From contig NZ_CP044507.1 in the NCBI RefSeq assembly GCF_008831505.1, forward strand, positions 1,736,001-1,800,000: 64,000 nucleotides of DNA, read 5' to 3'. Below the pieces are notes generated by a model. The model made no database searches. It had not been told where the DNA came from and worked only from the letters and a program-made list of their open reading frames with translations. Each line of letters begins with the position of its first letter. Within the stretch, counting starts at the first letter, position 1. Position numbers and translations under genes: made by a program. Positions 1 to 64,000 of the stretch are shown here, piece after piece. This stretch comes from Chryseobacterium sp. (GTDB lineage: Bacteria; Bacteroidota; Bacteroidia; Flavobacteriales; Weeksellaceae).

Positions 1-103
1 AGATTTCCGGGTGGCCGGTAGAGTGACCCCAAATCTCTTCTATGAGTTTACCGTCTGTAGTGGGAACTACAAATGGGGACTTCTGAATAGTATATTTTTT
101 CAT
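1..103 (-). CDS. cupin-like protein, N-terminal fragment
   Basis: Only the first 34 codons lie in the window; the gene runs off the left edge. The ATG at 103 begins MKKYTIQKSPF and the reading frame stays open to base 1. The start is supported by a TAnnTTTG box 36 bases upstream. The opening residues (VVPTTDGKLIEEIWG, then HSTGHPE) resemble the first strands of small cupin-fold proteins of Flavobacteriia, but this is recognition from memory on a short stretch, so the family call is tentative. It lies downstream of scoB on the same strand and has its own promoter beyond scoB's terminator. Confidence 0.5.
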   Translation of the reverse strand, partial: MKKYTIQKSPFVVPTTDGKLIEEIWGHSTGHPEI

Positions 104-138
104 TTTAACAGCATAGCAGGCTTAATTACCTGCACAAC

Positions 139-166
139 CAAATTTAACAAAAAAATCCTTCTCAAA
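139..166 (-). promoter_or_regulatory. promoter of the cupin-like gene
   Basis: On the minus strand a TTTG (166-163) is followed 16 bases later by TAAATTTG (146-139), matching the Bacteroidota -33/-7 promoter pattern. It overlaps the base of the scoB terminator, so the downstream gene is probably transcribed separately. Confidence 0.5.
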
Positions 167-181
167 TAATGAAAAGGATCT
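147..181 (-). terminator. intrinsic terminator of scoB
   Basis: On the minus strand a 9-bp stem (ATCCTTTTC with GAGAAGGAT, one G-T pair) with a 7-base loop is followed by seven T. It sits about 20 bases after the scoB stop codon. Confidence 0.75.
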
Positions 182-202
182 TCCTGTATGATCAGTGTGG
201 AC

Positions 203-856
203 TTAAAACTGCATTTCAGGAATTTCTCCTTCAATAATCAGATCTGCTTCGGTTGCTTTCACAATATCTTCCACACTCACGCCCGGAGCACGCTCCAGCA
301 GTTTGAATCCGTTTGGTGTAATGTCCATGACCGCCAGTTCCGTTACCACCTTCTTCACACAGCCCACGCCGGTTAAAGGAAGTGTACATTTTTTCAAAAT
401 TTTGCTCTCACCTGCTTTATTTACATGCATCATGGCTACAATGATATTTTCGGCCGAAGCCACCAAATCCATGGCACCGCCCATACCCTTTACCATTTTA
501 CCCGGTATCTTCCAGTTGGCAATATCGCCGTTCTCGGCCACCTCCATAGCGCCCAGAATGGTAAGGTCTACTTTTTGGCTGCGAATCATACCGAAACTGA
601 ATGCGGAATCAAAGAAGGATGCACCCGGCAGCGTAGTAATCGTTTGCTTTCCTGCATTGATAAGGTCCGCATCTTCCTCACCCTCAAACGGAAAGGGGCC
701 CATCCCGAGAACACCGTTCTCACTCTGAAACTCCACAGAAATATCTTCAGGTACATAATTAGCCACCAGTGTCGGAATCCCGATTCCCAGGTTTACATAA
801 TAACCGTCTTTAACTTCTTTCGATATTCTCTGTGCGATTTGTTCTTTTGTGAGCAT
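203..856 (-). CDS. scoB: 3-oxoacid CoA-transferase subunit B
   Basis: Beta subunit of succinyl-CoA:3-ketoacid CoA-transferase, which moves CoA between succinyl-CoA and acetoacetate in ketone-body use; cytoplasmic, paired with ScoA. At 217 residues it has the usual length. It begins MLTKEQIAQRISKEV, has the glycine-rich VNLGIGIPTL segment and the catalytic glutamate in SENGVLGMG (about residue 46), then the conserved GASFFDSAFSFGMIR stretch. The partner subunit is not adjacent: it lies at 2807-3511 on the same strand, with an ABC exporter on the opposite strand between them. The family call is firm; substrate preference (acetoacetate versus other 3-oxoacids) is inferred from the family. Confidence 0.95.
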   Translation of the reverse strand: MLTKEQIAQRISKEVKDGYYVNLGIGIPTLVANYVPEDISVEFQSENGVLGMGPFPFEGEEDADLINAGKQTITTLPGASFFDSAFSFGMIRSQKVDLTILGAMEVAENGDIANWKIPGKMVKGMGGAMDLVASAENIIVAMMHVNKAGESKILKKCTLPLTGVGCVKKVVTELAVMDITPNGFKLLERAPGVSVEDIVKATEADLIIEGEIPEMQF

Positions 857-950
857 GCTTCTACTTTTTCAGGGCAATTTACTCAATTTGGCAATAATAC
901 GGAAATTCCGGGGGACAATGTTGCCGGTGGGCCATTCAGATTTATATGAT

Positions 951-958
951 TATTTTTG
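951..958 (+). promoter_or_regulatory. -7 box for the ABC exporter gene
   Basis: TATTTTTG, 19 bases before the ATG at 978, matches the Bacteroidota -7 consensus TAnnTTTG. No -33 TTG lies at the usual distance. Confidence 0.4.
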
Positions 959-977
959 CATATACTTTTATTCCTGA

Positions 978-2762
978 ATGAAGACCCTCTTTCATTATCT
1001 CAAACCACATAAATGGCTAATTGCCCTGTCGCTGCTGTTAACAACTATAAATCAGGTGTTTTCGCTGTTCGCGCCGGCCATCACCGGTAATATCCTGGAT
1101 GAACTGGTTACCCACCCTCATACTTTCGATGCGGAAGGCACGCTGCCACGGACACTGAACGAGTATCTGTACGGCAGTGCTGTGTACAACGGCGTATTTT
1201 ACTTTCTGGGCCTGCTTATAGGTACAGCCATGGTTAGCCGGATAGCGAAGGCCCTGCAGGATTATACAGTTAGTGTGATCACCCAGAAATACGGCGCCAA
1301 GATATTTACAGACGGATTGCAGCATTCCATGGCACTGCCCTATCAGGAATTCGAAGACCAGCGGAGCGGTGAAACCTTATCCATCCTGACCAAAGTACGG
1401 GAGGACACGGTGAAATTCATCACCAGTTTCATCAATATATTTTTCGGGATTCTGGTAAGCATCATTTTCGTTTCCATTTACGCCATACAGCTGCACTGGT
1501 CCATTATGCCGGTGTATACGGTGGGGATTTTCCTGATTGCATTTGTCACCAATCTGCTCAGCAAAAGGATTAAGAATATCCAGAAAACAATTGTGGGCGA
1601 AACCACGAGTTTGGCGGGCAGTACCACAGAAAGCCTGCGGAATATTGAAATCGTTAAAAGTCTGGGTCTTACAGGACAGGAAGTGAAGCGTCTGAACAGC
1701 AATACGTATAAGATACTCGGACTTGAACTGAAAAAAGTAAAAAGGATACGCTCCTTAAGTTTCATTCAGGGAACCATGGTGAACTTCCTGCAGCAAATGA
1801 TCACTTTCACGCTGCTGTTCCTGATTTTCCGCGACATTGTGACACCGGGACAATACCTTTCCCTTATGTTTTATGGTTTCTTTATTTTCGGACCTATGCA
1901 GGAAATCGGCAATATCATCATCTCCTACCGCGAGGCACAGGCTTCACTCCACAACTTCGACAGACTCATGGAGAAACCTGCGGAAGAAAAACCACTTCAT
2001 CCGGAGCATATAGGTGCAATTGAGGATCTTGAATTCCAGAGTGTCTCATTTCAGCATCAGACTGCACATTATAAGGCACTGAACGGTATCTCATTTCGGG
2101 TAAAAAGCGGCGAAACCATTGCTTTTGTGGGTCCCAGCGGTTCAGGGAAAAGTACCCTCGTAAAACTGCTCGTCGGGCTGTACCGTCCGAAAGAAGGGAA
2201 TATACTGTACAACCGCAAAGATGGGAAAGCTTTTGATTTTGATGAACTTCGCAACCAAATTGGTTTCGTTACCCAGGATACACAGTTGTTTGCCGGTACC
2301 ATACGCGAGAACCTTCTTTTTGTGAATCCCGATGCCACAGAAGAAGATCTGAGTATCGCATTAAAGAAAGCCAGCTGCACCGGACTACTGCAGCGGGCTG
2401 AAAAAGGAATTGAAACCGTTATCGGCGAAGGCGGTCTGAAACTGAGCGGCGGCGAGAAACAGCGTATTGCCATTGCAAGGGCACTTTTACGCAAACCACA
2501 TCTTCTTATTTTTGATGAAGCCACGTCTGCCTTGGACAGTATCACTGAAGAGGAAATTACAGCAACCATAAGGGATATTTCCCGGGAAAAAGACCAGATC
2601 ACCGTTCTTATAGCCCACCGTTTAAGTACCATCATGCATGCAGACCGCATTTATGTTCTGGAACGCGGTAACATAATTGAAACCGGCTCACACCTGGAAC
2701 TTATTTCGGAAAAAGGCCTTTATTACGCAATGTGGAGACAGCAGATTGGCGAAAGAAAATAA
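978..2762 (+). CDS. ABC exporter, fused permease and ATPase
   Basis: A 594-residue half-transporter of the ABCB/MsbA type expected to dimerise in the inner membrane. The N-terminal ~330 residues hold about six hydrophobic segments. The C-terminal nucleotide-binding domain has Walker A GPSGSGKST (about residue 384), a Q-loop (TQDTQLF), the signature LSGGEKQR (about 487), Walker B LLIFDEATSALD (about 511) and the H-loop AHRLST, so it looks catalytically complete. Substrate cannot be read from sequence; lipids, peptides and drugs are all possible. It is single, with no partner half, and sits on the opposite strand between the two CoA-transferase subunits. Confidence 0.92.
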   Translation: MKTLFHYLKPHKWLIALSLLLTTINQVFSLFAPAITGNILDELVTHPHTFDAEGTLPRTLNEYLYGSAVYNGVFYFLGLLIGTAMVSRIAKALQDYTVSVITQKYGAKIFTDGLQHSMALPYQEFEDQRSGETLSILTKVREDTVKFITSFINIFFGILVSIIFVSIYAIQLHWSIMPVYTVGIFLIAFVTNLLSKRIKNIQKTIVGETTSLAGSTTESLRNIEIVKSLGLTGQEVKRLNSNTYKILGLELKKVKRIRSLSFIQGTMVNFLQQMITFTLLFLIFRDIVTPGQYLSLMFYGFFIFGPMQEIGNIIISYREAQASLHNFDRLMEKPAEEKPLHPEHIGAIEDLEFQSVSFQHQTAHYKALNGISFRVKSGETIAFVGPSGSGKSTLVKLLVGLYRPKEGNILYNRKDGKAFDFDELRNQIGFVTQDTQLFAGTIRENLLFVNPDATEEDLSIALKKASCTGLLQRAEKGIETVIGEGGLKLSGGEKQRIAIARALLRKPHLLIFDEATSALDSITEEEITATIRDISREKDQITVLIAHRLSTIMHADRIYVLERGNIIETGSHLELISEKGLYYAMWRQQIGERK

Positions 2763-2783
2763 AAAAACGGGCGAAAGCCCGTT
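2759..2783 (-). terminator. intrinsic terminator of scoA
   Basis: AACGGGC and GCCCGTT pair around a GAAA loop (plus-strand reading). The run of seven A on the left gives a T-tail on the minus strand, so it ends scoA. It begins right at the ABC exporter's stop codon and may also stop that transcript less efficiently. Confidence 0.75.
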
Positions 2784-2806
2784 CATGTGTTTAGAATGAA
2801 ATCAGT

Positions 2807-3511
2807 TTACGCTTCGCGTTTTCTAACCGTTCTTTGTTCAATTCTTTTCTCAAACTTTTCACCCTGGAAAATACGCTGAACCATAATTCCGGGAATGTGG
2901 ATTTCATTGGGATCCAATTGTCCCGGCTCTACTAGCTCCTCCACTTCCGCAATCGTAATCTTTCCGGCACCGGCCATAGGCGCGTTGAAGTTACGTGCTG
3001 AACCTTTAAAGATAAGGTTACCGGCATGATCGCCCTTCCAGGCCTTTACGATTGAAAAATCAGCTTCGAATGCGTGCTCAAGAATGTGCATCTTGCCGTG
3101 GAATTCCTTTGTTTCCTTGCCTTTGGCTACCTCGGTACCATATCCGGCAGGTGTGTAAAAGGCAGGGATGCCCGCCTGCGCGGCACGGCTTCTTTCGGCC
3201 AGCGTTCCCTGGGGTATAAGTTCCACTTCCAGCTCGCCGGAAAGCATTTGCCGCTCAAACTCCGCATTTTCACCTACATAGGAAGAAATCATTTTTTTTA
3301 TCTGCCTTTTCTGAAGCAACAGGCCCAAACCAAAATCATCAACTCCGGCGTTATTGGATATGCAGGTCAGACCGGTAATATTGCTGTCTACCAATGCACC
3401 GATGGTGTTTTCCGGAATTCCGCAAAGGCCGAAGCCGCCCAGCATCAGAGTCATTCCGTCTTTTATACCTTCAATAGCTTCCTGCGCGTTCTTTACTCTT
3501 TTATCGATCAT
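2807..3511 (-). CDS. scoA: 3-oxoacid CoA-transferase subunit A
   Basis: Alpha subunit of the 3-oxoacid CoA-transferase whose beta subunit is at 203-856. The start chosen is the ATG at 3511 ([15 protein letters not shown]), giving 234 residues, the family's normal size; the frame is open another 34 codons upstream but that extension does not look like the family N-terminus. Typical features are [18 protein letters not shown] near the start, ISNNAG, and [25 protein letters not shown] in the middle. Subunits A and B are usually adjacent in one operon; here an opposite-strand ABC exporter separates them by about 1.95 kb. Confidence 0.95.
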
Positions 3512-3689
3512 AATGAGGTGTGAATTTTCTGCCAATAAAATTAAGGTTTTTTTTGGAATCTCAGCCCCGCACATATCAGCCTTAGCCGAATAAAATCCCT
3601 CAGACAGCGCCATTAATTTTTAAGACAGATAATGATTGTTTCAATAATTTATATGACGTAATCTTTTTTCAGAATATAGTGATATAACT

Positions 3690-3721
3690 TTTGCGGATAA
3701 GCGGAATTTATGTTATTTTTG
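3690..3721 (+). promoter_or_regulatory. promoter of rplS
   Basis: TTTG (3690-3693) and TATTTTTG (3714-3721) are spaced as in Bacteroidota promoters. Transcription would begin near 3728, leaving a 5' leader of about 65 bases before the rplS ATG. Confidence 0.65.
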
Positions 3722-3793
3722 CAGCCTGTTAACCAACCTCTGACGAAGGACGTGAATGTTGCTTAGCTTGACAAAAATTTTTTTATTAAAAAA

Positions 3794-4147
3794 ATGGATT
3801 TATTAAAGTACGTACAGGAGAAGTACATTGCTAAAAAAGAATTCCCGGAATTCAAAGCGGGTGACACCATCACCGTTTACTACGAAATTAAGGAAGGTGC
3901 CAAAACAAGAACACAGTTCTTCAAAGGTACTGTAATCCAACTGAGAGGAACTGGAGCTACCAAGACTTTCACCATCAGAAAAATGAGTGGCGATGTTGGT
4001 GTAGAGAGAGTATTCCCAATCAACCTGCCTGCACTTCAGAAAATTGAGGTAGACAGAAGAGGTAAAGTTAGAAGAGCAAGAATCTACTACTTCCGCGATC
4101 TTAGAGGTAAGAAAGCCAGAATTAAAGACGCTTCCTACAAGAAGTAA
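3794..4147 (+). CDS. rplS: 50S ribosomal protein L19
   Basis: A 117-residue protein of the large ribosomal subunit, at the interface with the small subunit. Family signatures are EFKAGDTITVYYEIKEG near the N-terminus, RTQFFKGTVIQLRG, and the basic C-terminus (VDRRGKVRRARIYYFRDLRGKKARIK). It is monocistronic, with its own promoter and a strong terminator. The roughly 65-base leader ends in an A/T-rich stretch directly before the ATG with no clear Shine-Dalgarno, as is usual in this phylum. Confidence 0.98.
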   Translation: MDLLKYVQEKYIAKKEFPEFKAGDTITVYYEIKEGAKTRTQFFKGTVIQLRGTGATKTFTIRKMSGDVGVERVFPINLPALQKIEVDRRGKVRRARIYYFRDLRGKKARIKDASYKK

Positions 4148-4168
4148 TTCAGACTTTTACAATATTAA

Positions 4169-4197
4169 AACCATCGGAATTCCCGATGGTTTTTTCG
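4169..4197 (+). terminator. intrinsic terminator of rplS
   Basis: AACCATCGG and CCGATGGTT form a 9-bp stem around AATTC, followed by a T-run. It lies about 20 bases after the rplS stop. Confidence 0.85.
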
Positions 4198-4295
4198 TTT
4201 TACCATACAATAAGAATTTAATTGTAACCATTATAAATTTCGGGAAGCAGATAAATATCATTTCCATTCCGGAGATTCACACCTCGGGCATTAGG

Positions 4296-4303
4296 TATAT
4301 TTG
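4296..4303 (+). promoter_or_regulatory. -7 box upstream of the 598-residue unknown gene
   Basis: TATATTTG matches TAnnTTTG and lies 82 bases before the ATG at 4385. No clear -33 element is seen. Confidence 0.4.
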
Positions 4304-4384
4304 TGTACAACATAATATTTTTCAAAGAGAACGGTCACCGGTACTAGCGACTGCCTCAATGAAACTAAAAACCATGAAATTTTT

Positions 4385-6181
4385 ATGACAGACATTAAAC
4401 ATGCCCACACCTTTCACATTCCTGTAATGGGTCTGGCATTCTCCATCGACAGTCCGCTGCGTGTAGCCCAGTACGGAATCGATTCTGTGATCTCCATTAT
4501 GGATGATGATCTTATTGAAAAGATGAATGCCTTTTATGCAGACAAATTTAAACGGCCCTACCGGGAAGTCACGCAGAAGATGGAGGATTACCGTGCAAAA
4601 AGGATTACCAATTACCTAAACCTGATGGATGATGTAATCACTGAAAAGTTTGAAAACTACAAAAAGGAACTTTCTGAAACACAGGGTAAACTGATGGAAT
4701 TCATGTCCATCTTACCTTCTACTTCAGCTTTAAAAGAAAAACTTCTTCAGGCAGTATCAACCGGCAGGCAGAACATAAGCGAAGTAAAGTCCGTACTGGA
4801 TAACTATTTCAGCCCCGGAAGTATTGATGTAAACATTATGACCAAGGTGGACAAGGACAACTTCAGCGGAAAGGAGCAGCTGCCCACCATTTACAACGAT
4901 GCGCATGCCGCACTGCGTGGTTTTGTAAACAGTACCACCCGCTCTTCCGTCGTATTTTCAGCTGGGATGAATCCCCGGCTGTACAGCTATATGGAGACCT
5001 TCCCAGAGTTTTATCCCGATGCCGAAGGAAAATTCAGTAAAAAAATAATCATCAAGGTAAGTGATTTCCGCTCGGCAATGGTTCAGGCCAACTTTTTGGC
5101 TAAGAAAGGCCTTTGGGTCTCCGAATTCCGGGTGGAATCCGGTCTGAACTGTGGCGGCCACGCTTTTGCGACCGAGGGACTTCTGATGGGGCCGATCCTG
5201 GAGGAATTCCGGACGCGCAGACAGGAACTTGAAAAGACTGCTTACCAACTGTATTGCAGTGCACTTCAATCAAAGAATCTTGCTGTACCGACCGCAATTC
5301 CAACCGTAAAATATACTGTTCAGGGAGGTGTGGGAACCGCAGAAGAGCATCAGTTCCTGCTGGAACACTACCAAATGGATTCTGTAGGTTGGGGATCACC
5401 GTTCCTGCTGGTGCCGGAAGCCACGTCTGTAGATACCGAAACCAGGATGCTCCTCGCTAAAGCGGGCGAAGAAGACCTCTATTTGAGTAATATTTCACCA
5501 TTGGGCGTACCCTTCAACACGCTTCGGGGCACCAGTAATGAGATTCTAAAAAGCAAACGCGCACACAGCGGCAAGGCCGGAAGCTCCTGTCCCAAGAAAT
5601 ATCTGGCATTGAGTAAGGAATATGAGGCTGAAGGAATTTGTACTGCGTCCAGAAAATATCAGGACAGAAAAATCGAGGAACTGAATGAGCGGAAAAGCGG
5701 ACTTCCGCCAGAACAGTACCACAGTGCCTACAGCACGATTACGGAAAAGGCTTGTCTGTGTGTTGGTCTGGCCAATTCATCCTATATTGAACTGGGACTA
5801 CCCGTGAAAGGTCAGGCACAGGGAGTCGTGATCTGCCCCGGTCCAAATATGGCTTATTTCAGTAAAACGTATACTCTGAAAGAGATGGTACAGCACATCT
5901 ACGGTGAAAAATCCGCTGAAAACCACTTGCAGCGTCCTAACGTTCTGCTTAAAGAACTGAGTCTGTATATTGATAATCTGGCCGGACAGCTGCAAAATGC
6001 AGTGGAAATTACGGCACAGCAAATCAAGAAGTGGGAGACATTTAAATCCAACCTGCTGCTGGGAATTTCTTACTATAAAAGTCTATTTGCAGAATCAAAC
6101 TTTTTCAGCAAGGACAGGTCGCTTATCCTTGCACAGCTGTCCAGCTATGAAACAGAGCTGGTGAATATGCAGGCCTCATAA
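4385..6181 (+). CDS. conserved protein of unknown function, possible FMN-type TIM barrel
   Basis: A 598-residue soluble protein with no signal peptide. I do not recognise a named family. The opening (HIPVMGLAFSIDSPLRVAQYGI) and a later block (KIIIKVSDFRSAMVQANFLAKKGLWV, followed by SGLNCGGHAF) have the hydrophobic-strand and glycine pattern of FMN-dependent TIM barrels such as nitronate monooxygenase or glutamate synthase, but this is only a resemblance. The C-terminal third has cysteines in CPKKY, EGICTAS and KACLCVGLAN that could bind metal or an Fe-S cluster. An ATG in another frame (4374) ends immediately, so MTDIKHAHTF is the likely start. It is monocistronic and ends at a strong bidirectional terminator. 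Confidence 0.7.
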   Translation: MTDIKHAHTFHIPVMGLAFSIDSPLRVAQYGIDSVISIMDDDLIEKMNAFYADKFKRPYREVTQKMEDYRAKRITNYLNLMDDVITEKFENYKKELSETQGKLMEFMSILPSTSALKEKLLQAVSTGRQNISEVKSVLDNYFSPGSIDVNIMTKVDKDNFSGKEQLPTIYNDAHAALRGFVNSTTRSSVVFSAGMNPRLYSYMETFPEFYPDAEGKFSKKIIIKVSDFRSAMVQANFLAKKGLWVSEFRVESGLNCGGHAFATEGLLMGPILEEFRTRRQELEKTAYQLYCSALQSKNLAVPTAIPTVKYTVQGGVGTAEEHQFLLEHYQMDSVGWGSPFLLVPEATSVDTETRMLLAKAGEEDLYLSNISPLGVPFNTLRGTSNEILKSKRAHSGKAGSSCPKKYLALSKEYEAEGICTASRKYQDRKIEELNERKSGLPPEQYHSAYSTITEKACLCVGLANSSYIELGLPVKGQAQGVVICPGPNMAYFSKTYTLKEMVQHIYGEKSAENHLQRPNVLLKELSLYIDNLAGQLQNAVEITAQQIKKWETFKSNLLLGISYYKSLFAESNFFSKDRSLILAQLSSYETELVNMQAS

Positions 6182-6195
6182 AGTTACAACTTCAT

Positions 6196-6235
6196 AAGTT
6201 GGGCGGGACTAAAATGGTCCCGCCCAACTTTTTAT
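6196..6235. terminator. strong bidirectional terminator
   Basis: A perfect 14-bp stem (AAGTTGGGCGGGAC with GTCCCGCCCAACTT) with a 7-base loop, followed by T on the plus strand. It separates the converging unknown gene (ending 6181) and the M36 protease gene (ending 6252). Confidence 0.85.
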
Positions 6236-6251
6236 ACACCCGTATGGCCAG

Positions 6252-8807
6252 CTATTTCTTTGAGACAATCAGTTTTAAAACTTTTTCGCCGCCACTTCCT
6301 TTTATTTTTACAAAGTACACTCCGTTGAGCAAGTGCCGCGACGAAAATACCTGTTTTACATTCACCACCAGCTTTTGCTCTGCTCTTACAAGCCTGCCGG
6401 AGGAATCATAAATTTCGATACTGACCTTCCCAAACATTGTTAGCGGAAAGTCAATATAGTAACGGTCATCAGCCGGATTTGGATAGAGGTTAAATTCTGT
6501 GGCAGCTGTGTTACCCGCCTTACATTCATCGGGCACTGTAAAATCTTCAGTCTGGTCATTGATACTTTTTCTGCTGCCCGCAGAGGCGTAAAGTCCCACT
6601 CCGCGCTTAGCGAAGGTTTCCCAGATCATGCAGCGGTTAGCGCCGCCCGTGGCTGCGATATCGGCCGCAATAACAGCATCCCTTCCCGACGGAAAAGTTG
6701 GATTACATTCCTGGAGTTTTATTCCGTCCATTACAGTTTGCAGCACTCTGGTACTACCGTTGTCGGAATTGATCATCACATCGGAGGCATATCCGTATTT
6801 TTCCGCATATTTCCAGTGAAGATCCCATAAAATGGTAGCCCAAACGAATCCAATAGAATGTATGTCAGGTGTCATTACACCGTCTTCCAGGAATTCCATT
6901 CCGTTTGTTCTGGCATAAGTATAATCATTGGTTCCGAAATCCGGTGAATAAAACCGTGGACGGATACCCACTCCGGCATTGGTTTGTCCCGCCGCATAGG
7001 TTGCAACCGACCTTGGTACTGATGCGGTGGCATTTGGCTGGTTGGTCAGCATTAAGGCAAAGAAATCAGACCACCCCTCGCCCATCTGCTCGCCGGACAC
7101 TTCTTTGTTCAGGCAGGAGTATCCGTTTCCCGTGAGACGGTTGGTGATTCCGTGAGCATATTCATGGATAATGATTCCGTTGTCAAAAGCGGCATCGGCA
7201 TACTGGTCCTGAGTGGGGTCATGCTTTAAAGTTACATTAACCGCGGTACCGGCAGTAAGTGTTGTTTTGATGAATTCACCCTCAGAATTTTCAATCAGAA
7301 CCGACGGAATACTGATGGAAGCGTCTGTTCCACCCATATTGCCAAAGTTGGTGGCTCCCGGATTGTTGTAAATAATGGCACCTCCGGCTCCCGCTTCCTG
7401 CATATTCTTCACCTTAACCGTAAAATTACAGCCGCCACGTTCGGCCAGGCCTATTTTGCCAGCCATAGAAGCCGGTGCAACAGGGGTGCAGGCATCAATA
7501 ACCGGAGAAAGAACGATATTGGCAGTAATGCCTGCCGGCGTTAGCTGCGGACCGAACTCTGCTGTCCTGCTGTTGGGCTGCCGCGGAACCGCACTCGCAG
7601 GACTGTTGTAGAAAAGGCGCTGCACAAAAGAAGGGGTCCAGAGGAACATCTGCATTCGAGGATTGGTACCTTCGGGCGGCGTAGAGAAGTTTGAGTTATT
7701 AAGATCTGAACTGTCCTGAGCTTCTGCCAGTACCGCATCATTGCCTAAACCACCTTTTCCGAAATTATTGGTCTGGAAATTCCGCGCATTTTCATTGAAA
7801 CCCAGCCGGTAGAAGATGTCATGGGTTTTATTTCCGGTATAAAAAAGATTGGTAATGGCCGCTGCCAGACTGTTCTGCGCTGGCAGGCCTGTCTGCAGCG
7901 GGAAATCGAACAGGCGTGCGGGTCCTCCATCAGGTGAGAAACCGGGATTGTTATTACCCGCAACATCATCATAAGCATAGATATTATTGCCCCGCGTTGT
8001 AGTATAGTGCGTAGCACCGTCGGAATGCCAGCCTTCGGGAGAAGCATCGGTGAACCAGGGATTTGAAACCACCGAACGCGAACCGAAATTGGGACTTTCC
8101 ACCGGTAAGGCAAAGACATTATAGGAAGCATTGTCCGGCGCTGCGACAGAGAACCTGGACGCATTGTCGCCATAAGCACCGGATAGGCTAGCGGGGTGAT
8201 CCGTCCACCTTTCAGTATGATTAAATGTGCAGGATAAGGTCAGGTTTTGCTTATGGAGAATTTTTCCTGTCTCTGCATCGGCAATAATGTCCCAGTATCT
8301 GCTGCTGCCGGCCTCATGAAAGTGAAATTCATAGCCTAAAACAAGATTTCCGTCCTTATTGAAATAGACCGTACGCTGCTTCGCCACTTTACCGGAAGTT
8401 GGGTCACTGAAGCCGGCCAATGTATATTTTTCGGGATCCTGAATATTCAGTTGCTTAAATGCGGCCTGCAGCGCTGCCTCAGGCAGTATGGTTTTTGCGC
8501 TACGCACCGGTAAACCGGCGGACTTTATCATTTGATCTGAAAAATAATGAACTTTACCCTCTTTTACCAAAGCCGTTGCCAAACCGTTGAAAACGGGGAT
8601 ATCATTGACCGTTTGCTGCAGTTTAAGTACGGTAGCCTTCATGGACCCGGAATAATCTTCCTGCTGAATAACAAAGTCCGGAATTTTTCCCATGTGGCGG
8701 GCCGAAGGATCTTTCCTAAGAAAATCTTCCATAATTCTCCGGTGATCCTGAGCCTGCAGAAAGCCAAAAGTAAGCAGAAGTGAAGCCGAAAGTATCAGTT
8801 TTCTCAT
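6252..8807 (-). CDS. secreted M36-type metalloprotease with T9SS tail
   Basis: An 851-residue exported zinc metallopeptidase of the fungalysin family (M36). Order: signal peptide (MRKLILSASLLLTFGFLQAQ), an FTP/PepSY-like propeptide (to about 215), a catalytic region interrupted by a protease-associated (PA) domain (AERGGCNFTVKVKN), then the zinc motif HEYAH (about 548-552) with the third ligand in EGWSDFF (about 580). The tail starting FNLYPNPADDRYYIDF and ending GVYFVKI..LKLIVSKK is a type IX secretion type A sorting domain, so the protein is probably secreted across the outer membrane through the T9SS. The PA insertion between the N-terminal and zinc parts of M36 is a known bacterial arrangement. 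Confidence 0.93.
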   Translation of the reverse strand: MRKLILSASLLLTFGFLQAQDHRRIMEDFLRKDPSARHMGKIPDFVIQQEDYSGSMKATVLKLQQTVNDIPVFNGLATALVKEGKVHYFSDQMIKSAGLPVRSAKTILPEAALQAAFKQLNIQDPEKYTLAGFSDPTSGKVAKQRTVYFNKDGNLVLGYEFHFHEAGSSRYWDIIADAETGKILHKQNLTLSCTFNHTERWTDHPASLSGAYGDNASRFSVAAPDNASYNVFALPVESPNFGSRSVVSNPWFTDASPEGWHSDGATHYTTTRGNNIYAYDDVAGNNNPGFSPDGGPARLFDFPLQTGLPAQNSLAAAITNLFYTGNKTHDIFYRLGFNENARNFQTNNFGKGGLGNDAVLAEAQDSSDLNNSNFSTPPEGTNPRMQMFLWTPSFVQRLFYNSPASAVPRQPNSRTAEFGPQLTPAGITANIVLSPVIDACTPVAPASMAGKIGLAERGGCNFTVKVKNMQEAGAGGAIIYNNPGATNFGNMGGTDASISIPSVLIENSEGEFIKTTLTAGTAVNVTLKHDPTQDQYADAAFDNGIIIHEYAHGITNRLTGNGYSCLNKEVSGEQMGEGWSDFFALMLTNQPNATASVPRSVATYAAGQTNAGVGIRPRFYSPDFGTNDYTYARTNGMEFLEDGVMTPDIHSIGFVWATILWDLHWKYAEKYGYASDVMINSDNGSTRVLQTVMDGIKLQECNPTFPSGRDAVIAADIAATGGANRCMIWETFAKRGVGLYASAGSRKSINDQTEDFTVPDECKAGNTAATEFNLYPNPADDRYYIDFPLTMFGKVSIEIYDSSGRLVRAEQKLVVNVKQVFSSRHLLNGVYFVKIKGSGGEKVLKLIVSKK

Positions 8808-8862
8808 AGGTATGAAATAACACCGAATTTACAATATTTAGAAATAAGGTGATCACAACCCA

Positions 8863-8891
8863 TAAAAAAACCACCCCTTACGAGGTGGTTA
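8863..8891 (-). terminator. intrinsic terminator of rpsA
   Basis: On the minus strand AACCACC and GGTGGTT pair around an 8-base loop and are followed by a run of T. It lies about 20 bases after the rpsA stop. Confidence 0.8.
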
Positions 8892-8912
8892 AGTGTATTA
8901 AGTTTGAAAAGC

Positions 8913-10697
8913 TTATTCGCCGCCTTCCATTCTCTTTTTAAGTTCAGCCAGAGCGTCGATATCTCCAAGAGTTGCTCTCTCTTCGTTACCTGTAGAAGTT
9001 ACCTGTGGTCTGGAGTTAGACTCACGTGTATTTCTCTTCTCTTCGTCTCTGAAAATTCCGGTGTGGGAAACTACAACTCTCTTGAATTCTTTGTTGAATT
9101 CAATTACTTTGAACTGAGCCTCTTCACCTTTCTTGATTTTAGAACCGTCTTCTTTCTCAAGAAGTCTGGACGGACAGAAAGCTTCAACTTCTGCATCTTC
9201 AAACTGAACCTGAGCTCCTTTGTCGAATACATCTGTAGTTTTTCCTGAATGTACAGTTCCTTCAGCATACTTGGTTTCAAACTTATCCCAAGGATTTTCC
9301 TGAAGTTGCTTGTGTCCTAAAGAAAGTCTTCTGGAAGCAGTGTCAAGTTCAAGAACCACAACATCCAGCTTGTCTCCTACTGCGCAGAACTCAGATGGGT
9401 GCTTGATTTTCTTGGTCCAGGAAAGGTCAGAGATATAGATCAGACCGTCAATTCCTTCTTCAAGTTCAACAAAAACACCAAAGTTTGTAAAGTTTCTAAC
9501 TGTACCTACGTGCTGGGAACCAACAGGGTATTTAGATTCGATATTTTCCCAAGGATCTTTGTTAAGTTGCTTGATACCAAGCGAGATCTTTCTGTCGCTT
9601 CTGTCCAGTGTAAGAACTTCAGCTTCAACCTCGTCGCCAACTTTTACGAAATCACCGGCACTTCTCAGGTGAGTAGACCATGACATTTCGGAAACGTGGA
9701 TCAGACCTTCAACACCCGGAGCGATTTCTACAAATGCACCGTAGTCTGCAAGGACAACAACTTTACCTTTTACTTTATCTCCAACTTTCAAATCTGCAGA
9801 AAGCGCATCCCATGGGTGAGCTTCAAGCTGCTTCATACCAAGCTGAATTCTTGTTTTCTCATCATCGAAATCAAGGATAACCACTTTAACCGTTGCACCG
9901 TCTTCAAGAATCTCTGACGGATGGTTAACACGGCTCCAGGAAAGGTCAGTGATGTGGATAAGTCCATCAACACCGCCAAGGTCCACAAACACACCGTAAG
10001 AAGTGATGTTTTTAACAGTTCCTTCCAGAACCTGACCTTTTTCAAGCTGAGCAATAATTTCTTTTTTCTGACCTTCAAGATCCGCCTCAATAAGCGCTTT
10101 GTGAGATACAACAACGTTCTTGAACTCCGGGTTAATTTTAACCACCTTGAATTCCATTGTTTTACCTACGAACTGATCGTAATCCTTAATAGGCTTCACA
10201 TCAATCTGAGATCCCGGTAAGAAGGCTTCGATACCGTGAATATCCACGATCATACCTCCTTTAGTTCTTGATTTTACGTAACCGTTTACGATTTCGCCGG
10301 TTTCGTGCAGCTCGTTCACTCTGTCCCAAGCCTTAAGTGTTCTGGCTTTTTTGTGAGATAACTGAAGCTGTCCAGTTTTGTCCTCTCTTCTGTCTACCAT
10401 TACTTCAACCTCGTCACCTACTTTCAGGCCGCTGTTGTAACGGAATTCATTCAGAGAAATAACACCTTCTGACTTAAAGTTGATGTCAACGATCGCCTCT
10501 TTGTCAGTCAGTCTGACTACTTTACCTGTCAGTACATCATTGTCTGCAAGGCTGGTAAGAGATCCGTTGTAGATTTCTTCAAGATCACTCTTCTCCTTTC
10601 TTGCATCAGCATCCAGTCCGGATTCAAAAGAATCCCAGTCAAACTGTTCAGGTGCTACGTTTTGGTTCATAAGAACCGCGTCTTTATTTTCAGACAT
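8913..10697 (-). CDS. rpsA: 30S ribosomal protein S1
   Basis: A 594-residue RNA-binding ribosomal protein that helps recruit mRNA to the 30S subunit. It contains six S1 repeats; clear units include GKVVRLTDKEAIVDINF, GTVKNITSYGVFVDLGG, GKVVVLADYGAFVEIAPG and GTVRNFTNFGVFVELEEG. The start is set at 10697 (MSENKDAVLMNQ); the 10 codons upstream look like leader sequence. An acidic N-terminal stretch precedes repeat 1, and the tail ends in a charged linker and AELKKRMEGGE. It is single-gene, with a good promoter upstream and a terminator downstream. Confidence 0.97.
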   Translation of the reverse strand: MSENKDAVLMNQNVAPEQFDWDSFESGLDADARKEKSDLEEIYNGSLTSLADNDVLTGKVVRLTDKEAIVDINFKSEGVISLNEFRYNSGLKVGDEVEVMVDRREDKTGQLQLSHKKARTLKAWDRVNELHETGEIVNGYVKSRTKGGMIVDIHGIEAFLPGSQIDVKPIKDYDQFVGKTMEFKVVKINPEFKNVVVSHKALIEADLEGQKKEIIAQLEKGQVLEGTVKNITSYGVFVDLGGVDGLIHITDLSWSRVNHPSEILEDGATVKVVILDFDDEKTRIQLGMKQLEAHPWDALSADLKVGDKVKGKVVVLADYGAFVEIAPGVEGLIHVSEMSWSTHLRSAGDFVKVGDEVEAEVLTLDRSDRKISLGIKQLNKDPWENIESKYPVGSQHVGTVRNFTNFGVFVELEEGIDGLIYISDLSWTKKIKHPSEFCAVGDKLDVVVLELDTASRRLSLGHKQLQENPWDKFETKYAEGTVHSGKTTDVFDKGAQVQFEDAEVEAFCPSRLLEKEDGSKIKKGEEAQFKVIEFNKEFKRVVVSHTGIFRDEEKRNTRESNSRPQVTSTGNEERATLGDIDALAELKKRMEGGE

Positions 10698-10815
10698 AAT
10701 AAAAAATTTGTATTCCTTCTCTTTCAACCTTTGGCTTAATGTGCATGATGAAAAATACGGAAGATGTTAGTTGTTACTGTTTTAACTTTGCCAAAAGTCC
10801 GCACAAAAAGTTTTG

Positions 10816-10846
10816 CAAAAGTACAAAATAAAGCAGAATCTGCAAT
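10816..10846 (-). promoter_or_regulatory. promoter of rpsA
   Basis: On the minus strand ATTG (10846-10843) and TACTTTTG (10823-10816) have standard Bacteroidota spacing. This predicts a leader of about 110 bases before the ATG at 10697. Confidence 0.6.
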
Positions 10847-10928
10847 AACTTATTCTTTATAAAAGCTCAAATAATCACCTCGTAAAAAGGAGTATCCCCG
10901 GATGTAGATTATACCGGCCGGATTGGAT

Positions 10929-10936
10929 TATCTTTG
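10929..10936 (+). promoter_or_regulatory. -7 box immediately before the RNA helicase ATG
   Basis: TATCTTTG ends only four bases before the ATG at 10941. If it is the -7 element, transcription would begin at or next to the start codon, making the mRNA leaderless. No clear -33 TTG at the usual distance was found. Confidence 0.4.
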
Positions 10937-10940
10937 CAGC

Positions 10941-12248
10941 ATGGATTTAGAAGCTATTTACACCAAACTCGGCATTTCGGATATGAACCAGATGCAGAAA
11001 TCAACATATACAGCCACTGAAAACGGCAACGACGTTATCCTTCTGTCGCCCACGGGTTCCGGGAAAACCCTGGCTTTTCTGCTTCCGGTATTAAGAGACC
11101 TGGAGACGTCTAAATCCGGGATCCAGACCCTGATACTCGTTCCGGCACGGGAGCTGGCACTGCAGATCGAACAGGTATTCAAATCCATAGGCTCCGATTA
11201 TAAGGTTACTGTGTGCTATGGCGGACACGACAAGAAGATTGAGGTGAACAGCCTTACCCAGGCACCCGCTGTTCTTATCGGCACGCCGGGCAGGATCACC
11301 TATCATATCCGAAACAATAATTTTGACCCTTCTACAATAAAAACTCTGGTACTGGATGAGTTCGACAAATCCCTTGAACTCGGGTTTCAGGAAGATATGG
11401 AATTCATCGTTCAGTCTATGCCCAATCTGTCGCAGCGCATACTCACTTCGGCCACAGCCATGGAGCAGATACCGGCATTCACAGGTCTGCGCACGCCCAA
11501 GCAAATCAATTTCCTGAAAGTTCACGACTCCAAACCAAATGTACAGCTGAGGAAAGTGATGACCACTTCTGAAGAAAAACTGGACACTTTATTCCACCTG
11601 ATCTGTAAAATCGGAAATAAGAGAACCCTGATTTTCTGTAACCACCGCGATGCCGTAGACCGGATTTCGGAGCTCCTGCGTGAAAAGGGAATCTCGCGCG
11701 AGACTTTTCATGGTGGTATGGAACAGGATGAACGCGAACGTGCCCTGCTGAAATTCCGTAATGATTCGGCCAGGATTCTTATCACGACTGACCTGGCAGC
11801 ACGCGGCCTGGATATTCCGGAGGTGGAATCCATTGTTCATTATCAGCTTCCGCCCAAGGAAGATGCTTTCATTCACAGAAACGGACGTACAGCCCGTATG
11901 AATGCCAAAGGTTTTTCCTATCTGATTATGACTGAGGATGAAAATTTCCCTTTTATCAAAAGCAATACTCCTGAGGAAAATGTATCAGAGAGCAGTAAGC
12001 TACCTTCACCTACTCCGTTCCAAACCATTTATATCAGTGCCGGCAAGAAGGATAAGGTAAATAAGGTGGATGTTGTGGGTTATCTAATTAAAAAAGGCGG
12101 ACTGGAAATGTCAGATATCGGAATCATTGAGGTGAAGGATACCACTTCGTACGTTGCCGTAGACAGGAAAAAAGTCAGTGCTGTTCTGAAGAAACTTCAG
12201 AATGAGAAGTTAAAAGGCAAAAAGGTCAAGATGGAAGTAGCTTATTGA
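10941..12248 (+). CDS. DEAD-box RNA helicase, DbpA-like
   Basis: A 435-residue ATP-dependent RNA helicase. Motifs in order: a Q motif region (NQMQKST), motif I SPTGSGKT (about 35-42), PARELA, TPGR, a DEFD variant of the DEAD box (about 140), SAT, ARGLD and HRNGRTAR. The C-terminal ~75 residues (from QTIYISAGKKDKV) match the DbpA RNA-binding domain that directs the enzyme to 23S rRNA in E. coli, so a role in large-subunit assembly is likely. The ATG at 10941 was preferred to an in-frame TTG at 10923 because the -7 box lies between the two. Confidence 0.92.
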   Translation: MDLEAIYTKLGISDMNQMQKSTYTATENGNDVILLSPTGSGKTLAFLLPVLRDLETSKSGIQTLILVPARELALQIEQVFKSIGSDYKVTVCYGGHDKKIEVNSLTQAPAVLIGTPGRITYHIRNNNFDPSTIKTLVLDEFDKSLELGFQEDMEFIVQSMPNLSQRILTSATAMEQIPAFTGLRTPKQINFLKVHDSKPNVQLRKVMTTSEEKLDTLFHLICKIGNKRTLIFCNHRDAVDRISELLREKGISRETFHGGMEQDERERALLKFRNDSARILITTDLAARGLDIPEVESIVHYQLPPKEDAFIHRNGRTARMNAKGFSYLIMTEDENFPFIKSNTPEENVSESSKLPSPTPFQTIYISAGKKDKVNKVDVVGYLIKKGGLEMSDIGIIEVKDTTSYVAVDRKKVSAVLKKLQNEKLKGKKVKMEVAY

Positions 12249-12266
12249 TTTAATCCTGAATTTATT

Positions 12267-12274
12267 TACCTTTG
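12267..12274 (+). promoter_or_regulatory. -7 box of the MerR-type gene
   Basis: TACCTTTG, 19 bases before the ATG at 12294, matches TAnnTTTG. Confidence 0.45.
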
Positions 12275-12293
12275 AATTAGACCTTAACCTGTT

Positions 12294-12638
12294 ATGAAGA
12301 TTAATCTGCCGGACAAACTCTATTATTCCATAGGCGAAGTGGCCAGGGCATTTGATGTAAATACTTCTCTTATCAGATATTGGGAACAGGAATTTCCGAT
12401 TTTGCGGCCCAAGAAAAATAAGAAAGGAAACCGTTATTTCACTCCGGAGGACCTTACCAATCTGAAAATCATCTATCATTTGGTGAAAGAGAAAGGTTAC
12501 ACGCTGGACGGCGCCCGTGTGGCACTGGCCACCAACAGCAAGATTTCGGAAACCATCTCCCTTATCGACCGCCTGCAGTTTGTGAAGGCTGAACTTCAGA
12601 AGCTGAAGGAGTCCCTGACCGACCAACCGGAAAATTAA
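12294..12638 (+). CDS. MerR-family transcriptional regulator
   Basis: A 114-residue DNA-binding protein. The MerR winged-helix signature is complete: YYSIGEVARAFDVNTSLIRYWEQEFP, then RYFTPEDLTNLKIIYHLVKEKGYTLDGAR. After it comes only a short helical tail, with no effector domain and no cysteine cluster, so it is unlikely to be a metal sensor. Short MerR proteins of this type are common and conserved in Flavobacteriia; the target is unknown. It sits between a helicase and a helix-hairpin-helix protein on the same strand, each with its own upstream gap. Confidence 0.9.
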   Translation: MKINLPDKLYYSIGEVARAFDVNTSLIRYWEQEFPILRPKKNKKGNRYFTPEDLTNLKIIYHLVKEKGYTLDGARVALATNSKISETISLIDRLQFVKAELQKLKESLTDQPEN

Positions 12639-12721
12639 GGGTGTTTTTCCTGTAAACAAAAAGGTGATTTCCCCTTGAAATCCAATTTGATGCACTGCTA
12701 ATTTTACACAAAATTAGACAG

Positions 12722-14101
12722 ATGAACTCTACCCTACAATTTACAGTTTCCCGAAAGCATCTGATTCTTATTCTCCTGCTGATTCTGGCGGTAACGGTCG
12801 GCTTAACCGTTTACAGCGGTCGTGAACCGGCGGAATCCCGGGAGCCCGGTGATCTTACATTTACTGAAGTTGGCCCGGCAAAAAAAGACATCCCACTTTC
12901 TGAATTTGACCCTAACGAACTTGACGCTTCCCAATGGATGGCCCTGGGATTTTCGGACAAACAGACAGCCACCATCCTGAAGTATAAGCAGGTCGTGGGT
13001 GGTGCATTTACTTCCAAAGAACAGTTTAAAAAATGCTACGCAGTATCCGACAGCCGGTTTGAAGAACTGGAACCTTATCTTCTGCTACCCGAAAAGGAGA
13101 AATCAACCTACAGGACTTCAGCTTACTCTTACAGACATGTGTCAACCTTTTCACCTGCCAAAAAAACACTTTCAATTCCTGGGAAATTCAATCCCGATAC
13201 CTACAGCCAGCGTGACTGGGAAAAACTCGGATTCAGCGAAAGGCAGGCCGCCGCCATAGTGAAATACCGTTCCTATCTGGGTGGCAGTTTCATCAGTAAG
13301 GAGAAGTTCAGGGATTGTTTTATCATAAGCGATGATAACTACAGGAAACTTGAACCCTACCTGCTACTGCCTTCCACCCCTGTGGCCGCACCGGTGGCAA
13401 ACGAGTCCGGGAAAAGTTTCGCACGTTCAGATAACAAAGGATCTCAGGCAAAAATTTCTGTGTTTGATCCCAATCTTCTGGATGTGCAGGGGTGGATAGG
13501 TTTGGGATTTTCTGAGAAACAGGCCAATGTGATAATGAACTACCGCAACAGGATCCTGAAAGGAAGTTTCAGAAGCAAGGGTGACATCAAAAACTGCTTT
13601 GTTATATCGGAACAGAAGTTTGCTGAACTGGAGCCATTCATCAACCTTAACCCCGAAAATATAGGTAAACGGAACAGTTCTGCCGCTAGCCAGGGTCAGA
13701 TTTCAGGACCTGTCACAGATTTCAGCAAGGTGGATCTCAACGAAATTACAGCTGAACAGCTTGTTGAATTTGGTTTTGATGAAAGGGCCGCGCGTAACTA
13801 CGTGTCCTTCCGCAAAAAGCTGGGCGGATTTGCGGTAAAGAACCAGGTGTTCGAAAGTTATGACATCGACCGTGAACTTGCGCAAAAGCTGATTGATATC
13901 TCACCACTGAACCTGTCAAAAGTGGAGCGTTATACATTGATTGAAGCGCCTGAAAGCTGGCTGAAAACACATCCCTATTTCAGATATTCGGCAGATAAGA
14001 TCATCTATTACCGGCTGAGCAACTCTGATGAAAAGAAAATCTGGAAACTGGTGAACGCGAAACCGGAATATCAGGCGAAAATGAAACTTTATCTGAAATA
14101 A
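12722..14101 (+). CDS. membrane-anchored protein with repeated helix-hairpin-helix motifs
   Basis: A 459-residue protein with one N-terminal membrane segment (residues about 13-28, rich in Leu/Ile) and at least four repeats of a ComEA-like helix-hairpin-helix unit. The repeats read LGFSDKQTATILKYK, LGFSERQAAAIVKYR, LGFSEKQANVIMNYR and FGFDERAARNYVSFR, each followed by a GG(A/S)F.SKE.F..C segment. Helix-hairpin-helix units bind DNA backbones non-specifically, and ComEA is the periplasmic DNA receptor of competence, so a role in DNA binding at the envelope is possible but unproven here. No competence genes are nearby. Confidence 0.85.
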   Translation: MNSTLQFTVSRKHLILILLLILAVTVGLTVYSGREPAESREPGDLTFTEVGPAKKDIPLSEFDPNELDASQWMALGFSDKQTATILKYKQVVGGAFTSKEQFKKCYAVSDSRFEELEPYLLLPEKEKSTYRTSAYSYRHVSTFSPAKKTLSIPGKFNPDTYSQRDWEKLGFSERQAAAIVKYRSYLGGSFISKEKFRDCFIISDDNYRKLEPYLLLPSTPVAAPVANESGKSFARSDNKGSQAKISVFDPNLLDVQGWIGLGFSEKQANVIMNYRNRILKGSFRSKGDIKNCFVISEQKFAELEPFINLNPENIGKRNSSAASQGQISGPVTDFSKVDLNEITAEQLVEFGFDERAARNYVSFRKKLGGFAVKNQVFESYDIDRELAQKLIDISPLNLSKVERYTLIEAPESWLKTHPYFRYSADKIIYYRLSNSDEKKIWKLVNAKPEYQAKMKLYLK

Positions 14102-14119
14102 GAAAAGTTGGCAGAGGTC

Positions 14120-14842
14120 TTAATCAATGGTTTTTGGAGAATCGGCCAGCAACGCATTGAGCTCGGAAAGTTCTTCGGCAGTAAGATCCCGCCATTGTCC
14201 TACAGGCAGGTCAAGTTTGATGTTCATGATGCGGATCCTTTTCAGTTTCTTCACTTCGTAACCAAGGTATTCGCACATACGCCGTATCTGCCTGTTTAAG
14301 CCCTGTGTGAGCACAATTCGGAAAGAAAGCGTATCAATTTGCTCCACTTCGCATTTGTTAGTCACTGTTCCCAGAATCGGAATCCCGTTACGCATTTTAT
14401 GCAGGAATTGCGGCGTGATGGGCTTGTCCACCCTTACAATATATTCTTTACCATGGTTGTTTCGCGCTCTAAGGATCTTGTTTACGATATCACCGTCTGA
14501 AGTCAGCAGGATAAGTCCTTCACTGGGTTTGTCCAGGCGGCCGATCGGGAATATCCTTTTGGGATGATTCAGGAAGTCGATGATATTGTCCTTCTCCCGC
14601 TTTGTATCTGTAGTACAAACGATGCCAACGGGTTTGTTTAGTGCGATATAGACATGTTCTTCCTCCGTCTTGCGGATGGAAACACCGTCTACCATTATTT
14701 CATCTTCATCCGAAACTTTTGTGCCCATTTCCGGAACCACACCGTTTACGGTAATCCGGCCGTGCTCCAGCATCCGGTCGGCCTCACGGCGGGAGCAGAA
14801 ACCAACTTCAGAAAGATATTTATTGATCCGGGTCTTTTCCAT
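14120..14842 (-). CDS. rRNA pseudouridine synthase, RluF/RluB type
   Basis: A 240-residue RNA-modifying enzyme that isomerises uridine in 23S rRNA. The N-terminal S4 RNA-binding domain ([21 protein letters not shown]) is followed by the RsuA-family catalytic motif [18 protein letters not shown] with its aspartate. The sequence fits RluF (position 2604 in E. coli numbering) best, but RluB/RluE cannot be excluded by eye. It is the last gene of the ftsX-to-rluF minus-strand cluster, 21 bases after truB. Confidence 0.9.
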
Positions 14843-14863
14843 GTCTTGCGGTATGAGCGGTTA

Positions 14864-15571
14864 TTAATGTTGCTGGTGGTCTGAAAAACGGAAATCATTT
14901 TCCAGCAGTTCAGCTGAAGCGTCGTTAACAGAATAGTCTCCGATTTTGGTACGCCGCAGATTCGTGAGATAGGCGCCAACTCCCAGCTCCTGACCAATGT
15001 CGTGCGCCAGACTTCTGATATAGGTGCCTTTTGAACAGCCTACTGCAAAGCGGACGAAGGGAAGGTCTATTTCAATTCCGTTCAGATAGTGAATCGTAGT
15101 TGGCCGCAGCTTCAACTCCACCTCCTGGCCTTTTCTGGCCATATCGTAGGCACGCTGTCCGTCAATCTTGATGGCAGAAAATACCGGCGGCTTCTGCTGA
15201 ATCTCACCCACAAATTTAGCTAAAGTTTCGTGTATGAAATCTATGGAAATATGGGAATAATCCTGCTGAAGGATTTCCGGCTTTTCGGTATCGTAAGATT
15301 CCGTCTGTACCCCGATCTTGATTTCGGTCAGGTATTCCTTAGGCGCATCCTGAATTTCCTGGATTTTTTTGGTGAATTTGCCGGTGCAAACGATCAGAAG
15401 ACCTGTCGCGCGCGGATCCAACGTGCCGGCATGCCCGATCTTAAACTTCTTCGGCAGTTTAAATTCGTTCTTAAGTTTGTATTTAAGTTTGTTAACCGCC
15501 TGAAAACTTGTCCAGTCTAAGGGTTTGTCGAGTAAAATAACCTGGCCAGCAAGTAAGTCTTCTGTATTCAT
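14864..15571 (-). CDS. truB: tRNA pseudouridine(55) synthase
   Basis: A 235-residue enzyme making pseudouridine 55 in the T-loop of tRNAs. Signatures are the opening LLDKPLDWTSFQAVNKLK and the catalytic GHAGTLDPRATGLLIVCTGK, with the nucleophilic Asp in TLDP. The C-terminal PUA extension of E. coli TruB is absent; shorter forms are normal in Bacteroidota. Its ATG overlaps the end of the upstream small membrane protein gene by four bases, so the two are translationally coupled. Confidence 0.96.
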   Translation of the reverse strand: MNTEDLLAGQVILLDKPLDWTSFQAVNKLKYKLKNEFKLPKKFKIGHAGTLDPRATGLLIVCTGKFTKKIQEIQDAPKEYLTEIKIGVQTESYDTEKPEILQQDYSHISIDFIHETLAKFVGEIQQKPPVFSAIKIDGQRAYDMARKGQEVELKLRPTTIHYLNGIEIDLPFVRFAVGCSKGTYIRSLAHDIGQELGVGAYLTNLRRTKIGDYSVNDASAELLENDFRFSDHQQH

Positions 15572-15972
15572 TTGTTTGATCCTATCTCATTAATTTCCTC
15601 CCTAATGCTATAATCATATTTTAATCTGTTTGCGAAAAAAAGGTAGACAATAACTCCCAATATGGTCCATAAAACTTCAGGCTCATAAATGTAATGAGTC
15701 TCGTAAATTGTTATACTGTCCCACAAAGAAAAAGGTATAAAAAGGCAAAAAAATATATTTATTAAAATAATCGATTTATTATGCTTTTCAAAAACCAGCA
15801 CAGCAGTTACAATGGATAAAATAGCTAGGATTGCAAGAGGTATGAGGGAATAACTATCGCCAAATCCCAATTGAAATATAAATTTTACAATGGAAAAAAG
15901 GGCGTATACTGTAAAGAAAACTGCAGTAATCCAATAGACTAGCTTACTTTGGAAAAGTTTTTTATCGATCAC
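15568..15972 (-). CDS. four-helix membrane protein of unknown function
   Basis: I do not recognise a family. The likely start is a GTG at 15972 that overlaps the uppP stop (GTGA), giving 134 residues (VIDKKLFQSKLV...); a longer in-frame version would run back deep inside uppP. About four hydrophobic segments are visible (VYWITAVFFTVYALF; LIPLAILAILSIVTAVLV; IILINIFFCLFIPFSLW; VLWTILGVIVYLFFA). Its GC content is clearly lower than its neighbours. Double coupling (start overlapping uppP, end overlapping truB) shows it is translated within this operon even though the cluster is usually seen without it. Confidence 0.75.
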   Translation of the reverse strand: MIDKKLFQSKLVYWITAVFFTVYALFSIVKFIFQLGFGDSYSLIPLAILAILSIVTAVLVFEKHNKSIILINIFFCLFIPFSLWDSITIYETHYIYEPEVLWTILGVIVYLFFANRLKYDYSIREEINEIGSNK

Positions 15973-16784
15973 TGAAACTGCGTAAAATAAATCAGAAGCA
16001 CTATCCCTACTATAATCCGGTACCAACCCCACGGTTTGAAACCATATTTGGTAAGGACTCCGATAAAGAATTTGATTGCAATTACAGCCACAACGAATGC
16101 CACCAAATTTCCCACAAAGAAGCTCGTGGTATTCTCAGAATTCGCGAAGATCATTTCGTAACCCTTCTGCTCCACGCCGTGGTGGTTCCAGTTCTTCAGG
16201 AAAATAGAATAGGTAGTTACAGCAAGCATAGTGGGAACCGCCAGGAAGAATGAAAATTCAGCAGCGGCCACTCTGGTCAGTTTTTGCTGCATCCCCCCAA
16301 TGATGGAGGCGGCACTGCGGCTCACGCCCGGCATCATAGCCAAACACTGCCAAAGTCCAATAGTGAAGGCCTTTTTGTAAGTAATTTCCTTTTCGTCGTG
16401 AACAGTATGCTGTGTGAAAAATCTGTCAATAAAGAGAAGGACAATCCCACCCAAGATCAGAACTACGGCAATAGGCACGGGATCTCCCAGAACGGATTCG
16501 ATCATATCATCAAAAAGATAACCCAACACCAAAGCAGGAATTACAGCGACCGCAAGCTTGAGATAGAACTTGATATTTGAAAAATCAAGAAATTTTTTCC
16601 AGTATAGGAATACAACCGCCAGGATGGCTCCAAACTGTATTGAAACCTGAAACATCTTTACAAATTCATCCTCCTGAATGCCGAAGATTGAACTTGTAAA
16701 AATCATGTGAGCGGTGGATGAAACCGGCAGATACTCGGTAAGTCCTTCCACAACAGCAATAAAAATTGCTTTGATTAGATCCAT
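15969..16784 (-). CDS. uppP: undecaprenyl-diphosphatase
   Basis: A 271-residue integral membrane enzyme (BacA/UppP) that dephosphorylates undecaprenyl pyrophosphate to recycle the lipid carrier for peptidoglycan and other envelope polymers; overproduction confers bacitracin resistance. Both family motifs are present: EGLTEYLPVSSTAHM near the N-terminus and PGVSRSAASIIGGM in the second half. It lies in the ftsX-DUF3098-uppP-truB order typical of Flavobacteriia and overlaps the next gene by four bases. Confidence 0.96.
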   Translation of the reverse strand: MDLIKAIFIAVVEGLTEYLPVSSTAHMIFTSSIFGIQEDEFVKMFQVSIQFGAILAVVFLYWKKFLDFSNIKFYLKLAVAVIPALVLGYLFDDMIESVLGDPVPIAVVLILGGIVLLFIDRFFTQHTVHDEKEITYKKAFTIGLWQCLAMMPGVSRSAASIIGGMQQKLTRVAAAEFSFFLAVPTMLAVTTYSIFLKNWNHHGVEQKGYEMIFANSENTTSFFVGNLVAFVVAVIAIKFFIGVLTKYGFKPWGWYRIIVGIVLLIYFTQFQ

Positions 16785-16815
16785 ATAAGGGTATTGATTT
16801 TAGTAAATTTCGGGG

Positions 16816-17112
16816 CTACCTGCTTCGCTTCAGGATCGCGTACACCTGAACGGCAAATCCCGCTACCACAAGAAATGGAGCCAGCCTAATCCTGCGAAAG
16901 GAGAAAATATCTTCGTTCCAGCTGTTGGGATCAAATTTTCCGTCCACCGTATTGGCATCGGCACCCATCATCAGCAGAAACCCAAGGATGGTAAGTCCCA
17001 AACCTATGAACATCCATCGGTAGTTTTCCTTACCAAAATAGAACGGAGCCGGTGTTCTGTTGTCCGCAGTCCCGAAAGAATCGGCAGAGAATTTTGCTGT
17101 TTTTTTAGCCAT
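16816..17112 (-). CDS. DUF3098 membrane protein
   Basis: A 98-residue protein with two membrane segments (WMFIGLGLTILGFLLMMG and APFLVVAGFAVQVYAIL) separated by the loop DANTVDGKFDPNSWNEDIFSFRR. This matches DUF3098, a short Bacteroidota family normally encoded right after ftsX. The ATG at 17112 (MAKKTAKFSAD) directly follows the ftsX stop; an earlier in-frame start would lie inside ftsX. Function unknown; its position suggests a cell-division or envelope role. Confidence 0.88.
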   Translation of the reverse strand: MAKKTAKFSADSFGTADNRTPAPFYFGKENYRWMFIGLGLTILGFLLMMGADANTVDGKFDPNSWNEDIFSFRRIRLAPFLVVAGFAVQVYAILKRSR

Positions 17113-17113
17113 C

Positions 17114-18010
17114 TTAAGTGTAGTATAAATCGTCAATATTAGACCTCAGGAACCTCCACGTTGCAAATACAGTACTGATTACGGTGATGAAAATACCGAT
17201 CAGTGCAATTAATCCCACAAGGAGGATAAACTGATTGGTGTCCTGAACAAATGGCGTCTGAATGGTTGATGTAAAATAGTACCACACCCCAAATAAAGCC
17301 AAAATACCCAGTACAGCGCCTAAAACTCCCAATATGATTGCCTCCTTTACAAACGGCATAAGGATAAACCTTCTTTTGGCTCCCACCAGCTGCATGGTCT
17401 TGATGATGAATCTCTTTGAAAATATCTTCAGTCTGATGGAATTATTAATCAGAACTATGGCAAGAATCAGAAAAAGTATGGAGAACGCCAGAATCCATTT
17501 CAGTATCTTATTCAGGTTTTCGTAAATCTGCTGCGACTCGGAGTTGTTCTTCACATCTACAATGCCCGGCACAGTCGAGATTTGTTTGATGGCATCGTTC
17601 ACTTTTGCGGGATCCACATACTCCGGTTTCAGGGCAATCTCCACCGAGGAGGGGAAGATGTGCGCGTCGAACAGTTTTTCCGAATCAATACCAAGACTGA
17701 CCCTCGCCTCTTTACTCGCCTGTTCGCGGCTGATGTAGGTGGCTTTTTTTACAGGAGCCAAAGACTTGATCTTCTCCACAGCGTCCAGTTCCTGCTTGGC
17801 AAGTTTCAGGGAATCTTTGGCGTCGTAATCCTGATCAAAATAGGCGTTTACCACAAGTTGCTCCTTCAGGTAATCGGAGTATTTCTGAGCGTTGATAAGA
17901 ATGAGACCGGAAAGTCCGACCAGAAAAAGTACCAAAGCGATACTTACGACCACTGTGATGTTACTTGACCTGAGCCTTCTCCTGTTAAAATCCTCCACTG
18001 TTCTAGCCAT
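17114..18010 (-). CDS. ftsX: cell-division permease FtsX
   Basis: A 298-residue membrane protein of the FtsEX complex, which controls peptidoglycan hydrolases at the septum. It has one N-terminal membrane helix (VVVSIALVLFLVGLSGLILI), an extracytoplasmic domain (about 45-165) with the FtsX pattern YISREQASKEARVSLG, and three C-terminal helices with the family's KTMQLVGAKRRFI loop. ftsE is not adjacent, which is common in Bacteroidota. It heads the minus-strand cluster running through rluF. Confidence 0.94.
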   Translation of the reverse strand: MARTVEDFNRRRLRSSNITVVVSIALVLFLVGLSGLILINAQKYSDYLKEQLVVNAYFDQDYDAKDSLKLAKQELDAVEKIKSLAPVKKATYISREQASKEARVSLGIDSEKLFDAHIFPSSVEIALKPEYVDPAKVNDAIKQISTVPGIVDVKNNSESQQIYENLNKILKWILAFSILFLILAIVLINNSIRLKIFSKRFIIKTMQLVGAKRRFILMPFVKEAIILGVLGAVLGILALFGVWYYFTSTIQTPFVQDTNQFILLVGLIALIGIFITVISTVFATWRFLRSNIDDLYYT

Positions 18011-18169
18011 TCACAAAAATTTTTGGCTAAAATAGAAAAAATCTTCCGAAATTTGCCCGGCGAAGGAGAAAAATGAGTGTTAAGAAAACACAAAATCAGA
18101 TCAGTAAGACTTCCTGAGACACTGTAGCACAGCCGCAGCGCCGTGCACTTTCCACATAAATAAAACCAC

Positions 18170-18970
18170 ATGAGCGTAAGGGCGAAAAAACACCTTGGAC
18201 AGCACTTCCTGACTGACGAAAACATAGCGAAAGATATTGTTGACGGGCTTACCGGCATCGGTTACAAAACCATAGTTGAAGTGGGTCCCGGTATGGGTGT
18301 CCTTACCAAATACCTGCTGCAGACGGACAGCAAGCTTTTTCTGGCAGAAATTGACGACGAATCCATAGCTTACCTCAGGAAGAATTATTCCCAGTTGGGT
18401 GAGTCTTCATTTATCGGCGATTTCCTCAAAACGGATTTTAGCTTTGCTGATGACAGCCAGACTGCCATCATAGGCAACTTCCCCTACAATATATCGTCAC
18501 AGATCTTATTCAAAATAATAGACCACCACAGGATTATTCCGGAAATGGTAGGGATGTTCCAGAAAGAGGTTGCAGAACGGACCGCAGCTGTGCCACGCAC
18601 CAAAAGCTACGGAATCCTGTCCGTGCTTGTACAGGCGTATTATGATGTGGAATATCTGTTCACGGTTCATGAGAATGTCTTTAACCCGCCACCGAAGGTA
18701 AAATCGGGCGTTATCCGGCTCACCAGAAACCTTAAAGACGGCCTGGAGGGAAATGAGGAGATTTTTAAACAGATTGTGAAGGCTGGTTTCAACCAAAGAC
18801 GGAAAAAACTTTCCAATGCCCTGAAAACACTTGATATTCCGGAAGCCCTGCAGGATCACGGGTTCATGGATAAACGTGCCGAAGAACTTTCGGTAGCCGA
18901 TTTCATTGCTTTTGCCCAAATATGGAAAAGTCATAAATACTGTTCGTTCGGTTCTGACTTGATTCTTTAA
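18170..18970 (+). CDS. rsmA: 16S rRNA (A1518/A1519) dimethyltransferase
   Basis: KsgA/RsmA, 266 residues, dimethylates two adjacent adenines near the 3' end of 16S rRNA using SAM. Visible motifs: KKHLGQHFLTDENIAKDIV, the SAM-binding VEVGPGMGVLTKYLL, IGNFPYNISSQILFKI (catalytic NFPY) and the C-terminal AGFNQRRKKLSNALK. The gene diverges from ftsX; its start (MSVRAKKHLGQ) gives the conserved N-terminus. Confidence 0.97.
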   Translation: MSVRAKKHLGQHFLTDENIAKDIVDGLTGIGYKTIVEVGPGMGVLTKYLLQTDSKLFLAEIDDESIAYLRKNYSQLGESSFIGDFLKTDFSFADDSQTAIIGNFPYNISSQILFKIIDHHRIIPEMVGMFQKEVAERTAAVPRTKSYGILSVLVQAYYDVEYLFTVHENVFNPPPKVKSGVIRLTRNLKDGLEGNEEIFKQIVKAGFNQRRKKLSNALKTLDIPEALQDHGFMDKRAEELSVADFIAFAQIWKSHKYCSFGSDLIL

Positions 18971-18980
18971 TCTTAATAAA

Positions 18981-19018
18981 AAAGGCTGTCTTACCAATGC
19001 AAGACAGCCTTCTTTATT
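18981..19018. terminator. bidirectional terminator between rsmA and the T9SS protein gene
   Basis: AAGGCTGTCTT and AAGACAGCCTT form an 11-bp stem with an 8-base loop, flanked by A-rich sequence on the left and CTTTATT on the right. It serves both converging genes. Confidence 0.8.
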
Positions 19019-19030
19019 AACTGATTTTTT

Positions 19031-21661
19031 CTATTCTCTGTTTTTCAACATGATCCAACCTGTTTTATTCACAGGGTTCTTGTTCGCAGGATCTTCATAC
19101 TTCACCTGGTACCAGTAGGTAGACGTCGGTAAAGTCTTGCTTTGGAAACGTCCTGTCCAGATGGCTGCATCTTTTGTAGCCTTCCAGATTTCTTTCCCGT
19201 AGCGGTCGAACACAGAAGCTCCAAAATCCTTGTAGCGACTTATTCCGCTCAGATCCAGCACATCATTTACACCGTCACCGTTTGGCGTGATTACATTCTG
19301 AATATGTAATGTGAAGAACGGCAGGGAGCCTACACAGCTGGTATACTTCACACGAACCTGCAGGTTAAGCGTTATGTTGGCAGCCACATTATTGAATACA
19401 TTGGAATCCTGCCATGTAAATCCATTGTCTATGGAGTACTCTAACGGTCCGTTACTTGGATTGTTTGCCGTCAGGGTTAAAGTATTGGTCTGGAAATCGG
19501 CATTAATAATCTGCGGTATCTGTGCCTCAACCACCTGTGTGGTGAAAGTGGCTGTACATTCTCCGTTTCCGATGGTCACCGTATAGATACCTGTTTGGTC
19601 TACAGTTACTGTCTGCGAATTTCCGATTACATTATCATCTACATCCTTCCACTGGTAAGTATACCCGGGTCCTGCACCGGCATCCAGCGTGATGCTGTCG
19701 CCCACACAGATCTGTCCGGCCACGGGCTGCAGCGTAGTGGAAATCGCAGGGATCACCTCAATAGTGACGGTAGCCGGATTGGTGGACTGACATCCGTTTA
19801 CCCCTACAGAATACACTGTATAAGTAGTGGTCTGAGTAGGAGCCACAGTAATAACATTGAGCGGTGAGGCGTTGGTGTTCCAGACATAGGTGGCGCCTCC
19901 CGTAGCGGTAAGCGTCACCGTTTCACCGGCGCAGATTTTCGTATCATTTGCCGTTACGGTTACAGATGGCGGTGTGAAATTCTCCTGAACTGTTACGGTT
20001 CCTGAAGCAGAACAAACTATATCGCCTGGTTGGTAAGCTTTGGTGATGGTCAATGTGTAATTTCCACCGGCGGCCACCACAGGAGTAAGTGTATTGGCAC
20101 CGGAGAAGATGTAACCGCCGTTTGTAGCTACCCAGCTGAATACGGAGCCTGCGGGATAGGTAGAGCCGCTCGCTATCAGGGTTACCTGCGGATTCGTACA
20201 GTTGATGGCCGGTGGCGGTGCAATATCCACGGTGATCTGTGGTGCTTTCACCAACTCTATTTCGGCTATCTTAGGACAGAAACCGGATTTCACCAAAGCA
20301 TACACCATTACGTTACCCGGACTTGAAAATGCCCCGGGATTGGCAATTACGTTCGCATTCTGAGCCTGGGCATCTGCCAGATTCTCATAGAAGGCATACG
20401 TAACGCCGGGCGTACTGCTTATGGCGGTCGTTGTAAGATTCAGGTTAAAATTAACGTTGCCGGGTCCATAACACTGTGTAAAAGTAATGTCATTAACCAC
20501 CGGAGAAGTGCCGCCGAGGATGGTTACGGAAGCTTCGCCCGGACACTGGTTGCCAGGCACAAAAACCTCAACGGAATACACTCCCGGCGCAGTAGCTACA
20601 TAGGTAGGATTGGTAGCGCCTGAGATAGGATTGCCGTTCAGAGACCATTGGTAAGTTGAACCTGCTACCTGCACAGAAGCTGTTAATGACTGTGGTGTAT
20701 TGTCACACATTTCCACCTCTGCGGGTAAGGCTACGCCGTTCGGGTTTAGGATCTGTACACCGATATCGAATGAACCGGCTTCCAGAAATACCGCAGAATC
20801 ATAACTGCTGTCACGGGCATCGGCAATAACCATCTTGATATGGTAGGACTGTCCCGGAATAACGGTTGCTGTTGCCTCCAACGGGATGGTACGCCCGTAA
20901 TAGTTGGTTTGGTTAGGCGGCAGCGATCCGAAGTACTGCGCATTAATCGGTCCGCAGGTAAAACTGGCAGGAACGATATTGGTAGCAGTTACCGGTCCGG
21001 CCCCGCCCGGAAGTACCGCCAGGTTTGTATACGTAGCACCTGGTGTATTAGGTTTCAGCAACAGGGCAAAGGCATCATCGTAGCCACTGCAGGGGAAACC
21101 GCCGGTATATTCTTCCGATGCAAAAATGTAGTTGAATTTCATCTGCGTACTGGCAGGTACGAAGTCAAACTCCAGCACCACTGCATTATAAAGTGAAGCT
21201 GACGGATTGGTAGCTGCTACCAGGTCCGGATCACTGTTGGTGCCGGTGCCATCTCCCAGAACGCCGGAATCCGCTGTATTTCCTGCCCTGCGGGCATATC
21301 CTGTGGTCAGTACAATACCTTCATCAAAGGGAAACTGTGAAGTCCCCTTGTTAAAATAACCCCAGAAGCGGTTGTTATCTGTCACCGGCTGATTCGGCGA
21401 AATGGTAACGTTCGAGATATTTGGGGTACCGCAGGTTGGAGACGCCCCCACCAATACATCGGTCACCAGTTGTGCAGGAGTAAAGTTCGACTCCGGATAT
21501 GGGGCCACGTTCACATCAATGTAATCCCCTGCTTTGGCTAAGGTATTTATTTCTTTCATGGCCGGCGGCCGGGTTTTCTGACCAAACACTGAGGTTGTGG
21601 ACAGGAGGCTTAGCGCAATGAAGGAAATACTAAAGTAGTTTTTTAATCGATAATTTAGCAT
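19031..21661 (-). CDS. choice-of-anchor L protein with T9SS type B tail
   Basis: An 876-residue exported, probably cell-surface or secreted protein. It has a signal peptide ending SVFGQ, then a choice-of-anchor L domain (about 60-300; LVGASPTCGTPN, VLTTGYARRAGN, NYIFASEEYTGGFPC), several Ig/PKD-like repeats (TYQWSLNG, TYVWNTNASP, TYQWKDVDDN) and a gliding-motility-associated C-terminal domain (NVITPNGDGVNDVLD to NKTGWIMLKNRE), the T9SS type B sorting signal. The architecture suggests an adhesin or matrix protein attached to gliding or surface structures; the ligand is unknown. Confidence 0.92.
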   Translation of the reverse strand: MLNYRLKNYFSISFIALSLLSTTSVFGQKTRPPAMKEINTLAKAGDYIDVNVAPYPESNFTPAQLVTDVLVGASPTCGTPNISNVTISPNQPVTDNNRFWGYFNKGTSQFPFDEGIVLTTGYARRAGNTADSGVLGDGTGTNSDPDLVAATNPSASLYNAVVLEFDFVPASTQMKFNYIFASEEYTGGFPCSGYDDAFALLLKPNTPGATYTNLAVLPGGAGPVTATNIVPASFTCGPINAQYFGSLPPNQTNYYGRTIPLEATATVIPGQSYHIKMVIADARDSSYDSAVFLEAGSFDIGVQILNPNGVALPAEVEMCDNTPQSLTASVQVAGSTYQWSLNGNPISGATNPTYVATAPGVYSVEVFVPGNQCPGEASVTILGGTSPVVNDITFTQCYGPGNVNFNLNLTTTAISSTPGVTYAFYENLADAQAQNANVIANPGAFSSPGNVMVYALVKSGFCPKIAEIELVKAPQITVDIAPPPAINCTNPQVTLIASGSTYPAGSVFSWVATNGGYIFSGANTLTPVVAAGGNYTLTITKAYQPGDIVCSASGTVTVQENFTPPSVTVTANDTKICAGETVTLTATGGATYVWNTNASPLNVITVAPTQTTTYTVYSVGVNGCQSTNPATVTIEVIPAISTTLQPVAGQICVGDSITLDAGAGPGYTYQWKDVDDNVIGNSQTVTVDQTGIYTVTIGNGECTATFTTQVVEAQIPQIINADFQTNTLTLTANNPSNGPLEYSIDNGFTWQDSNVFNNVAANITLNLQVRVKYTSCVGSLPFFTLHIQNVITPNGDGVNDVLDLSGISRYKDFGASVFDRYGKEIWKATKDAAIWTGRFQSKTLPTSTYWYQVKYEDPANKNPVNKTGWIMLKNRE

Positions 21662-21677
21662 TTTGACAAGTTTTAAA

Positions 21678-21685
21678 CAAATATA
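21678..21685 (-). promoter_or_regulatory. -7 box of the choice-of-anchor L gene
   Basis: Minus-strand TATATTTG, 16 bases before the ATG at 21661, matches TAnnTTTG and predicts a leader of about ten bases. Confidence 0.45.
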
Positions 21686-21792
21686 ACATATATTTTGATT
21701 TTCACCTGCCCTAAGTTATAAATTTTCCCAAATAAACATGTATTTAATCCTTATTATAGGAAACACAAATATATTATGCACCAAATAAGGCT

Positions 21793-22335
21793 CTATGGCT
21801 CGTTCTTTAAGCTTTCAATCTGCTCTTCCAACTCCCTGATCTTATCGCGCAGCGTTTTTATAGCCGTCTTGTTGGTGGTAACATGGCTTTTCAGCATTAC
21901 ATTTTTTGCACGTTCCAGTGGGTCCTCCTCATCTTCATCCTCGGCTATATCTTCAATGTCCTCCTGAATGTCCTCAATATCGTCGCTTATCTCCTCGATA
22001 TCTTCCGAAATTTCTTCAATATCTTCCTGGATATCCTCAATATCCTCCTGGATTTCCATTACGTCGTCACGGAGCACCTCAATATGTTCTGAACTCTTAT
22101 TTACAGACATCTGGATAAAGATAGCCAGATAGATGGCCTCCAGTGAAAGTACAGTGGTGAGAACAAGCAGCATTTTGTCAAACTCCACCACTCCAAAGAT
22201 TGGCAAAAGGAAGGCCGTGATGAAAAGTAAAGTATGAACAATGAGCGAGGGTATGGACCCGATCCACCACATCACTCCGTTTGCAATACCTTCCAATACC
22301 GTGATTTTCTCAGCAGCTCTTTCCTTAACTTTCAT
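21793..22335 (-). CDS. two-helix membrane protein with acidic heptad-repeat coiled coil
   Basis: A 180-residue protein. Residues about 29-76 hold two membrane segments (SLIVHTLLFITAFLLPIFGVV and LLVLTTVLSLEAIYLAIFI). Residues 94-135 are six near-identical heptads of the type EIQEDIE, forming a highly acidic coiled coil. A second short coiled coil follows at the C-terminus (IKTLRDKIRELEEQIESLK). The membrane part resembles DUF1003 or low-affinity iron permease-like proteins in length and pattern, but I cannot assign it securely. It stands 16 bases downstream of the TIGR02757 gene and may share its transcript. Confidence 0.75.
   Translation of the reverse strand: MKVKERAAEKITVLEGIANGVMWWIGSIPSLIVHTLLFITAFLLPIFGVVEFDKMLLVLTTVLSLEAIYLAIFIQMSVNKSSEHIEVLRDDVMEIQEDIEDIQEDIEEISEDIEEISDDIEDIQEDIEDIAEDEDEEDPLERAKNVMLKSHVTTNKTAIKTLRDKIRELEEQIESLKNEP
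21931..22056 (-). repeat. 21-bp tandem repeats encoding coiled-coil heptads
   Basis: Six consecutive 21-bp units in frame, each encoding seven residues such as EIQEDIE, DIQEDIE, EISEDIE or EISDDIE. The DNA units are diverged in third positions, so expansion is not very recent, but the array could change length in steps of one heptad without breaking the frame. Confidence 0.8.
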
Positions 22336-22350
22336 TTGTAATTCCTTTAA

Positions 22351-23115
22351 TTAAAATTCACCGTTTACGCCCATGCCGAAGAGGGCGAAATCATAACGCG
22401 CCGGATCTTCACTGTCCAGCTTTCGCAGCGTAATATCCATTTCTGCCACCGCTTTCCAGTCATTCTGCTTCCGCGAAATCAGCTGAAGCTGCCTGCCTGT
22501 ATTCCCGGTATGCACATCCAGCGGAACTGACAGATGCGCGGGATTAAGGCGCGTCCACAGACCAAAATCCACCTTCCGGTTATCCTGCCTTACCATCCAG
22601 CGAAGGTACATCATAAGGCGCTTTGCTGACGAATTTTTATAGGTGGAACTTACATGCTTGGAAGCACGGTGCACCCCGTTTCCCAGGAATTCATTACGAA
22701 AGCGTTCCAGACTGTGATAAAAGTCGGATTCGCCGGTGTGCAGCAGAAAATGATTTTCCAGAGTGTCCGATTTGCGGTAAAGCCGCGCAAGGTTGCGGAT
22801 AAACTGCGCAAGATCATCGCCGTTGAACGTACGGTGAACACTTTTTGACATAAAATGCCGAAGGTCTTCCTCGGTATGATTGATCACAAAATCATAGGGA
22901 GAACCATCCATATAGGATAAGATCTTATCGGCGGAATTCAGTATGGATTTGCGGTTGCCCCATGAAATTGTGGCCGTCAGAAATCCCGCAATTTCAACAT
23001 CCTGTTTCAGCGAAAACCGGTGCGGAATCTGTATGGGATCATTCTCTATAAAGTCCGGATGGTTATACCGGTCGGCTTTCCGGTCCAGGAAATCCTTTAG
23101 TTCACTTAATTTCAT
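22351..23115 (-). CDS. TIGR02757 family protein
   Basis: A 254-residue protein from the ATG at 23115 (MKLSELKDFLDRKADRYN); an earlier in-frame start would add 15 residues that do not look conserved. The sequence matches TIGR02757, a Bacteroidota-rich family of unknown function distantly related to helix-hairpin-helix DNA glycosylases: LTATISWGNRKSIL, KRLMMYLRWMVR, and the end LDVHTGNTGRQLQL...DSEDPARYDFALFGMGV. The resemblance to DNA repair enzymes is only fold-level and no activity is established. Confidence 0.85.
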   Translation of the reverse strand: MKLSELKDFLDRKADRYNHPDFIENDPIQIPHRFSLKQDVEIAGFLTATISWGNRKSILNSADKILSYMDGSPYDFVINHTEEDLRHFMSKSVHRTFNGDDLAQFIRNLARLYRKSDTLENHFLLHTGESDFYHSLERFRNEFLGNGVHRASKHVSSTYKNSSAKRLMMYLRWMVRQDNRKVDFGLWTRLNPAHLSVPLDVHTGNTGRQLQLISRKQNDWKAVAEMDITLRKLDSEDPARYDFALFGMGVNGEF

Positions 23116-23180
23116 ACTGAGTCTGTAAAAGGCAGTTGGGTACTGCCCTTTCGCCTGCACATTTTCGCAGCAGCTGCTTA

Positions 23181-24749
23181 TTAATTTACTGTTTTTATTT
23201 CGTAAGCACTTTCATTACCCAGGCGGTCTACAGCCCGGACAGTGACCGCCTGCAGCTTCTTTCCGGACTTGCTTACTGCCAACGTTTTTGAACGGTCTGC
23301 GACATCCAGGATCTCTGTCTCCCACTGATCACCGTACCGTGCATACAGTACCCAACGTTTAACTTTTTGCAGGTCACTGGCAGACCACTCCACCCTGGCG
23401 GTATTACCTCCGTTTGAGTAGGTAAGCCTGGGCTTCTCCAGGAGGTTTGTTTTTAGCCAGGGCGTGCGCGGAACCAGCGCTTTGTCACGGTAAGGCCCGT
23501 TTTTCAGCGCACTGACCATCTGCGGATTCTGCAGCAAACCGGCTACACTGTAATGTATCTCTCCGTCGCTTTCCTTCAGGATGGTCCGCGAGGTTTTTAT
23601 CTGGCTCACAATTTCAGCCGACTTATCGGTTACACCCTTAATACCGACCGTATTAAGGCCCGGCCAAAGATGGCGCTTCCGTAAGTTTTCGGAATCCCAC
23701 CATTTCAACAGTGAACTGAAACGCTGCGGCCCCTCCTCTTTCCAGTACAGCTGCGGCGAAAAATAGTCTATCCAACCCTCGTTAAGCCACAGTTTGGCAT
23801 CAGCATAAAGCTCATCATACTGTGAGGATCCTGTGATACCTGCCGGGTAACCAGGTTTCCAGATGCCGAAGGGTGAAATCCCGAATTTCACATGGTTTTT
23901 TTCGGCCTTAATCTCATCATAGATCCGCTTGATAAACTTATTTACATTTCCGCGCCGCCAGTCGGCACGTGACAGTGTACCGCCTGAAGCAAGATAAACA
24001 TTCCAGGACTTGTCATCAGGAAAATCCTTGCCACCGTTATACTCGCGGTAAGGATAAAAATAATCGTCGAAATGCAGTCCGTCTATATCGTATCTCCTTA
24101 CAATGTCTTTTACCACATTGGAAACATGGTCCTGCGTTTTCGGGTTGGAAGGATCGAACCAGTAGGTTCCGTTTCTGAGTTTTACAATCTCGGACGGCAT
24201 TTTCTTCACCATCGACTCGGAGGTCACAGCACCGCCCGTAGTGTGGAAGGCCCGGTAGGGATTCAGCCAGACATGCAGCTCCATACCTCTTTTATGCGAT
24301 TCGGAGATCCAGAATTCCAGGGGATCATAGCCGGGAGCTTTTCCGGTTTGCCCGGTAAGGAAGTAGGACCACGGTTCATAGGAACTTTTGTACAGTGCAT
24401 CTGCTGAAGGCCTCGCCTGAAAGATAACGGCGTTGAAGTTCAGGTTGTGCAGCAAATCAAGCAGGCGGATGGCTTCCGCTTTCTGCTGTTCGTCACTCAG
24501 GTTATTACGTGTAGGCCAGTTGATATTGGCCACCGTGGCAATCCAGGCACCGCGGAACTCGCGTTTAACTTCCGGCAGAACCACGGCCGCCGGAGCTGCC
24601 TGAGGTACCGTCCTCACCGGAATATTCCTCACAGTTCCGGTTGTGGTGGCGGCAGGTGAATGTGCACTTATTTCAGTTTGCTGCGTTGCACACGAAGATA
24701 CCGCGGCGAAAGCGCAGAAAAGAGAAAGTTTAATATGTCGGATATTCAT
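23181..24749 (-). CDS. glycoside hydrolase-like lipoprotein (GHL10/DUF187)
   Basis: A 522-residue probable lipoprotein: the signal sequence ends AAVSSC with a lipobox cysteine. The body is a GHL10-type TIM barrel (EFRGAWIATVANINWPTR, VIFQARPSADALY, GMELHVWLNPYRAF, IDGLHFDDYFYPY, VKFGISPFGIWKPG, YFSPQLYWKE), followed by a C-terminal fibronectin-like domain (VEWSASDLQKVKRWVLYAR). Characterised relatives hydrolyse peptidoglycan-like or glycosaminoglycan-like polymers; the substrate here is not determinable. It is probably anchored in the envelope facing the periplasm or surface. Confidence 0.9.
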   Translation of the reverse strand: MNIRHIKLSLFCAFAAVSSCATQQTEISAHSPAATTTGTVRNIPVRTVPQAAPAAVVLPEVKREFRGAWIATVANINWPTRNNLSDEQQKAEAIRLLDLLHNLNFNAVIFQARPSADALYKSSYEPWSYFLTGQTGKAPGYDPLEFWISESHKRGMELHVWLNPYRAFHTTGGAVTSESMVKKMPSEIVKLRNGTYWFDPSNPKTQDHVSNVVKDIVRRYDIDGLHFDDYFYPYREYNGGKDFPDDKSWNVYLASGGTLSRADWRRGNVNKFIKRIYDEIKAEKNHVKFGISPFGIWKPGYPAGITGSSQYDELYADAKLWLNEGWIDYFSPQLYWKEEGPQRFSSLLKWWDSENLRKRHLWPGLNTVGIKGVTDKSAEIVSQIKTSRTILKESDGEIHYSVAGLLQNPQMVSALKNGPYRDKALVPRTPWLKTNLLEKPRLTYSNGGNTARVEWSASDLQKVKRWVLYARYGDQWETEILDVADRSKTLAVSKSGKKLQAVTVRAVDRLGNESAYEIKTVN

Positions 24750-24854
24750 CTTACAAAAGCAATAGTATTAAAAGAAAAGATTCCCGCGCTAAAACCCGCG
24801 CGTAATCTGATTTACAGCGTATTAATCGCTTTTCCCCCTGTTTAGCTCCAACAG

Positions 24855-24980
24855 TCATCTTCTTTTAAGATACGAATACAGGCGCAACGCAAATTTGCCA
24901 ATAAAGTAAAGCAAAAAGAGTCCGATGATGATTGTGAAGGACTGAATGAGGAATAAATCCCAGCTGAAATCATTAACCAT
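24855..24980 (-). CDS. 41-residue single-helix membrane protein
   Basis: A very small gene: ATG at 24980 to TGA at 24855. The product begins MVNDFSWDLF, has one strongly hydrophobic helix (FTIIIGLFLLYFIGKFAL) and ends in the basic tail RLYSYLKRR. Acidic start, hydrophobic core and basic end are the normal plan of an inner-membrane small protein with its C-terminus inside. It lies in a 330-base gap between two minus-strand lipoprotein genes. Coding status is inferred from composition and topology only; the function is unknown. Confidence 0.5.
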   Translation of the reverse strand: MVNDFSWDLFLIQSFTIIIGLFLLYFIGKFALRLYSYLKRR

Positions 24981-25082
24981 ACTCAAATGTTTTATGCTAA
25001 AGTAATAAAATTATTAAACAGGATGCCTGTAATCCCTTCCTGTGCATCAAAAACCGTTCTATCCTGCAAATATTCAGCGGAA

Positions 25083-26189
25083 TCATCTGAATCCGGAAAC
25101 AGTAACGAAACCTTCGCTGCGGTCCTTTAACCTGATATGGTACCATTTTCCGTTTCCGGCCAATACCTGCACGGCTGAGGATTCCGAAGTAGTTTTAGCA
25201 ATACCGTATTCTGTTCCCGGTCCAAGCCGGATATTGGTCCCGGCTTCCAAAGAATTTCCCGGAGGCCTGGCGGCTTCACTTTTGGACGGCACAGCTCTTT
25301 TCCGTATGAAGGGATACGGATCTACCGCTCCACCACTGCCGTAAATACCGAAATGCAGATGCGGCGCCCCGCCTTCCGCATTGCCGGTGCTGCCCACCAG
25401 GCCGATAGTGTCGCTTGCTTTCACCTGCCTGCCGTCAGTTGCGATAATGCTGTCCAGGTGAGCATAATAGTAAGAATAACCAAACATAGCGTCGCGCTGC
25501 CAAACCTGCTTACCGCCCAGGCCGGAATTTCCGGTGCGGGTGATGTATCCGTCTGTCACCGCAACAACAGGTGTACCGCGCGGAGCAAAGATATCCACAC
25601 CTTCATGGCTACGTGCGCCGCTGTCACGTGCGGCACCCCAAAAGCTTTGCGCATCTTTATTACCCTTCCTGGCCACCGGAAAACCAAGTGAAGGCTGTGT
25701 GTAAATACTGACTGTAAAATCACCCTGATGCATAATTTCAGGCTGAATAATTACCCTGTAAACCCCTGTTCGTTCCATAACTTTGGCAAAGAACCCGTTT
25801 TTAAGGAGCTCACTTTCCGGAGCTTCGGCTGAAGAATCCACGCTGTAGACATCAATAAAAAACTTAGTGTCGGGATGGTGACCGCTCAGCGTTATCCTTA
25901 ATTCATCTCCCTGAGTGAGCGGCAGTGAATATCCATAGGCGTACAGGTGATTAGCAGCTGAAAATGCTGTAAAAGTAAAACCGTCTGCGACTTCAAGGCT
26001 GTTTGCACCTGCCAGGGAAAACTCTTTTTTCCACTGCGTCATCAGACTGTCCGGGCCGGAAAACTGCCTTTCATAGTTTGCACGCGCCGACGTCTCAAAA
26101 AGCCTGCTCACCGACTCCTTCAGTCCTTCACAGGAGGTGACGGTCATCAGAATAATCAGCAGAAAGATGGCGTGTTTCAGTCTGTACAT
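25083..26189 (-). CDS. M23-family peptidase lipoprotein with SH3-like tail
   Basis: Zinc peptidase-fold lipoprotein predicted to act on peptidoglycan. The ATG at 26189 (MYRLKHAIFLLIILMTVTSC) gives a lipoprotein signal with lipobox cysteine and 368 residues; an earlier start adds ten poorly hydrophobic residues. The LytM/M23 domain (about 180-285) has HEGVDIFAPRGTPVVA with the His-x3-Asp zinc pair and the distal HLHFGIYG. Upstream is a beta-rich region (about 60-160); residues about 300-368 form an SH3b-like domain (GTNIRLGPGTEYGI, GFVTVSGF). It is the last ordinary gene before the defence island and its 5' end faces it. Confidence 0.9.
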   Translation of the reverse strand: MYRLKHAIFLLIILMTVTSCEGLKESVSRLFETSARANYERQFSGPDSLMTQWKKEFSLAGANSLEVADGFTFTAFSAANHLYAYGYSLPLTQGDELRITLSGHHPDTKFFIDVYSVDSSAEAPESELLKNGFFAKVMERTGVYRVIIQPEIMHQGDFTVSIYTQPSLGFPVARKGNKDAQSFWGAARDSGARSHEGVDIFAPRGTPVVAVTDGYITRTGNSGLGGKQVWQRDAMFGYSYYYAHLDSIIATDGRQVKASDTIGLVGSTGNAEGGAPHLHFGIYGSGGAVDPYPFIRKRAVPSKSEAARPPGNSLEAGTNIRLGPGTEYGIAKTTSESSAVQVLAGNGKWYHIRLKDRSEGFVTVSGFR

Positions 26190-26598
26190 GCCGGCTTTAA
26201 AGCAAAAATTCAGCCGCAAAGGGTTGAGTAAAGGTGAAATACGGATCGGTCAGTTATGCTAAAATAATCAACACAAAACCTCATCGCAATGGCGAAATAC
26301 CAATTCTTCCGCAACGCTTTTTAGGTTTGAAAAAAAAACTTTTGCGAAGGTTTACAGGTTCCTATTAAGGCACCAGAAATTCGAAGAACTTTCTTAAATG
26401 GAAAAATGAGTAGTTTTTAACTGCATATTATAAGATTCATCTGTATGTTCTGCATTGTGCTTCGTACGATTAATAGTTAAATTTCTACTTAATAAAATAT
26501 TTTTTTTGTTAAAGTCTGTTTACGACCTCACACCTAAATTTCACGGTTTAATTTTCCTTATATCCATTTTTCGCTACATTTGTAAGAAACACGATCTT
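26190..26598. other. left boundary gap of the defence island
   Basis: About 410 bases with no convincing gene. It carries the divergent promoter region of the M23 gene and of the helicase. TACATTTG at 26575-26582 fits a -7 box for the helicase. I see no tRNA, integrase remnant or clear direct repeat that would mark an integration site. Composition becomes markedly AT-rich from about 26400 rightwards. Confidence 0.5.
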
Positions 26599-29500
26599 TT
26601 GAAAATAATTAACAATCAGGAAACACTTCTTATCAATGAGCTAAAAAACAGCATCACATACGATACTGAAGTTTTCGTCGCAACATCCTATTTTTCCATT
26701 CTTGCTATTTATGAACTGCTGTCAAGCTTCCAGGATGCTTCAAAAATCCACATCCTACTAGACAATAGATATATTTTAGAAGATTCGAGGTTTTCATATG
26801 ATGAAGAAGAATATAAATCGTTTTATGACTTAACATCAAAGTTTAAGGCAGACAAAGTATTGAGTCTCTTAAAAGATAAGGTAGAAATTAGGGAGGGTTC
26901 TGTTGGAGGCCAGAAATTTATTCTCACTGTAGAAAAGAATATAACCAACTATTTCATGATGGTTCCTAATGACCTGAACCTAAAAACGTTGGGTATTGAG
27001 AAATCCTCCTCCCCAATGTTGCTAACCAATATCATTGATGATAAAAATCAGTTCTTATCGATATTTGAAAATGCATGGTCAACGAGTAAAAAAGATGCTA
27101 AGCAAAAGGTAATATCTTTAATAGAAAAAACAGCTAAAATTTATTCCCCGGAAAAACTATACAAATTCACGCTCAATAATATCTTTCAGAATAAAACATT
27201 TGATGAGATTGCGGAGCAGCGATTAAATAAAACCGGGTTTAAAAGTTCAGTAGTTTGGAATATGCTCTACAATTTCCAAAAAGATGCAGTCTTGGGCGCC
27301 ATCGAGAAGATTGAAAGTTTCGGAGGTTGTATCATAGCGGATAGCGTTGGTCTGGGTAAAACTTTTGAAGCGTTGGCGATCATGAAGTATTATAATCTCC
27401 GTAACGACCGAATACTGGTGCTCTGTCCTAAAAAGCTGCGCGAGAATTGGGTGATATACAGCATGATTTCAGATGTGCGAAATATTCTTGCTAAGGACCG
27501 AATGAACTTTGATGTACTAAATCATACTGATCTCTCACGGGAGAGTGGTATTTCAGGGTTGATTAATTTAGCAACAATTAATTGGGGAAATTATGACTTA
27601 GTGGTAATTGATGAAAGCCACAATTTTAGAAATAATAATCCGCGTAAAAACACAATTGGTCGATATCAGCGACTGATGGACGATATCATTAAAGCAGGTG
27701 TAAAAACTAAAGTCCTGATGCTCTCAGCCACACCGGTAAATACCAGAATGAATGATATCAAAAATCAAATCGCTTTCATTACGGAGCAGGAAGATGATTT
27801 GCTTTTGGATTACGGCATCGAAAGTATTGATACTTCATTGCGCATCGCCCAACAGAAATTCAACGGCTGGTTAAAAGCAAATCGCAGTCAGACTGGTAAT
27901 CGCGATGGCTTGGTGAACGCATTGAATGGTGATTATTTTAAAATCTTAGATCTTTTAACAATAGCGCGTTCGCGTAAACACATTGAAAAATACTACGATA
28001 CGTCAGATATCGGAAAGTTTCCGGAAAGATTAAAGCCAATTACAATTCATACAGATTTTGACCTTAGTAAAACTTTTCCTCAAATGGGCGAAGTGAATAT
28101 GTTACTTAATGACCTTGATCTGAAATTTTACTCTCCTCTGTCGTTTGTTAGAGATGATAAGCGTGAGATGTACGAAAAAAAATACGATTACACCACCAAA
28201 ACAGGTTCGGTATTTTCCCAGCTCGACCGGGAAAACAGCTTAATCCACCTTATGCGTGTCAATCTGCTTAAGCGTTTGGAGAGTTCTGTTCATTCTTTCA
28301 CCCTCACTATAAATACATTGCTGAAACAGGTGAATGACTTGCTCGCCCGCATTGAAAAAATAGATACTGATGAGTACTATTCTAACGATTTAGACATCGG
28401 AAATTTAGATGCTGATGATGATCGTTTAGATGATTTATTAATTGGGGGCAAGATAAAAGTACTCCTGAGTGATTTAGATTTACTCAAATTCAAAGAAAGT
28501 CTCTCAGATGATCAGCGGAAATTAGAGGAACTTTACGCAATGGCCGCCGTAGTGGATGCTGCTCGGGATGCGAAATTGAAAGATTTGCTCCATAAAATTG
28601 AAGAGAAACTGGCAAACCCCATTAATGAAGGAAATAAGAAAGTGATTGTTTTTTCTGCCTTTGCAGATACGGTGAAATATTTATATAAAGCATTGTCTGA
28701 TGATTTAAAAAATGAACATGGGGTATTCTCTGCCTTGATAACAGGAAGCGATGAGAATAAATCGAATATGCCGCACACTAAAATGGATCTCAATTCACTG
28801 TTGATTAATTTCTCACCACTTTCTAAAAAAAGAGAAACTATTTTTCCTAATGAAAACAACCAGATTGATATCCTCTTTTGTACAGACTGTATTTCGGAGG
28901 GTCAGAATCTTCAGGATTGTGACTATCTGGTTAATTACGACATACACTGGAATCCCGTTAGAATTATTCAGCGTTTCGGTCGCATCGATCGTATCGGCTC
29001 CAAAAACGATAAAATTCAGTTGGTAAACTTCTTCCCTAATCTCGATCTGGACAGTTATATTGATCTCATTGCCAGGGTTAAAGGCAGGATGCAGCTGTTG
29101 GATACTTCTGCTACAGGCGATGAAAATATTATTGATGAAACCGATGACCAAAAGCAGGATTTAGACTACCGCAAAAAACAAATGCTACAGCTCCAAAACC
29201 AGGTTTTGGATTTGGAAGATATCGAAGGCGGCATTTCAATTACCGACTTTACCTTTAATGATTTTAAAATAGATGCGGACCGAATTACAGCAGAAGAACG
29301 TGCTGTATTAAATGCCCTCCCAAAAGCCATCTTTTCCATTGTTGAAAATAACCTTGATGAAGGAAAAACAGGTGTGATTTTTTGCTTTCGTGAGATGGGT
29401 ACTGAAGATGCTAAGGCCAAATTACACAATAACATTTTATATCCCTATTCTTTGTGTTTTATTGCAGACGATGGTTCGGTTTTCATCCCTTCGGAGAATC

Positions 29501-29766
29501 CGAAGAAATGTTTGGATTTCTATAAAAAGTTATGTGCCGGCCAAAAAGATATTTTACCCCAGCTAATTTCCTCATTTAATCAGCAGACCAAGAGCGGAAA
29601 ATACATGGACACTTACCGTACACTCATGAATGCTGCCCTGACTCATTTGCATGGCGTAGATGCCGAGGTCGGAATAAACACCCTGGCGTTGCCCGGAATA
29701 TCCCAGCTGTCTAAAAATGACATAGAATACGATGCGGAATTAATCTCCTTCTTAATCGTTAAGTAA
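26599..29766 (+). CDS. SNF2/HepA-type helicase with degenerate PLD-like N-terminus
   Basis: A roughly 1055-residue superfamily 2 helicase. Residues about 1-190 resemble the phospholipase-D fold seen in HepA-related defence helicases (VFVATSYFSILAIYELL, IHILLDNRY), but the HxKxxxxD catalytic motif is not recognisable. Helicase motifs are complete: I DSVGLGKTF (about 248-256), II VVIDESHNFRN (about 336), III LMLSATPVN, and V/VI SEGQNLQDCDYLVNYD plus IIQRFGRIDRIGS (about 790). No ATG precedes the conserved region; a TTG at 26599, just after a TACATTTG box, is my choice, and an in-frame TTG at 26455 is an alternative. The ATG of the DUF4391 gene abuts its stop codon. Confidence 0.88.
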   Translation: MKIINNQETLLINELKNSITYDTEVFVATSYFSILAIYELLSSFQDASKIHILLDNRYILEDSRFSYDEEEYKSFYDLTSKFKADKVLSLLKDKVEIREGSVGGQKFILTVEKNITNYFMMVPNDLNLKTLGIEKSSSPMLLTNIIDDKNQFLSIFENAWSTSKKDAKQKVISLIEKTAKIYSPEKLYKFTLNNIFQNKTFDEIAEQRLNKTGFKSSVVWNMLYNFQKDAVLGAIEKIESFGGCIIADSVGLGKTFEALAIMKYYNLRNDRILVLCPKKLRENWVIYSMISDVRNILAKDRMNFDVLNHTDLSRESGISGLINLATINWGNYDLVVIDESHNFRNNNPRKNTIGRYQRLMDDIIKAGVKTKVLMLSATPVNTRMNDIKNQIAFITEQEDDLLLDYGIESIDTSLRIAQQKFNGWLKANRSQTGNRDGLVNALNGDYFKILDLLTIARSRKHIEKYYDTSDIGKFPERLKPITIHTDFDLSKTFPQMGEVNMLLNDLDLKFYSPLSFVRDDKREMYEKKYDYTTKTGSVFSQLDRENSLIHLMRVNLLKRLESSVHSFTLTINTLLKQVNDLLARIEKIDTDEYYSNDLDIGNLDADDDRLDDLLIGGKIKVLLSDLDLLKFKESLSDDQRKLEELYAMAAVVDAARDAKLKDLLHKIEEKLANPINEGNKKVIVFSAFADTVKYLYKALSDDLKNEHGVFSALITGSDENKSNMPHTKMDLNSLLINFSPLSKKRETIFPNENNQIDILFCTDCISEGQNLQDCDYLVNYDIHWNPVRIIQRFGRIDRIGSKNDKIQLVNFFPNLDLDSYIDLIARVKGRMQLLDTSATGDENIIDETDDQKQDLDYRKKQMLQLQNQVLDLEDIEGGISITDFTFNDFKIDADRITAEERAVLNALPKAIFSIVENNLDEGKTGVIFCFREMGTEDAKAKLHNNILYPYSLCFIADDGSVFIPSENPKKCLDFYKKLCAGQKDILPQLISSFNQQTKSGKYMDTYRTLMNAALTHLHGVDAEVGINTLALPGISQLSKNDIEYDAELISFLIVK

Positions 29767-30546
29767 ATGGAGTTTATACCTTTCATTTCTTCCGTTTTTG
29801 CCTTGCCGGCTACTGCTGTTAACATACAGAAGCTACCTAAAACTTTTTTCTACAAAAGTTTCGATTTGCTGCCTTCGGAAAAGAAAATGATCGAGGATCC
29901 GGCCATTCTTGAGCAGTTCGAAATATTATCATTGATTAATCCACGATCAGCTAATATTCCCGCGGTTCATACAGAAGAAGAAACCTATGACGAAATCATT
30001 TTTCTGTTGGTCAAAACTTCTTCACTACATTTTGAAAGTCATAAAACCAGGATTGCCGAAGTATTGCATAAATACATTCCCAACCATCTAATGGTAGTTG
30101 TGTATGGCGACGATAAAATGTTGCTCTCCATAGCGGAAAAGAGGATCAATCAAAATGATAACACCAAAAGAATAATAACCCAGGTATATTGTACAGAAAA
30201 TATCAATTGGCCCAACCCTGTTACTCAACATCAGTTATTTTTAGAAAAGCTGGCCTTTCATGAAGCCAATACCTTCAATCTGCAGCAGTATTATCAATAC
30301 TTTATACAGTGCTTCTCAGGGCTGCTGCTTACCGAATCCACTGGTCAGTTCAGATTAAGATCATTTGAAAGAAGTAAACAGGATGTGGCGGTAATGAATC
30401 AAATTCAGGAACTGAACAACCAAATAATTGCCTTACAAAATCAGGCAAAAAAACAAAAACAAATGTACGAAATGGTTACATTAAATACCATGGTCGCGGA
30501 GAATAGAGCTGCAATTAAAAAGCTTCGTGACTCACTCGAAAATTAA
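29767..30546 (+). CDS. DUF4391 protein
   Basis: A 259-residue protein matching DUF4391, a family of unknown function that recurs beside SNF2-type helicases and type III restriction genes. The N-terminal ~190 residues are mixed alpha/beta (LPKTFFYKSFDLLPSEKKMI, IIFLLVKTSSLHF, LMVVVYGDDKMLLS), and the last ~55 form a coiled coil (IQELNNQIIALQNQAKKQKQ). The ATG directly follows the helicase stop with no spacer, indicating tight coupling. It is inferred to be a partner or targeting subunit of the helicase. Confidence 0.85.
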   Translation: MEFIPFISSVFALPATAVNIQKLPKTFFYKSFDLLPSEKKMIEDPAILEQFEILSLINPRSANIPAVHTEEETYDEIIFLLVKTSSLHFESHKTRIAEVLHKYIPNHLMVVVYGDDKMLLSIAEKRINQNDNTKRIITQVYCTENINWPNPVTQHQLFLEKLAFHEANTFNLQQYYQYFIQCFSGLLLTESTGQFRLRSFERSKQDVAVMNQIQELNNQIIALQNQAKKQKQMYEMVTLNTMVAENRAAIKKLRDSLEN

Positions 30547-30578
30547 CATATTTTAATAAAATTGTGTATCTTAAATCC

Positions 30579-30609
30579 CTTGCTTTTATGAAAAATATGT
30601 ATAACTTTG
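30579..30609 (+). promoter_or_regulatory. promoter of the Abi-associated RNA and gene
   Basis: CTTG (30579-30582) and TAACTTTG (30602-30609) show the full Bacteroidota -33/-7 pattern with standard spacing. The predicted start is near 30616, immediately before a hairpin-forming sequence. Confidence 0.6.
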
Positions 30610-30615
30610 CACTTA

Positions 30616-30672
30616 ATAATACCTGCCACGGTTCTCATAAGAACACCGCACCTGGGCAGGTTTTCGCTTTTT
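30616..30672 (+). ncRNA. structured RNA upstream of the Abi gene (abiF RNA-like)
   Basis: ACCTGCC (30621-30627) pairs with GGCAGGT (30655-30661). Inside, GTTCT (30631-30635) pairs with AGAAC (30640-30644) around a CATA loop, with flanking CG/CCG extending the stem through bulges. A T-rich stretch follows (TTTTCGCTTTTT). A structured RNA is known upstream of abiF-type genes (the AbiF RNA motif, recalled from comparative RNA surveys). Position, size and the adjacent promoter fit, but membership needs a covariance-model match. It could instead be only an attenuator. Confidence 0.5.
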
Positions 30673-30676
30673 ATAC

Positions 30677-30715
30677 CATAGACACTCAATTCTCTAATTC
30701 TTTTAGCGGTCTATG
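30677..30715 (+). promoter_or_regulatory. hairpin enclosing the abi start codon
   Basis: CATAGAC (30677-30683) is complementary to GTCTATG (30709-30715), and the ATG at 30713-30715 forms the end of the second arm. If it folds, the start codon is paired and translation would be restricted. Confidence 0.45.
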
Positions 30716-31609
30716 AACTACCATAAACCATTTGTTTCCGTTTCCGACCAAATTAAGAACTTGCAGTCCCGGGGATTGACGGTCAATGATCCTGCAAAAG
30801 CGGCGTCTTACCTTTCCAACATCAGTTATTATCGGTTACGGGCCTATACGTATCCCTTTCAGGACAATAATGATCCCACTCATCCTTTTATAATTCCGGT
30901 TTCTTTTGAAGACATTATTAAACTCTATGTCTTTGACCGCCAGTTTAGGCTCTTTGTTTTAGATGCAGTAGAGAAAATTGAAATCTCAATCCGCACGCAG
31001 ATCATCTATAACTGGGCAAGGAACCACGGCAGTCACTGGCATTGCGATGGAACACTGTATCGCAATTCCGTGCAGTTCGCAAGAGACTTTACCCGCTTGC
31101 AGCAGGAAGTGGATAGAAGTGTTGAGACATTTATAGGTCATTATAAAACTACCTATACAAATCCTCACGAACCACCGTGTTGGATGAGTCTTGAAGTAAC
31201 GAGCTTTGGCCTCCTCTCACTCATATTCAGGAATCTCAAAATGGGCGCGGAAAAAAAAGCAGTGACTAAATATTACGGTTTAGGAAAGGTGGATATCCTG
31301 GAGAACTGGATGCATGCCTTCAGTAACATCCGCAATGTTTGTGCACACCACAGCAGAATGTGGAACCGCAGACTCACAGCACATATTACCATACCCAATC
31401 ATACGGTTAATCCGTTTATCACAAATAAAAACATTTTACCCTATAAAATTTATGCTGCCTTATGTGGCATGAAATACATCTTGGATACCATAAGTCCGGG
31501 CAATTCCTTTGCGAAACGGCTCAAAGACTTAATGCAAACCTGTCCGCTAGCCCAGGAAAAGGAAATGGGTTTTCCTACTGATTGGAAAACTGAAAGCTTT
31601 TGGAATTAA
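30713..31609 (+). CDS. Abi_2 (AbiD/AbiF-type) abortive infection protein
   Basis: A 298-residue protein of the Abi_2 family (PF07751), whose members block phage growth, often by killing or arresting the host. Signatures are NLQSRGLTVNDPAKAASYLSNISYYRLRAY, FIIPVSFEDIIKLYVFDRQFRLF, AVEKIEISIRTQI, CWMSLEVTSFGLLS and NWMHAFSNIRNVCAHHSRMWNR. The RNVCAH segment (about residues 207-212) fits the RxxxxH motif of HEPN ribonucleases, to which AbiF-type proteins are related. It has its own promoter and structured leader, so it is probably expressed separately from the preceding helicase pair. Confidence 0.92.
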   Translation: MNYHKPFVSVSDQIKNLQSRGLTVNDPAKAASYLSNISYYRLRAYTYPFQDNNDPTHPFIIPVSFEDIIKLYVFDRQFRLFVLDAVEKIEISIRTQIIYNWARNHGSHWHCDGTLYRNSVQFARDFTRLQQEVDRSVETFIGHYKTTYTNPHEPPCWMSLEVTSFGLLSLIFRNLKMGAEKKAVTKYYGLGKVDILENWMHAFSNIRNVCAHHSRMWNRRLTAHITIPNHTVNPFITNKNILPYKIYAALCGMKYILDTISPGNSFAKRLKDLMQTCPLAQEKEMGFPTDWKTESFWN

Positions 31610-31648
31610 CGCAATTATGAAAAACAAAGTAAACTCAACAAAATAAAC

Positions 31649-33388
31649 ATGGATATTGTAAAAGAACCAATAATTAATCTTTTCAGCACAGGAAAAAACC
31701 AATATATCATTCCTTTCTTTCAAAGACCTTATGTCTGGAAAATTGAGGACTGCGAAAACTTATACGAAGATTTCATACAGACTTTGGAAACCTCAAACAA
31801 GAATCCCCTGAAAGAACACTTTATTGGAACAGTTATTACAAAGCCTAATCCTGCCAGTAGAGCCTCAAGCGCTAAATTTGATCTCATTGACGGGCAGCAG
31901 CGATTAACAACATTTGCATTGGCTATTAAGGCCTTGGCAAACTCAGTAGACACTTCGCAGGAAAACGCGCAGCATCTTTACAATAATATTAATAATGCGC
32001 TATCGTATATAGATTCCTTTGGTAAACAGCATTTCCGAATAGTACATAATAGAATAGACAGTTCATATTTCAATAAGGTGATGGCTTCCGATGCTGATAC
32101 AATTTTTGATGAAGAAGAAGGAAGAAGCAAGATCATTGATAATTACAGATTTTTTGCCAAAAACTTTAAATCACTTTCCAATTTTGAAATCGATGAATTC
32201 AACGAAGTGATACAGGGAAAGTTTTCTGCCATCAGCATGGTATTGGATGCACACGACGATGAACAGGAAATTTTTGATACCATAAATTCTCTCGGAGTAA
32301 AATTGACGACATCAGAGCTTTTGAAAAATTTTGTTTTCAATAATGATTATACCAAGGACCTTTATAAAGAATTTTGGGAAGATGTTTTCGAATCCGACGA
32401 AGAAACAATTAAATTCTGGAATACCAAAAAGACTGCAGGCCGTGTTTACCGGGAAAATATCGACGTTTTATTGTACTGTTTTCTGTTGATTGAAACCCAG
32501 AAAGACGTTTCATTAGAGCACCTCTTCAAAGATTATAAATCTTGGTTGAGCATTAAATCTGATAAGGAAAAGGAAAACTTTCTTAAAAAGTTGAAATCTT
32601 ATGCCGAAGTGTATACCACTTTTCCAACCGGTACCGAACTCAATAACCTGAACTTTTCAGACTACGAAAAAAGATTTTTCCACGTCATTGAAAATCTGAA
32701 TATTACTACAATATTCCCTCTGGTTTTGTTCATCTACGATCAGGAAAAAAACAATCAGGAAAGATTAAACTGCCTGCAGCTTTTGGAGAGCTACCTGGTA
32801 AGAAGAAATATAGCCAAACTCACTACGAAAAACTATAATAATCTGTTTATTTCCATTATTAAAGGTCTAGCCGACAGAGAGGAAAAATCAGTTTTTGAAT
32901 CGCTCAAAGAAACCGTATATGGGTACAAGGACGAAACAAACCGCTTCCCGTCGGATGAAGATTTAGAAACCGCATTTGCAAACAATGTACTGAGTAATCA
33001 GCATGCAAAGGAAACTTTATTTACCATTGCGCTCTATCAGATCAATACGGTCCTTCATGATGTTACGGCTTTAAGTTCCAACAGTTTCTCCGTAGAGCAT
33101 ATGATGCCTAAACAATGGCAGGCAAACTGGAATAAGGTTATGACACCTGAAGAAAAAAACATACGAAATCAAAAATTGCTTACATTGGGCAACCTTACAA
33201 TAATTACTAAAAACCTGAACAGCAAATTGCGAAACAGTTCCTGGAGTATAAAGCGAAACGTATTGCAGGAAAACTCTGCAATTCCTCTTACCACAAAATA
33301 TACGTCGTTGGATCAATGGGATGAAGCTTCAATCGCTCAGCGAGCTACTGACCTGTATGATATTGCTGTAAAAATCTGGAAAAAATAA
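31649..33388 (+). CDS. GmrSD-type DUF262/HNH modification-dependent nuclease
   Basis: A 579-residue fused GmrS-GmrD-like protein (type IV restriction in characterised members, cutting modified phage DNA using NTP). The N-terminal DUF262 part has IPFFQRPYVWK, HFIGTVI and the nucleotide-binding FDLIDGQQRLTTFAL (about 80). The C-terminal DUF1524 part has the HNH-like VEHMMPKQW (about 483) and LGNLTIITKNLNSKL. Both halves look intact. The stop is three bases from the Mod start, placing this nuclease in the same transcript as the type III restriction genes. Confidence 0.9.
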   Translation: MDIVKEPIINLFSTGKNQYIIPFFQRPYVWKIEDCENLYEDFIQTLETSNKNPLKEHFIGTVITKPNPASRASSAKFDLIDGQQRLTTFALAIKALANSVDTSQENAQHLYNNINNALSYIDSFGKQHFRIVHNRIDSSYFNKVMASDADTIFDEEEGRSKIIDNYRFFAKNFKSLSNFEIDEFNEVIQGKFSAISMVLDAHDDEQEIFDTINSLGVKLTTSELLKNFVFNNDYTKDLYKEFWEDVFESDEETIKFWNTKKTAGRVYRENIDVLLYCFLLIETQKDVSLEHLFKDYKSWLSIKSDKEKENFLKKLKSYAEVYTTFPTGTELNNLNFSDYEKRFFHVIENLNITTIFPLVLFIYDQEKNNQERLNCLQLLESYLVRRNIAKLTTKNYNNLFISIIKGLADREEKSVFESLKETVYGYKDETNRFPSDEDLETAFANNVLSNQHAKETLFTIALYQINTVLHDVTALSSNSFSVEHMMPKQWQANWNKVMTPEEKNIRNQKLLTLGNLTIITKNLNSKLRNSSWSIKRNVLQENSAIPLTTKYTSLDQWDEASIAQRATDLYDIAVKIWKK

Positions 33389-33391
33389 CCC

Positions 33392-35386
33392 ATGAACAAA
33401 ATCACCTCCCTTACCTCCGAAGACCTGGTAGCCCAGAATATTGCCACCCTCAAACAGCTGTTTCCCACGATTGTAAAAGAAGGCGAAATAGATTTCAAAG
33501 AACTGGAATCTTTGCTTAAAAACGATCTGGTAGAAGGCGACGAATACTACCGCTTCACCTGGGCAGGCAAATCACAGGCACGCCTGGAAGCCAATAAACC
33601 CAGCACCGCCACTTTGCGTCCCGATAAAGAAAGCAGTAAAAACTGGGACACCACCAAAAATATCTTTATAGAAGGCGACAATCTGGAGGTGCTGAAACTT
33701 TTGCAGAAATCTTACGCCAACCGCATTAAGATGATTTATATAGACCCGCCTTACAATACGGGGAAAGATTTTGTGTACATGGATAACTATGCCGACAACC
33801 TGCAGAACTATCTGGACATTACCGGCCAAACCGATGCACAAGGAAAAAAAACCAGCACCAATACCGAAAGCGACGGCCGCTACCACAGCAATTGGCTCAA
33901 TATGATGTACCCGCGATTGCGATTAGCAAGAAACCTGCTTACCGACGACGGCGTTATTTTTATCTCTATTGATGATAATGAGGTTCATAATCTAAGAAAA
34001 TTATGTGATGAAGTTTTTGGGGAGGAGAACTTTGTAGAATGTTTAAAATGGAAAAGAAAAAAGCAACCTTCTTTTTTAGCAAGGCATACTGCAAAAGTTA
34101 TGGAGTACGTCTTAATTTACGCAAAGTCTTTTAACAAACTTGAAAAACTTTCAATTGAAGGAACCTCAGATTCAACTAAGAAGGTTGTAAATCTTACAAA
34201 TCAATATTCAGAAAGATTTTTTAAGAAGGGTGTAATGGTTAAATCAGGTGGTTCAGGTATTATTAAAAAAGGTAAATATCAAATAAAAACAATGACAGTT
34301 GAATATTTAGATGATGTGATTTATGAGGAAGGTTTTACAACAAATGATGTCAGCGTTTTTGCTCAGTTTTCAGTCTCTCAAGAAAAGATTGATAACTATA
34401 TCGATGAAAAATTATTATTTATTACTATTAACAATGGTTTGCGAAGAGATGTTAGTGAAGAAGAAATTGGCAAAAAAAAATCAATAACTGATTTGCTATT
34501 GGATTGGGGAGATAATCAAGATAGCGATAATGAGATGAAAGAAATTTTTGAAGAGAAATATTTTGATTATACAAAACCTCTTAAATTTATGTACAATTTA
34601 TCGAAATCTTCTGATACTGAAAATAATATTATTCTTGACTTCTTTGCCGGTTCCGGAACCACCGCTCACGCCGTAATGCAACTGAACGCAGAAGACGGCG
34701 GAAACAGGAAATGTATTTCGGTCCAGTTGCCGGAACTTACAGACGAAAGTTCCGAAGCTTTTAAAGCCGGTTACACCAACATTGCAGAAATTACCAAAGA
34801 ACGCATCCGCCGCGCCGGAGAAAAAATTGTAAATGCAGAAAAAGAAAACCTGCAAAAAGCAGAAGCAGAACTTTCTGCAGAAAACGCCAAAGCCATTAAA
34901 GACGAAAACCTTATAGAAGAATTGGCATCTAAAATCCAAAATCTAAAATCCAAAATCCAAAATTTAGATATTGGTTTCAAGGCCTTCAAACTCGACAGCA
35001 GCAACATCCGCCCCTGGGACGGCAACCCCGAAAATCTGGAAGACCAGCTCTTCACCTACGCCGAAAACATCAAAGAAAACCGCACAGAAGAAGACATCCT
35101 CTTTGAAGTGCTCCTGAAATATGGTTTAGACCTTACCGTTCCCATTGAAGAAAAAGCCGTGGCCGGAAAAACCGTGTACAACATTGGCGCCGGAACCATG
35201 TTCATCTGCCTCGCAGATAACATTACCCCGGAGATTTCCGAAGCCATTGGCCAGTGGAAAGAAGAACTGCAGCCCGCCATTTCCCGCGTCATCTTCAAAG
35301 ACAGCGGCTTCGCCACAGACAAAGATAAAACCAACGCCGTGCAGATCCTTAAACGCTTTGGTGTAGAAGAAGCGAACAGTATTTAA
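33392..35386 (+). CDS. mod: type III restriction-modification methyltransferase
   Basis: Mod subunit, 664 residues, beta-class amino-methyltransferase that sets the recognition site for the Mod-Res complex. Motif IV (IYIDPPYNTGKDF, about 116) precedes motif I (ILDFFAGSGTTAHAV, about 413), with the target-recognition segment between. Bases about 33962-34636 are far more AT-rich than both sides, so the recognition segment was probably exchanged. At 34931-34965, five 7-bp units encode a short coiled coil (SKIQNLK repeated). The partner Res is at 36291-39326, with a DinD-like gene between. Confidence 0.94.
   Translation: MNKITSLTSEDLVAQNIATLKQLFPTIVKEGEIDFKELESLLKNDLVEGDEYYRFTWAGKSQARLEANKPSTATLRPDKESSKNWDTTKNIFIEGDNLEVLKLLQKSYANRIKMIYIDPPYNTGKDFVYMDNYADNLQNYLDITGQTDAQGKKTSTNTESDGRYHSNWLNMMYPRLRLARNLLTDDGVIFISIDDNEVHNLRKLCDEVFGEENFVECLKWKRKKQPSFLARHTAKVMEYVLIYAKSFNKLEKLSIEGTSDSTKKVVNLTNQYSERFFKKGVMVKSGGSGIIKKGKYQIKTMTVEYLDDVIYEEGFTTNDVSVFAQFSVSQEKIDNYIDEKLLFITINNGLRRDVSEEEIGKKKSITDLLLDWGDNQDSDNEMKEIFEEKYFDYTKPLKFMYNLSKSSDTENNIILDFFAGSGTTAHAVMQLNAEDGGNRKCISVQLPELTDESSEAFKAGYTNIAEITKERIRRAGEKIVNAEKENLQKAEAELSAENAKAIKDENLIEELASKIQNLKSKIQNLDIGFKAFKLDSSNIRPWDGNPENLEDQLFTYAENIKENRTEEDILFEVLLKYGLDLTVPIEEKAVAGKTVYNIGAGTMFICLADNITPEISEAIGQWKEELQPAISRVIFKDSGFATDKDKTNAVQILKRFGVEEANSI
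34931..34965 (+). repeat. heptanucleotide tandem repeat inside mod
   Basis: Units AAAATCC, AAAATCT, AAAATCC, AAAATCC and a degenerate AAAATTT run head to tail. Seven is not a multiple of three, so gain or loss of one unit would shift the mod frame at about residue 515-525 of 664. Confidence 0.85.
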
Positions 35387-35421
35387 TGCTAAGATTTTTT
35401 CCTGTTTAAACCTTTACAATA

Positions 35422-36243
35422 ATGAATGATATAAAAGTTTTTGAAGATAAAAAAGTCCGTAGCCATTACGACATGGAAACAGAAGTTTGGTTTTTCTCTT
35501 TGGTCGATATTGTTGCGGCGCTTACCGATAGTGCAAATCCTACTGACTACCTTAAGAAAATACGGAAAAGGGACGTTGAACTTAATTCCTACATAGGGAC
35601 AAATTGTCCCCAGGTACCAATGTTGGTGAATGGCAAAAATAGAAAAACACTTGCAGGCAATGCAGAACATATATTTCGATTAATACAGGCTATCCCATCA
35701 CCAAAAGCAGAACCCTTTAAACAGTGGCTGGCAAAGGTGGGCTACGAAAGACTGCAGGAAATTCAGGATCCATCCTTAAGCATAGATCGCGCACGCGAAA
35801 ACTGGCAAAAGATAGGCAGAAGCGAGAAATGGATTCAGCAAAGGATGACCGGACAGGAAACCCGAAATAAACTGACCGATTACTGGAAAAATTCCGGGGT
35901 TACCGAACAAAAAGAATTTGCCGCCCTCACCAATATTATTCATCAGGAGTGGACCGGCCTTTCTGTAAAGAAACACAAAGACCTTAAAGGGCTTAAATCT
36001 CAGAATCTTCGTGACCACATGTCAGAAGCCGAACTCATTTTTACCGCACTGGCAGAACTCTCCACAAGACAGATTGCTGAGAAAGATCAGTCCGAAGGTT
36101 TTTTGCAGAATGCAGTGGCAGGTAAAAAAGGAGGTGCGGTGGCAAAAAATGCCCGAAAAGAACTCGAGCAGCAAACAGGTAAGAATGCGATTACAGGTCA
36201 GAATTTTCTGCCTCCTAAAAAACAGAAGAAAGACAAGCCCTAA
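35422..36243 (+). CDS. DinD-like protein with Bro-N domain
   Basis: A 273-residue protein of the DNA-damage-inducible protein D type. The N-terminal Bro-N domain (about 1-110: VRSHYDMETEVWFFSLVDIVAALTDSANPTDYLKKI) is found in phage antirepressors; the rest matches DinD (FKQWLAKVGYERLQEIQDPSLSIDRARENW, SEAELIFTALAELSTRQIA). E. coli DinD is SOS-induced and inhibits RecA strand exchange, so a damage-linked role in the restriction operon is conceivable. It sits between mod and res, 35 and 47 bases away. The tail from AVAGKKGGAVAKNAR is lysine-rich. Confidence 0.85.
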   Translation: MNDIKVFEDKKVRSHYDMETEVWFFSLVDIVAALTDSANPTDYLKKIRKRDVELNSYIGTNCPQVPMLVNGKNRKTLAGNAEHIFRLIQAIPSPKAEPFKQWLAKVGYERLQEIQDPSLSIDRARENWQKIGRSEKWIQQRMTGQETRNKLTDYWKNSGVTEQKEFAALTNIIHQEWTGLSVKKHKDLKGLKSQNLRDHMSEAELIFTALAELSTRQIAEKDQSEGFLQNAVAGKKGGAVAKNARKELEQQTGKNAITGQNFLPPKKQKKDKP

Positions 36244-36290
36244 GTAATACATCATCTACCTTCACTTATTAATTTTTGCCCATATCTATT

Positions 36291-39200
36291 GTGAAAATAA
36301 AATTTGAATCCAGCCTCGATTATCAGAACGATGCCATCAACGCTATTGTCGACATCTTTAAAGGACAGGAAGCCTGCACTTCCAGTTTTACGGTGTTCTC
36401 ACCGGAGTTCATCAACAAACAGGGACTCCAGTACGAGAACGAAACTGGGGTAGGCAACAAATTAGTCCTCACCCAGAGCCAAATTCTGGAAAATGTCCAG
36501 AAAATCCAATTAAAGAATGGCCTACGCCCTGCTGCAAGTCATGAGATAGACAAAGAAAATCTCGACTTTTCCGTGGAGATGGAAACAGGTACCGGTAAAA
36601 CCTATGTCTATCTTAAAACCATAATGGAAATGAACCGCCAGTATGGTTTCAGTAAGTTTATCATTGTCGTTCCTTCAATACCAATTAAGGAAGGGGTTTA
36701 TAAATCCTTGCAGATGACCTTGGATCATTTCCGTGAACACTTTCCGGAAAACCTCTATAACGAAAAAAGCTTTTTCATCTACGACAGTTCCGATCTGGCC
36801 TCTGTCCGAGACTTTGCCCTGGAAAACAGAATTAAAGTCATGGTGATTAATATCCAGGCCTTCTCCAAAGATATTGACGACACGGCCAAGAAAGGAAACC
36901 GTGTTATCCTGGATTACAACGACAGGTTAGGGTATCGCCCCATCTCTTTATTACAGAATACCAGACCTATTGTCATTGTAGACGAACCTCAATCCACCAT
37001 GAGCAGTGCCCTGCAGAAAAAATCGGTAAAGAATCTGCATCCCTTGGCCGTCGTGCGATATTCAGCGACACATACCGAAAAAATCAACCTCATGTATAAA
37101 CTGGATGCCGTGGATGCCTACAACCAGCAGCTGGTTAAGCAGATTGAGGTGGCTTCTGTTCAGGTATCCGGCGCGGCATCAAGTGGTGCTTATATAAAAC
37201 TGCTTTCACTCCAGAATAAAAAAGGTATTTCAGCGAAAGTGGAATTGGATGTAAAGCAAAAGGATGGCAAAGCGAAGCGAAAGACCGTGGAGCTGAAAAA
37301 GAATGCGGATCTGCAGCAGGAAACAAAATTGCCACAATACGCAGACTACTTCCTTAAGGACATCTATGTGGAACATGAATATATCGAGTTCACTAACGGG
37401 ACAGAAATAGCTTTAGGAAATTCCATTGGTGAAGTAGATGATCTCATGGTGAAGCGACACCAGATCAGAAAAACAATTGAAGAACATCTGGACAAAGAAA
37501 TCAGATTGAATCCCAAACGAATAAAGGTCTTAAGTCTCTTTTTTATTGATGCAGTGAAGCACTACCGTATCTATGATGAGGATGGGAATGAGCAACTGGG
37601 AGACTACGCAAGAATCTTCGAAGAGGAATATAAAAAACTTATTGTCCTTCGTAAATATCAGTCTTTATTTCAGGAAATCAAAGATCTGGATACTGAAGTC
37701 TCTCTTGTGCACAACGGTTATTTTTCAATCGATAAAAAAGCTAAGGCCAGTAACAAAAAAGAAAAATTTGAATTCTTTAAAGATACCAGCGGTGCTGTAA
37801 AAGCAGATGAGGATACCTACAACCTCATTATGAAAGACAAAGAAAAACTGCTGAGTTTTGACAGTAAACTTCGCTTTATATTTTCGCATTCCGCACTAAA
37901 GGAAGGTTGGGACAATCCGAATGTTTTCCAAATCTGCACACTTAAGGAAGCGGGTTCCAGTGAAACGAGAAGAAGGCAGGAAATTGGCCGTGGTCTGCGT
38001 TTGGCGGTAAATCAGGCCGGAGAGCGGGTGTATGGCTTCGAAACAAATACCTTAACGGTCATGGCTAGCGAGAGCTATCAGGATTTTGTCGATAACCTGC
38101 AGAAAGAAATTGAACAAGATACCGGCATCAAATTCGGTGTTTTGCAGGATCACAGTTTTGGAAGTGTAGTGGTGGACATGCACGGTAACGAACCGGTATA
38201 TCTGGGTCACGAAAAGTCCAAAGAGATTTTCGACTTCTTCTTACTAAAAGGATATATCAACAAAACAGGAAAAATCCAGGACTTGCTGAAAACCGATATT
38301 TTGGAAAATCAGGTTGATCTCGGTCAGGAATTCGAAAGTCACATCAAAGAGCAAATACTCAAGGAAATCACCAGAACGGCAGGTAAAATTAATATTAAAA
38401 GCAGCGACGATAAAATAACGGTTAAACTGAACAAGCATGTATTTTTAAGCGACGAATTCAAATCCCTGTGGGACAAAATAAAATTCAAAACTACCTATTC
38501 TGTTGATTTCGACAGCCAAAAGCTGATAAATACCTGCATCAGCCACATCGATGCACGTATCGTAATTAATGGCGGTAAAGTAATTTATAATAAAGGAAAA
38601 CTTACCATGTGCGAGGGCGGTCTGTTGGTTAAGGAGGAAGAAATTTCTTACGATACCGTAAAACAGGAAGTTCATCTACTGCCGGACATTATAGGTTATC
38701 TGCAGAACGAAACGCGGCTCACAAGAAAATCAATTGCTAAAATCCTTCAGGGTGTCAGCAACTTAAATTACTTCAAAGTCAATCCTCAAAAGTATATTGA
38801 GGGTTGTATTGATGTCATCAACGAAGCTATGCGGATGCACATTGTAGATGGTATCGTTTACAAAAAAATGGGTGATCAAGAGTATTACAGCCAACAGCTG
38901 TTCGAGAATGAAGAACTTACGGGATACCTCAAATCAAACGCGGTAGAAAGCTCAAAGTCTCCTTATGAGTATACGGTTTACGATAGCAATATTGAAATGA
39001 ACTTAGCCACCGAGTTCGAGAAAAATAAAAATGTCAAGGTCTACGCTAAATTACCTGATTGGTTTAAAATTGATACACCCCTCGGCAAATACAACCCGGA
39101 CTGGGCAGTGCTTTTTGAAATTGACTGCAAAGAAGAACTCTATTTTGTCGTGGAGAGTAAGGGAACTTTAGGGTATGAATTTCTGCGCCCGTCAGAAAAA

Positions 39201-39326
39201 GGCAAAATTGATTGCGGAAAAAAACATTTTGAAGAACTTGCAAAAGGTACAGGGTATAAGATGAAGCTTGAATATGTTACCAATAATGAAGAGTTTGTAG
39301 ACAAGGCAATGAGCATCTTTAACTGA
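36291..39326 (+). CDS. res: type III restriction endonuclease subunit
   Basis: Res subunit, about 1011 residues, ATP-dependent translocase and nuclease. The likely start is GTG at 36291, giving the family-typical MKIKFESSLDYQNDAINAI opening; an in-frame TTG at 36276 is less likely. Helicase motifs: Walker A VEMETGTGKTYVYLK (about 99), Walker B IVIVDEPQ (about 230), SATH, KEGWDNPNVFQICTL and RRRQEIGRGLRL. The C-terminal PD-(D/E)XK nuclease is visible as NPDWAVLFE and FVVESKG (about 935-955). All core motifs are present, so with Mod it should form an active enzyme. It is 13 bases upstream of the sigma-54-like gene. Confidence 0.94.
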   Translation: MKIKFESSLDYQNDAINAIVDIFKGQEACTSSFTVFSPEFINKQGLQYENETGVGNKLVLTQSQILENVQKIQLKNGLRPAASHEIDKENLDFSVEMETGTGKTYVYLKTIMEMNRQYGFSKFIIVVPSIPIKEGVYKSLQMTLDHFREHFPENLYNEKSFFIYDSSDLASVRDFALENRIKVMVINIQAFSKDIDDTAKKGNRVILDYNDRLGYRPISLLQNTRPIVIVDEPQSTMSSALQKKSVKNLHPLAVVRYSATHTEKINLMYKLDAVDAYNQQLVKQIEVASVQVSGAASSGAYIKLLSLQNKKGISAKVELDVKQKDGKAKRKTVELKKNADLQQETKLPQYADYFLKDIYVEHEYIEFTNGTEIALGNSIGEVDDLMVKRHQIRKTIEEHLDKEIRLNPKRIKVLSLFFIDAVKHYRIYDEDGNEQLGDYARIFEEEYKKLIVLRKYQSLFQEIKDLDTEVSLVHNGYFSIDKKAKASNKKEKFEFFKDTSGAVKADEDTYNLIMKDKEKLLSFDSKLRFIFSHSALKEGWDNPNVFQICTLKEAGSSETRRRQEIGRGLRLAVNQAGERVYGFETNTLTVMASESYQDFVDNLQKEIEQDTGIKFGVLQDHSFGSVVVDMHGNEPVYLGHEKSKEIFDFFLLKGYINKTGKIQDLLKTDILENQVDLGQEFESHIKEQILKEITRTAGKINIKSSDDKITVKLNKHVFLSDEFKSLWDKIKFKTTYSVDFDSQKLINTCISHIDARIVINGGKVIYNKGKLTMCEGGLLVKEEEISYDTVKQEVHLLPDIIGYLQNETRLTRKSIAKILQGVSNLNYFKVNPQKYIEGCIDVINEAMRMHIVDGIVYKKMGDQEYYSQQLFENEELTGYLKSNAVESSKSPYEYTVYDSNIEMNLATEFEKNKNVKVYAKLPDWFKIDTPLGKYNPDWAVLFEIDCKEELYFVVESKGTLGYEFLRPSEKGKIDCGKKHFEELAKGTGYKMKLEYVTNNEEFVDKAMSIFN

Positions 39327-39339
39327 TAATAGTATCATC

Positions 39340-40023
39340 ATGGAACAGAAGCAGATCCTCGTCACTTTTGAAGGTTATAAAAATTATGATTTGATCAGAG
39401 CATTGTTGCGGGAATTGAATATTCAATTTGAAGAGATTGCCTACGATTCCAGCCGCAATAGCACCGACACAGGGATTGCAGAAAACAATATTCAAGATAC
39501 TACAGCGACCCAAGATGTTTCTCCTGAAGATAAAACAGAACCCAAAATTCAGAGTAAACATCGGGAAAATAACTTTGATTTTACTTTTTCAAATGATACG
39601 GTGGATCTTACCCTGCAGTTTATAAGGGAAAAACAAAAAGCCTATTTACAAAGTGGCTTACTTCGGGATTTGGTACCAATGAAATATTTGGATGTCGCCC
39701 AGGCCCTTGATAAGGATATTTCTACAATAGCGCGTATTATAGGTGACCGGGAATATGTATTCCAGGGCAAAGTACACTACTACAAAGACTTGTTTGCGGA
39801 AGGACGTTTGGTAACAGACGATGGGAGACCGGTATCTCAATACGAATTCTTTGACGAAATTCTCGATATTTTAAAAAATGAGAACAAATACAGACCGCAT
39901 ACAGACGAAGAAATTAAAGAAATTTTAAATAAACGTGGCTACAATATTGAGCGCCGCACAGTCTGCAAGTACAGAAATGACTTTCTTGAAATCGAAAGCT
40001 CACACGGGAGGAAAATTTTTTAG
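39340..40023 (+). CDS. stand-alone protein with sigma-54 DNA-binding region and RpoN box
   Basis: A 227-residue protein whose C-terminal ~135 residues align by eye with the DNA-binding part of sigma-54 (RpoN). LVPMKYLDVAQALDKDISTIARI (about 112-132) corresponds to the sigma-54 helix-turn-helix block (LREVAEAVGMHESTISRV in E. coli). FFDEILDILKNENKYRPHTD, EIKEILNKRGYNI and ERRTVCKYR (204-212) match the last domain, the final one being the RpoN box (ARRTVAKYR). The N-terminal Gln-rich activator region and most of the core-binding region are missing, replaced by about 90 residues starting MEQKQILVTFEGYKNYDLIRAL. It cannot be a normal sigma factor; regulator, decoy or sensor roles are inferences. 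Confidence 0.8.
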   Translation: MEQKQILVTFEGYKNYDLIRALLRELNIQFEEIAYDSSRNSTDTGIAENNIQDTTATQDVSPEDKTEPKIQSKHRENNFDFTFSNDTVDLTLQFIREKQKAYLQSGLLRDLVPMKYLDVAQALDKDISTIARIIGDREYVFQGKVHYYKDLFAEGRLVTDDGRPVSQYEFFDEILDILKNENKYRPHTDEEIKEILNKRGYNIERRTVCKYRNDFLEIESSHGRKIF

Positions 40024-40177
40024 TATGATTTTTACGATACGAAGATTTCTGGACTTATTGTTCTTGCAGTTAATTCCCAGAAGACAAAAGTACAATTAAA
40101 AAATTAATCTGCTACCACCTCCTAGAAAGTGAATTATTACACTACAGCAGCTAATTGCAAAATTACTACGTAAAAAT

Positions 40178-41242
40178 TTGTACACAAAAAAGCAATTTAA
40201 ACTCTTAAAGGACTTTGCAGATAAGAATGATGCATTGTTTGATCTGGGAATTACTACCACGGATAGTTTTACCGGGGAAATCGGTGAATTCATAGCTTGT
40301 CAGCACTTCAAACTTACGAAGACCGGTCGGTCACATAAGGCAGTAGATGGCGTTGCGGTAAATGGTGAAAGGTATCAGATCAAATCAAAAGTAATTTCCA
40401 CAAGCAACTTCAGTCATACAATCTCAAACTTACAGCCAGATTTATTTGATAAACTGGTTGTCGTATATTTCGATACACATTATAAGCTTCTGCGAATGCT
40501 GGTGATACCAGTTTCGAAAATCCCAGGAGATGTTTTCAAAATTACAAAATCCAATATTTCAAAATTTGAGTCTATTGATAGCGTTAAAATTCCTTTGAAA
40601 TACCAAAAGGCAATTACAGATTTTGCAAAGTCATTCACCGCACTCCAGATAAATGGAATAATACGCAGTCGTAGAATAGTCGGTGATATAGGAGAATTTT
40701 ATGCATGTAAGGAATTAGGTTTAATAATCTGTGAAAATCAAGCGGAGAAAGGGATAGATGCACGACATCCAAATGGTTTTACCTTCGAGGTCAAGACGAG
40801 AAGGGTTTATGATAGTGATCGCCGGATTTCGGAAGAAAGAAGATTAAATAATTTAGTAGGAAAAACTGCCGACTACCTAATCGTAGTAACACTGGACAGA
40901 TGTTTTGAATGCTCCGGAATGTGGCTTATACCAATGAAGAATATCGCAAACTCTAAGTCCGCTAATCTGAAAATTGTAAATAGCACACCAGGTGTTAAAA
41001 ATATTATCCCAAGCAAAATTTCCTGGTTACAGACAGGGGAACATTTAAAAGATTTCGACACAGATTTAAGAGAACGGCAGCCATCAAAAACTACTGCGGG
41101 AAAAAAGAAAATTCCTATCAAGCAAAATGAGGCTTTTCGTCCACATAAACCCGTTGCAGAAATCAAGATTACTATTATTCAACAAATTATCATCGCAGTT
41201 GTTATAATTGCCTTTGTCTATCTCGTAGCATTTAAAATGTGA
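40178..41242 (+). CDS. tandem PD-(D/E)XK-like protein with C-terminal membrane helix
   Basis: A 354-residue protein with two similar domains. The first (about 30-75) has GEIGEFIACQHF, then AVDGVAVNGERYQIKSK, giving E37, D57 and Q67-x-K69. The second (about 168-207) has GDIGEFYACKELG, then KGIDARHPNGFTFEVKTRR, giving E, D and E-x-K. This spacing fits restriction-endonuclease-fold domains, and I associate it with DUF6998-type sequences from memory. The first domain has Gln in place of the usual Glu. Residues about 330-352 form one hydrophobic helix (IIQQIIIAVVIIAFVYLVAF). The start is TTG at 40178. It is 154 bases after the sigma-54-like gene and is the last gene of the island. Confidence 0.65.
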   Translation: MYTKKQFKLLKDFADKNDALFDLGITTTDSFTGEIGEFIACQHFKLTKTGRSHKAVDGVAVNGERYQIKSKVISTSNFSHTISNLQPDLFDKLVVVYFDTHYKLLRMLVIPVSKIPGDVFKITKSNISKFESIDSVKIPLKYQKAITDFAKSFTALQINGIIRSRRIVGDIGEFYACKELGLIICENQAEKGIDARHPNGFTFEVKTRRVYDSDRRISEERRLNNLVGKTADYLIVVTLDRCFECSGMWLIPMKNIANSKSANLKIVNSTPGVKNIIPSKISWLQTGEHLKDFDTDLRERQPSKTTAGKKKIPIKQNEAFRPHKPVAEIKITIIQQIIIAVVIIAFVYLVAFKM

Positions 41243-41620
41243 TAGATTGTTTTCAATAATACGCTGCCAATCAAAAATAACCTCCGCTTCACAAGTGTCC
41301 TCACTTGCAGAGTCCAACTGTGGCTGTTTGCACACAATTGTATCGTGTGGTAATAAAATAAACAATAGAGAAAAATTTTCAGGGTTGGACCAAGCCTTGC
41401 TGCCCGAAATGTTCCCTTGCTGTACTAAGGTCCCTGCCGCTCCGGACTTATTCTCTAAAATTACTTACTACTATAATACTACTCCTCATCATGAAAAACC
41501 AAAAAGCTAATTAACTAACATTATTTTTGCTATTAGAGCCGAATAAGAACCCTGTTTGGCTCATATGTGTATCCTGGAGATCAACATCGATCCCTCTGCG
41601 ACAGATTTAGCCAGCCATTA
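41243..41620. other. right boundary gap of the defence island
   Basis: About 380 bases with no convincing gene. Short open frames here have no recognisable features. I see no integrase remnant, tRNA or obvious repeat matching the left boundary. The stretch around 41290-41450 is more GC-rich than the island and may be old chromosomal or remnant sequence. Confidence 0.4.
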
Positions 41621-41649
41621 AAATAAAAATGCCCCGGTAAACCGGGGCA
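41621..41649 (-). terminator. intrinsic terminator of typA
   Basis: Minus-strand GCCCCGG and CCGGGGC pair around TTTA and are followed by ATTTTTATTTT. It lies about 25 bases after the typA stop. Confidence 0.85.
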
Positions 41650-41671
41650 CAAATTACATATACGGAAGGAA

Positions 41672-43477
41672 TTATGCTTTCGCGTTTCTTTCAATTCTCT
41701 TTCTTTCTTCTTCCGAAAGGACTTTCTTACGCATTCTGATAAAGTTTGGAGTTACCTCAATGGCCTCATCCGCCTGGATGTATTCCATACATTCTTCCAG
41801 TGAGAAAAGGGTTTTTGGAGCGATGTTCCCGTCCTTGTCCTTTCCTGAAGCACGCATATTGTTCAGCTGCTTGGCTTCCACAATGTTTACCACCAGGTCA
41901 CCCGGCTTATTCTGCTCACCCACGATCATACCTGCGTAGATTTCCTCGCCCGGATCAACAAAGAATTTACCTCTGTCCTGAAGTTTTGCGATGGAATATT
42001 CAGTAGCCGGCCCCTGAGACTTACTTACCAATACGCCTACCAATCTGCCCGGAATGGTACCTTTGTAAGGCTTGTACTCCGTGAAACGGTGCGCCATAAT
42101 AGCCTCACCTGCGGTTGCCGTAAGCATCTGAGATCTCAGACCGATCAGTCCTCTGGAAGGAATCTCGATCTCCAGGTGCTGCATTTCACCTTTGGTTTCC
42201 ATAATATGAAGGTCACCTTTTCTTTGCGTGGCAAGGTCAATGACACGTGATGCGTACTCCTCAGGTACGTCAACTACCAAAGATTCATAAGGCTCACATT
42301 TTACACCGTCAATCTCCTTCAGGATCACCTGGGGCTGACCGATGGTCATTTCATAACCTTCCCTTCTCATCGTCTCGATAAGGACTGAAAGGTGCAGGAT
42401 ACCGCGGCCGAACACAAGGAAGGTGTTGGCATCTTCAGTTAACTCTACACGAAGCGCCAGGTTTTTCTCCAGCTCCTTCATCAGCCTTTCTTTAAGGTGA
42501 TTGGAGGTTACATACTTCCCGTCTTTTCCGAAGAAAGGCGAGTTGTTGATGGAGAAGGTCATATTAAGTGTAGGCTCATCAATCGCCGTACGCGGCATCG
42601 GATCCGGATTTTCCAGGTCCACGAAGGAATCACCGATCTGGAATTTGTCGAAACCTACGATGGCACAGATATCACCCGCTTTTACTTCCTGAACTTTCTT
42701 CTTGCCCAGACCTTCAAAAACGTATAATTCCTTAACTTTTCCTTTGATGATATTACCGTCTTCCTGTGCAAGACCGATCCACTCGGATTCCTTTACAGAA
42801 CCCTGAGTAATTTTACCGATAGCAATTCTGCCAAGGAATGAAGAGAAGTCAAGGGAAGTGATCTGCATTCTAAGCGGACCTTCTTTGGCTTCCGGTGCAG
42901 GAACATATTGCAGGATACCGTCCAGAAGCGGGAAAATATTGTCGGTTGGCTCCAGGGAGGTATTGAACCAGCCCTGCTTGGAAGATCCGTAAAAAGTTGG
43001 GAAGTCAAGCTGCTCCTCTGTTGCGTCCAGGTTGAAGAACAGGTCGAACACCTGGTCATGAACCTCATCCGGGCGGCAGTTCGGTTTATCTACTTTGTTA
43101 ATTACCACTACGGGTCTAAGACCCAGTTCCAGTGCTTTCTGCAATACGAAACGCGTCTGTGGCATGGGTCCTTCAAAGGCATCTACTAAAAGCAAAACAC
43201 CGTCGGCCATTTTCAGAACCCGCTCCACTTCACCACCAAAATCGGCGTGACCGGGAGTATCAATTACGTTAATCTTGGTATCTTTATATGATACCGATAT
43301 GTTTTTGGATAAAATGGTGATACCACGCTCTCTTTCAAGATCGTTATTATCCATGATTAAATCGCCGGATTCCTGATTTTCTCTGAAAATGCTGGTTGCG
43401 TGAATAATTTTGTCAACCAAAGTGGTCTTACCGTGGTCAACGTGCGCAATGATTGCGATATTTCTAATGTTTTGCAT
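41672..43477 (-). CDS. typA: translational GTPase TypA/BipA
   Basis: A 601-residue ribosome-associated GTPase acting in 50S assembly and stress adaptation. The ATG at 43477 ([20 protein letters not shown]) gives the standard N-terminus; the upstream in-frame extension is not conserved. G motifs: AHVDHGKTT, the RGITI effector loop ([12 protein letters not shown]), [12 protein letters not shown] and NKVDKP. Later come the elongation-factor domains II, III and V and the TypA-specific C-terminal region. A minus-strand TACTTTTG at 43503-43496 is a likely -7 box. It is the first core gene to the right of the defence island. Confidence 0.97.
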
Positions 43478-43495
43478 AAATATTTTTTGACGGTG

Positions 43496-43503
43496 CAAAA
43501 GTA
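43496..43503 (-). promoter_or_regulatory. -7 box of typA
   Basis: Minus-strand TACTTTTG, 18 bases before the ATG at 43477, matches TAnnTTTG. Confidence 0.5.
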
Positions 43504-43686
43504 GTTTTTTTATTTGAGAGTAGAAACAATATATTTAAAAGATTTATCCACCGTTAATGTATTGATAATGAAATCATTTCGCGGGCTCACAAAATAAAGA
43601 AATGCGGCCAATCACAACCCTCTCTACCTAAAATCAAAGTATTGATTCTCTAATAAAAAACAGGAAAGATTAGCTAAAAAAAAATG

Positions 43687-43694
43687 TACATTTG
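43687..43694 (+). promoter_or_regulatory. -7 box of the aminotransferase gene
   Basis: TACATTTG, 16 bases before the ATG at 43711. It overlaps an in-frame ATG at 43684, which supports the later start. Confidence 0.5.
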
Positions 43695-43710
43695 GTTAAA
43701 AGATCCCAAT

Positions 43711-44853
43711 ATGAGAATTGAGCGGAAGCACAGCGGCAAAGACATCAGCATATTTTCGGAAATGACTTTACTGGCACAGCAACACGGCGCTGTAAACCTG
43801 TCGCAGGGCTTTCCCGACTTTGAAACAGACCCAAAACTTAAAGAACTTCTGGCCAAAGCAACGGCAGATAACCATAACCAATATGCTCCGCTCACGGGAG
43901 TTCCCCTGCTTATAGAAAATCTGGCAACCTTCAATGCTGCCCGTCCTAAACCCCTTCGCATCCACCCGTCTGAAATAATAATTACGCCCGGTGCCACGTA
44001 CGGAATTTACTGCGCGCTGGCCACTATCCTGAATCCCGGCGACGAGGTAATTGTTTTGGAACCCAGCTACGACAGTTATGTGCCGGCCATCGAGATAAAC
44101 GGTGGCAAACCGGTATTCGTTAGTCTGGATACAGATTTCAGACCTGATTTTGAAAAGATAAGAAATGTGGTTACGATGCAAACCCGGGCAATCATAATAA
44201 ATTCACCGCACAATCCGTCAGGAAATATCTGGACAGAAAGTGACTGGGAACAGTTGTGGCAGATTGTAAAGGATACGGAGATCATCGTTATTTCGGATGA
44301 AGTTTACGACCTTCTCTGTTATGACGAAAATACGTTCACGAGTGTAATGCACCACACTCAGCTTCGGGAGCGGAGCTATGCGGTGTTTTCTTTCGGCAAA
44401 ATGTTCCACGCTACCGGCTGGAAGGTAGGATATGTGCTGGCAAGTGAAGAACTTAATCACGCTTTCCGGCGTGTGCACCAATACTTAAGTTTTTGCGTGA
44501 ATGTTCCGGCGCAGTATGCCCTGGCCGGATATCTGGAAGTCTTTGATGCCAAAGCCAATGCGCAAATGATGCAGGAAAAAAGAGATTACCTGATTGATGC
44601 TTTCGCCTGTTTACCTTTTGAAATTAGTTCAAAAGCCCAGGGCGGCTATTTCCAAACCATGGACTACCGTAACTTTTCAGATCTGAATGATAAGGACTTC
44701 GCGGTCTGGCTTACCAGGGAGAAAAAGGTCTGCACCGTACCCGTTTCGGCGTTTTATCATAACGGGCAGAATACCGGGAAAGTCAGGTTTTGCTTTGCCA
44801 AAAAAGAAGAGACCATGGATAAGGCCGCAGAACTTCTGCGCAACCTTCTATAA
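43711..44853 (+). CDS. class I/II aminotransferase, methionine aminotransferase (YbdL) type
   Basis: A 380-residue PLP enzyme starting MRIERKHSGKDISIFSEMT. Family features: VNLSQGFPDFETDP, TPGATYGIYCALATILNPGDEVIVLEPSYDSY, INSPHNPSGNIW, VISDEVYDLLCYD, and the PLP lysine in FSFGKMFHATGWKVGY. This set fits YbdL/kynurenine-oxoglutarate-type transaminases; E. coli YbdL prefers methionine and could serve the methionine salvage pathway. The exact substrate is inferred. The upstream in-frame ATG at 43684 overlaps the -7 box and was rejected. Confidence 0.9.
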   Translation: MRIERKHSGKDISIFSEMTLLAQQHGAVNLSQGFPDFETDPKLKELLAKATADNHNQYAPLTGVPLLIENLATFNAARPKPLRIHPSEIIITPGATYGIYCALATILNPGDEVIVLEPSYDSYVPAIEINGGKPVFVSLDTDFRPDFEKIRNVVTMQTRAIIINSPHNPSGNIWTESDWEQLWQIVKDTEIIVISDEVYDLLCYDENTFTSVMHHTQLRERSYAVFSFGKMFHATGWKVGYVLASEELNHAFRRVHQYLSFCVNVPAQYALAGYLEVFDAKANAQMMQEKRDYLIDAFACLPFEISSKAQGGYFQTMDYRNFSDLNDKDFAVWLTREKKVCTVPVSAFYHNGQNTGKVRFCFAKKEETMDKAAELLRNLL

Positions 44854-44856
44854 AAA

Positions 44857-44879
44857 AAGCCGGAAAAAAATTCCGGCTT
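44857..44879. terminator. bidirectional terminator between the aminotransferase and lat
   Basis: AAGCCGGAA and TTCCGGCTT form a 9-bp stem. The A-run on the left gives a T-tail on the minus strand, so it ends lat; it also lies directly after the plus-strand aminotransferase stop. Confidence 0.75.
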
Positions 44880-44885
44880 CGTGTA

Positions 44886-46223
44886 TTACGCTATTTGGCT
44901 GATGACGTCTTCAATTTTATCCAGCGCCAGCTGAATTTCCTCTTTAGTTACGTTCAGGTGCGGGCGGAAACGCAGTGACTGGTCACCGCAACCCAGGATA
45001 ATCAGGTTACGGCGGTACAGCTCGTCACGTACGGCGTCACGCTGTGCACCATCGGTAAGGTCTATGGCACACATCAGGCCTCTTCCTCGTGCATTTGAAA
45101 GATACTGAGGATATTTTGCAGCCAAATTCTGCAATCCTGAAAGCAGATAATCTCCTACCACTCTGGCATTTTCGCAGAGGTTTTCTTTTTCAATCACCTC
45201 AAGAACCAGTTTGAAACGCATCATATCGATGAAGTTACCACCAAATGTGGAGTTAATCCTGGAACTCTCGCGGAAAACATTGTTCGGTATTTCATCAAAT
45301 TTTTCCTTATTGGCCAGAACCCCGCAAACCTGGGTTTTCTTTCCAAAGGAAATGATATCCGGCTTCGATGTAAAATGCTGGAACGCCCACATTTTCCCTG
45401 TAATCCCGATGCCGGTCTGCACTTCATCGAAAATCAGTAAGACTTCGTTTTCATCACACAGCTTTCTTAAGCCGGTAAAGAACTCATCGCGGAAATGGTT
45501 GTCGCCGCCTTCTGCCTGAATAGGTTCGATGATGATGCAGGCTACCCGGTTTGGATTTGCCAATATCGCCTCTTCAATATTCAGCAGCGCCAACTGCTCA
45601 TTTTTGATTGTCGTCTCCAGATTTTCCTCCGTTACCGGGAAAGTTAAGTAGGGGTTTATGATCCGTGGCCAGTCGAACTTCGGGAAGTACATATGCTTCC
45701 GCGGGTCTGAGGTGTTGGTTAAACTCAGAGTATAACCGCTGCGGCCATGGAAGGACTGACGGAAATGGATGCAGATATCACCTTCCACCGTGAGGTCCTT
45801 TTCAAAGTTCTTACGCGTTTTCCAGTCGAAGCAGGCCTTCATGGCATTCTCTACCGCCAAAGTTCCGCCTTCAATAAAGAAGCAGTACTGCAGTTCCTGC
45901 GGAATAGCAACACGTTCGAAAACTTCCATAAATTCCGCATACTCCTCGGAATAAACATCAGCCAGTGTGGGTTTGTTAATCGCCATGCGGCCCAGCCAGT
46001 CGGAATGCTGTACTACGTAGGGATGATTATAGCCGATGGAGGCAGACGCAAACATGGAAAACATATCCAGAAATTCAGTGCCGCTTAATTTGTCGGCGAT
46101 ATAGGAACCGTGGGATTTCTCGATATCCATAACGAAGTCGAAACCGTCGGCAAGGATATGTCGGGCCAGGGTGTTTTTTACTTTATTGGTAGTCTCTGGT
46201 TGTTGAGCGATGGTGTTATTCAT
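44886..46223 (-). CDS. lat: L-lysine 6-transaminase
   Basis: A 445-residue class III PLP aminotransferase that moves the epsilon-amino group of lysine to 2-oxoglutarate, giving aminoadipate semialdehyde. It fits the lysine 6-transaminase family: HILADGFDFVMDIEKSHGSYIAD, FASASIGYNHPYV, FFIEGGTLAVENAMKACFDWK, HFRQSFHGRSGYTLSLTNT, IIEPIQAEGGDNHFR, LIFDEVQTGIGITGK and the PLP lysine in ISFGKKTQVCGV. The next gene upstream on the same strand encodes an aminoadipate-semialdehyde-type dehydrogenase, which supplies the following step. Confidence 0.94.
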   Translation of the reverse strand: MNNTIAQQPETTNKVKNTLARHILADGFDFVMDIEKSHGSYIADKLSGTEFLDMFSMFASASIGYNHPYVVQHSDWLGRMAINKPTLADVYSEEYAEFMEVFERVAIPQELQYCFFIEGGTLAVENAMKACFDWKTRKNFEKDLTVEGDICIHFRQSFHGRSGYTLSLTNTSDPRKHMYFPKFDWPRIINPYLTFPVTEENLETTIKNEQLALLNIEEAILANPNRVACIIIEPIQAEGGDNHFRDEFFTGLRKLCDENEVLLIFDEVQTGIGITGKMWAFQHFTSKPDIISFGKKTQVCGVLANKEKFDEIPNNVFRESSRINSTFGGNFIDMMRFKLVLEVIEKENLCENARVVGDYLLSGLQNLAAKYPQYLSNARGRGLMCAIDLTDGAQRDAVRDELYRRNLIILGCGDQSLRFRPHLNVTKEEIQLALDKIEDVISQIA

Positions 46224-46296
46224 ATTTTTTATGATTGTTTTAAAAGCTGCAATAGCCTTGGTGAAATAATATTCTGTGATTTGGGGAACTGCCGTC

Positions 46297-47862
46297 TTAG
46301 ATATCGAACTTAATACCCTGAGCCAGCGGCAAAGTTGTACTGTAATTGATGGTGTTGGTCTGTCTTCTCATATAATACTTCCAGACATCCGAACCTGATT
46401 CGCGGCCGCCACCGGTCTCTTTTTCGCCCCCGAAGGCACCGCCGATTTCCGCACCGGAAGTACCGATGTTTACATTGGCAATACCGCAGTCCGATCCTGC
46501 ATGAGACAGGAACAGCTCAGCCTCACGAAGGTTTTGGGTCATGATCGCCGAACTCAGACCCTGTGGTACGTCGTTCTGCATCTCAATAGCCTCGTCCAGG
46601 TTTTCGTATTTCATGATATAAAGGATGGGGGCAAAGGTTTCGTGCTGCACGATTTCAAAGCTGTTTTCAACTTCAGCGATGCAGGGTTTCACATAACAGC
46701 TGGAGCTGTAGTCAGCGCCTTCCAGCACACCGCCTTCCACGATGAACTTTCCGCCTTCTTTTTTACACTTTTCAATAGAATCAAGGTACTGCGAAACTGC
46801 ATCGGTATCGATCAGCGGACCTACATGGTTATTCTCATCCAGCGGATTTCCAATCTTAAGCTGTCCGTAGGCTTTCACCAACCGGTTTTTAACTTCATCA
46901 TAAACAGACGAGTGAATAATAAGCCTTCTGGTAGAGGTACACCTCTGTCCGGCCGTTCCTACAGCACCGAATACCGCGCCGATGATGGACATATCCAGGT
47001 CTGCATGTTCTGAAATAATGATGGCATTGTTTCCGCCCAGTTCCAGGATTGATTTTCCGAAACGCTCAGCTACCTTTGTTCCTACCATTCTGCCTACACG
47101 TGTAGAACCTGTGAAGGAAACCAGCGCAGTTCTTTTGTCTGCCACCAGTTTCTCCCCGATGGTATGATCTCCAACGATCATTCCGGAAATGCCTTCAGGC
47201 ATATCATTTTCCCTCAAAACCTCAGCAATGATATTCTGGCAGGCTATGGCGCAAAGCCCTACTTTTTCAGACGGTTTCCAAACGGTTACGTTACCGCAGA
47301 TCCAGCTCAGGGCAGTATTCCAGCTCCACACAGCTACGGGAAAGTTGAAGGCCGAAATCACCCCTACAATTCCCAGCGGATGGTACTGTTCGTACATACG
47401 GTGCAGCGGTCTCTCGGAATGCATGGTAAATCCGTGAAGCTGACGGGAAAGACCTACCGCGAAATCGCAGATATCGATCATCTCCTGAACCTCTCCCAAG
47501 CCTTCCTGAAGGGATTTACCCATTTCATAGGACACGAGTTTACCCAGGTCGTCTTTTTTCTCTCTTAATTTATTACCGAACTGTCTTACAAGTTCTCCCC
47601 TTTTCGGCGCGGGCATTAACCGGAATTCCGGAAAGGCGGCTTTAGCGGCAGACATTACCGTTTCGTAATCTTCTGCAGAACCTGTTTTTATTTTGGCGAT
47701 TAGCTGGCCGTCGGTAGGCGAATAACTTTCAATAACGTCTCCGTTGGAAAAGCTTTCCAATCCTGTGGAAACGCCTGTATTTTCATTTGAAATTCCTAAA
47801 TTCTTCAAGGACTGCGCAATGCCGTAATCCTTTTCTGCTTTTACCATGTTTTCTGTTTTCAT
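46297..47862 (-). CDS. aldehyde dehydrogenase, aminoadipate-semialdehyde (ALDH7) type
   Basis: A 521-residue NAD-dependent aldehyde dehydrogenase of the ALDH7/antiquitin type. Features: YHPLGIVGVISAFNFPVAVWSWNTA, VTVWKPSEK, SFTGSTRVGRMVG, ILELGGNNAIII, the catalytic cysteine in GQRCTSTRRL, and GAEIGGAFGGEKETGGGRESGSD near the end. ALDH7 enzymes oxidise aminoadipate semialdehyde, the product of the adjacent Lat, to aminoadipate. The two minus-strand genes are 73 bases apart and probably act in sequence in lysine breakdown. A second Met at residue 6 is an alternative start. Confidence 0.93.
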   Translation of the reverse strand: MKTENMVKAEKDYGIAQSLKNLGISNENTGVSTGLESFSNGDVIESYSPTDGQLIAKIKTGSAEDYETVMSAAKAAFPEFRLMPAPKRGELVRQFGNKLREKKDDLGKLVSYEMGKSLQEGLGEVQEMIDICDFAVGLSRQLHGFTMHSERPLHRMYEQYHPLGIVGVISAFNFPVAVWSWNTALSWICGNVTVWKPSEKVGLCAIACQNIIAEVLRENDMPEGISGMIVGDHTIGEKLVADKRTALVSFTGSTRVGRMVGTKVAERFGKSILELGGNNAIIISEHADLDMSIIGAVFGAVGTAGQRCTSTRRLIIHSSVYDEVKNRLVKAYGQLKIGNPLDENNHVGPLIDTDAVSQYLDSIEKCKKEGGKFIVEGGVLEGADYSSSCYVKPCIAEVENSFEIVQHETFAPILYIMKYENLDEAIEMQNDVPQGLSSAIMTQNLREAELFLSHAGSDCGIANVNIGTSGAEIGGAFGGEKETGGGRESGSDVWKYYMRRQTNTINYSTTLPLAQGIKFDI

Positions 47863-48133
47863 ATGCGCTTAAAGGTACTAAGATTTGGTGAAACAGCAAA
47901 AAAGCGGATTCATAGTTTTGTCCCAAAGCACCATATTTTACACAGTGATTTAAATTAAACATTAAGATATCTCAGCAATTTATAGTCATCAATTATCAAT
48001 GAAGCAATCCTTCTCCAGCGGAGGGACAGCGGTGACCAAAATAATTAAACAATAATTTAAATTTCTGTAACCTTTACGGGTTGCATAGCGTACATATACT
48101 TAGAGCCCGACGTTAAACGGGCGTTTATTGTAC

Positions 48134-49000
48134 ATGAGACAGTTAAAAATTACCAAGCAGGTTACCAACAGGGAAACCGCGTCACTGGACAAGTATCTTC
48201 AGGAAATCGGAAAAGTGGAACTGATTACCGCCGACGAAGAGGTTGATTTAGCACAAAAGATCCGCGCCGGCGACCGCGCCGCACTGGAAAAACTCATTAA
48301 AGCCAACCTTCGTTTCGTGGTATCTGTTTCCAAGCAGTACCAAAATCAGGGACTGTCCCTTCCCGACCTTATCAATGAAGGTAATTTGGGACTGATGAAG
48401 GCCGCCAAAAGGTACGATGAAACCAGAGGTTTTAAATTTATTTCGTACGCGGTATGGTGGATCAGACAGTCCATCCTGCAGGCGCTGGCAGAGCAGTCCA
48501 GGATTGTGAGGCTACCACTGAACAAGATTGGCTCCATCAACAAAATCAACAAGGCTTACGCTCACCTGGAGCAGGAAAACGAAAGACCTCCATCCCCGGA
48601 AGAACTGGCTGAAGTACTGGATATGAGCGAGGAAGACATCAAGGAATCCATGAAAAACAGCGGAAGACACCTTTCTATGGATGCACCGCTTGTAGAAGGT
48701 GAAGATTCCAACCTTTATGATGTACTGCGCTCCGGTGAATCACCAAGTCCCGACAAAGACCTGATGCTGGAATCCCTGCAGATTGAGATTGAAAGAGCCC
48801 TGCAAACACTTACCCCAAGGGAAGCAGACCTTGTACGTCTTTATTTTGGCCTGAACGGCAAACACCCGATGACTCTGGAAGAAATTGGCGAAACCTTCGA
48901 CCTTACCAGAGAGAGAGTGCGTCAGATCAAGGAAAAAGCCATCAAGAGACTTAAGCACAATACCAGAAGTAAGATCCTGAAATCTTATCTGGGCAAATAA
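48134..49000 (+). CDS. rpoD: primary RNA polymerase sigma factor
   Basis: The sigma-70 family housekeeping factor, 288 residues from the ATG at 48134 ([22 protein letters not shown]). Region 1.1 is absent, as in all Bacteroidota. Region 1.2 ([27 protein letters not shown]), region 2 ([51 protein letters not shown]), region 3 ([14 protein letters not shown]) and region 4 ([29 protein letters not shown]) are complete. It would direct transcription from the TAnnTTTG promoters seen throughout the window. The roughly 270-base upstream gap holds no gene. Confidence 0.97.
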
Positions 49001-49019
49001 CATAACCGATTATAGCTTC

Positions 49020-49047
49020 AAAGGAACCTCAAAAGGTTCCTTTTTTT
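49020..49047 (+). terminator. intrinsic terminator of rpoD
   Basis: AAAGGAACC and GGTTCCTTT pair around TCAAAA and are followed by a T-run. It also abuts the 3' end of the converging Crp/Fnr gene. Confidence 0.85.
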
Positions 49048-49050
49048 ATG

Positions 49051-49572
49051 TCAAACATTCTTCTTTACCAGGTCCTTACGTACTCTGCTCAGACTTTCAG
49101 GTGTAATCCCAAGATACGAGGCTACCATCCATTGAGGTACGCGCTGCATAAGATCCGGATACATCTTGATGAAATCGAGATAACGCTCCTGCGCGGTATC
49201 AGAAAGCAGGGAATTCACACGGTTCTGAAGGTTACGTATATGTTTTTGGAGCAGTAGGTCATTATTCGCAATGGTGCCGGGAAACTGAAGGTTCAGGTTG
49301 CGGAAAAAATCGGGTGTCAGCAGCAGTACCTTTGAATTCTCAACCGCTTCAATATAATAATTGGACTTTTCATTGAAGTAAAGTGAACTCCTGTCGGACA
49401 TCAGCCATTTTTCGGGTGCAAACTGAATGATGTGTTCCTTTCCGTTCCGATCGGTGGAGAACATGCGCAGCAGTCCTTCTTCCACAAAATAAGTCGATTT
49501 GCAAACTTCACCCGCACTTAACAGCAGTTCCCCTTTCTGCAAATTTTTAACGGTATAATGTGAGCCACACAT
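49051..49572 (-). CDS. Crp/Fnr-family regulator with apparent N-terminal frameshift
   Basis: Cyclic-nucleotide-binding-fold transcription factor. The open frame from the ATG at 49572 (MCGSHYTVKNLQKGELLL) gives 173 residues: a cNMP-like beta barrel (GEVCKSTYFVEEGLLRMF, EHIIQFAPEKWLMSD) and a C-terminal helix-turn-helix (VPQWMVASYLGITPESLSRVRKDLVKK). About 20 residues are missing at the N-terminus. They are encoded just upstream, but split: ATG at 49631 reads MDNIEHYLRK in another frame, and the gene's own frame upstream reads LEIPVADVS into MCGSHY. Adding one base near 49602 would restore about 193 residues. Ligand and targets are unknown; most Bacteroidota members lack demonstrated cAMP binding. 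Confidence 0.88.
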   Translation of the reverse strand: MCGSHYTVKNLQKGELLLSAGEVCKSTYFVEEGLLRMFSTDRNGKEHIIQFAPEKWLMSDRSSLYFNEKSNYYIEAVENSKVLLLTPDFFRNLNLQFPGTIANNDLLLQKHIRNLQNRVNSLLSDTAQERYLDFIKMYPDLMQRVPQWMVASYLGITPESLSRVRKDLVKKNV

Positions 49573-49658
49573 GGAAACATCAGCTACAGGAATTTCCAGT
49601 ACTTCCGAAGATAATGTTCAATATTGTCCATGATGTAATTTTAACCAAATATAAGGAA

Positions 49659-51074
49659 TTAACGCCATCCGCCGCCCAGCGCCTGATAAAGTTCAACCGC
49701 CGATCTTAGCTTCGTATATTGGGCATTGGCAATGTTCAGTTCTGCACTGAGGGCGTTTACGCTGGAGTTCAGTACCTCCAGATAATTAGCCATACCGTAG
49801 TTCACCAATTCCTGGGAATAGTCCACGGAATTACGGTAAGCGGCAACTTCCTTTTCTTTCAGTGCGATAAACTGATCCTGTGTTTCATACATCTTCAGGG
49901 CGTCTGAAACTTCCTTACCGGCATTCAGCAGCGTTTTCCGGAAGTTCAGATAGGCGATCTGTCTGTTATAAAGACTTACCTCGTAATTGGTGCGGATCTG
50001 CCTCTTGTTCAGGATGGGCTGCACCAAACTTCCCACAACGGTAGCGAAAATGGAATTTACGCTGAAAAACTTATCGAGCTCTATACTCTGCAGCCCAGTA
50101 CTTCCGCTGATTCTTAAACTCGGATAAAACTGCGCTCGGGCAGCGTCTGTCAGTTCGTAGGCCTGAATCAGTCTTGCCTCTGCCTCCATAACATCGCCCC
50201 GATTCGAGAGCAGGTTAGCCGAATACCCGAGAGGGAAACTGGCAGGCATTTCCTGCTGACTGATAGTGGAGCGTGCAATACTTTGGGGAGCCTCACCCTT
50301 CAGTAAGCTGATGGTATTCTCCAGCATGGAAATCTGAACATCAATGTCCAGCAGAAGTGCCTGGGCATTATACACCAGTGCTTCACTTTGCTGCACCGCA
50401 ACTTCGGTAAGGATACCGGATTCTTTAAGCGCCCGGGTAGTTTCCAGATTTTTATTGCGCAGGGTTATGGTCTCGTTAATGACCCTTTTTTGCTCATCAA
50501 AAGTCAGCAGCTGGTAATAGGCAGAGGCAATAGCCGCCACCAGGTCGGTTTTCACTTCACGGTGTGCAGCAACGGTTCCGAGGTAGGCCGCCCACTGTGC
50601 TTTCTGCTCTGCTTTCAGTTTCCCCCAGATATCTGCCTCCCACGAAATATCACCTTCAAGGCCCAGTACATTGATGTAGCGCCGGCTGCCGCCCACAATC
50701 CGGCCCAGTTGCGTATTCAGCGACTGGGTTTGGAAGGTGTAGTTTGGTCCCACAGACAAAGTAGGCTGATAGGCCGCCTTTCGCTGTTTCAGATAGGATT
50801 CGGCTACAGAGATATTCTGCAGCGCAATCCTGATGTCCAGGTTATTATCCAAACCTTTCTGGATATGGTTCTGCAGTACCGGATCGGTAAATATTTCACG
50901 CCAGGAAACTGTGGCGATGCTGGCACTGTCCCGCGGAATGCGGTCGGTGCGGAAAACATTTTCGTTCACACCCAAAACTTCGCGGTCATAGGGCTGCCTG
51001 GCCACGCATGAGGTGAGCACCCAAGCAGCTGAAAGGGTGAGAACTGTATATTTAATCTTAAAAATAGTTGTCAT
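49659..51074 (-). CDS. outer-membrane factor of RND efflux pump
   Basis: A 471-residue TolC/OprM-type (NodT family) outer-membrane channel lipoprotein; its signal ends VLTSC with a lipobox cysteine. Typical features are LDIRIALQNISVAESYLKQRKAAYQPTLSVGPNYT, GLEGDISWEADIWGKLKAEQKAQWAAYLG, a second repeat with FYPSLRISGSTGLQSIEL, and long alpha-hairpins. It is the last gene of the minus-strand operon marR-adaptor-RND-OMF, 37 bases after the pump gene. Confidence 0.94.
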   Translation of the reverse strand: MTTIFKIKYTVLTLSAAWVLTSCVARQPYDREVLGVNENVFRTDRIPRDSASIATVSWREIFTDPVLQNHIQKGLDNNLDIRIALQNISVAESYLKQRKAAYQPTLSVGPNYTFQTQSLNTQLGRIVGGSRRYINVLGLEGDISWEADIWGKLKAEQKAQWAAYLGTVAAHREVKTDLVAAIASAYYQLLTFDEQKRVINETITLRNKNLETTRALKESGILTEVAVQQSEALVYNAQALLLDIDVQISMLENTISLLKGEAPQSIARSTISQQEMPASFPLGYSANLLSNRGDVMEAEARLIQAYELTDAARAQFYPSLRISGSTGLQSIELDKFFSVNSIFATVVGSLVQPILNKRQIRTNYEVSLYNRQIAYLNFRKTLLNAGKEVSDALKMYETQDQFIALKEKEVAAYRNSVDYSQELVNYGMANYLEVLNSSVNALSAELNIANAQYTKLRSAVELYQALGGGWR

Positions 51075-51111
51075 CAGTAAAATTTTAACGCTGTTAAGAA
51101 GGAGCAGGTGG

Positions 51112-54100
51112 CTATTCGCTCAAATTGACCTTCTCCTTTTTTATCGGAACTATCTTTTCGTGCAGTGCCTGAAAAATAACGTACAGCACAGGAATGGCCA
51201 GCAGGCCGAAGAAAGTACCGATCAGAAGTCCCATAGCTGCCCCTGTACCAATGGACCTATTACCCACAGAGCCAATTCCGCTTGCAAATACCAGCGGCAA
51301 CATACCGAATATAAAGGCGAAGGACGTCATCAGTATAGGCCTCAGTCGGGCTTTCGCGGCATTGATTGCCGACATGGCAAGGGTTTCTCCGTGATGCCGG
51401 CGCTGCAGTGCAAATTCAACAATAAGAATTGCATTTTTGGCCAAAAGCCCGATCAGCATGATGATGGCAATCTGGAAATAGATATTGTTCTCCAGGCCAA
51501 AGACCCTTTGTCCGAAATAGGCACCGATTACACCCAGCGGCAGCGAGAGAATCACCGCAAACGGAAGTATATAACTCTCGTACTGCGCCGCAAGGATGAA
51601 GTACACGAAGATAAAACTCAGCAGGAAGATAATATAGGTTTGCGATCCGGCGTTCATTTCCTCCTTGGTAAGACCGGTGAATTCCACATCATAATCACCC
51701 GGAAGGTTGGCAGCTGTTTCCTGTACAGCCTTAATGGCATCACCTGTCGAAAATCCGGGGTTGGTGGATCCGCTGATACTCACCGAGGTAAAAAGGTTAT
51801 AGCGTTCAATGGACTGCGGCCCGAAAGAACGTTCCAGCGTCAGGAACTGGGAAATAGGCGCCATGGCTCCTGAATTGGTCTTCACATAGAGTCCATTCAG
51901 GCTTTCCGGAGATTTCCTGTTGTCCGGCAGGGCCTGTATCATTACCCGGAACTGTTTTCCGTATTTGGTAAAGTCGGAGGAATAGATCCCGCCAATATAA
52001 CCCTGCATCGTACTCAAGATATTGTTTACCGAAACTCCACTTTCCTTGGCACGCGGTACGTTGATGACCATTTCGTACTGAGGATAATTCGTATTGAAAC
52101 TAGTAGATGCAAACTGAATTTCAGGTCGCTGCATCAGCGAACCTATAAATTCCTGGGTTACACTGTTGAGCTCGGTAAGTTCACCGCCTGATTTATCCAG
52201 CAGAACTGCCGAGAAACCGTCACTCTGCCCGAAACCTGGAACACTTGGCGGCGAAAAGAATACAATTTTCGCGTCCGGGTACTTTCCCGTGAGACCAAAC
52301 AGTTTTTTGGTGATGGTTTCCACATCCTGACCGTCTTCCTTTCCTCTTTCATCAAATGGTTTCAGTCTTACGAAAGCCTGACCCACATTGGAACCCTGAC
52401 CCGACATAAATCCACGGCTGGCAGTAAAGGTGACATTCTGTACCCCCGGAATCTTACGGGCTTCTTCCTGAAGGTCTTTCAGCACATTATAGGTTCGTTC
52501 CATGGATGAGCCCGGCGGCAGCTGAACATCGGTAAAGATAATCCCACGGTCTTCCTTCGGAATAAATCCTGTAGGCATGGTGGAATTGGCCCACCAGAAG
52601 GTTAAGGCACCCGCCGCAAAAATCAGCAGGGTAATCCACTTGTGCCGTAGCAGGTAAACAAACGAACGACCGTATTTATTAGTGACCGCACGGAAACCGA
52701 TATTGAATTTGGCGAAGAATTTCTGGCCGAAATTCATCTCTGAATACGCTTTATGATGATGAGCAGACGGTTTCAGGAAAAGAGAACAAAGGACGGGACT
52801 TAAGGTAAGGGCATTCACCGCAGAGATCAGGATCGCAATGATCAGCGTAATACCGAACTGCTGATAGAAAACCCCCGTGGGTCCCTGCAGGAAGGTCACC
52901 GGAATAAATACCGCCGCCATAACAAGGGTAATAGAGATAATGGCCCCTGTGATTTCGTCCATGGCAGAGACCGTCGCTTTCTTGGCATCCGTAAAGCCCT
53001 GTTCCAGCTTGGCATGTACAGCTTCTACCACCACAATGGCATCATCTACCACAATACCAATTGCCAGAACAAGCGCGAAAAGAGTAAGCAGGTTCAGGGA
53101 ATAACCAAGCAAATTCAGAAAAAATAATGTACCGATAATGGATACTGGTACCGCAATGGCGGGAATCAGCGTGGAACGGAAATCCTGAAGGAACAGGAAC
53201 ACCACCAGGAACACCAGGACGAACGCTTCGATTAAAGTTACAATCACTTTACTGATGGAGGCTTCCAGGAAGTCATTGGTATCAAAGTTAATGCTGTAGC
53301 CTATTCCCTCAGGAAGGGTCTTTTCGGTTTCTTCCAGTAAAGCTTTAATATCTTTGATGATATTCTGCGCGTTGGAACCCGGTGTCTGGAAAATACCCAT
53401 ACTTACCGAACGGCGCCCGTTATTTTCACCGATACCCCCGTAGGACAAAGCATCGAGTTTAATATCGGCCACATCTTTCAGCCGCAGATATTCACCGTTG
53501 CCAAGCGCGCGTACCACAATATTTTCATATTCTTCCACCTCGTCATGCTTTCCCTTGTATGTAATTACATACTGAAAGGAACTTCCGCTGTTCTCACCCA
53601 ACTGTCCGGCTGCCGCTTCGCGCGACTGTTCGCTGATGACTTCCGAAACTTCGGAAGGCTCCAGACCATAAGCCGCCATTTTCGCGGGATCCAGCCAGAT
53701 CCTCATGGAATAGGTTTTTCCGCCAAAAGCGGAAGCATCACCAACTCCATTCACCCTTTTAATGGCCGGAATAATGTTGATGTTCATATAGTTCTGAAGC
53801 CAAACTTCATCAAGATCCGGATTCGACGTATAAAAGGAAAGGAACATCAGGGCACTCGTCTGCTGCTTATTTACCTGAACTCCGGACCGCGTCACCTCCG
53901 AGGGCAGCAAAGGAAGCGCACGCTGAACCTGGTTTTGCACGTTCACCGCGGCGATATCGGGGTTAATTCCCTGCTTAAAAAACACCTGGATAGAAGCTGA
54001 ACCGTTATTACCGGCCGAGGACGAAATATAATCCATGCCTTCCACCCCGTTCACCTGCTCTTCTATCGGAATAATCACACTGTTCATCACCGTTTGCGCA

Positions 54101-54258
54101 TTGGCACCCGTGTAATTGGCCGAAATCCGGACCGTAGGCGGCGCGATATCCGGATACTGAGTCACCGGCAGGGCCACCAGACCCAGGATACCCAGGATGA
54201 CGATCAGAATCGATATAACCGTTGAAAGTACCGGTCTGTTTATAAATTTTTTAATCAT
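51112..54258 (-). CDS. RND multidrug efflux permease, HAE1/AcrB type
   Basis: A 1048-residue inner-membrane proton antiporter. It starts MIKKFINRPVLSTVISILIVILG, and has the proton-relay helix with GIVVDDAIVVVEAVHAKLEQG, large periplasmic loops (PPTVRISANYTGANAQTVMNSV; GFIPKEDRGIIFTDVQLPPG) and, in the second half, LLAKNAILIVEFALQ. It exports hydrophobic compounds, including antibiotics, with the adjacent adaptor and channel. The adaptor gene is ten bases upstream. Substrates cannot be predicted. Confidence 0.96.
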   Translation of the reverse strand: MIKKFINRPVLSTVISILIVILGILGLVALPVTQYPDIAPPTVRISANYTGANAQTVMNSVIIPIEEQVNGVEGMDYISSSAGNNGSASIQVFFKQGINPDIAAVNVQNQVQRALPLLPSEVTRSGVQVNKQQTSALMFLSFYTSNPDLDEVWLQNYMNINIIPAIKRVNGVGDASAFGGKTYSMRIWLDPAKMAAYGLEPSEVSEVISEQSREAAAGQLGENSGSSFQYVITYKGKHDEVEEYENIVVRALGNGEYLRLKDVADIKLDALSYGGIGENNGRRSVSMGIFQTPGSNAQNIIKDIKALLEETEKTLPEGIGYSINFDTNDFLEASISKVIVTLIEAFVLVFLVVFLFLQDFRSTLIPAIAVPVSIIGTLFFLNLLGYSLNLLTLFALVLAIGIVVDDAIVVVEAVHAKLEQGFTDAKKATVSAMDEITGAIISITLVMAAVFIPVTFLQGPTGVFYQQFGITLIIAILISAVNALTLSPVLCSLFLKPSAHHHKAYSEMNFGQKFFAKFNIGFRAVTNKYGRSFVYLLRHKWITLLIFAAGALTFWWANSTMPTGFIPKEDRGIIFTDVQLPPGSSMERTYNVLKDLQEEARKIPGVQNVTFTASRGFMSGQGSNVGQAFVRLKPFDERGKEDGQDVETITKKLFGLTGKYPDAKIVFFSPPSVPGFGQSDGFSAVLLDKSGGELTELNSVTQEFIGSLMQRPEIQFASTSFNTNYPQYEMVINVPRAKESGVSVNNILSTMQGYIGGIYSSDFTKYGKQFRVMIQALPDNRKSPESLNGLYVKTNSGAMAPISQFLTLERSFGPQSIERYNLFTSVSISGSTNPGFSTGDAIKAVQETAANLPGDYDVEFTGLTKEEMNAGSQTYIIFLLSFIFVYFILAAQYESYILPFAVILSLPLGVIGAYFGQRVFGLENNIYFQIAIIMLIGLLAKNAILIVEFALQRRHHGETLAMSAINAAKARLRPILMTSFAFIFGMLPLVFASGIGSVGNRSIGTGAAMGLLIGTFFGLLAIPVLYVIFQALHEKIVPIKKEKVNLSE

Positions 54259-54267
54259 ACCAGTTGC

Positions 54268-55497
54268 TTAGAATATGGGCTTTATCGCATTTACAATATC
54301 ATCAAACTTCACCGGCGTAGGCTTTACAGGTGTTCCCGATTTAAGACCGCCTGTGCCTTCTGCCACCACGGTCTCGCCTTTTTTGGCACCGCTTTTAATG
54401 ATCACCATATTTCCGGCGCGGTCGGTCACATCGATGACAGCGGATTTCGCTGTATCCTTTTCCACCTTATAAACATACACCAGACCCTGCTGCTCATAAG
54501 TGGCGCTTTCAGGAACCACCAATACACCGTCATACATACGCGGAACACGTATGGTACCGCTGTTGCCATTGCTCAGCAGTTTATCCGGGTTAGGCAGCGA
54601 TACACGGAACTGTATGCTTCCGGTGGACGGATCAATGGCTCCGGTTACGGCTTCAATGCGACCTTTTTCTTTATAGACGTCGCCATTGGCAAGTACCAGC
54701 TCCACCATGGGCATGTTTTTGAGTTTTTCCGCCAGCGTTGACCCATAGGAATTCTTAAGAAAATCAAGATATTCCCTTTCGTTCATGGAGAAATAAGCAT
54801 AGAGGCCGCTTGTATCCGACACGGTGGAGATGGGCATGGGATCGGAAGGCCCCACCAGGCTTCCGTTCCTCATATTGATTTTCCCCAGTACACCCGAGAT
54901 GGGTGAACGGATCACGGAATAGTTAATATTTTCCCTCACGCCCTGATAGGTAGCCTGCGCCTGCGAAACACCCGCGCCTGCCTGCTGTTTAGCAGCAACA
55001 GCCTGCTGAAGCTGGGCTTGTGCCCTGGCCAGATTGGCCTGCGCGGTCTGCAGCTGTACGGAACTGATAATATTCTTCTCCACCAGCGGACGAAGCTTGT
55101 CCACCTCTACTTTTGCGGCGTTTACACCTGCCTGTGCAGCTGTCACACTCGCCTCAGCGGCGGCAACATTGGAACGCGCCGCGCCGATTCCGGCATTAGC
55201 AGCCGCGGCAGTCTGACTTAAGGAATAGGTCTCGAGGCGGAAGAGGGGCTGACCCTTGGTCACATATTGACCTTCATCCACCAGAACCTGGGTGATGTAT
55301 CCCTGGATCTTGGCCCTGACCTCATTGTTCACCCTACCCTGTATAGAGGCCGGATATTCCGAATAGGCGGTTACATTACGCGTCTCTACCTGCACGGTGT
55401 TAACGGCCTTGGGTCCCTGTGGCGGTTTGTCGTCGGTTTTCTTGCACGCAGTCACAGCCAGAGCGGCCAGACTGAAAAGTATAATCTTATTCTGCAT
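54268..55497 (-). CDS. RND efflux periplasmic adaptor lipoprotein
   Basis: A 409-residue membrane-fusion protein linking the RND pump to the outer-membrane channel. The signal ends AVTAC (lipobox), followed by KKTDDKPPQGP. Lipoyl half-motifs (VRAKIQGYITQVLVDEGQYVTKGQPLFRLE and INYSVIRSPISGVLGKI) flank an alanine-rich coiled-coil hairpin (about 80-190). The beta-barrel and membrane-proximal domains follow (GTIRVPRMYDGVLVVPESATY; GAKKGETVVAEGTGGLKSG). It starts one base from the regulator's stop. Confidence 0.95.
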   Translation of the reverse strand: MQNKIILFSLAALAVTACKKTDDKPPQGPKAVNTVQVETRNVTAYSEYPASIQGRVNNEVRAKIQGYITQVLVDEGQYVTKGQPLFRLETYSLSQTAAAANAGIGAARSNVAAAEASVTAAQAGVNAAKVEVDKLRPLVEKNIISSVQLQTAQANLARAQAQLQQAVAAKQQAGAGVSQAQATYQGVRENINYSVIRSPISGVLGKINMRNGSLVGPSDPMPISTVSDTSGLYAYFSMNEREYLDFLKNSYGSTLAEKLKNMPMVELVLANGDVYKEKGRIEAVTGAIDPSTGSIQFRVSLPNPDKLLSNGNSGTIRVPRMYDGVLVVPESATYEQQGLVYVYKVEKDTAKSAVIDVTDRAGNMVIIKSGAKKGETVVAEGTGGLKSGTPVKPTPVKFDDIVNAIKPIF

Positions 55498-55498
55498 C

Positions 55499-55942
55499 TT
55501 ATAGTTTGCTTAGTGAATTCTTGATATTGTTGATGTTGGTAGTCATCAGTTCCTTGTACACCCTGTATTTTTCGTCGGTCTCGCCGCGGAACTCCTGAAT
55601 ACTGTCCAGGATTTCAAGCTCCTTACTCAGGCGCTCAATAATCTGGGTGTAGCGCATTTTCAGGAAGTTGTCGTTCACCACAAAATAGCGCTTTCTTTCG
55701 TTGATTTTATTGAAATCCTGAATAAGCTGCATCGTGAGGAGGATACTGATATTGGAGGACACCGAACTTTTGCTGGCACAGAAAATTTCAACGAACTCAT
55801 CAAAACTGATTCCCTTCTTTTCGAAGTCGAAAAGCAGGTAGGCATAAATCTTGGCCGCAAGAGGCGGAAGATGAAAGGTTTCGCTGTAAAAGGTGACCAG
55901 ATCCTGAAAAATATGCTGGTCAATCTTCAGTGTTTTAGGCAT
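55499..55942 (-). CDS. GbsR/MarR-family repressor of the efflux operon
   Basis: A 147-residue winged-helix regulator from the ATG at 55942 (MPKTLKIDQHIFQDL); an earlier in-frame start at 55963 would overlap the candidate operator. The GbsR-like helix-turn-helix is FHLPPLAAKIYAYLLF, FDEFVEIFCASKSSVSSNISILLTMQL and KRYFVVNDNFLKMRY. The C-terminal half is helical and should dimerise. As first gene of the efflux operon, with an inverted repeat just upstream, it is probably an autoregulated repressor responding to a pump substrate. Confidence 0.9.
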   Translation of the reverse strand: MPKTLKIDQHIFQDLVTFYSETFHLPPLAAKIYAYLLFDFEKKGISFDEFVEIFCASKSSVSSNISILLTMQLIQDFNKINERKRYFVVNDNFLKMRYTQIIERLSKELEILDSIQEFRGETDEKYRVYKELMTTNINNIKNSLSKL

Positions 55943-55967
55943 CAGCTCGGGCTTATCCCACAAAATT

Positions 55968-55999
55968 ACTAAATGGTTCGGTAAAAAACGAACTAAATG
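55968..55999. promoter_or_regulatory. candidate operator of the GbsR/MarR regulator
   Basis: ACTAAATG occurs twice as a direct repeat (55968-55975 and 55992-55999), and GTTCG (55976-55980) is inverted as CGAAC (55989-55993) with eight bases between. The block lies 26 bases before the regulator's start codon, a usual position for an autoregulatory site. Confidence 0.5.
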
Positions 56000-56064
56000 A
56001 AGGGTATAGATGAAATCAGTTGCAAGGTGAGTTGTGAATGTTGAATTATGAATTTTAAGGTCTT

Positions 56065-56128
56065 GAGGGTTTGAGTATTTGAGTAATTGAGTATTTGAAT
56101 AATTGAGTATTTGAGTATTTGAGTATTT
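56065..56128. repeat. microsatellite, 8-bp unit GAGTATTT, eight copies
   Basis: Eight uninterrupted 8-bp units: five exact GAGTATTT plus GAGGGTTT, GAGTAATT and GAATAATT. It is non-coding, between the efflux regulator and tRNA-Ser. Confidence 0.9.
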
Positions 56129-56189
56129 GGTTGCTGGCTAATTTAATTATCTGTCGCAAGGAATAGTAAAGCACTCCTCCACTCCAAAC

Positions 56190-56245
56190 CACCAACTTCC
56201 AGTCACCAATCACCAACCACCAATCACCAGCCACCAACCACCATC
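56190..56245. repeat. microsatellite, 7-bp unit CACCAAY, eight units
   Basis: Eight consecutive 7-bp units: CACCAAC and CACCAAT alternating, with the variants TTCCAGT, CACCAGC and CACCATC. It immediately precedes the 6-bp block. Confidence 0.85.
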
Positions 56246-56290
56246 CTCGACCTTAGCCTTGGCCTTAGCCTCAACCTCACTCTTAGCCTC
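56246..56290. repeat. microsatellite, 6-bp unit CTTAGC, about 7.5 units
   Basis: Units CTCGAC, CTTAGC, CTTGGC, CTTAGC, CTCAAC, CTCACT, CTTAGC and CTC follow one another directly. Confidence 0.8.
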
Positions 56291-56368
56291 AAAAAAATAC
56301 CGGAAATATTTTGCAGGTTATAGGAAGAAGTCTATATTTGCACCACTGAAAACAGAAGACCAAAAACT

Positions 56369-56453
56369 GGAGAAATGGCAGAGTGGTCGATTGCGGCAGT
56401 CTTGAAAACTGTTGACTGTAACAGGTCCGGGGGTTCGAATCCCTCTTTCTCCG
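56369..56453 (+). tRNA. tRNA-Ser(UGA)
   Basis: An 85-base cloverleaf with a long variable arm. The acceptor GGAGAAA pairs with TTTCTCC, discriminator G at 56453. The anticodon loop CTTGAAA carries TGA, reading UCA codons. The T-loop is GGTTCGAATCC. CCA is not encoded. An intrinsic terminator follows immediately. Confidence 0.95.
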
Positions 56454-56461
56454 CAAAGAAA

Positions 56462-56490
56462 AACCGAAACGCAAGTTTCGGTTTTTTTTA
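56462..56490 (+). terminator. intrinsic terminator of tRNA-Ser
   Basis: AACCGAAAC and GTTTCGGTT pair around a GCAA tetraloop and are followed by a T-run. Confidence 0.85.
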
Positions 56491-56881
56491 TTTTTGGGCA
56501 ATGTCAAAATTTGATCATAATGATATATTGAATTTTTTTATCATCCGTACAAAGCGACGCTTCCGCCGAACCATTCAATGCAAAGATCCAAAATTTCAGA
56601 ATCCAGTTACGAGGAGTAAAAGGCAAGTCTTTCTTCATCTAAATACTCACCACGCTTTCTGCCTAATTCCCCCGTTTTGTTCCAGATCCTATAAAACCCT
56701 TTCTTGATCATTTTCTTAAGTCACAACTAACTGTATCTACTTCTCCCCCGTTGGTATGCCGATGTTAACCTGACGGGTGCAGAGTCAATATACGGCAACT
56801 AAGTACTGATCAGTTTCCTGCAACCTTGCAGAAAAACGCGCACAGAAAATTTGTAATTAAGTTTGTATTCACAAAACACAA
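56491..56881. other. intergenic region without a convincing gene
   Basis: About 390 bases. A plus-strand frame of about 70 codons from 56501 and a minus-strand frame ending near 56615 are open but have no recognisable features. The second could be a gene remnant. I see no repeat or RNA structure I can support. Confidence 0.3.
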
Positions 56882-57661
56882 ATGATGAAAAACAGCATTT
56901 TAGGCGCTATCGCAGGAGACATTATCGGGTCGGTGTATGAGTTCAATAATCACCGCTCCAAAGATTTTCCGCTATTTAATGACAGAGCTAAATTTACGGA
57001 TGACTCAGTGATGACTCTTGCGGTCGCCGATGCACTGACTAACGGCCGGGACATGGCTGCCACATTAAAGGACTACGGCCGCAAATACCCCAACCGCGGA
57101 TATGGCGGCAGGTTCTACCATTGGCTCGTCTCCCCGAAAAATGAGGCTTACAACAGTTTCGGAAATGGTTCGGCTATGCGTGCCAGTGCAGCAGGATTTA
57201 TGGCGGGTTCCGTAACGCAGGCAAGCCTCCTGGGACGTATGTCTGCTGAAGTGACCCACAATCATCCGGAAGGCATAAAGGGCGCGAAGGCAGTTTCAGT
57301 TGCTGTATTTATGGCTAAAGCCGGCCACTCCAAAGAGGAGATACGTAATGTGGTTACTGAACTTTATGATTATGACCTGAATTTCACCTGCGATCATATC
57401 CGTTACAGTTATAAGTTTAATGAGACGTGCCAGGAGACGGTTCCTCAGGCACTGGTAGCATTTCTGGACTCCGTCAGTTATGAAGACACCATACGGAACG
57501 CGATCTCAATTGGTGGGGACAGTGATACGATAGCCTGTATTGCCGGCGGCATCGCATCTGCATACTACGGTGGCGTACCTTCACAGATCCGGCATTATGC
57601 ATTATCCAAACTCACTCCCGAACTTGTACATAAGGTGATTGAATTCGAAAATTTCAGATGA
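56882..57661 (+). CDS. ADP-ribosylglycohydrolase family protein
   Basis: A 259-residue DraG/ARH-type hydrolase, cytoplasmic, removing ADP-ribose from proteins, nucleic acids or small molecules. The two-metal site is visible: AIAGDIIGSVYEF and FTDDSVMTLAVADAL at the N-terminal side, and ISIGGDSDTIACIAGGIA near the C-terminus. The central GNGSAMRASAAG matches the family. Its stop overlaps the next start codon (ATGA), so the two proteins are made together. No ADP-ribosyltransferase is adjacent. Either of two consecutive ATGs may be used. Confidence 0.92.
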   Translation: MMKNSILGAIAGDIIGSVYEFNNHRSKDFPLFNDRAKFTDDSVMTLAVADALTNGRDMAATLKDYGRKYPNRGYGGRFYHWLVSPKNEAYNSFGNGSAMRASAAGFMAGSVTQASLLGRMSAEVTHNHPEGIKGAKAVSVAVFMAKAGHSKEEIRNVVTELYDYDLNFTCDHIRYSYKFNETCQETVPQALVAFLDSVSYEDTIRNAISIGGDSDTIACIAGGIASAYYGGVPSQIRHYALSKLTPELVHKVIEFENFR

Positions 57662-58839
57662 TTGTATGGGGACGTTTAAGTATCTTTCGGGTACTAAACA
57701 TGCCCGAAGTGAATATTCATCTTATATCTTCACCCGACGTACACCCCGATTTAATGCTTGCGCTAAAGGATTTGCTCCACGACAGCGGGTCCTTTTTCCA
57801 AATTCATCTGCCGCGCCTGCGTTGGCAGTATGGCGATTTAATGAGCATTAACCAACACCGGTTCCATGGCGGATTTCGGTTCCGGATCGAATCCGAATAT
57901 CAACTTGAGCAGTACGATCCAGCGCGCGGATATCCGCTCAGCTGGCGGGAACTCTTTTATCTCTGCGAAAAGAGCCGTACCAATCTGAAACTTCCAAAGG
58001 ACGATTTTATCATCGTTGTCACCAACCGACGCAACTCACTCAACTGGTTCAGTGCATTTTCTGCAGATGGAGAACGGAATGCCTTTGTGCAGGCCTCGGA
58101 TTGGGATGTCTTCCTGGACAGTTCGCCGGAATATCCGGTTGCTTATGAGATTGTAGCTAATGTACTGCGAATTCTTATGAAGTTTGATCTTCACCTCCCG
58201 GTGGAGCAAAACTTCCACCTTACCGCTTTAGGATGCGTGAACGACTTCTGTGCAAACAAGAACGATATCCTCCTGAAACTGCGAACGGCCGACATTTGTC
58301 CGGAATGCATTGCACGGCTGACCGCAAATGGTGTTCCTGAGAAGTTGATTTCCGATGTGCTGAATTTCTTCGAAAAAATTAGGATGCAGATGAAGTTTTC
58401 ACAGGGTTTTCTCGGTGCTGTTCAGCCTAAAGCAGTTCACATTTCTGGCAAAGGAAAAATCAGTATTGGAGGCGCAGATTTGAAACTGACTCCGCTGGAG
58501 GCTACCTTATTCATATTTTTCCTTCAGCATCCAGCTGGACTCAGAATTGCTGAACTTTCAGACCATGAGGAAGAACTTTTCTCCATTTATCAACGTCTGA
58601 AATCCAATGCCGATCCCAAGAACATCCGCGACCTCGTTACCAAAATTGACGGCACATACAGCTATAATAAGTCGCGATTGTCCAAAAAAATAAAACTTTT
58701 GCTGGGAGAGCCACTCGCGCAGCACTACCTTATAAGCGGTAATCCCGGTGAAACTTATAAAATTCCACTGAACAGAAACCTTGTTACCTCCGATTTTACG
58801 TCAAACAGCACCCCAAAGCCGGGATTTAAGTTTTGGTAA
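57658..58839 (+). CDS. unknown protein with Cys-rich zincin-like centre and C-terminal winged helix
   Basis: A 393-residue protein I cannot name. The centre has YPVAYEIVANVLRILMKF where a zincin would have HExxH, so the zinc site is absent or degenerate, followed by LTALGCVNDFCANKNDILLKLRTADICPECIARL with a Cys pattern (GC..DFC and DICPEC). Residues about 275-370 (LKLTPLEATLFIFFLQHPAGL to the charged helices) look like a winged helix of the transcriptional-regulator type. The start overlaps the ADP-ribosylglycohydrolase stop; MPEVNIHLISSP at 57700 is an equally plausible start. The coupling suggests a joint function. Confidence 0.65.
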   Translation: MIVWGRLSIFRVLNMPEVNIHLISSPDVHPDLMLALKDLLHDSGSFFQIHLPRLRWQYGDLMSINQHRFHGGFRFRIESEYQLEQYDPARGYPLSWRELFYLCEKSRTNLKLPKDDFIIVVTNRRNSLNWFSAFSADGERNAFVQASDWDVFLDSSPEYPVAYEIVANVLRILMKFDLHLPVEQNFHLTALGCVNDFCANKNDILLKLRTADICPECIARLTANGVPEKLISDVLNFFEKIRMQMKFSQGFLGAVQPKAVHISGKGKISIGGADLKLTPLEATLFIFFLQHPAGLRIAELSDHEEELFSIYQRLKSNADPKNIRDLVTKIDGTYSYNKSRLSKKIKLLLGEPLAQHYLISGNPGETYKIPLNRNLVTSDFTSNSTPKPGFKFW

Positions 58840-59134
58840 AAATGAAATAATAAGTTATAAGTACCTGTTGTGAGGGCTAATATTCACCAGGTTTAAAGAT
58901 TTCTATTAAGATTATTTTGTCAAAATCCTGTATGGCCTTGCTTACAAAATGTCGCCAGCGTCAGCCGTAAAGTCTCATACCCAAAAACGTGCACACTGCG
59001 GTCCCATAGATTAAAATTCGTTTCCCAACTTTTTTAGCCTTATAATTAGCTACTGCCCTGAAGCACTTTTTCTGTTGTGATGAAGCAGCGAGGCTTTTAT
59101 TCGGACGAAACAAAAATTAAATATTGAATATAAA

Positions 59135-59647
59135 ATGTCTAAAAAAGATCTGATAAAAAGATTAAAATGGTATTATCCAATGGAAATGATTCACGCATTT
59201 ATCACATTTCCAATTATGGTGGTCTGGCTGATTTTTAACAAACCGCTTCAGGAGATCGTGTTCATTCTCTATGGACTGGCGCTCTGCATTTTCATCCTGT
59301 ATCAGGGCCAACATTACTGGAAGCTGAAACTTTATACGCTCACGGGTAGGTCATTTGACAGAACTAAGAATCTGACTTTCTTCCGAAAGTCAAAAAAGAT
59401 TAATCTTGTGATGATTGCTCTGGTGCCGCTGGTATTGATGCTACAACTGTATCTTAATGACTGGTCATATAACGGTAATTTAATCTGGTGGGCTGTTCTC
59501 GCGAATGTATTCGGCATGCTGGAGCATATTAATTATTATCACACGCAACTGATGGTAGATAACACGTCAGATATTAATTACCTTATCAGAAACAGAAAGT
59601 TAAAAACGGCGAGTTTGGCCAAAGACCTGTTGGAGAACGAAATATAA
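59135..59647 (+). CDS. four-helix membrane protein of unknown function
   Basis: A 170-residue protein with about four hydrophobic segments (MIHAFITFPIMVVWLIF; EIVFILYGLALCIFILYQG; INLVMIALVPLVLMLQLYL; LIWWAVLANVFGML) and basic loops, ending in a cytosolic tail with the conserved-looking LEHINYYHTQLMVDN. No family recognised. The 295 bases upstream hold no other gene I can support. Confidence 0.7.
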   Translation: MSKKDLIKRLKWYYPMEMIHAFITFPIMVVWLIFNKPLQEIVFILYGLALCIFILYQGQHYWKLKLYTLTGRSFDRTKNLTFFRKSKKINLVMIALVPLVLMLQLYLNDWSYNGNLIWWAVLANVFGMLEHINYYHTQLMVDNTSDINYLIRNRKLKTASLAKDLLENEI

Positions 59648-59705
59648 GATATCGTTTTTCATCCTGCGGTTAATTTCCGTAATTTAGTCCTTAAAAATAG
59701 AACTT

Positions 59706-59921
59706 ATGAAAAATCCGGTACCTGTTTTTGAAAGTGAATCAGAAAAAGAAATCATAACGGTGAAAGCGCTGCTGGAAGATGCCGGTATAGCCGTTACCGA
59801 TTCAGGTGCAGATCATCCAAAGGAAGATAATGGCCTTGCTAGCCTTTTCGTAGATCTTCCTGACGAAGCCAGGGCGTTTAAAATCATCGATGCCTGGCTT
59901 CAGGAAAATGAAAGCGAATAA
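59706..59921 (+). CDS. DUF2007-like small protein
   Basis: A 71-residue acidic protein, fitting DUF2007 (putative signal-transducing domain): PVFESESEKEIITVKALLEDAGIAV, then LFVDLPDEARAFKIIDAWLQENE. These short ferredoxin-like domains often regulate or accompany other proteins, but no partner is evident here. Confidence 0.75.
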   Translation: MKNPVPVFESESEKEIITVKALLEDAGIAVTDSGADHPKEDNGLASLFVDLPDEARAFKIIDAWLQENESE

Positions 59922-59979
59922 ATAATCATCATCGCCTCTTTCCTTTTTTATTTGTTTCTTTTTACTTTTTACTTTTATA

Positions 59980-60492
59980 TTGGCTCTTACTCCCACCCTC
60001 CGAAAAGCAAATCCAGACGATGTTCCAATAATCTGGGACATCCTGAGCGGCGCTATACAACTGCGAAAAGAACAGGGCTCGGCGCAGTGGCAGGACGGCT
60101 ATCCTAACCTGCAAACCGTAGAAAACGATATTGCGCAGGACCAGGGTTATGTTTATGATTCCGGCGACGAACTCATTGGATATCTAGCCATTATTCTAAA
60201 CACTGAACCGGCCTACGATGAAATTGAGGGCCAGTGGCATAGCGATGGTGATTTCTATGTAGTTCACCGCCTGGCGGTAGCCCGTGAGACGGCCGGAACC
60301 GGCGTGGCAACTTCCATTCTGAAAGAGGTTGAGCATCTTGCGCTTAAAAACAAAATTTTCAGCATACGCGCCGATACCAATTATGATAACGCAGCCATGC
60401 TGAAAATCTTTAATAATCTGGATTACGTGTACTGTGGCGAAGTGTACTTCCGCGGCAGCGCACGCAAAGCTTTTGAGAAATTATTGCGATAA
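59980..60492 (+). CDS. GNAT-family N-acetyltransferase
   Basis: A 170-residue acetyl-CoA-dependent acetyltransferase. Strand beta-1 (TLRKANPDDVPIIWDIL), FYVVHRLAVARETAGTGVATSILKEVEHLA (acetyl-CoA-binding region) and IRADTNYDNAAMLKIFNNLDYVYCGEVYF are typical. The only suitable start is TTG at 59980, because the fold begins within three residues of it and no ATG precedes. The substrate is unknown. Its stop abuts the stop of the converging DUF2911 gene. Confidence 0.88.
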   Translation: MALTPTLRKANPDDVPIIWDILSGAIQLRKEQGSAQWQDGYPNLQTVENDIAQDQGYVYDSGDELIGYLAIILNTEPAYDEIEGQWHSDGDFYVVHRLAVARETAGTGVATSILKEVEHLALKNKIFSIRADTNYDNAAMLKIFNNLDYVYCGEVYFRGSARKAFEKLLR

Positions 60493-61080
60493 CTATTTCT
60501 CACGCTCAATCGTATTGATTTCGCGCAGTTTTTCCACTATCCGTGAAACCGCCTCAGGCTTGGCCACCTTCACCGGAACCGTCACCTTGGTCATGTCCCA
60601 TTTTATCACCATATCCAGCGCATGATCATCAACAGGGTTAAGTTCAATCTCAAACCATTCCTGCTTTTCAGTCATTTTCTGAACCGGCACGGATACCTCC
60701 GATACATTCAGTTTTTCATCGTATTCATAGGCGCCCCACTGTTGGGCATCTTTATTTAAAATGATTTTCCATTCCTTGTCGGTTGGGTTTATAAACAGAC
60801 CGTAGGTTCCGGCAGGTACGGTTTTTCCGCCAAAATTTACAGCCTGTGCGAAAGTTACCTTGGTAGCACCGTTGGCACCGGCTCGCCATACCTTTCCGTA
60901 AGGCACAAGTTCGCCTAAAACTTTACGTCCTCTAACGCCGGGCCTGCCATAATCCACTGTAATTTTTGATGTTGAAAACTGCTGCTCAACTGTCTGTCTC
61001 GGACTTTTTGCCGGTAGGCTGTACTGCGCCGCCGCCGAAAGGGAGACCACAAGAAATGCGCTTACTAATAGTTTCTTCAT
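60493..61080 (-). CDS. exported DUF2911 protein
   Basis: A 195-residue protein with a signal peptide (MKKLLVSAFLVVSLSAAAQ). It matches DUF2911, common in Bacteroidota: SPRQTVEQQFSTSKITVDYGRPGVRGRKVLGELVPYGKVWRAGANGATKVTFAQAVNFGGKTVPAGTYGLF. Function unknown; predicted to be periplasmic or secreted. Confidence 0.9.
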   Translation of the reverse strand: MKKLLVSAFLVVSLSAAAQYSLPAKSPRQTVEQQFSTSKITVDYGRPGVRGRKVLGELVPYGKVWRAGANGATKVTFAQAVNFGGKTVPAGTYGLFINPTDKEWKIILNKDAQQWGAYEYDEKLNVSEVSVPVQKMTEKQEWFEIELNPVDDHALDMVIKWDMTKVTVPVKVAKPEAVSRIVEKLREINTIEREK

Positions 61081-61151
61081 GATATATTTTTTTTAAAGAT
61101 AGAAAATTTCGCAGGAAAGGAGAAGTACATTCAGCCGGAGCTTTTTTCTAC

Positions 61152-61184
61152 AACTTTGCCAAAGTTCCAAACTTTGGCAAAGTT
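61152..61184 (+). repeat. REP-like 33-bp hairpin, copy 1
   Basis: AACTTTGCCAAAGTT, spacer CCA, then AACTTTGGCAAAGTT: a perfect 15-bp hairpin. It lies downstream of the RAYT gene. Confidence 0.9.
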
Positions 61185-61323
61185 ATTCACAGATCAGTCT
61201 ATCAATCCACTTGGCAATTTTTCAACCCTATCCTCATCCGCACTAATTTTTACAGCCCGTTCAGAAGTATTGGCCACAACCGGTGGCTGAATTGGCCAGG
61301 AAGATAGATTCTGCGATGCACGC

Positions 61324-61356
61324 AACTTTGCCAAAGTTCCGAACTTTGGCAAAGCT
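61324..61356 (+). repeat. REP-like 33-bp hairpin, copy 2, overlapping the RAYT stop codon
   Basis: AACTTTGCCAAAGTT, spacer CCG, then AACTTTGGCAAAGCT (one mismatch). The transposase stop codon TAG (61357-61355) uses its last two bases. Confidence 0.9.
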
Positions 61357-61954
61357 ATATTTCGTAATTATTTTCGAAACGATGGAGATATTTAAAATTG
61401 TCAACTGTTTCAAATAATGTCAGAACTTCATCTGTCTGCACTGCTGTCTTTGAGTCTGAGACGATTCTCCTGTAGGACGAAAATCGATACTCTTCAATGT
61501 TTTCACCAATATTGACAGGATTTCTGTGAATATATACTATAGCTTTTCGAAGGTAATCCTCAGAAGTGATACGCTTTCTTTTGAAAGGCCTTTCGAATAT
61601 ACTACCGTGCCGATTGTGGTACTTGTTAAAAGCCTGCGTGTAACTACTGATCAGCTTAGCAAGCTGTTTACTTGCCATTGACTTCTCTGCATGGAGACCC
61701 TGCTCAACTTTGCCAAAGTTTGGAACTTTGGCAAAGTTGTCTTCAAGCCCTTCCTTTATCCTTATCATCAAATGAAAATGGTTGGGCATGAGGCAATAAG
61801 CATAGAGCTCAGCTACGGGTAAAAGATATAATGACACTTTCCGGAGAAAGAAAAGCCTGTTATCATCATTTAAAAATACCTTTTCACCATTAATGCCGCG
61901 ATTGAATATATGATAGAAGAATCCAGGTTCCAGATTGTCTGATCTAATGTCCAT
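61355..61954 (-). CDS. REP-associated tyrosine transposase (RAYT)
   Basis: A 199-residue Y1/HUH transposase of the IS200-like RAYT group, single-strand DNA nicking enzymes associated with REP hairpins. The HUH motif is NHFHLMI (H59, H61), preceded by AYCLMP, and the catalytic tyrosine is probably in LISSYTQAFNKYHNRHGSIFERPFKRKRI; LRKAIVYIHRNPV follows. Residues 73-83 (NFAKVPNFGKV) are encoded exactly by a 33-bp REP-like hairpin inserted in frame. The gene is flanked by further copies: one 22 bases before the ATG and one overlapping the stop. Confidence 0.92.
   Translation of the reverse strand: MDIRSDNLEPGFFYHIFNRGINGEKVFLNDDNRLFFLRKVSLYLLPVAELYAYCLMPNHFHLMIRIKEGLEDNFAKVPNFGKVEQGLHAEKSMASKQLAKLISSYTQAFNKYHNRHGSIFERPFKRKRITSEDYLRKAIVYIHRNPVNIGENIEEYRFSSYRRIVSDSKTAVQTDEVLTLFETVDNFKYLHRFENNYEI
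61706..61738 (-). repeat. REP-like 33-bp hairpin, copy 3, inside the RAYT gene
   Basis: Plus strand reads AACTTTGCCAAAGTT, TGG, AACTTTGGCAAAGTT; the minus-strand spacer is CCA, so its orientation is opposite to copies 1 and 2. It encodes 11 whole codons of the transposase. Confidence 0.9.
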
Positions 61955-61975
61955 GTCTTCCTTTCAATTAGAGTC

Positions 61976-62008
61976 AACTTTGCCAAAGTTTGAAACTTTG
62001 GCAAAGTT
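61976..62008 (-). repeat. REP-like 33-bp hairpin, copy 4, upstream of RAYT
   Basis: Plus strand reads AACTTTGCCAAAGTT, TGA, AACTTTGGCAAAGTT; same orientation as copy 3. It starts 22 bases before the RAYT ATG, within its likely leader. Confidence 0.9.
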
Positions 62009-62275
62009 ATTTTGGTTAATAAGCTTGGTAACTGATATAGTGGTCAGCGACCTTAAAATTAACATTTACCCGGGAATTAAAGTTAAATACACTGACTTAT
62101 GATTATCAGCTAATGTTTCAACTAAAAATTTGGTAACAAAAAGGTACGATAAATATTTAACCAATCTACAAACATTAAAAGCGTCAGGCAACACCTGAAT
62201 TATAATTATACAAACAAGTATTGTAAGAGAATTTTAATCAGTTTTCTCTAGCTCATTATTTTGCCAACATTTCAA
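62009..62275. other. AT-rich intergenic region
   Basis: About 270 bases between REP copy 4 and the carB terminator. I see no gene, RNA or repeat here that I can support. Confidence 0.4.
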
Positions 62276-62303
62276 CCAAAAAACGCGCCCTCCCGGACGC
62301 GTC
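62276..62303 (-). terminator. intrinsic terminator of carB
   Basis: Minus-strand ACGCG and CGCGT form a short GC-rich stem with a long loop, followed by six T. It lies about 25 bases after the carB stop. Confidence 0.65.
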
Positions 62304-62325
62304 TTCACTTATAAAAAATTGGATT

Positions 62326-64000
62326 TTACATCTTCTCCATCTTAAAACTCATGCTTTCAATAACCTTCAGAATAGCCTCAACGGTATCCATGGAGGTCAG
62401 ACACGGCACACCGTTCTCCACCGAGGTGCGGCGGATCTGGAAGCCGTCGCGCTCCGACTGCTTGCCTTTAGTCATGGTGTTTACAATGTACTGAACCTTG
62501 CCGGTCTGGATCAGGTCAATAAGGTTAATCTCAGGATTTTCCTCGATCTTGTAACCGATCTTGGCACGGACGCCGCGCTCTTCAAAGTAGTTGGCTGTTC
62601 CTTCGGTGGCCCAGATCTTAAAGCCGATTTCCTGGAACCGTCGGGCCACTTCGCAGGCTTCTTCTTTATGCTTATCTGCAACGGTGAAAAGAATCGCGCC
62701 GTGCAGCGGCATCTTGCGGCCGGAACCGATAAGGCCTTTGTAAAGAGCTTTTTCCAGCGTGGTGTCCTTGCCCATCACTTCACCAGTGGATTTCATCTCA
62801 GGTCCCAGGGAAATGTCCACCTTGGTCAGTTTGGAGAAGGAGAATACCGGAACTTTTACATAAACACCGTCCTTCACCGGTGCCAGACCGGATTCAAATC
62901 CTAAATCCTTCAGTTTCTGACCCAGGATCACCTTGGTAGCCAGATTGGCCATTGGGATTTCTGTAATCTTTGAAAGGAAAGGTACCGTTCTACTCGACCT
63001 TGGGTTTACCTCAATCACGAACACTTCGCCATCGGCCAGAACAAACTGGATATTCATCAGACCTATGACGTTAAGACCGCGCGCCAGTCTTTCGGTATAA
63101 TCCACCAGCGTGTCAATCTGCTGCTCGGTGATATTCTGCGGCGGGTACACCGCGATGGAGTCACCGGAGTGAACACCAGCCCTCTCAATATGTTCCATAA
63201 TCCCCGGAATAACTACCGTTTCACCATCGGAAATGGCATCTACTTCAACTTCCTTACCGGTAAGGTAACGGTCGATGAGAATCGGATGCTCAGAGTTTTC
63301 TTTAACGGCGTTGGTCATGTAATAGTCCAGTTCCTTTTCATCGTATACGATTTCCATGGCGCGGCCACCCAGTACATAACTTGGTCTTACCAAAACCGGG
63401 AAACCTATTTCGTTGGCAATCACGAGTGCTTCCTCTTTTGTGAAGCAGGTCTTACCCATAGGTTGCGGAATGCCGAGTTCCTGCAGGGCCGCTTCAAATT
63501 TGTTACGGTTTTCGGCGCGGTCCAGGTCTTCAAGCGTAGTGCCGAGAATCTGAACACCGTGTGCCGCTAACTTATCGGCCAGGTTGATGGCGGTCTGTCC
63601 GCCAAACTGTACCACAACGCCTTCAGGTTTTTCCAGTTCGATGATGTTCATCACATCTTCTTCGGTAAGCGGTTCAAAGTAAAGTTTGTCGCTAATGGAG
63701 AAATCTGTGGATACGGTTTCCGGATTATTATTGATAATGATGGCCTCGTAACCCATTTCCTTGATTGCCCAAACGGAATGCACGGTCGCGTAATCAAACT
63801 CCACACCCTGCCCGATACGGATAGGACCAGAACCCAGGACAATTACTTTCTTCCGGTCGGAAGGAATGCTTTCATTCTCTTCTTCATAGGTACCGTAAAA
63901 GTAAGGGGTGGCACTTTCAAACTCAGCGGCACAGGTGTCCACCATTTTGTATACCGGCATTACGGCGTTGTCGCGTCTGAAATCGAAGACAGTTTTCTGG
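62326..64000 (-). CDS. carB: carbamoyl-phosphate synthase large subunit, C-terminal part
   Basis: CarB makes carbamoyl phosphate for arginine and pyrimidine synthesis. The window holds about 558 codons; the frame stays open to the right edge, so the N-terminal half lies outside. Visible: the end of the first half ([23 protein letters not shown]), then the second carbamate-phosphorylating ATP-grasp half ([80 protein letters not shown]) and the C-terminal MGS-like regulatory domain ([33 protein letters not shown]). Confidence 0.97.

Follow-up and report, generated by a model that had tools for sequence, protein, structure and literature searches.

A short structured RNA at positions 30616–30669 (plus strand) of the analysed window, a 64,000 nt stretch of Chryseobacterium sp. 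DNA, belongs to the abiF RNA family, broadly defined, and has a form which the Rfam model of this family misses. It lies ahead of abiF (30713–31609, plus strand), a gene for a 298 aa protein which by homology is an HEPN ribonuclease toxin of the Abi_2/AbiD-F type. We consider it highly probable that the two constitute a type III-like module of RNA antitoxin and HEPN ribonuclease within a restriction-modification (R-M) operon, comparable to PbAbiF-AbiFr of Prevotellaceae and to AbiF-RCd22 of Clostridioides difficile.

Promoter and structure of the RNA

The RNA is preceded by a Bacteroidota-type promoter on the same strand, consisting of TTG (–33) at 30580–30582 and, 19 nt downstream, the –7 box TAACTTTG at 30602–30609, which matches TAnnTTTG and stands 11 nt ahead of the outer stem. 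Of 75 Bacteroidota-type relatives, 66 have a TAnnTTTG box 8–13 nt upstream of the stem, and in 64 the distance is 9–11 nt; the background rate would give approximately 1.2. The –33/–7 promoter which the initial annotation had placed directly before the RNA is thereby confirmed. As in type III toxin-antitoxin systems, the RNA is located upstream of the toxin gene and has a promoter of its own, assigned here by consensus and conservation.

All parts of the RNA are on the plus strand. A 7 bp outer stem (ACCTGCC 30621–30627, GGCAGGT 30655–30661) is followed by a single unpaired A (30628) and a 4 bp inner stem, CGGU/ACCG (CGGT 30629–30632, ACCG 30645–30648), which encloses a 12 nt loop, UCUCAUAAGAAC (30633–30644). 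A 6 nt bulge, CACCUG (30649–30654), leads back to the outer stem on the 3' side, and behind it lies a U-rich tract (30661–30675), T-rich in almost all relatives and probably the point of termination or read-through. A simple terminator scan found no classical short-loop terminator; the loop of the RNA is too long for that scan. The outer stem and the T-rich sequence behind it had been described correctly before. The inner stem had been given as GTTCT/AGAAC, a helix which we reject: across 59 RNAs only 45% of its cells are paired and its first pair is present in the window alone. The conserved inner stem is CGGT/ACCG instead, with 91% of cells paired.

Conservation and covariation

Homologues were sampled by scanning one genome per species in 84,980 species, and 80 loci were kept. 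Ahead of nearly every close homologue an element of the same build is found, with an outer stem of 6–8 bp, usually one A and an inner stem of 3–4 bp; the loop, a 3' bulge of approximately 6 nt mostly beginning with CA and the T-rich tail are shared as well. For fold and covariation tests, 59 non-redundant RNAs were aligned without use of structure. RNAalifold recovered both stems from this alignment. With the structure named above, 90.6% of cells are paired and double changes occur at 9 of 11 pairs. The covariation score is 0.359, compared with 0.117 after shuffling and at most 0.134 when the register is slid. The third inner pair, G-C in the window and C-G in 56 of the 59 RNAs, is an instance of a compensatory change. 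Besides the stem, the letters of the loop and of the 3' bulge are conserved. Mean identity to ten close relatives amounts to 83% in the RNA region and to 38% in the leader behind it. The RNA is real and conserved.

Relation to the Rfam abiF family

The window RNA is among the training sequences of our first covariance model, R1. We therefore trained another model, R2, on 37 RNAs whose homologous proteins are at most 43% identical to the window protein; the window RNA was left out. In a search of the genome R2 finds the window RNA with 56.2 bits (E 9.9e-14) and the runner-up with 23.2 bits; a second abiF RNA above approximately 25 bits is not present in this genome. A scan with the Rfam abiF model, RF03085, had been proposed as a check in the initial annotation. 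When run, it matched neither the window RNA, at the gathering threshold (37 bits) or at a permissive E ≤ 10, nor anything else in the whole genome. RF03085 misses the window RNA because it covers one compact form only. The same model does score RNAs at the same position before sister genes, for instance at loci L003, L063 and L110, and yields matches that pass its cut-off in the genomes holding L055, L059, L061 and L071.

On a protein tree of 72 sequences, parsimony yields 12 changes between the compact and the long-loop form of the RNA, at least 7–8 of which are forced by starred branches, and the window protein falls within a supported clade of 17 containing both forms. In our sample the long-loop form is the commoner one (42 of 71 classified loci). 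The match to R2, the sister RNAs recognised by RF03085 and the interchange of forms on the tree together lead us to place the window RNA in the abiF RNA family, as delimited here by position, covarying fold and a match to a model of distant members. The core of the initial annotation, an abiF-type RNA before an AbiF HEPN gene, is borne out by R2 and by the RF03085-positive sister RNAs.

The AbiF protein

The 298 aa protein matches Pfam Abi_2 (4e-54; 184 bits against a cut-off of 25.6) and is assigned to AbiD by PADLOC (3.6e-72). It aligns along its full length with the protein chain of PDB entry 8VZ6, PbAbiF (2.8e-58, 36% identity); the literature describes this entry as the Prevotellaceae AbiF with its bound non-coding RNA (PMC12737573; PMC12373285). 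The catalytic RxxxxH motif, R207-N-V-C-A-H212, is intact, and R207 and H212 are invariant across 25 aligned sequences. By analogy with these homologues we predict that AbiF is an HEPN RNase toxin, toxic and active as a ribonuclease. A second Abi_2 gene was not found elsewhere in the 2.76 Mb genome. Searches of viral contigs with the window protein and with PbAbiF gave no match and did not recover the PbAbiF locus and its RNA.

Occurrence of the RNA with and without abiF

The RNA is found at the same position in all 79 testable homologous loci, that is, in those of the 80 which have upstream sequence; part of these loci trained R1, and a separate structural scan agrees with the count. The homologues which carry it are spread over Bacteroidota, Proteobacteria, Acidobacteria and further groups. 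No such RNA accompanies the more remote Abi_2 genes (E 1e-14 to 1e-33) sampled in the class and family to which the window belongs. In a sample of 395 genomes of the class, R1 gave 27 matches of at least 40 bits; 22 of these adjoin an AbiF gene and five do not, the absence of abiF being judged on short stretches only. Broken abiF remnants follow one of the five orphan RNAs and one weaker match (loci L174 and L175), and among the homologues examined no intact close abiF was seen without the RNA. Since the toxin never occurs without the RNA, and the RNA sometimes without an intact toxin, this is the pattern expected of an antitoxin and the one by which type III toxin-antitoxin pairs are recognised.

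At L174 (G053:C1) the abiF RNA is followed by an N-terminal piece of abiF, at L175 (G129:C149) by a C-terminal one. Locus L171 (G097:C33) holds two matches 6 kb apart (2324–2377 and 8303–8353, 51 and 39 bits) and no recognisable abiF remnant. Tandem pairs of abiF RNAs stand upstream of abiF at L014, L021, L022 and L128; they often combine one long-loop and one compact RNA and are reminiscent of RCd22 from C. difficile with its two motifs. Another such pair, at L172 (G165:C23, 2966–3094, minus strand), lies directly upstream of a long open reading frame which, read by eye, resembles a type I restriction R subunit, with no abiF in between; it is likely an orphan antitoxin pair remaining after loss of the toxin.

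Comparison with characterised systems

The fold of the RNA, its conserved promoter, the obligate association with the toxin gene and the catalytic motif are established here by sequence comparison. RNA binding, inhibition, termination and toxicity would follow here by analogy, and the antitoxin role is suggested by two characterised homologues (PMC12373285; PMC12737573) together with the pattern of presence.

The first homologue is PbAbiF-AbiFr (PDB 8VZ6; Zilberzwige-Tal et al., Cell 2025), in which the toxin is homologous over its full length and has the same HEPN motif. PbAbiF is described as a homodimer with two copies of the ncRNA, which is inactive when R210A and H215A are introduced (PMC12373285). 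Its RNA is represented in our comparison not by AbiFr itself but by the RNAs of PbAbiF's nearest relatives, L018, L020 and L023, which share with the window RNA the outer stem, the 1 nt junction, the inner stem and the 6 nt 3' bulge. They have the compact form recognised by Rfam, with a 3 bp inner stem, a CUCU loop and a CAAAUC bulge, whereas the window RNA has a 4 bp inner stem, the longer loop given above and a CACCUG bulge. The exact inhibitory contacts may therefore differ between the two, as loop and inner stem differ.

The second is RCd22-AbiF of C. difficile, again an RNA with its own promoter before an Abi_2/AbiF toxin and a known case of premature termination combined with antitoxin action. 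Most transcription ends before abiF, and deletion of RCd22 raises abiF mRNA 17-fold; RCd22 binds AbiF and, depending on its stems, neutralises the toxin both in cis and in trans (PMC12373285). It differs from the window RNA in carrying two abiF motifs in one RNA of 88–132 nt, compared with one motif here. RF03085 RNAs have the same position and topology and interchange with the window form among close relatives, although the window RNA receives no score from their model. ToxIN and other type III systems likewise pair an endoribonuclease toxin with an RNA antitoxin located upstream of it, but the toxin fold is unrelated and the ToxIN antitoxin takes the form of a repeat array which the toxin cuts (PMC12373285).

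One might see in the RNA a cis-acting leader only, an attenuator which sets abiF transcription through termination or read-through without acting on the protein in trans. The layout would fit, as the RNA begins at the promoter and ends in a U-tract approximately 40–50 nt before the start codon, and so would the rise of abiF mRNA upon deletion of RCd22. However, letters of the loop and 3' bulge are conserved besides the stem, as expected of a protein-binding RNA, RCd22 acts in trans too, by direct binding (PMC12373285), and some of the RNAs are retained where no intact gene follows. We therefore regard this explanation as improbable.

Start-codon hairpin

The separate inverted repeat over the abiF ATG which had been noticed in the initial annotation is real in the window sequence: CATAGAC (30677–30683) can pair with GTCTATG (30709–30715) on the plus strand to form a hairpin (30677–30715), a probable translational brake. 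A stem of such strength over the ATG arises in 0.65% of shuffles (p 0.0065); the minimum-energy fold is less unusual (6.3% of shuffles, z –1.3). As a conserved element the hairpin has to be rejected, for relatives differ in its sequence and position or are without it. Sequestration of the start codon is nevertheless in excess: p < 0.06 is reached at 11 of 44 abiF loci, whereas among 90 other genes taken from these loci it is reached by 5 (Fisher p 0.002; the control segments are 50 nt long with first-ATG guesses as start codons, whereas abiF leaders vary in length). Start-codon pairing is thus a recurrent, heterogeneous feature in about a quarter of the abiF family. Because it is heterogeneous, the claim of a translational brake can be made with moderate strength: the hairpin in the window may restrict abiF translation, though it is no conserved part of the module. 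The strength of this stem and the excess in the family would also suit a scheme in which abiF is controlled chiefly by the hairpin, the upstream RNA being a by-product. This we hold to be very unlikely, as most relatives are without the hairpin and others differ in sequence, while the upstream RNA is universal.

Genomic surroundings

The locus (26455–39326) is a run of genes sharing the plus strand and consists of an HKD+Snf2 helicase, DUF4391, the RNA-abiF pair, GmrSD, a type III methylase, a BRO-N protein and a type III restriction subunit. The helicase and its DUF4391 partner occupy 26455–30546. In a search for an empty insertion site, DUF4391 was missing from nearly all of 58 sampled relatives, with one weak match besides the window, which suggests that this stretch is a recently acquired island. 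Directly behind abiF, within the R-M run, follows the GmrSD-type restriction protein (31649–33388, plus strand). The BRO-N protein (35422–36243, plus strand), its gene flanked by those of the type III methylase and restriction subunit, matches the PADLOC candidate defence family PDC-S13 (1.1e-115). Outside this locus, the window contains an L19-Flavobacteria ribosomal protein leader (3734–3761; Rfam RF03130, 41.5 bits).

The inverted repeats might be due to chance or, without any relation to abiF, merely terminate transcription of the upstream DUF4391 gene, given a GC stem and T's approximately 75 nt behind that gene, but this reading is refuted by the comparative data and hardly worth considering, since the same RNA with its own promoter precedes abiF regardless of the upstream neighbour, covariation is strong and the independent model R2 matches with E 9.9e-14.

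In the close relatives L003, L055, L056 and L061 the module directly adjoins a methylase or specificity gene on one side and a restriction gene on the other, and in L058, L070 and L079 beside a restriction-subunit-like gene; at L053 no R-M gene is evident nearby, as judged without a profile search. An RNA-cutting toxin is likewise nested among R-M genes in the EcoprrI type I R-M operon, which contains PrrC. This toxin belongs to a family other than AbiF and is kept in check by the R-M proteins rather than by an RNA. For Abi_2 genes as such, embedding in R-M operons has been noted earlier (PMC3710099).

Proposed mechanism and implications

In the module of RNA antitoxin and HEPN ribonuclease which we favour, the strong promoter would produce a short structured RNA of approximately 55–60 nt, mostly ending at the U-tract behind the outer stem, and abiF mRNA would arise from rare read-through or from transcription out of the upstream R-M operon. 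AbiF would be a dimeric HEPN ribonuclease binding one RNA per monomer, with stem, loop and 3' bulge contacting the protein so that the active site is blocked; the start-codon hairpin in the leader would probably lower AbiF translation further. Most likely, the RNA holds the AbiF dimer inactive and its loss during infection frees the RNase: a phage could halt transcription or destroy the RNA, and freed AbiF would cleave cellular RNA and arrest growth. That a phage is the trigger, and that the module guards the R-M operon, is speculative. More tentatively still, and with considerable doubt, abiF RNAs may all belong to a single broad family whose cores, of at least two interchangeable kinds (compact and long-loop), are swapped by the toxins, to which the R-M-nested branch adds an independently evolved start-codon hairpin, resulting in a double-locked suicide device guarding the R-M operon.

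The kind of module is already known; new is the extension of the abiF RNA family by a form the Rfam model misses. The RNA-guided Cas13 systems have been proposed to descend from AbiF and its RNA. A model from the present alignment recovers the long-loop form too, whereas the public abiF model covers the compact form only. Close toxin pairs with different RNA forms, such as L003 (compact) and L004 (long-loop), could reveal which parts of the RNA decide antitoxin specificity. Finally, the copies nested among R-M genes point to a connection between restriction and RNA-controlled suicide which can be put to the test.
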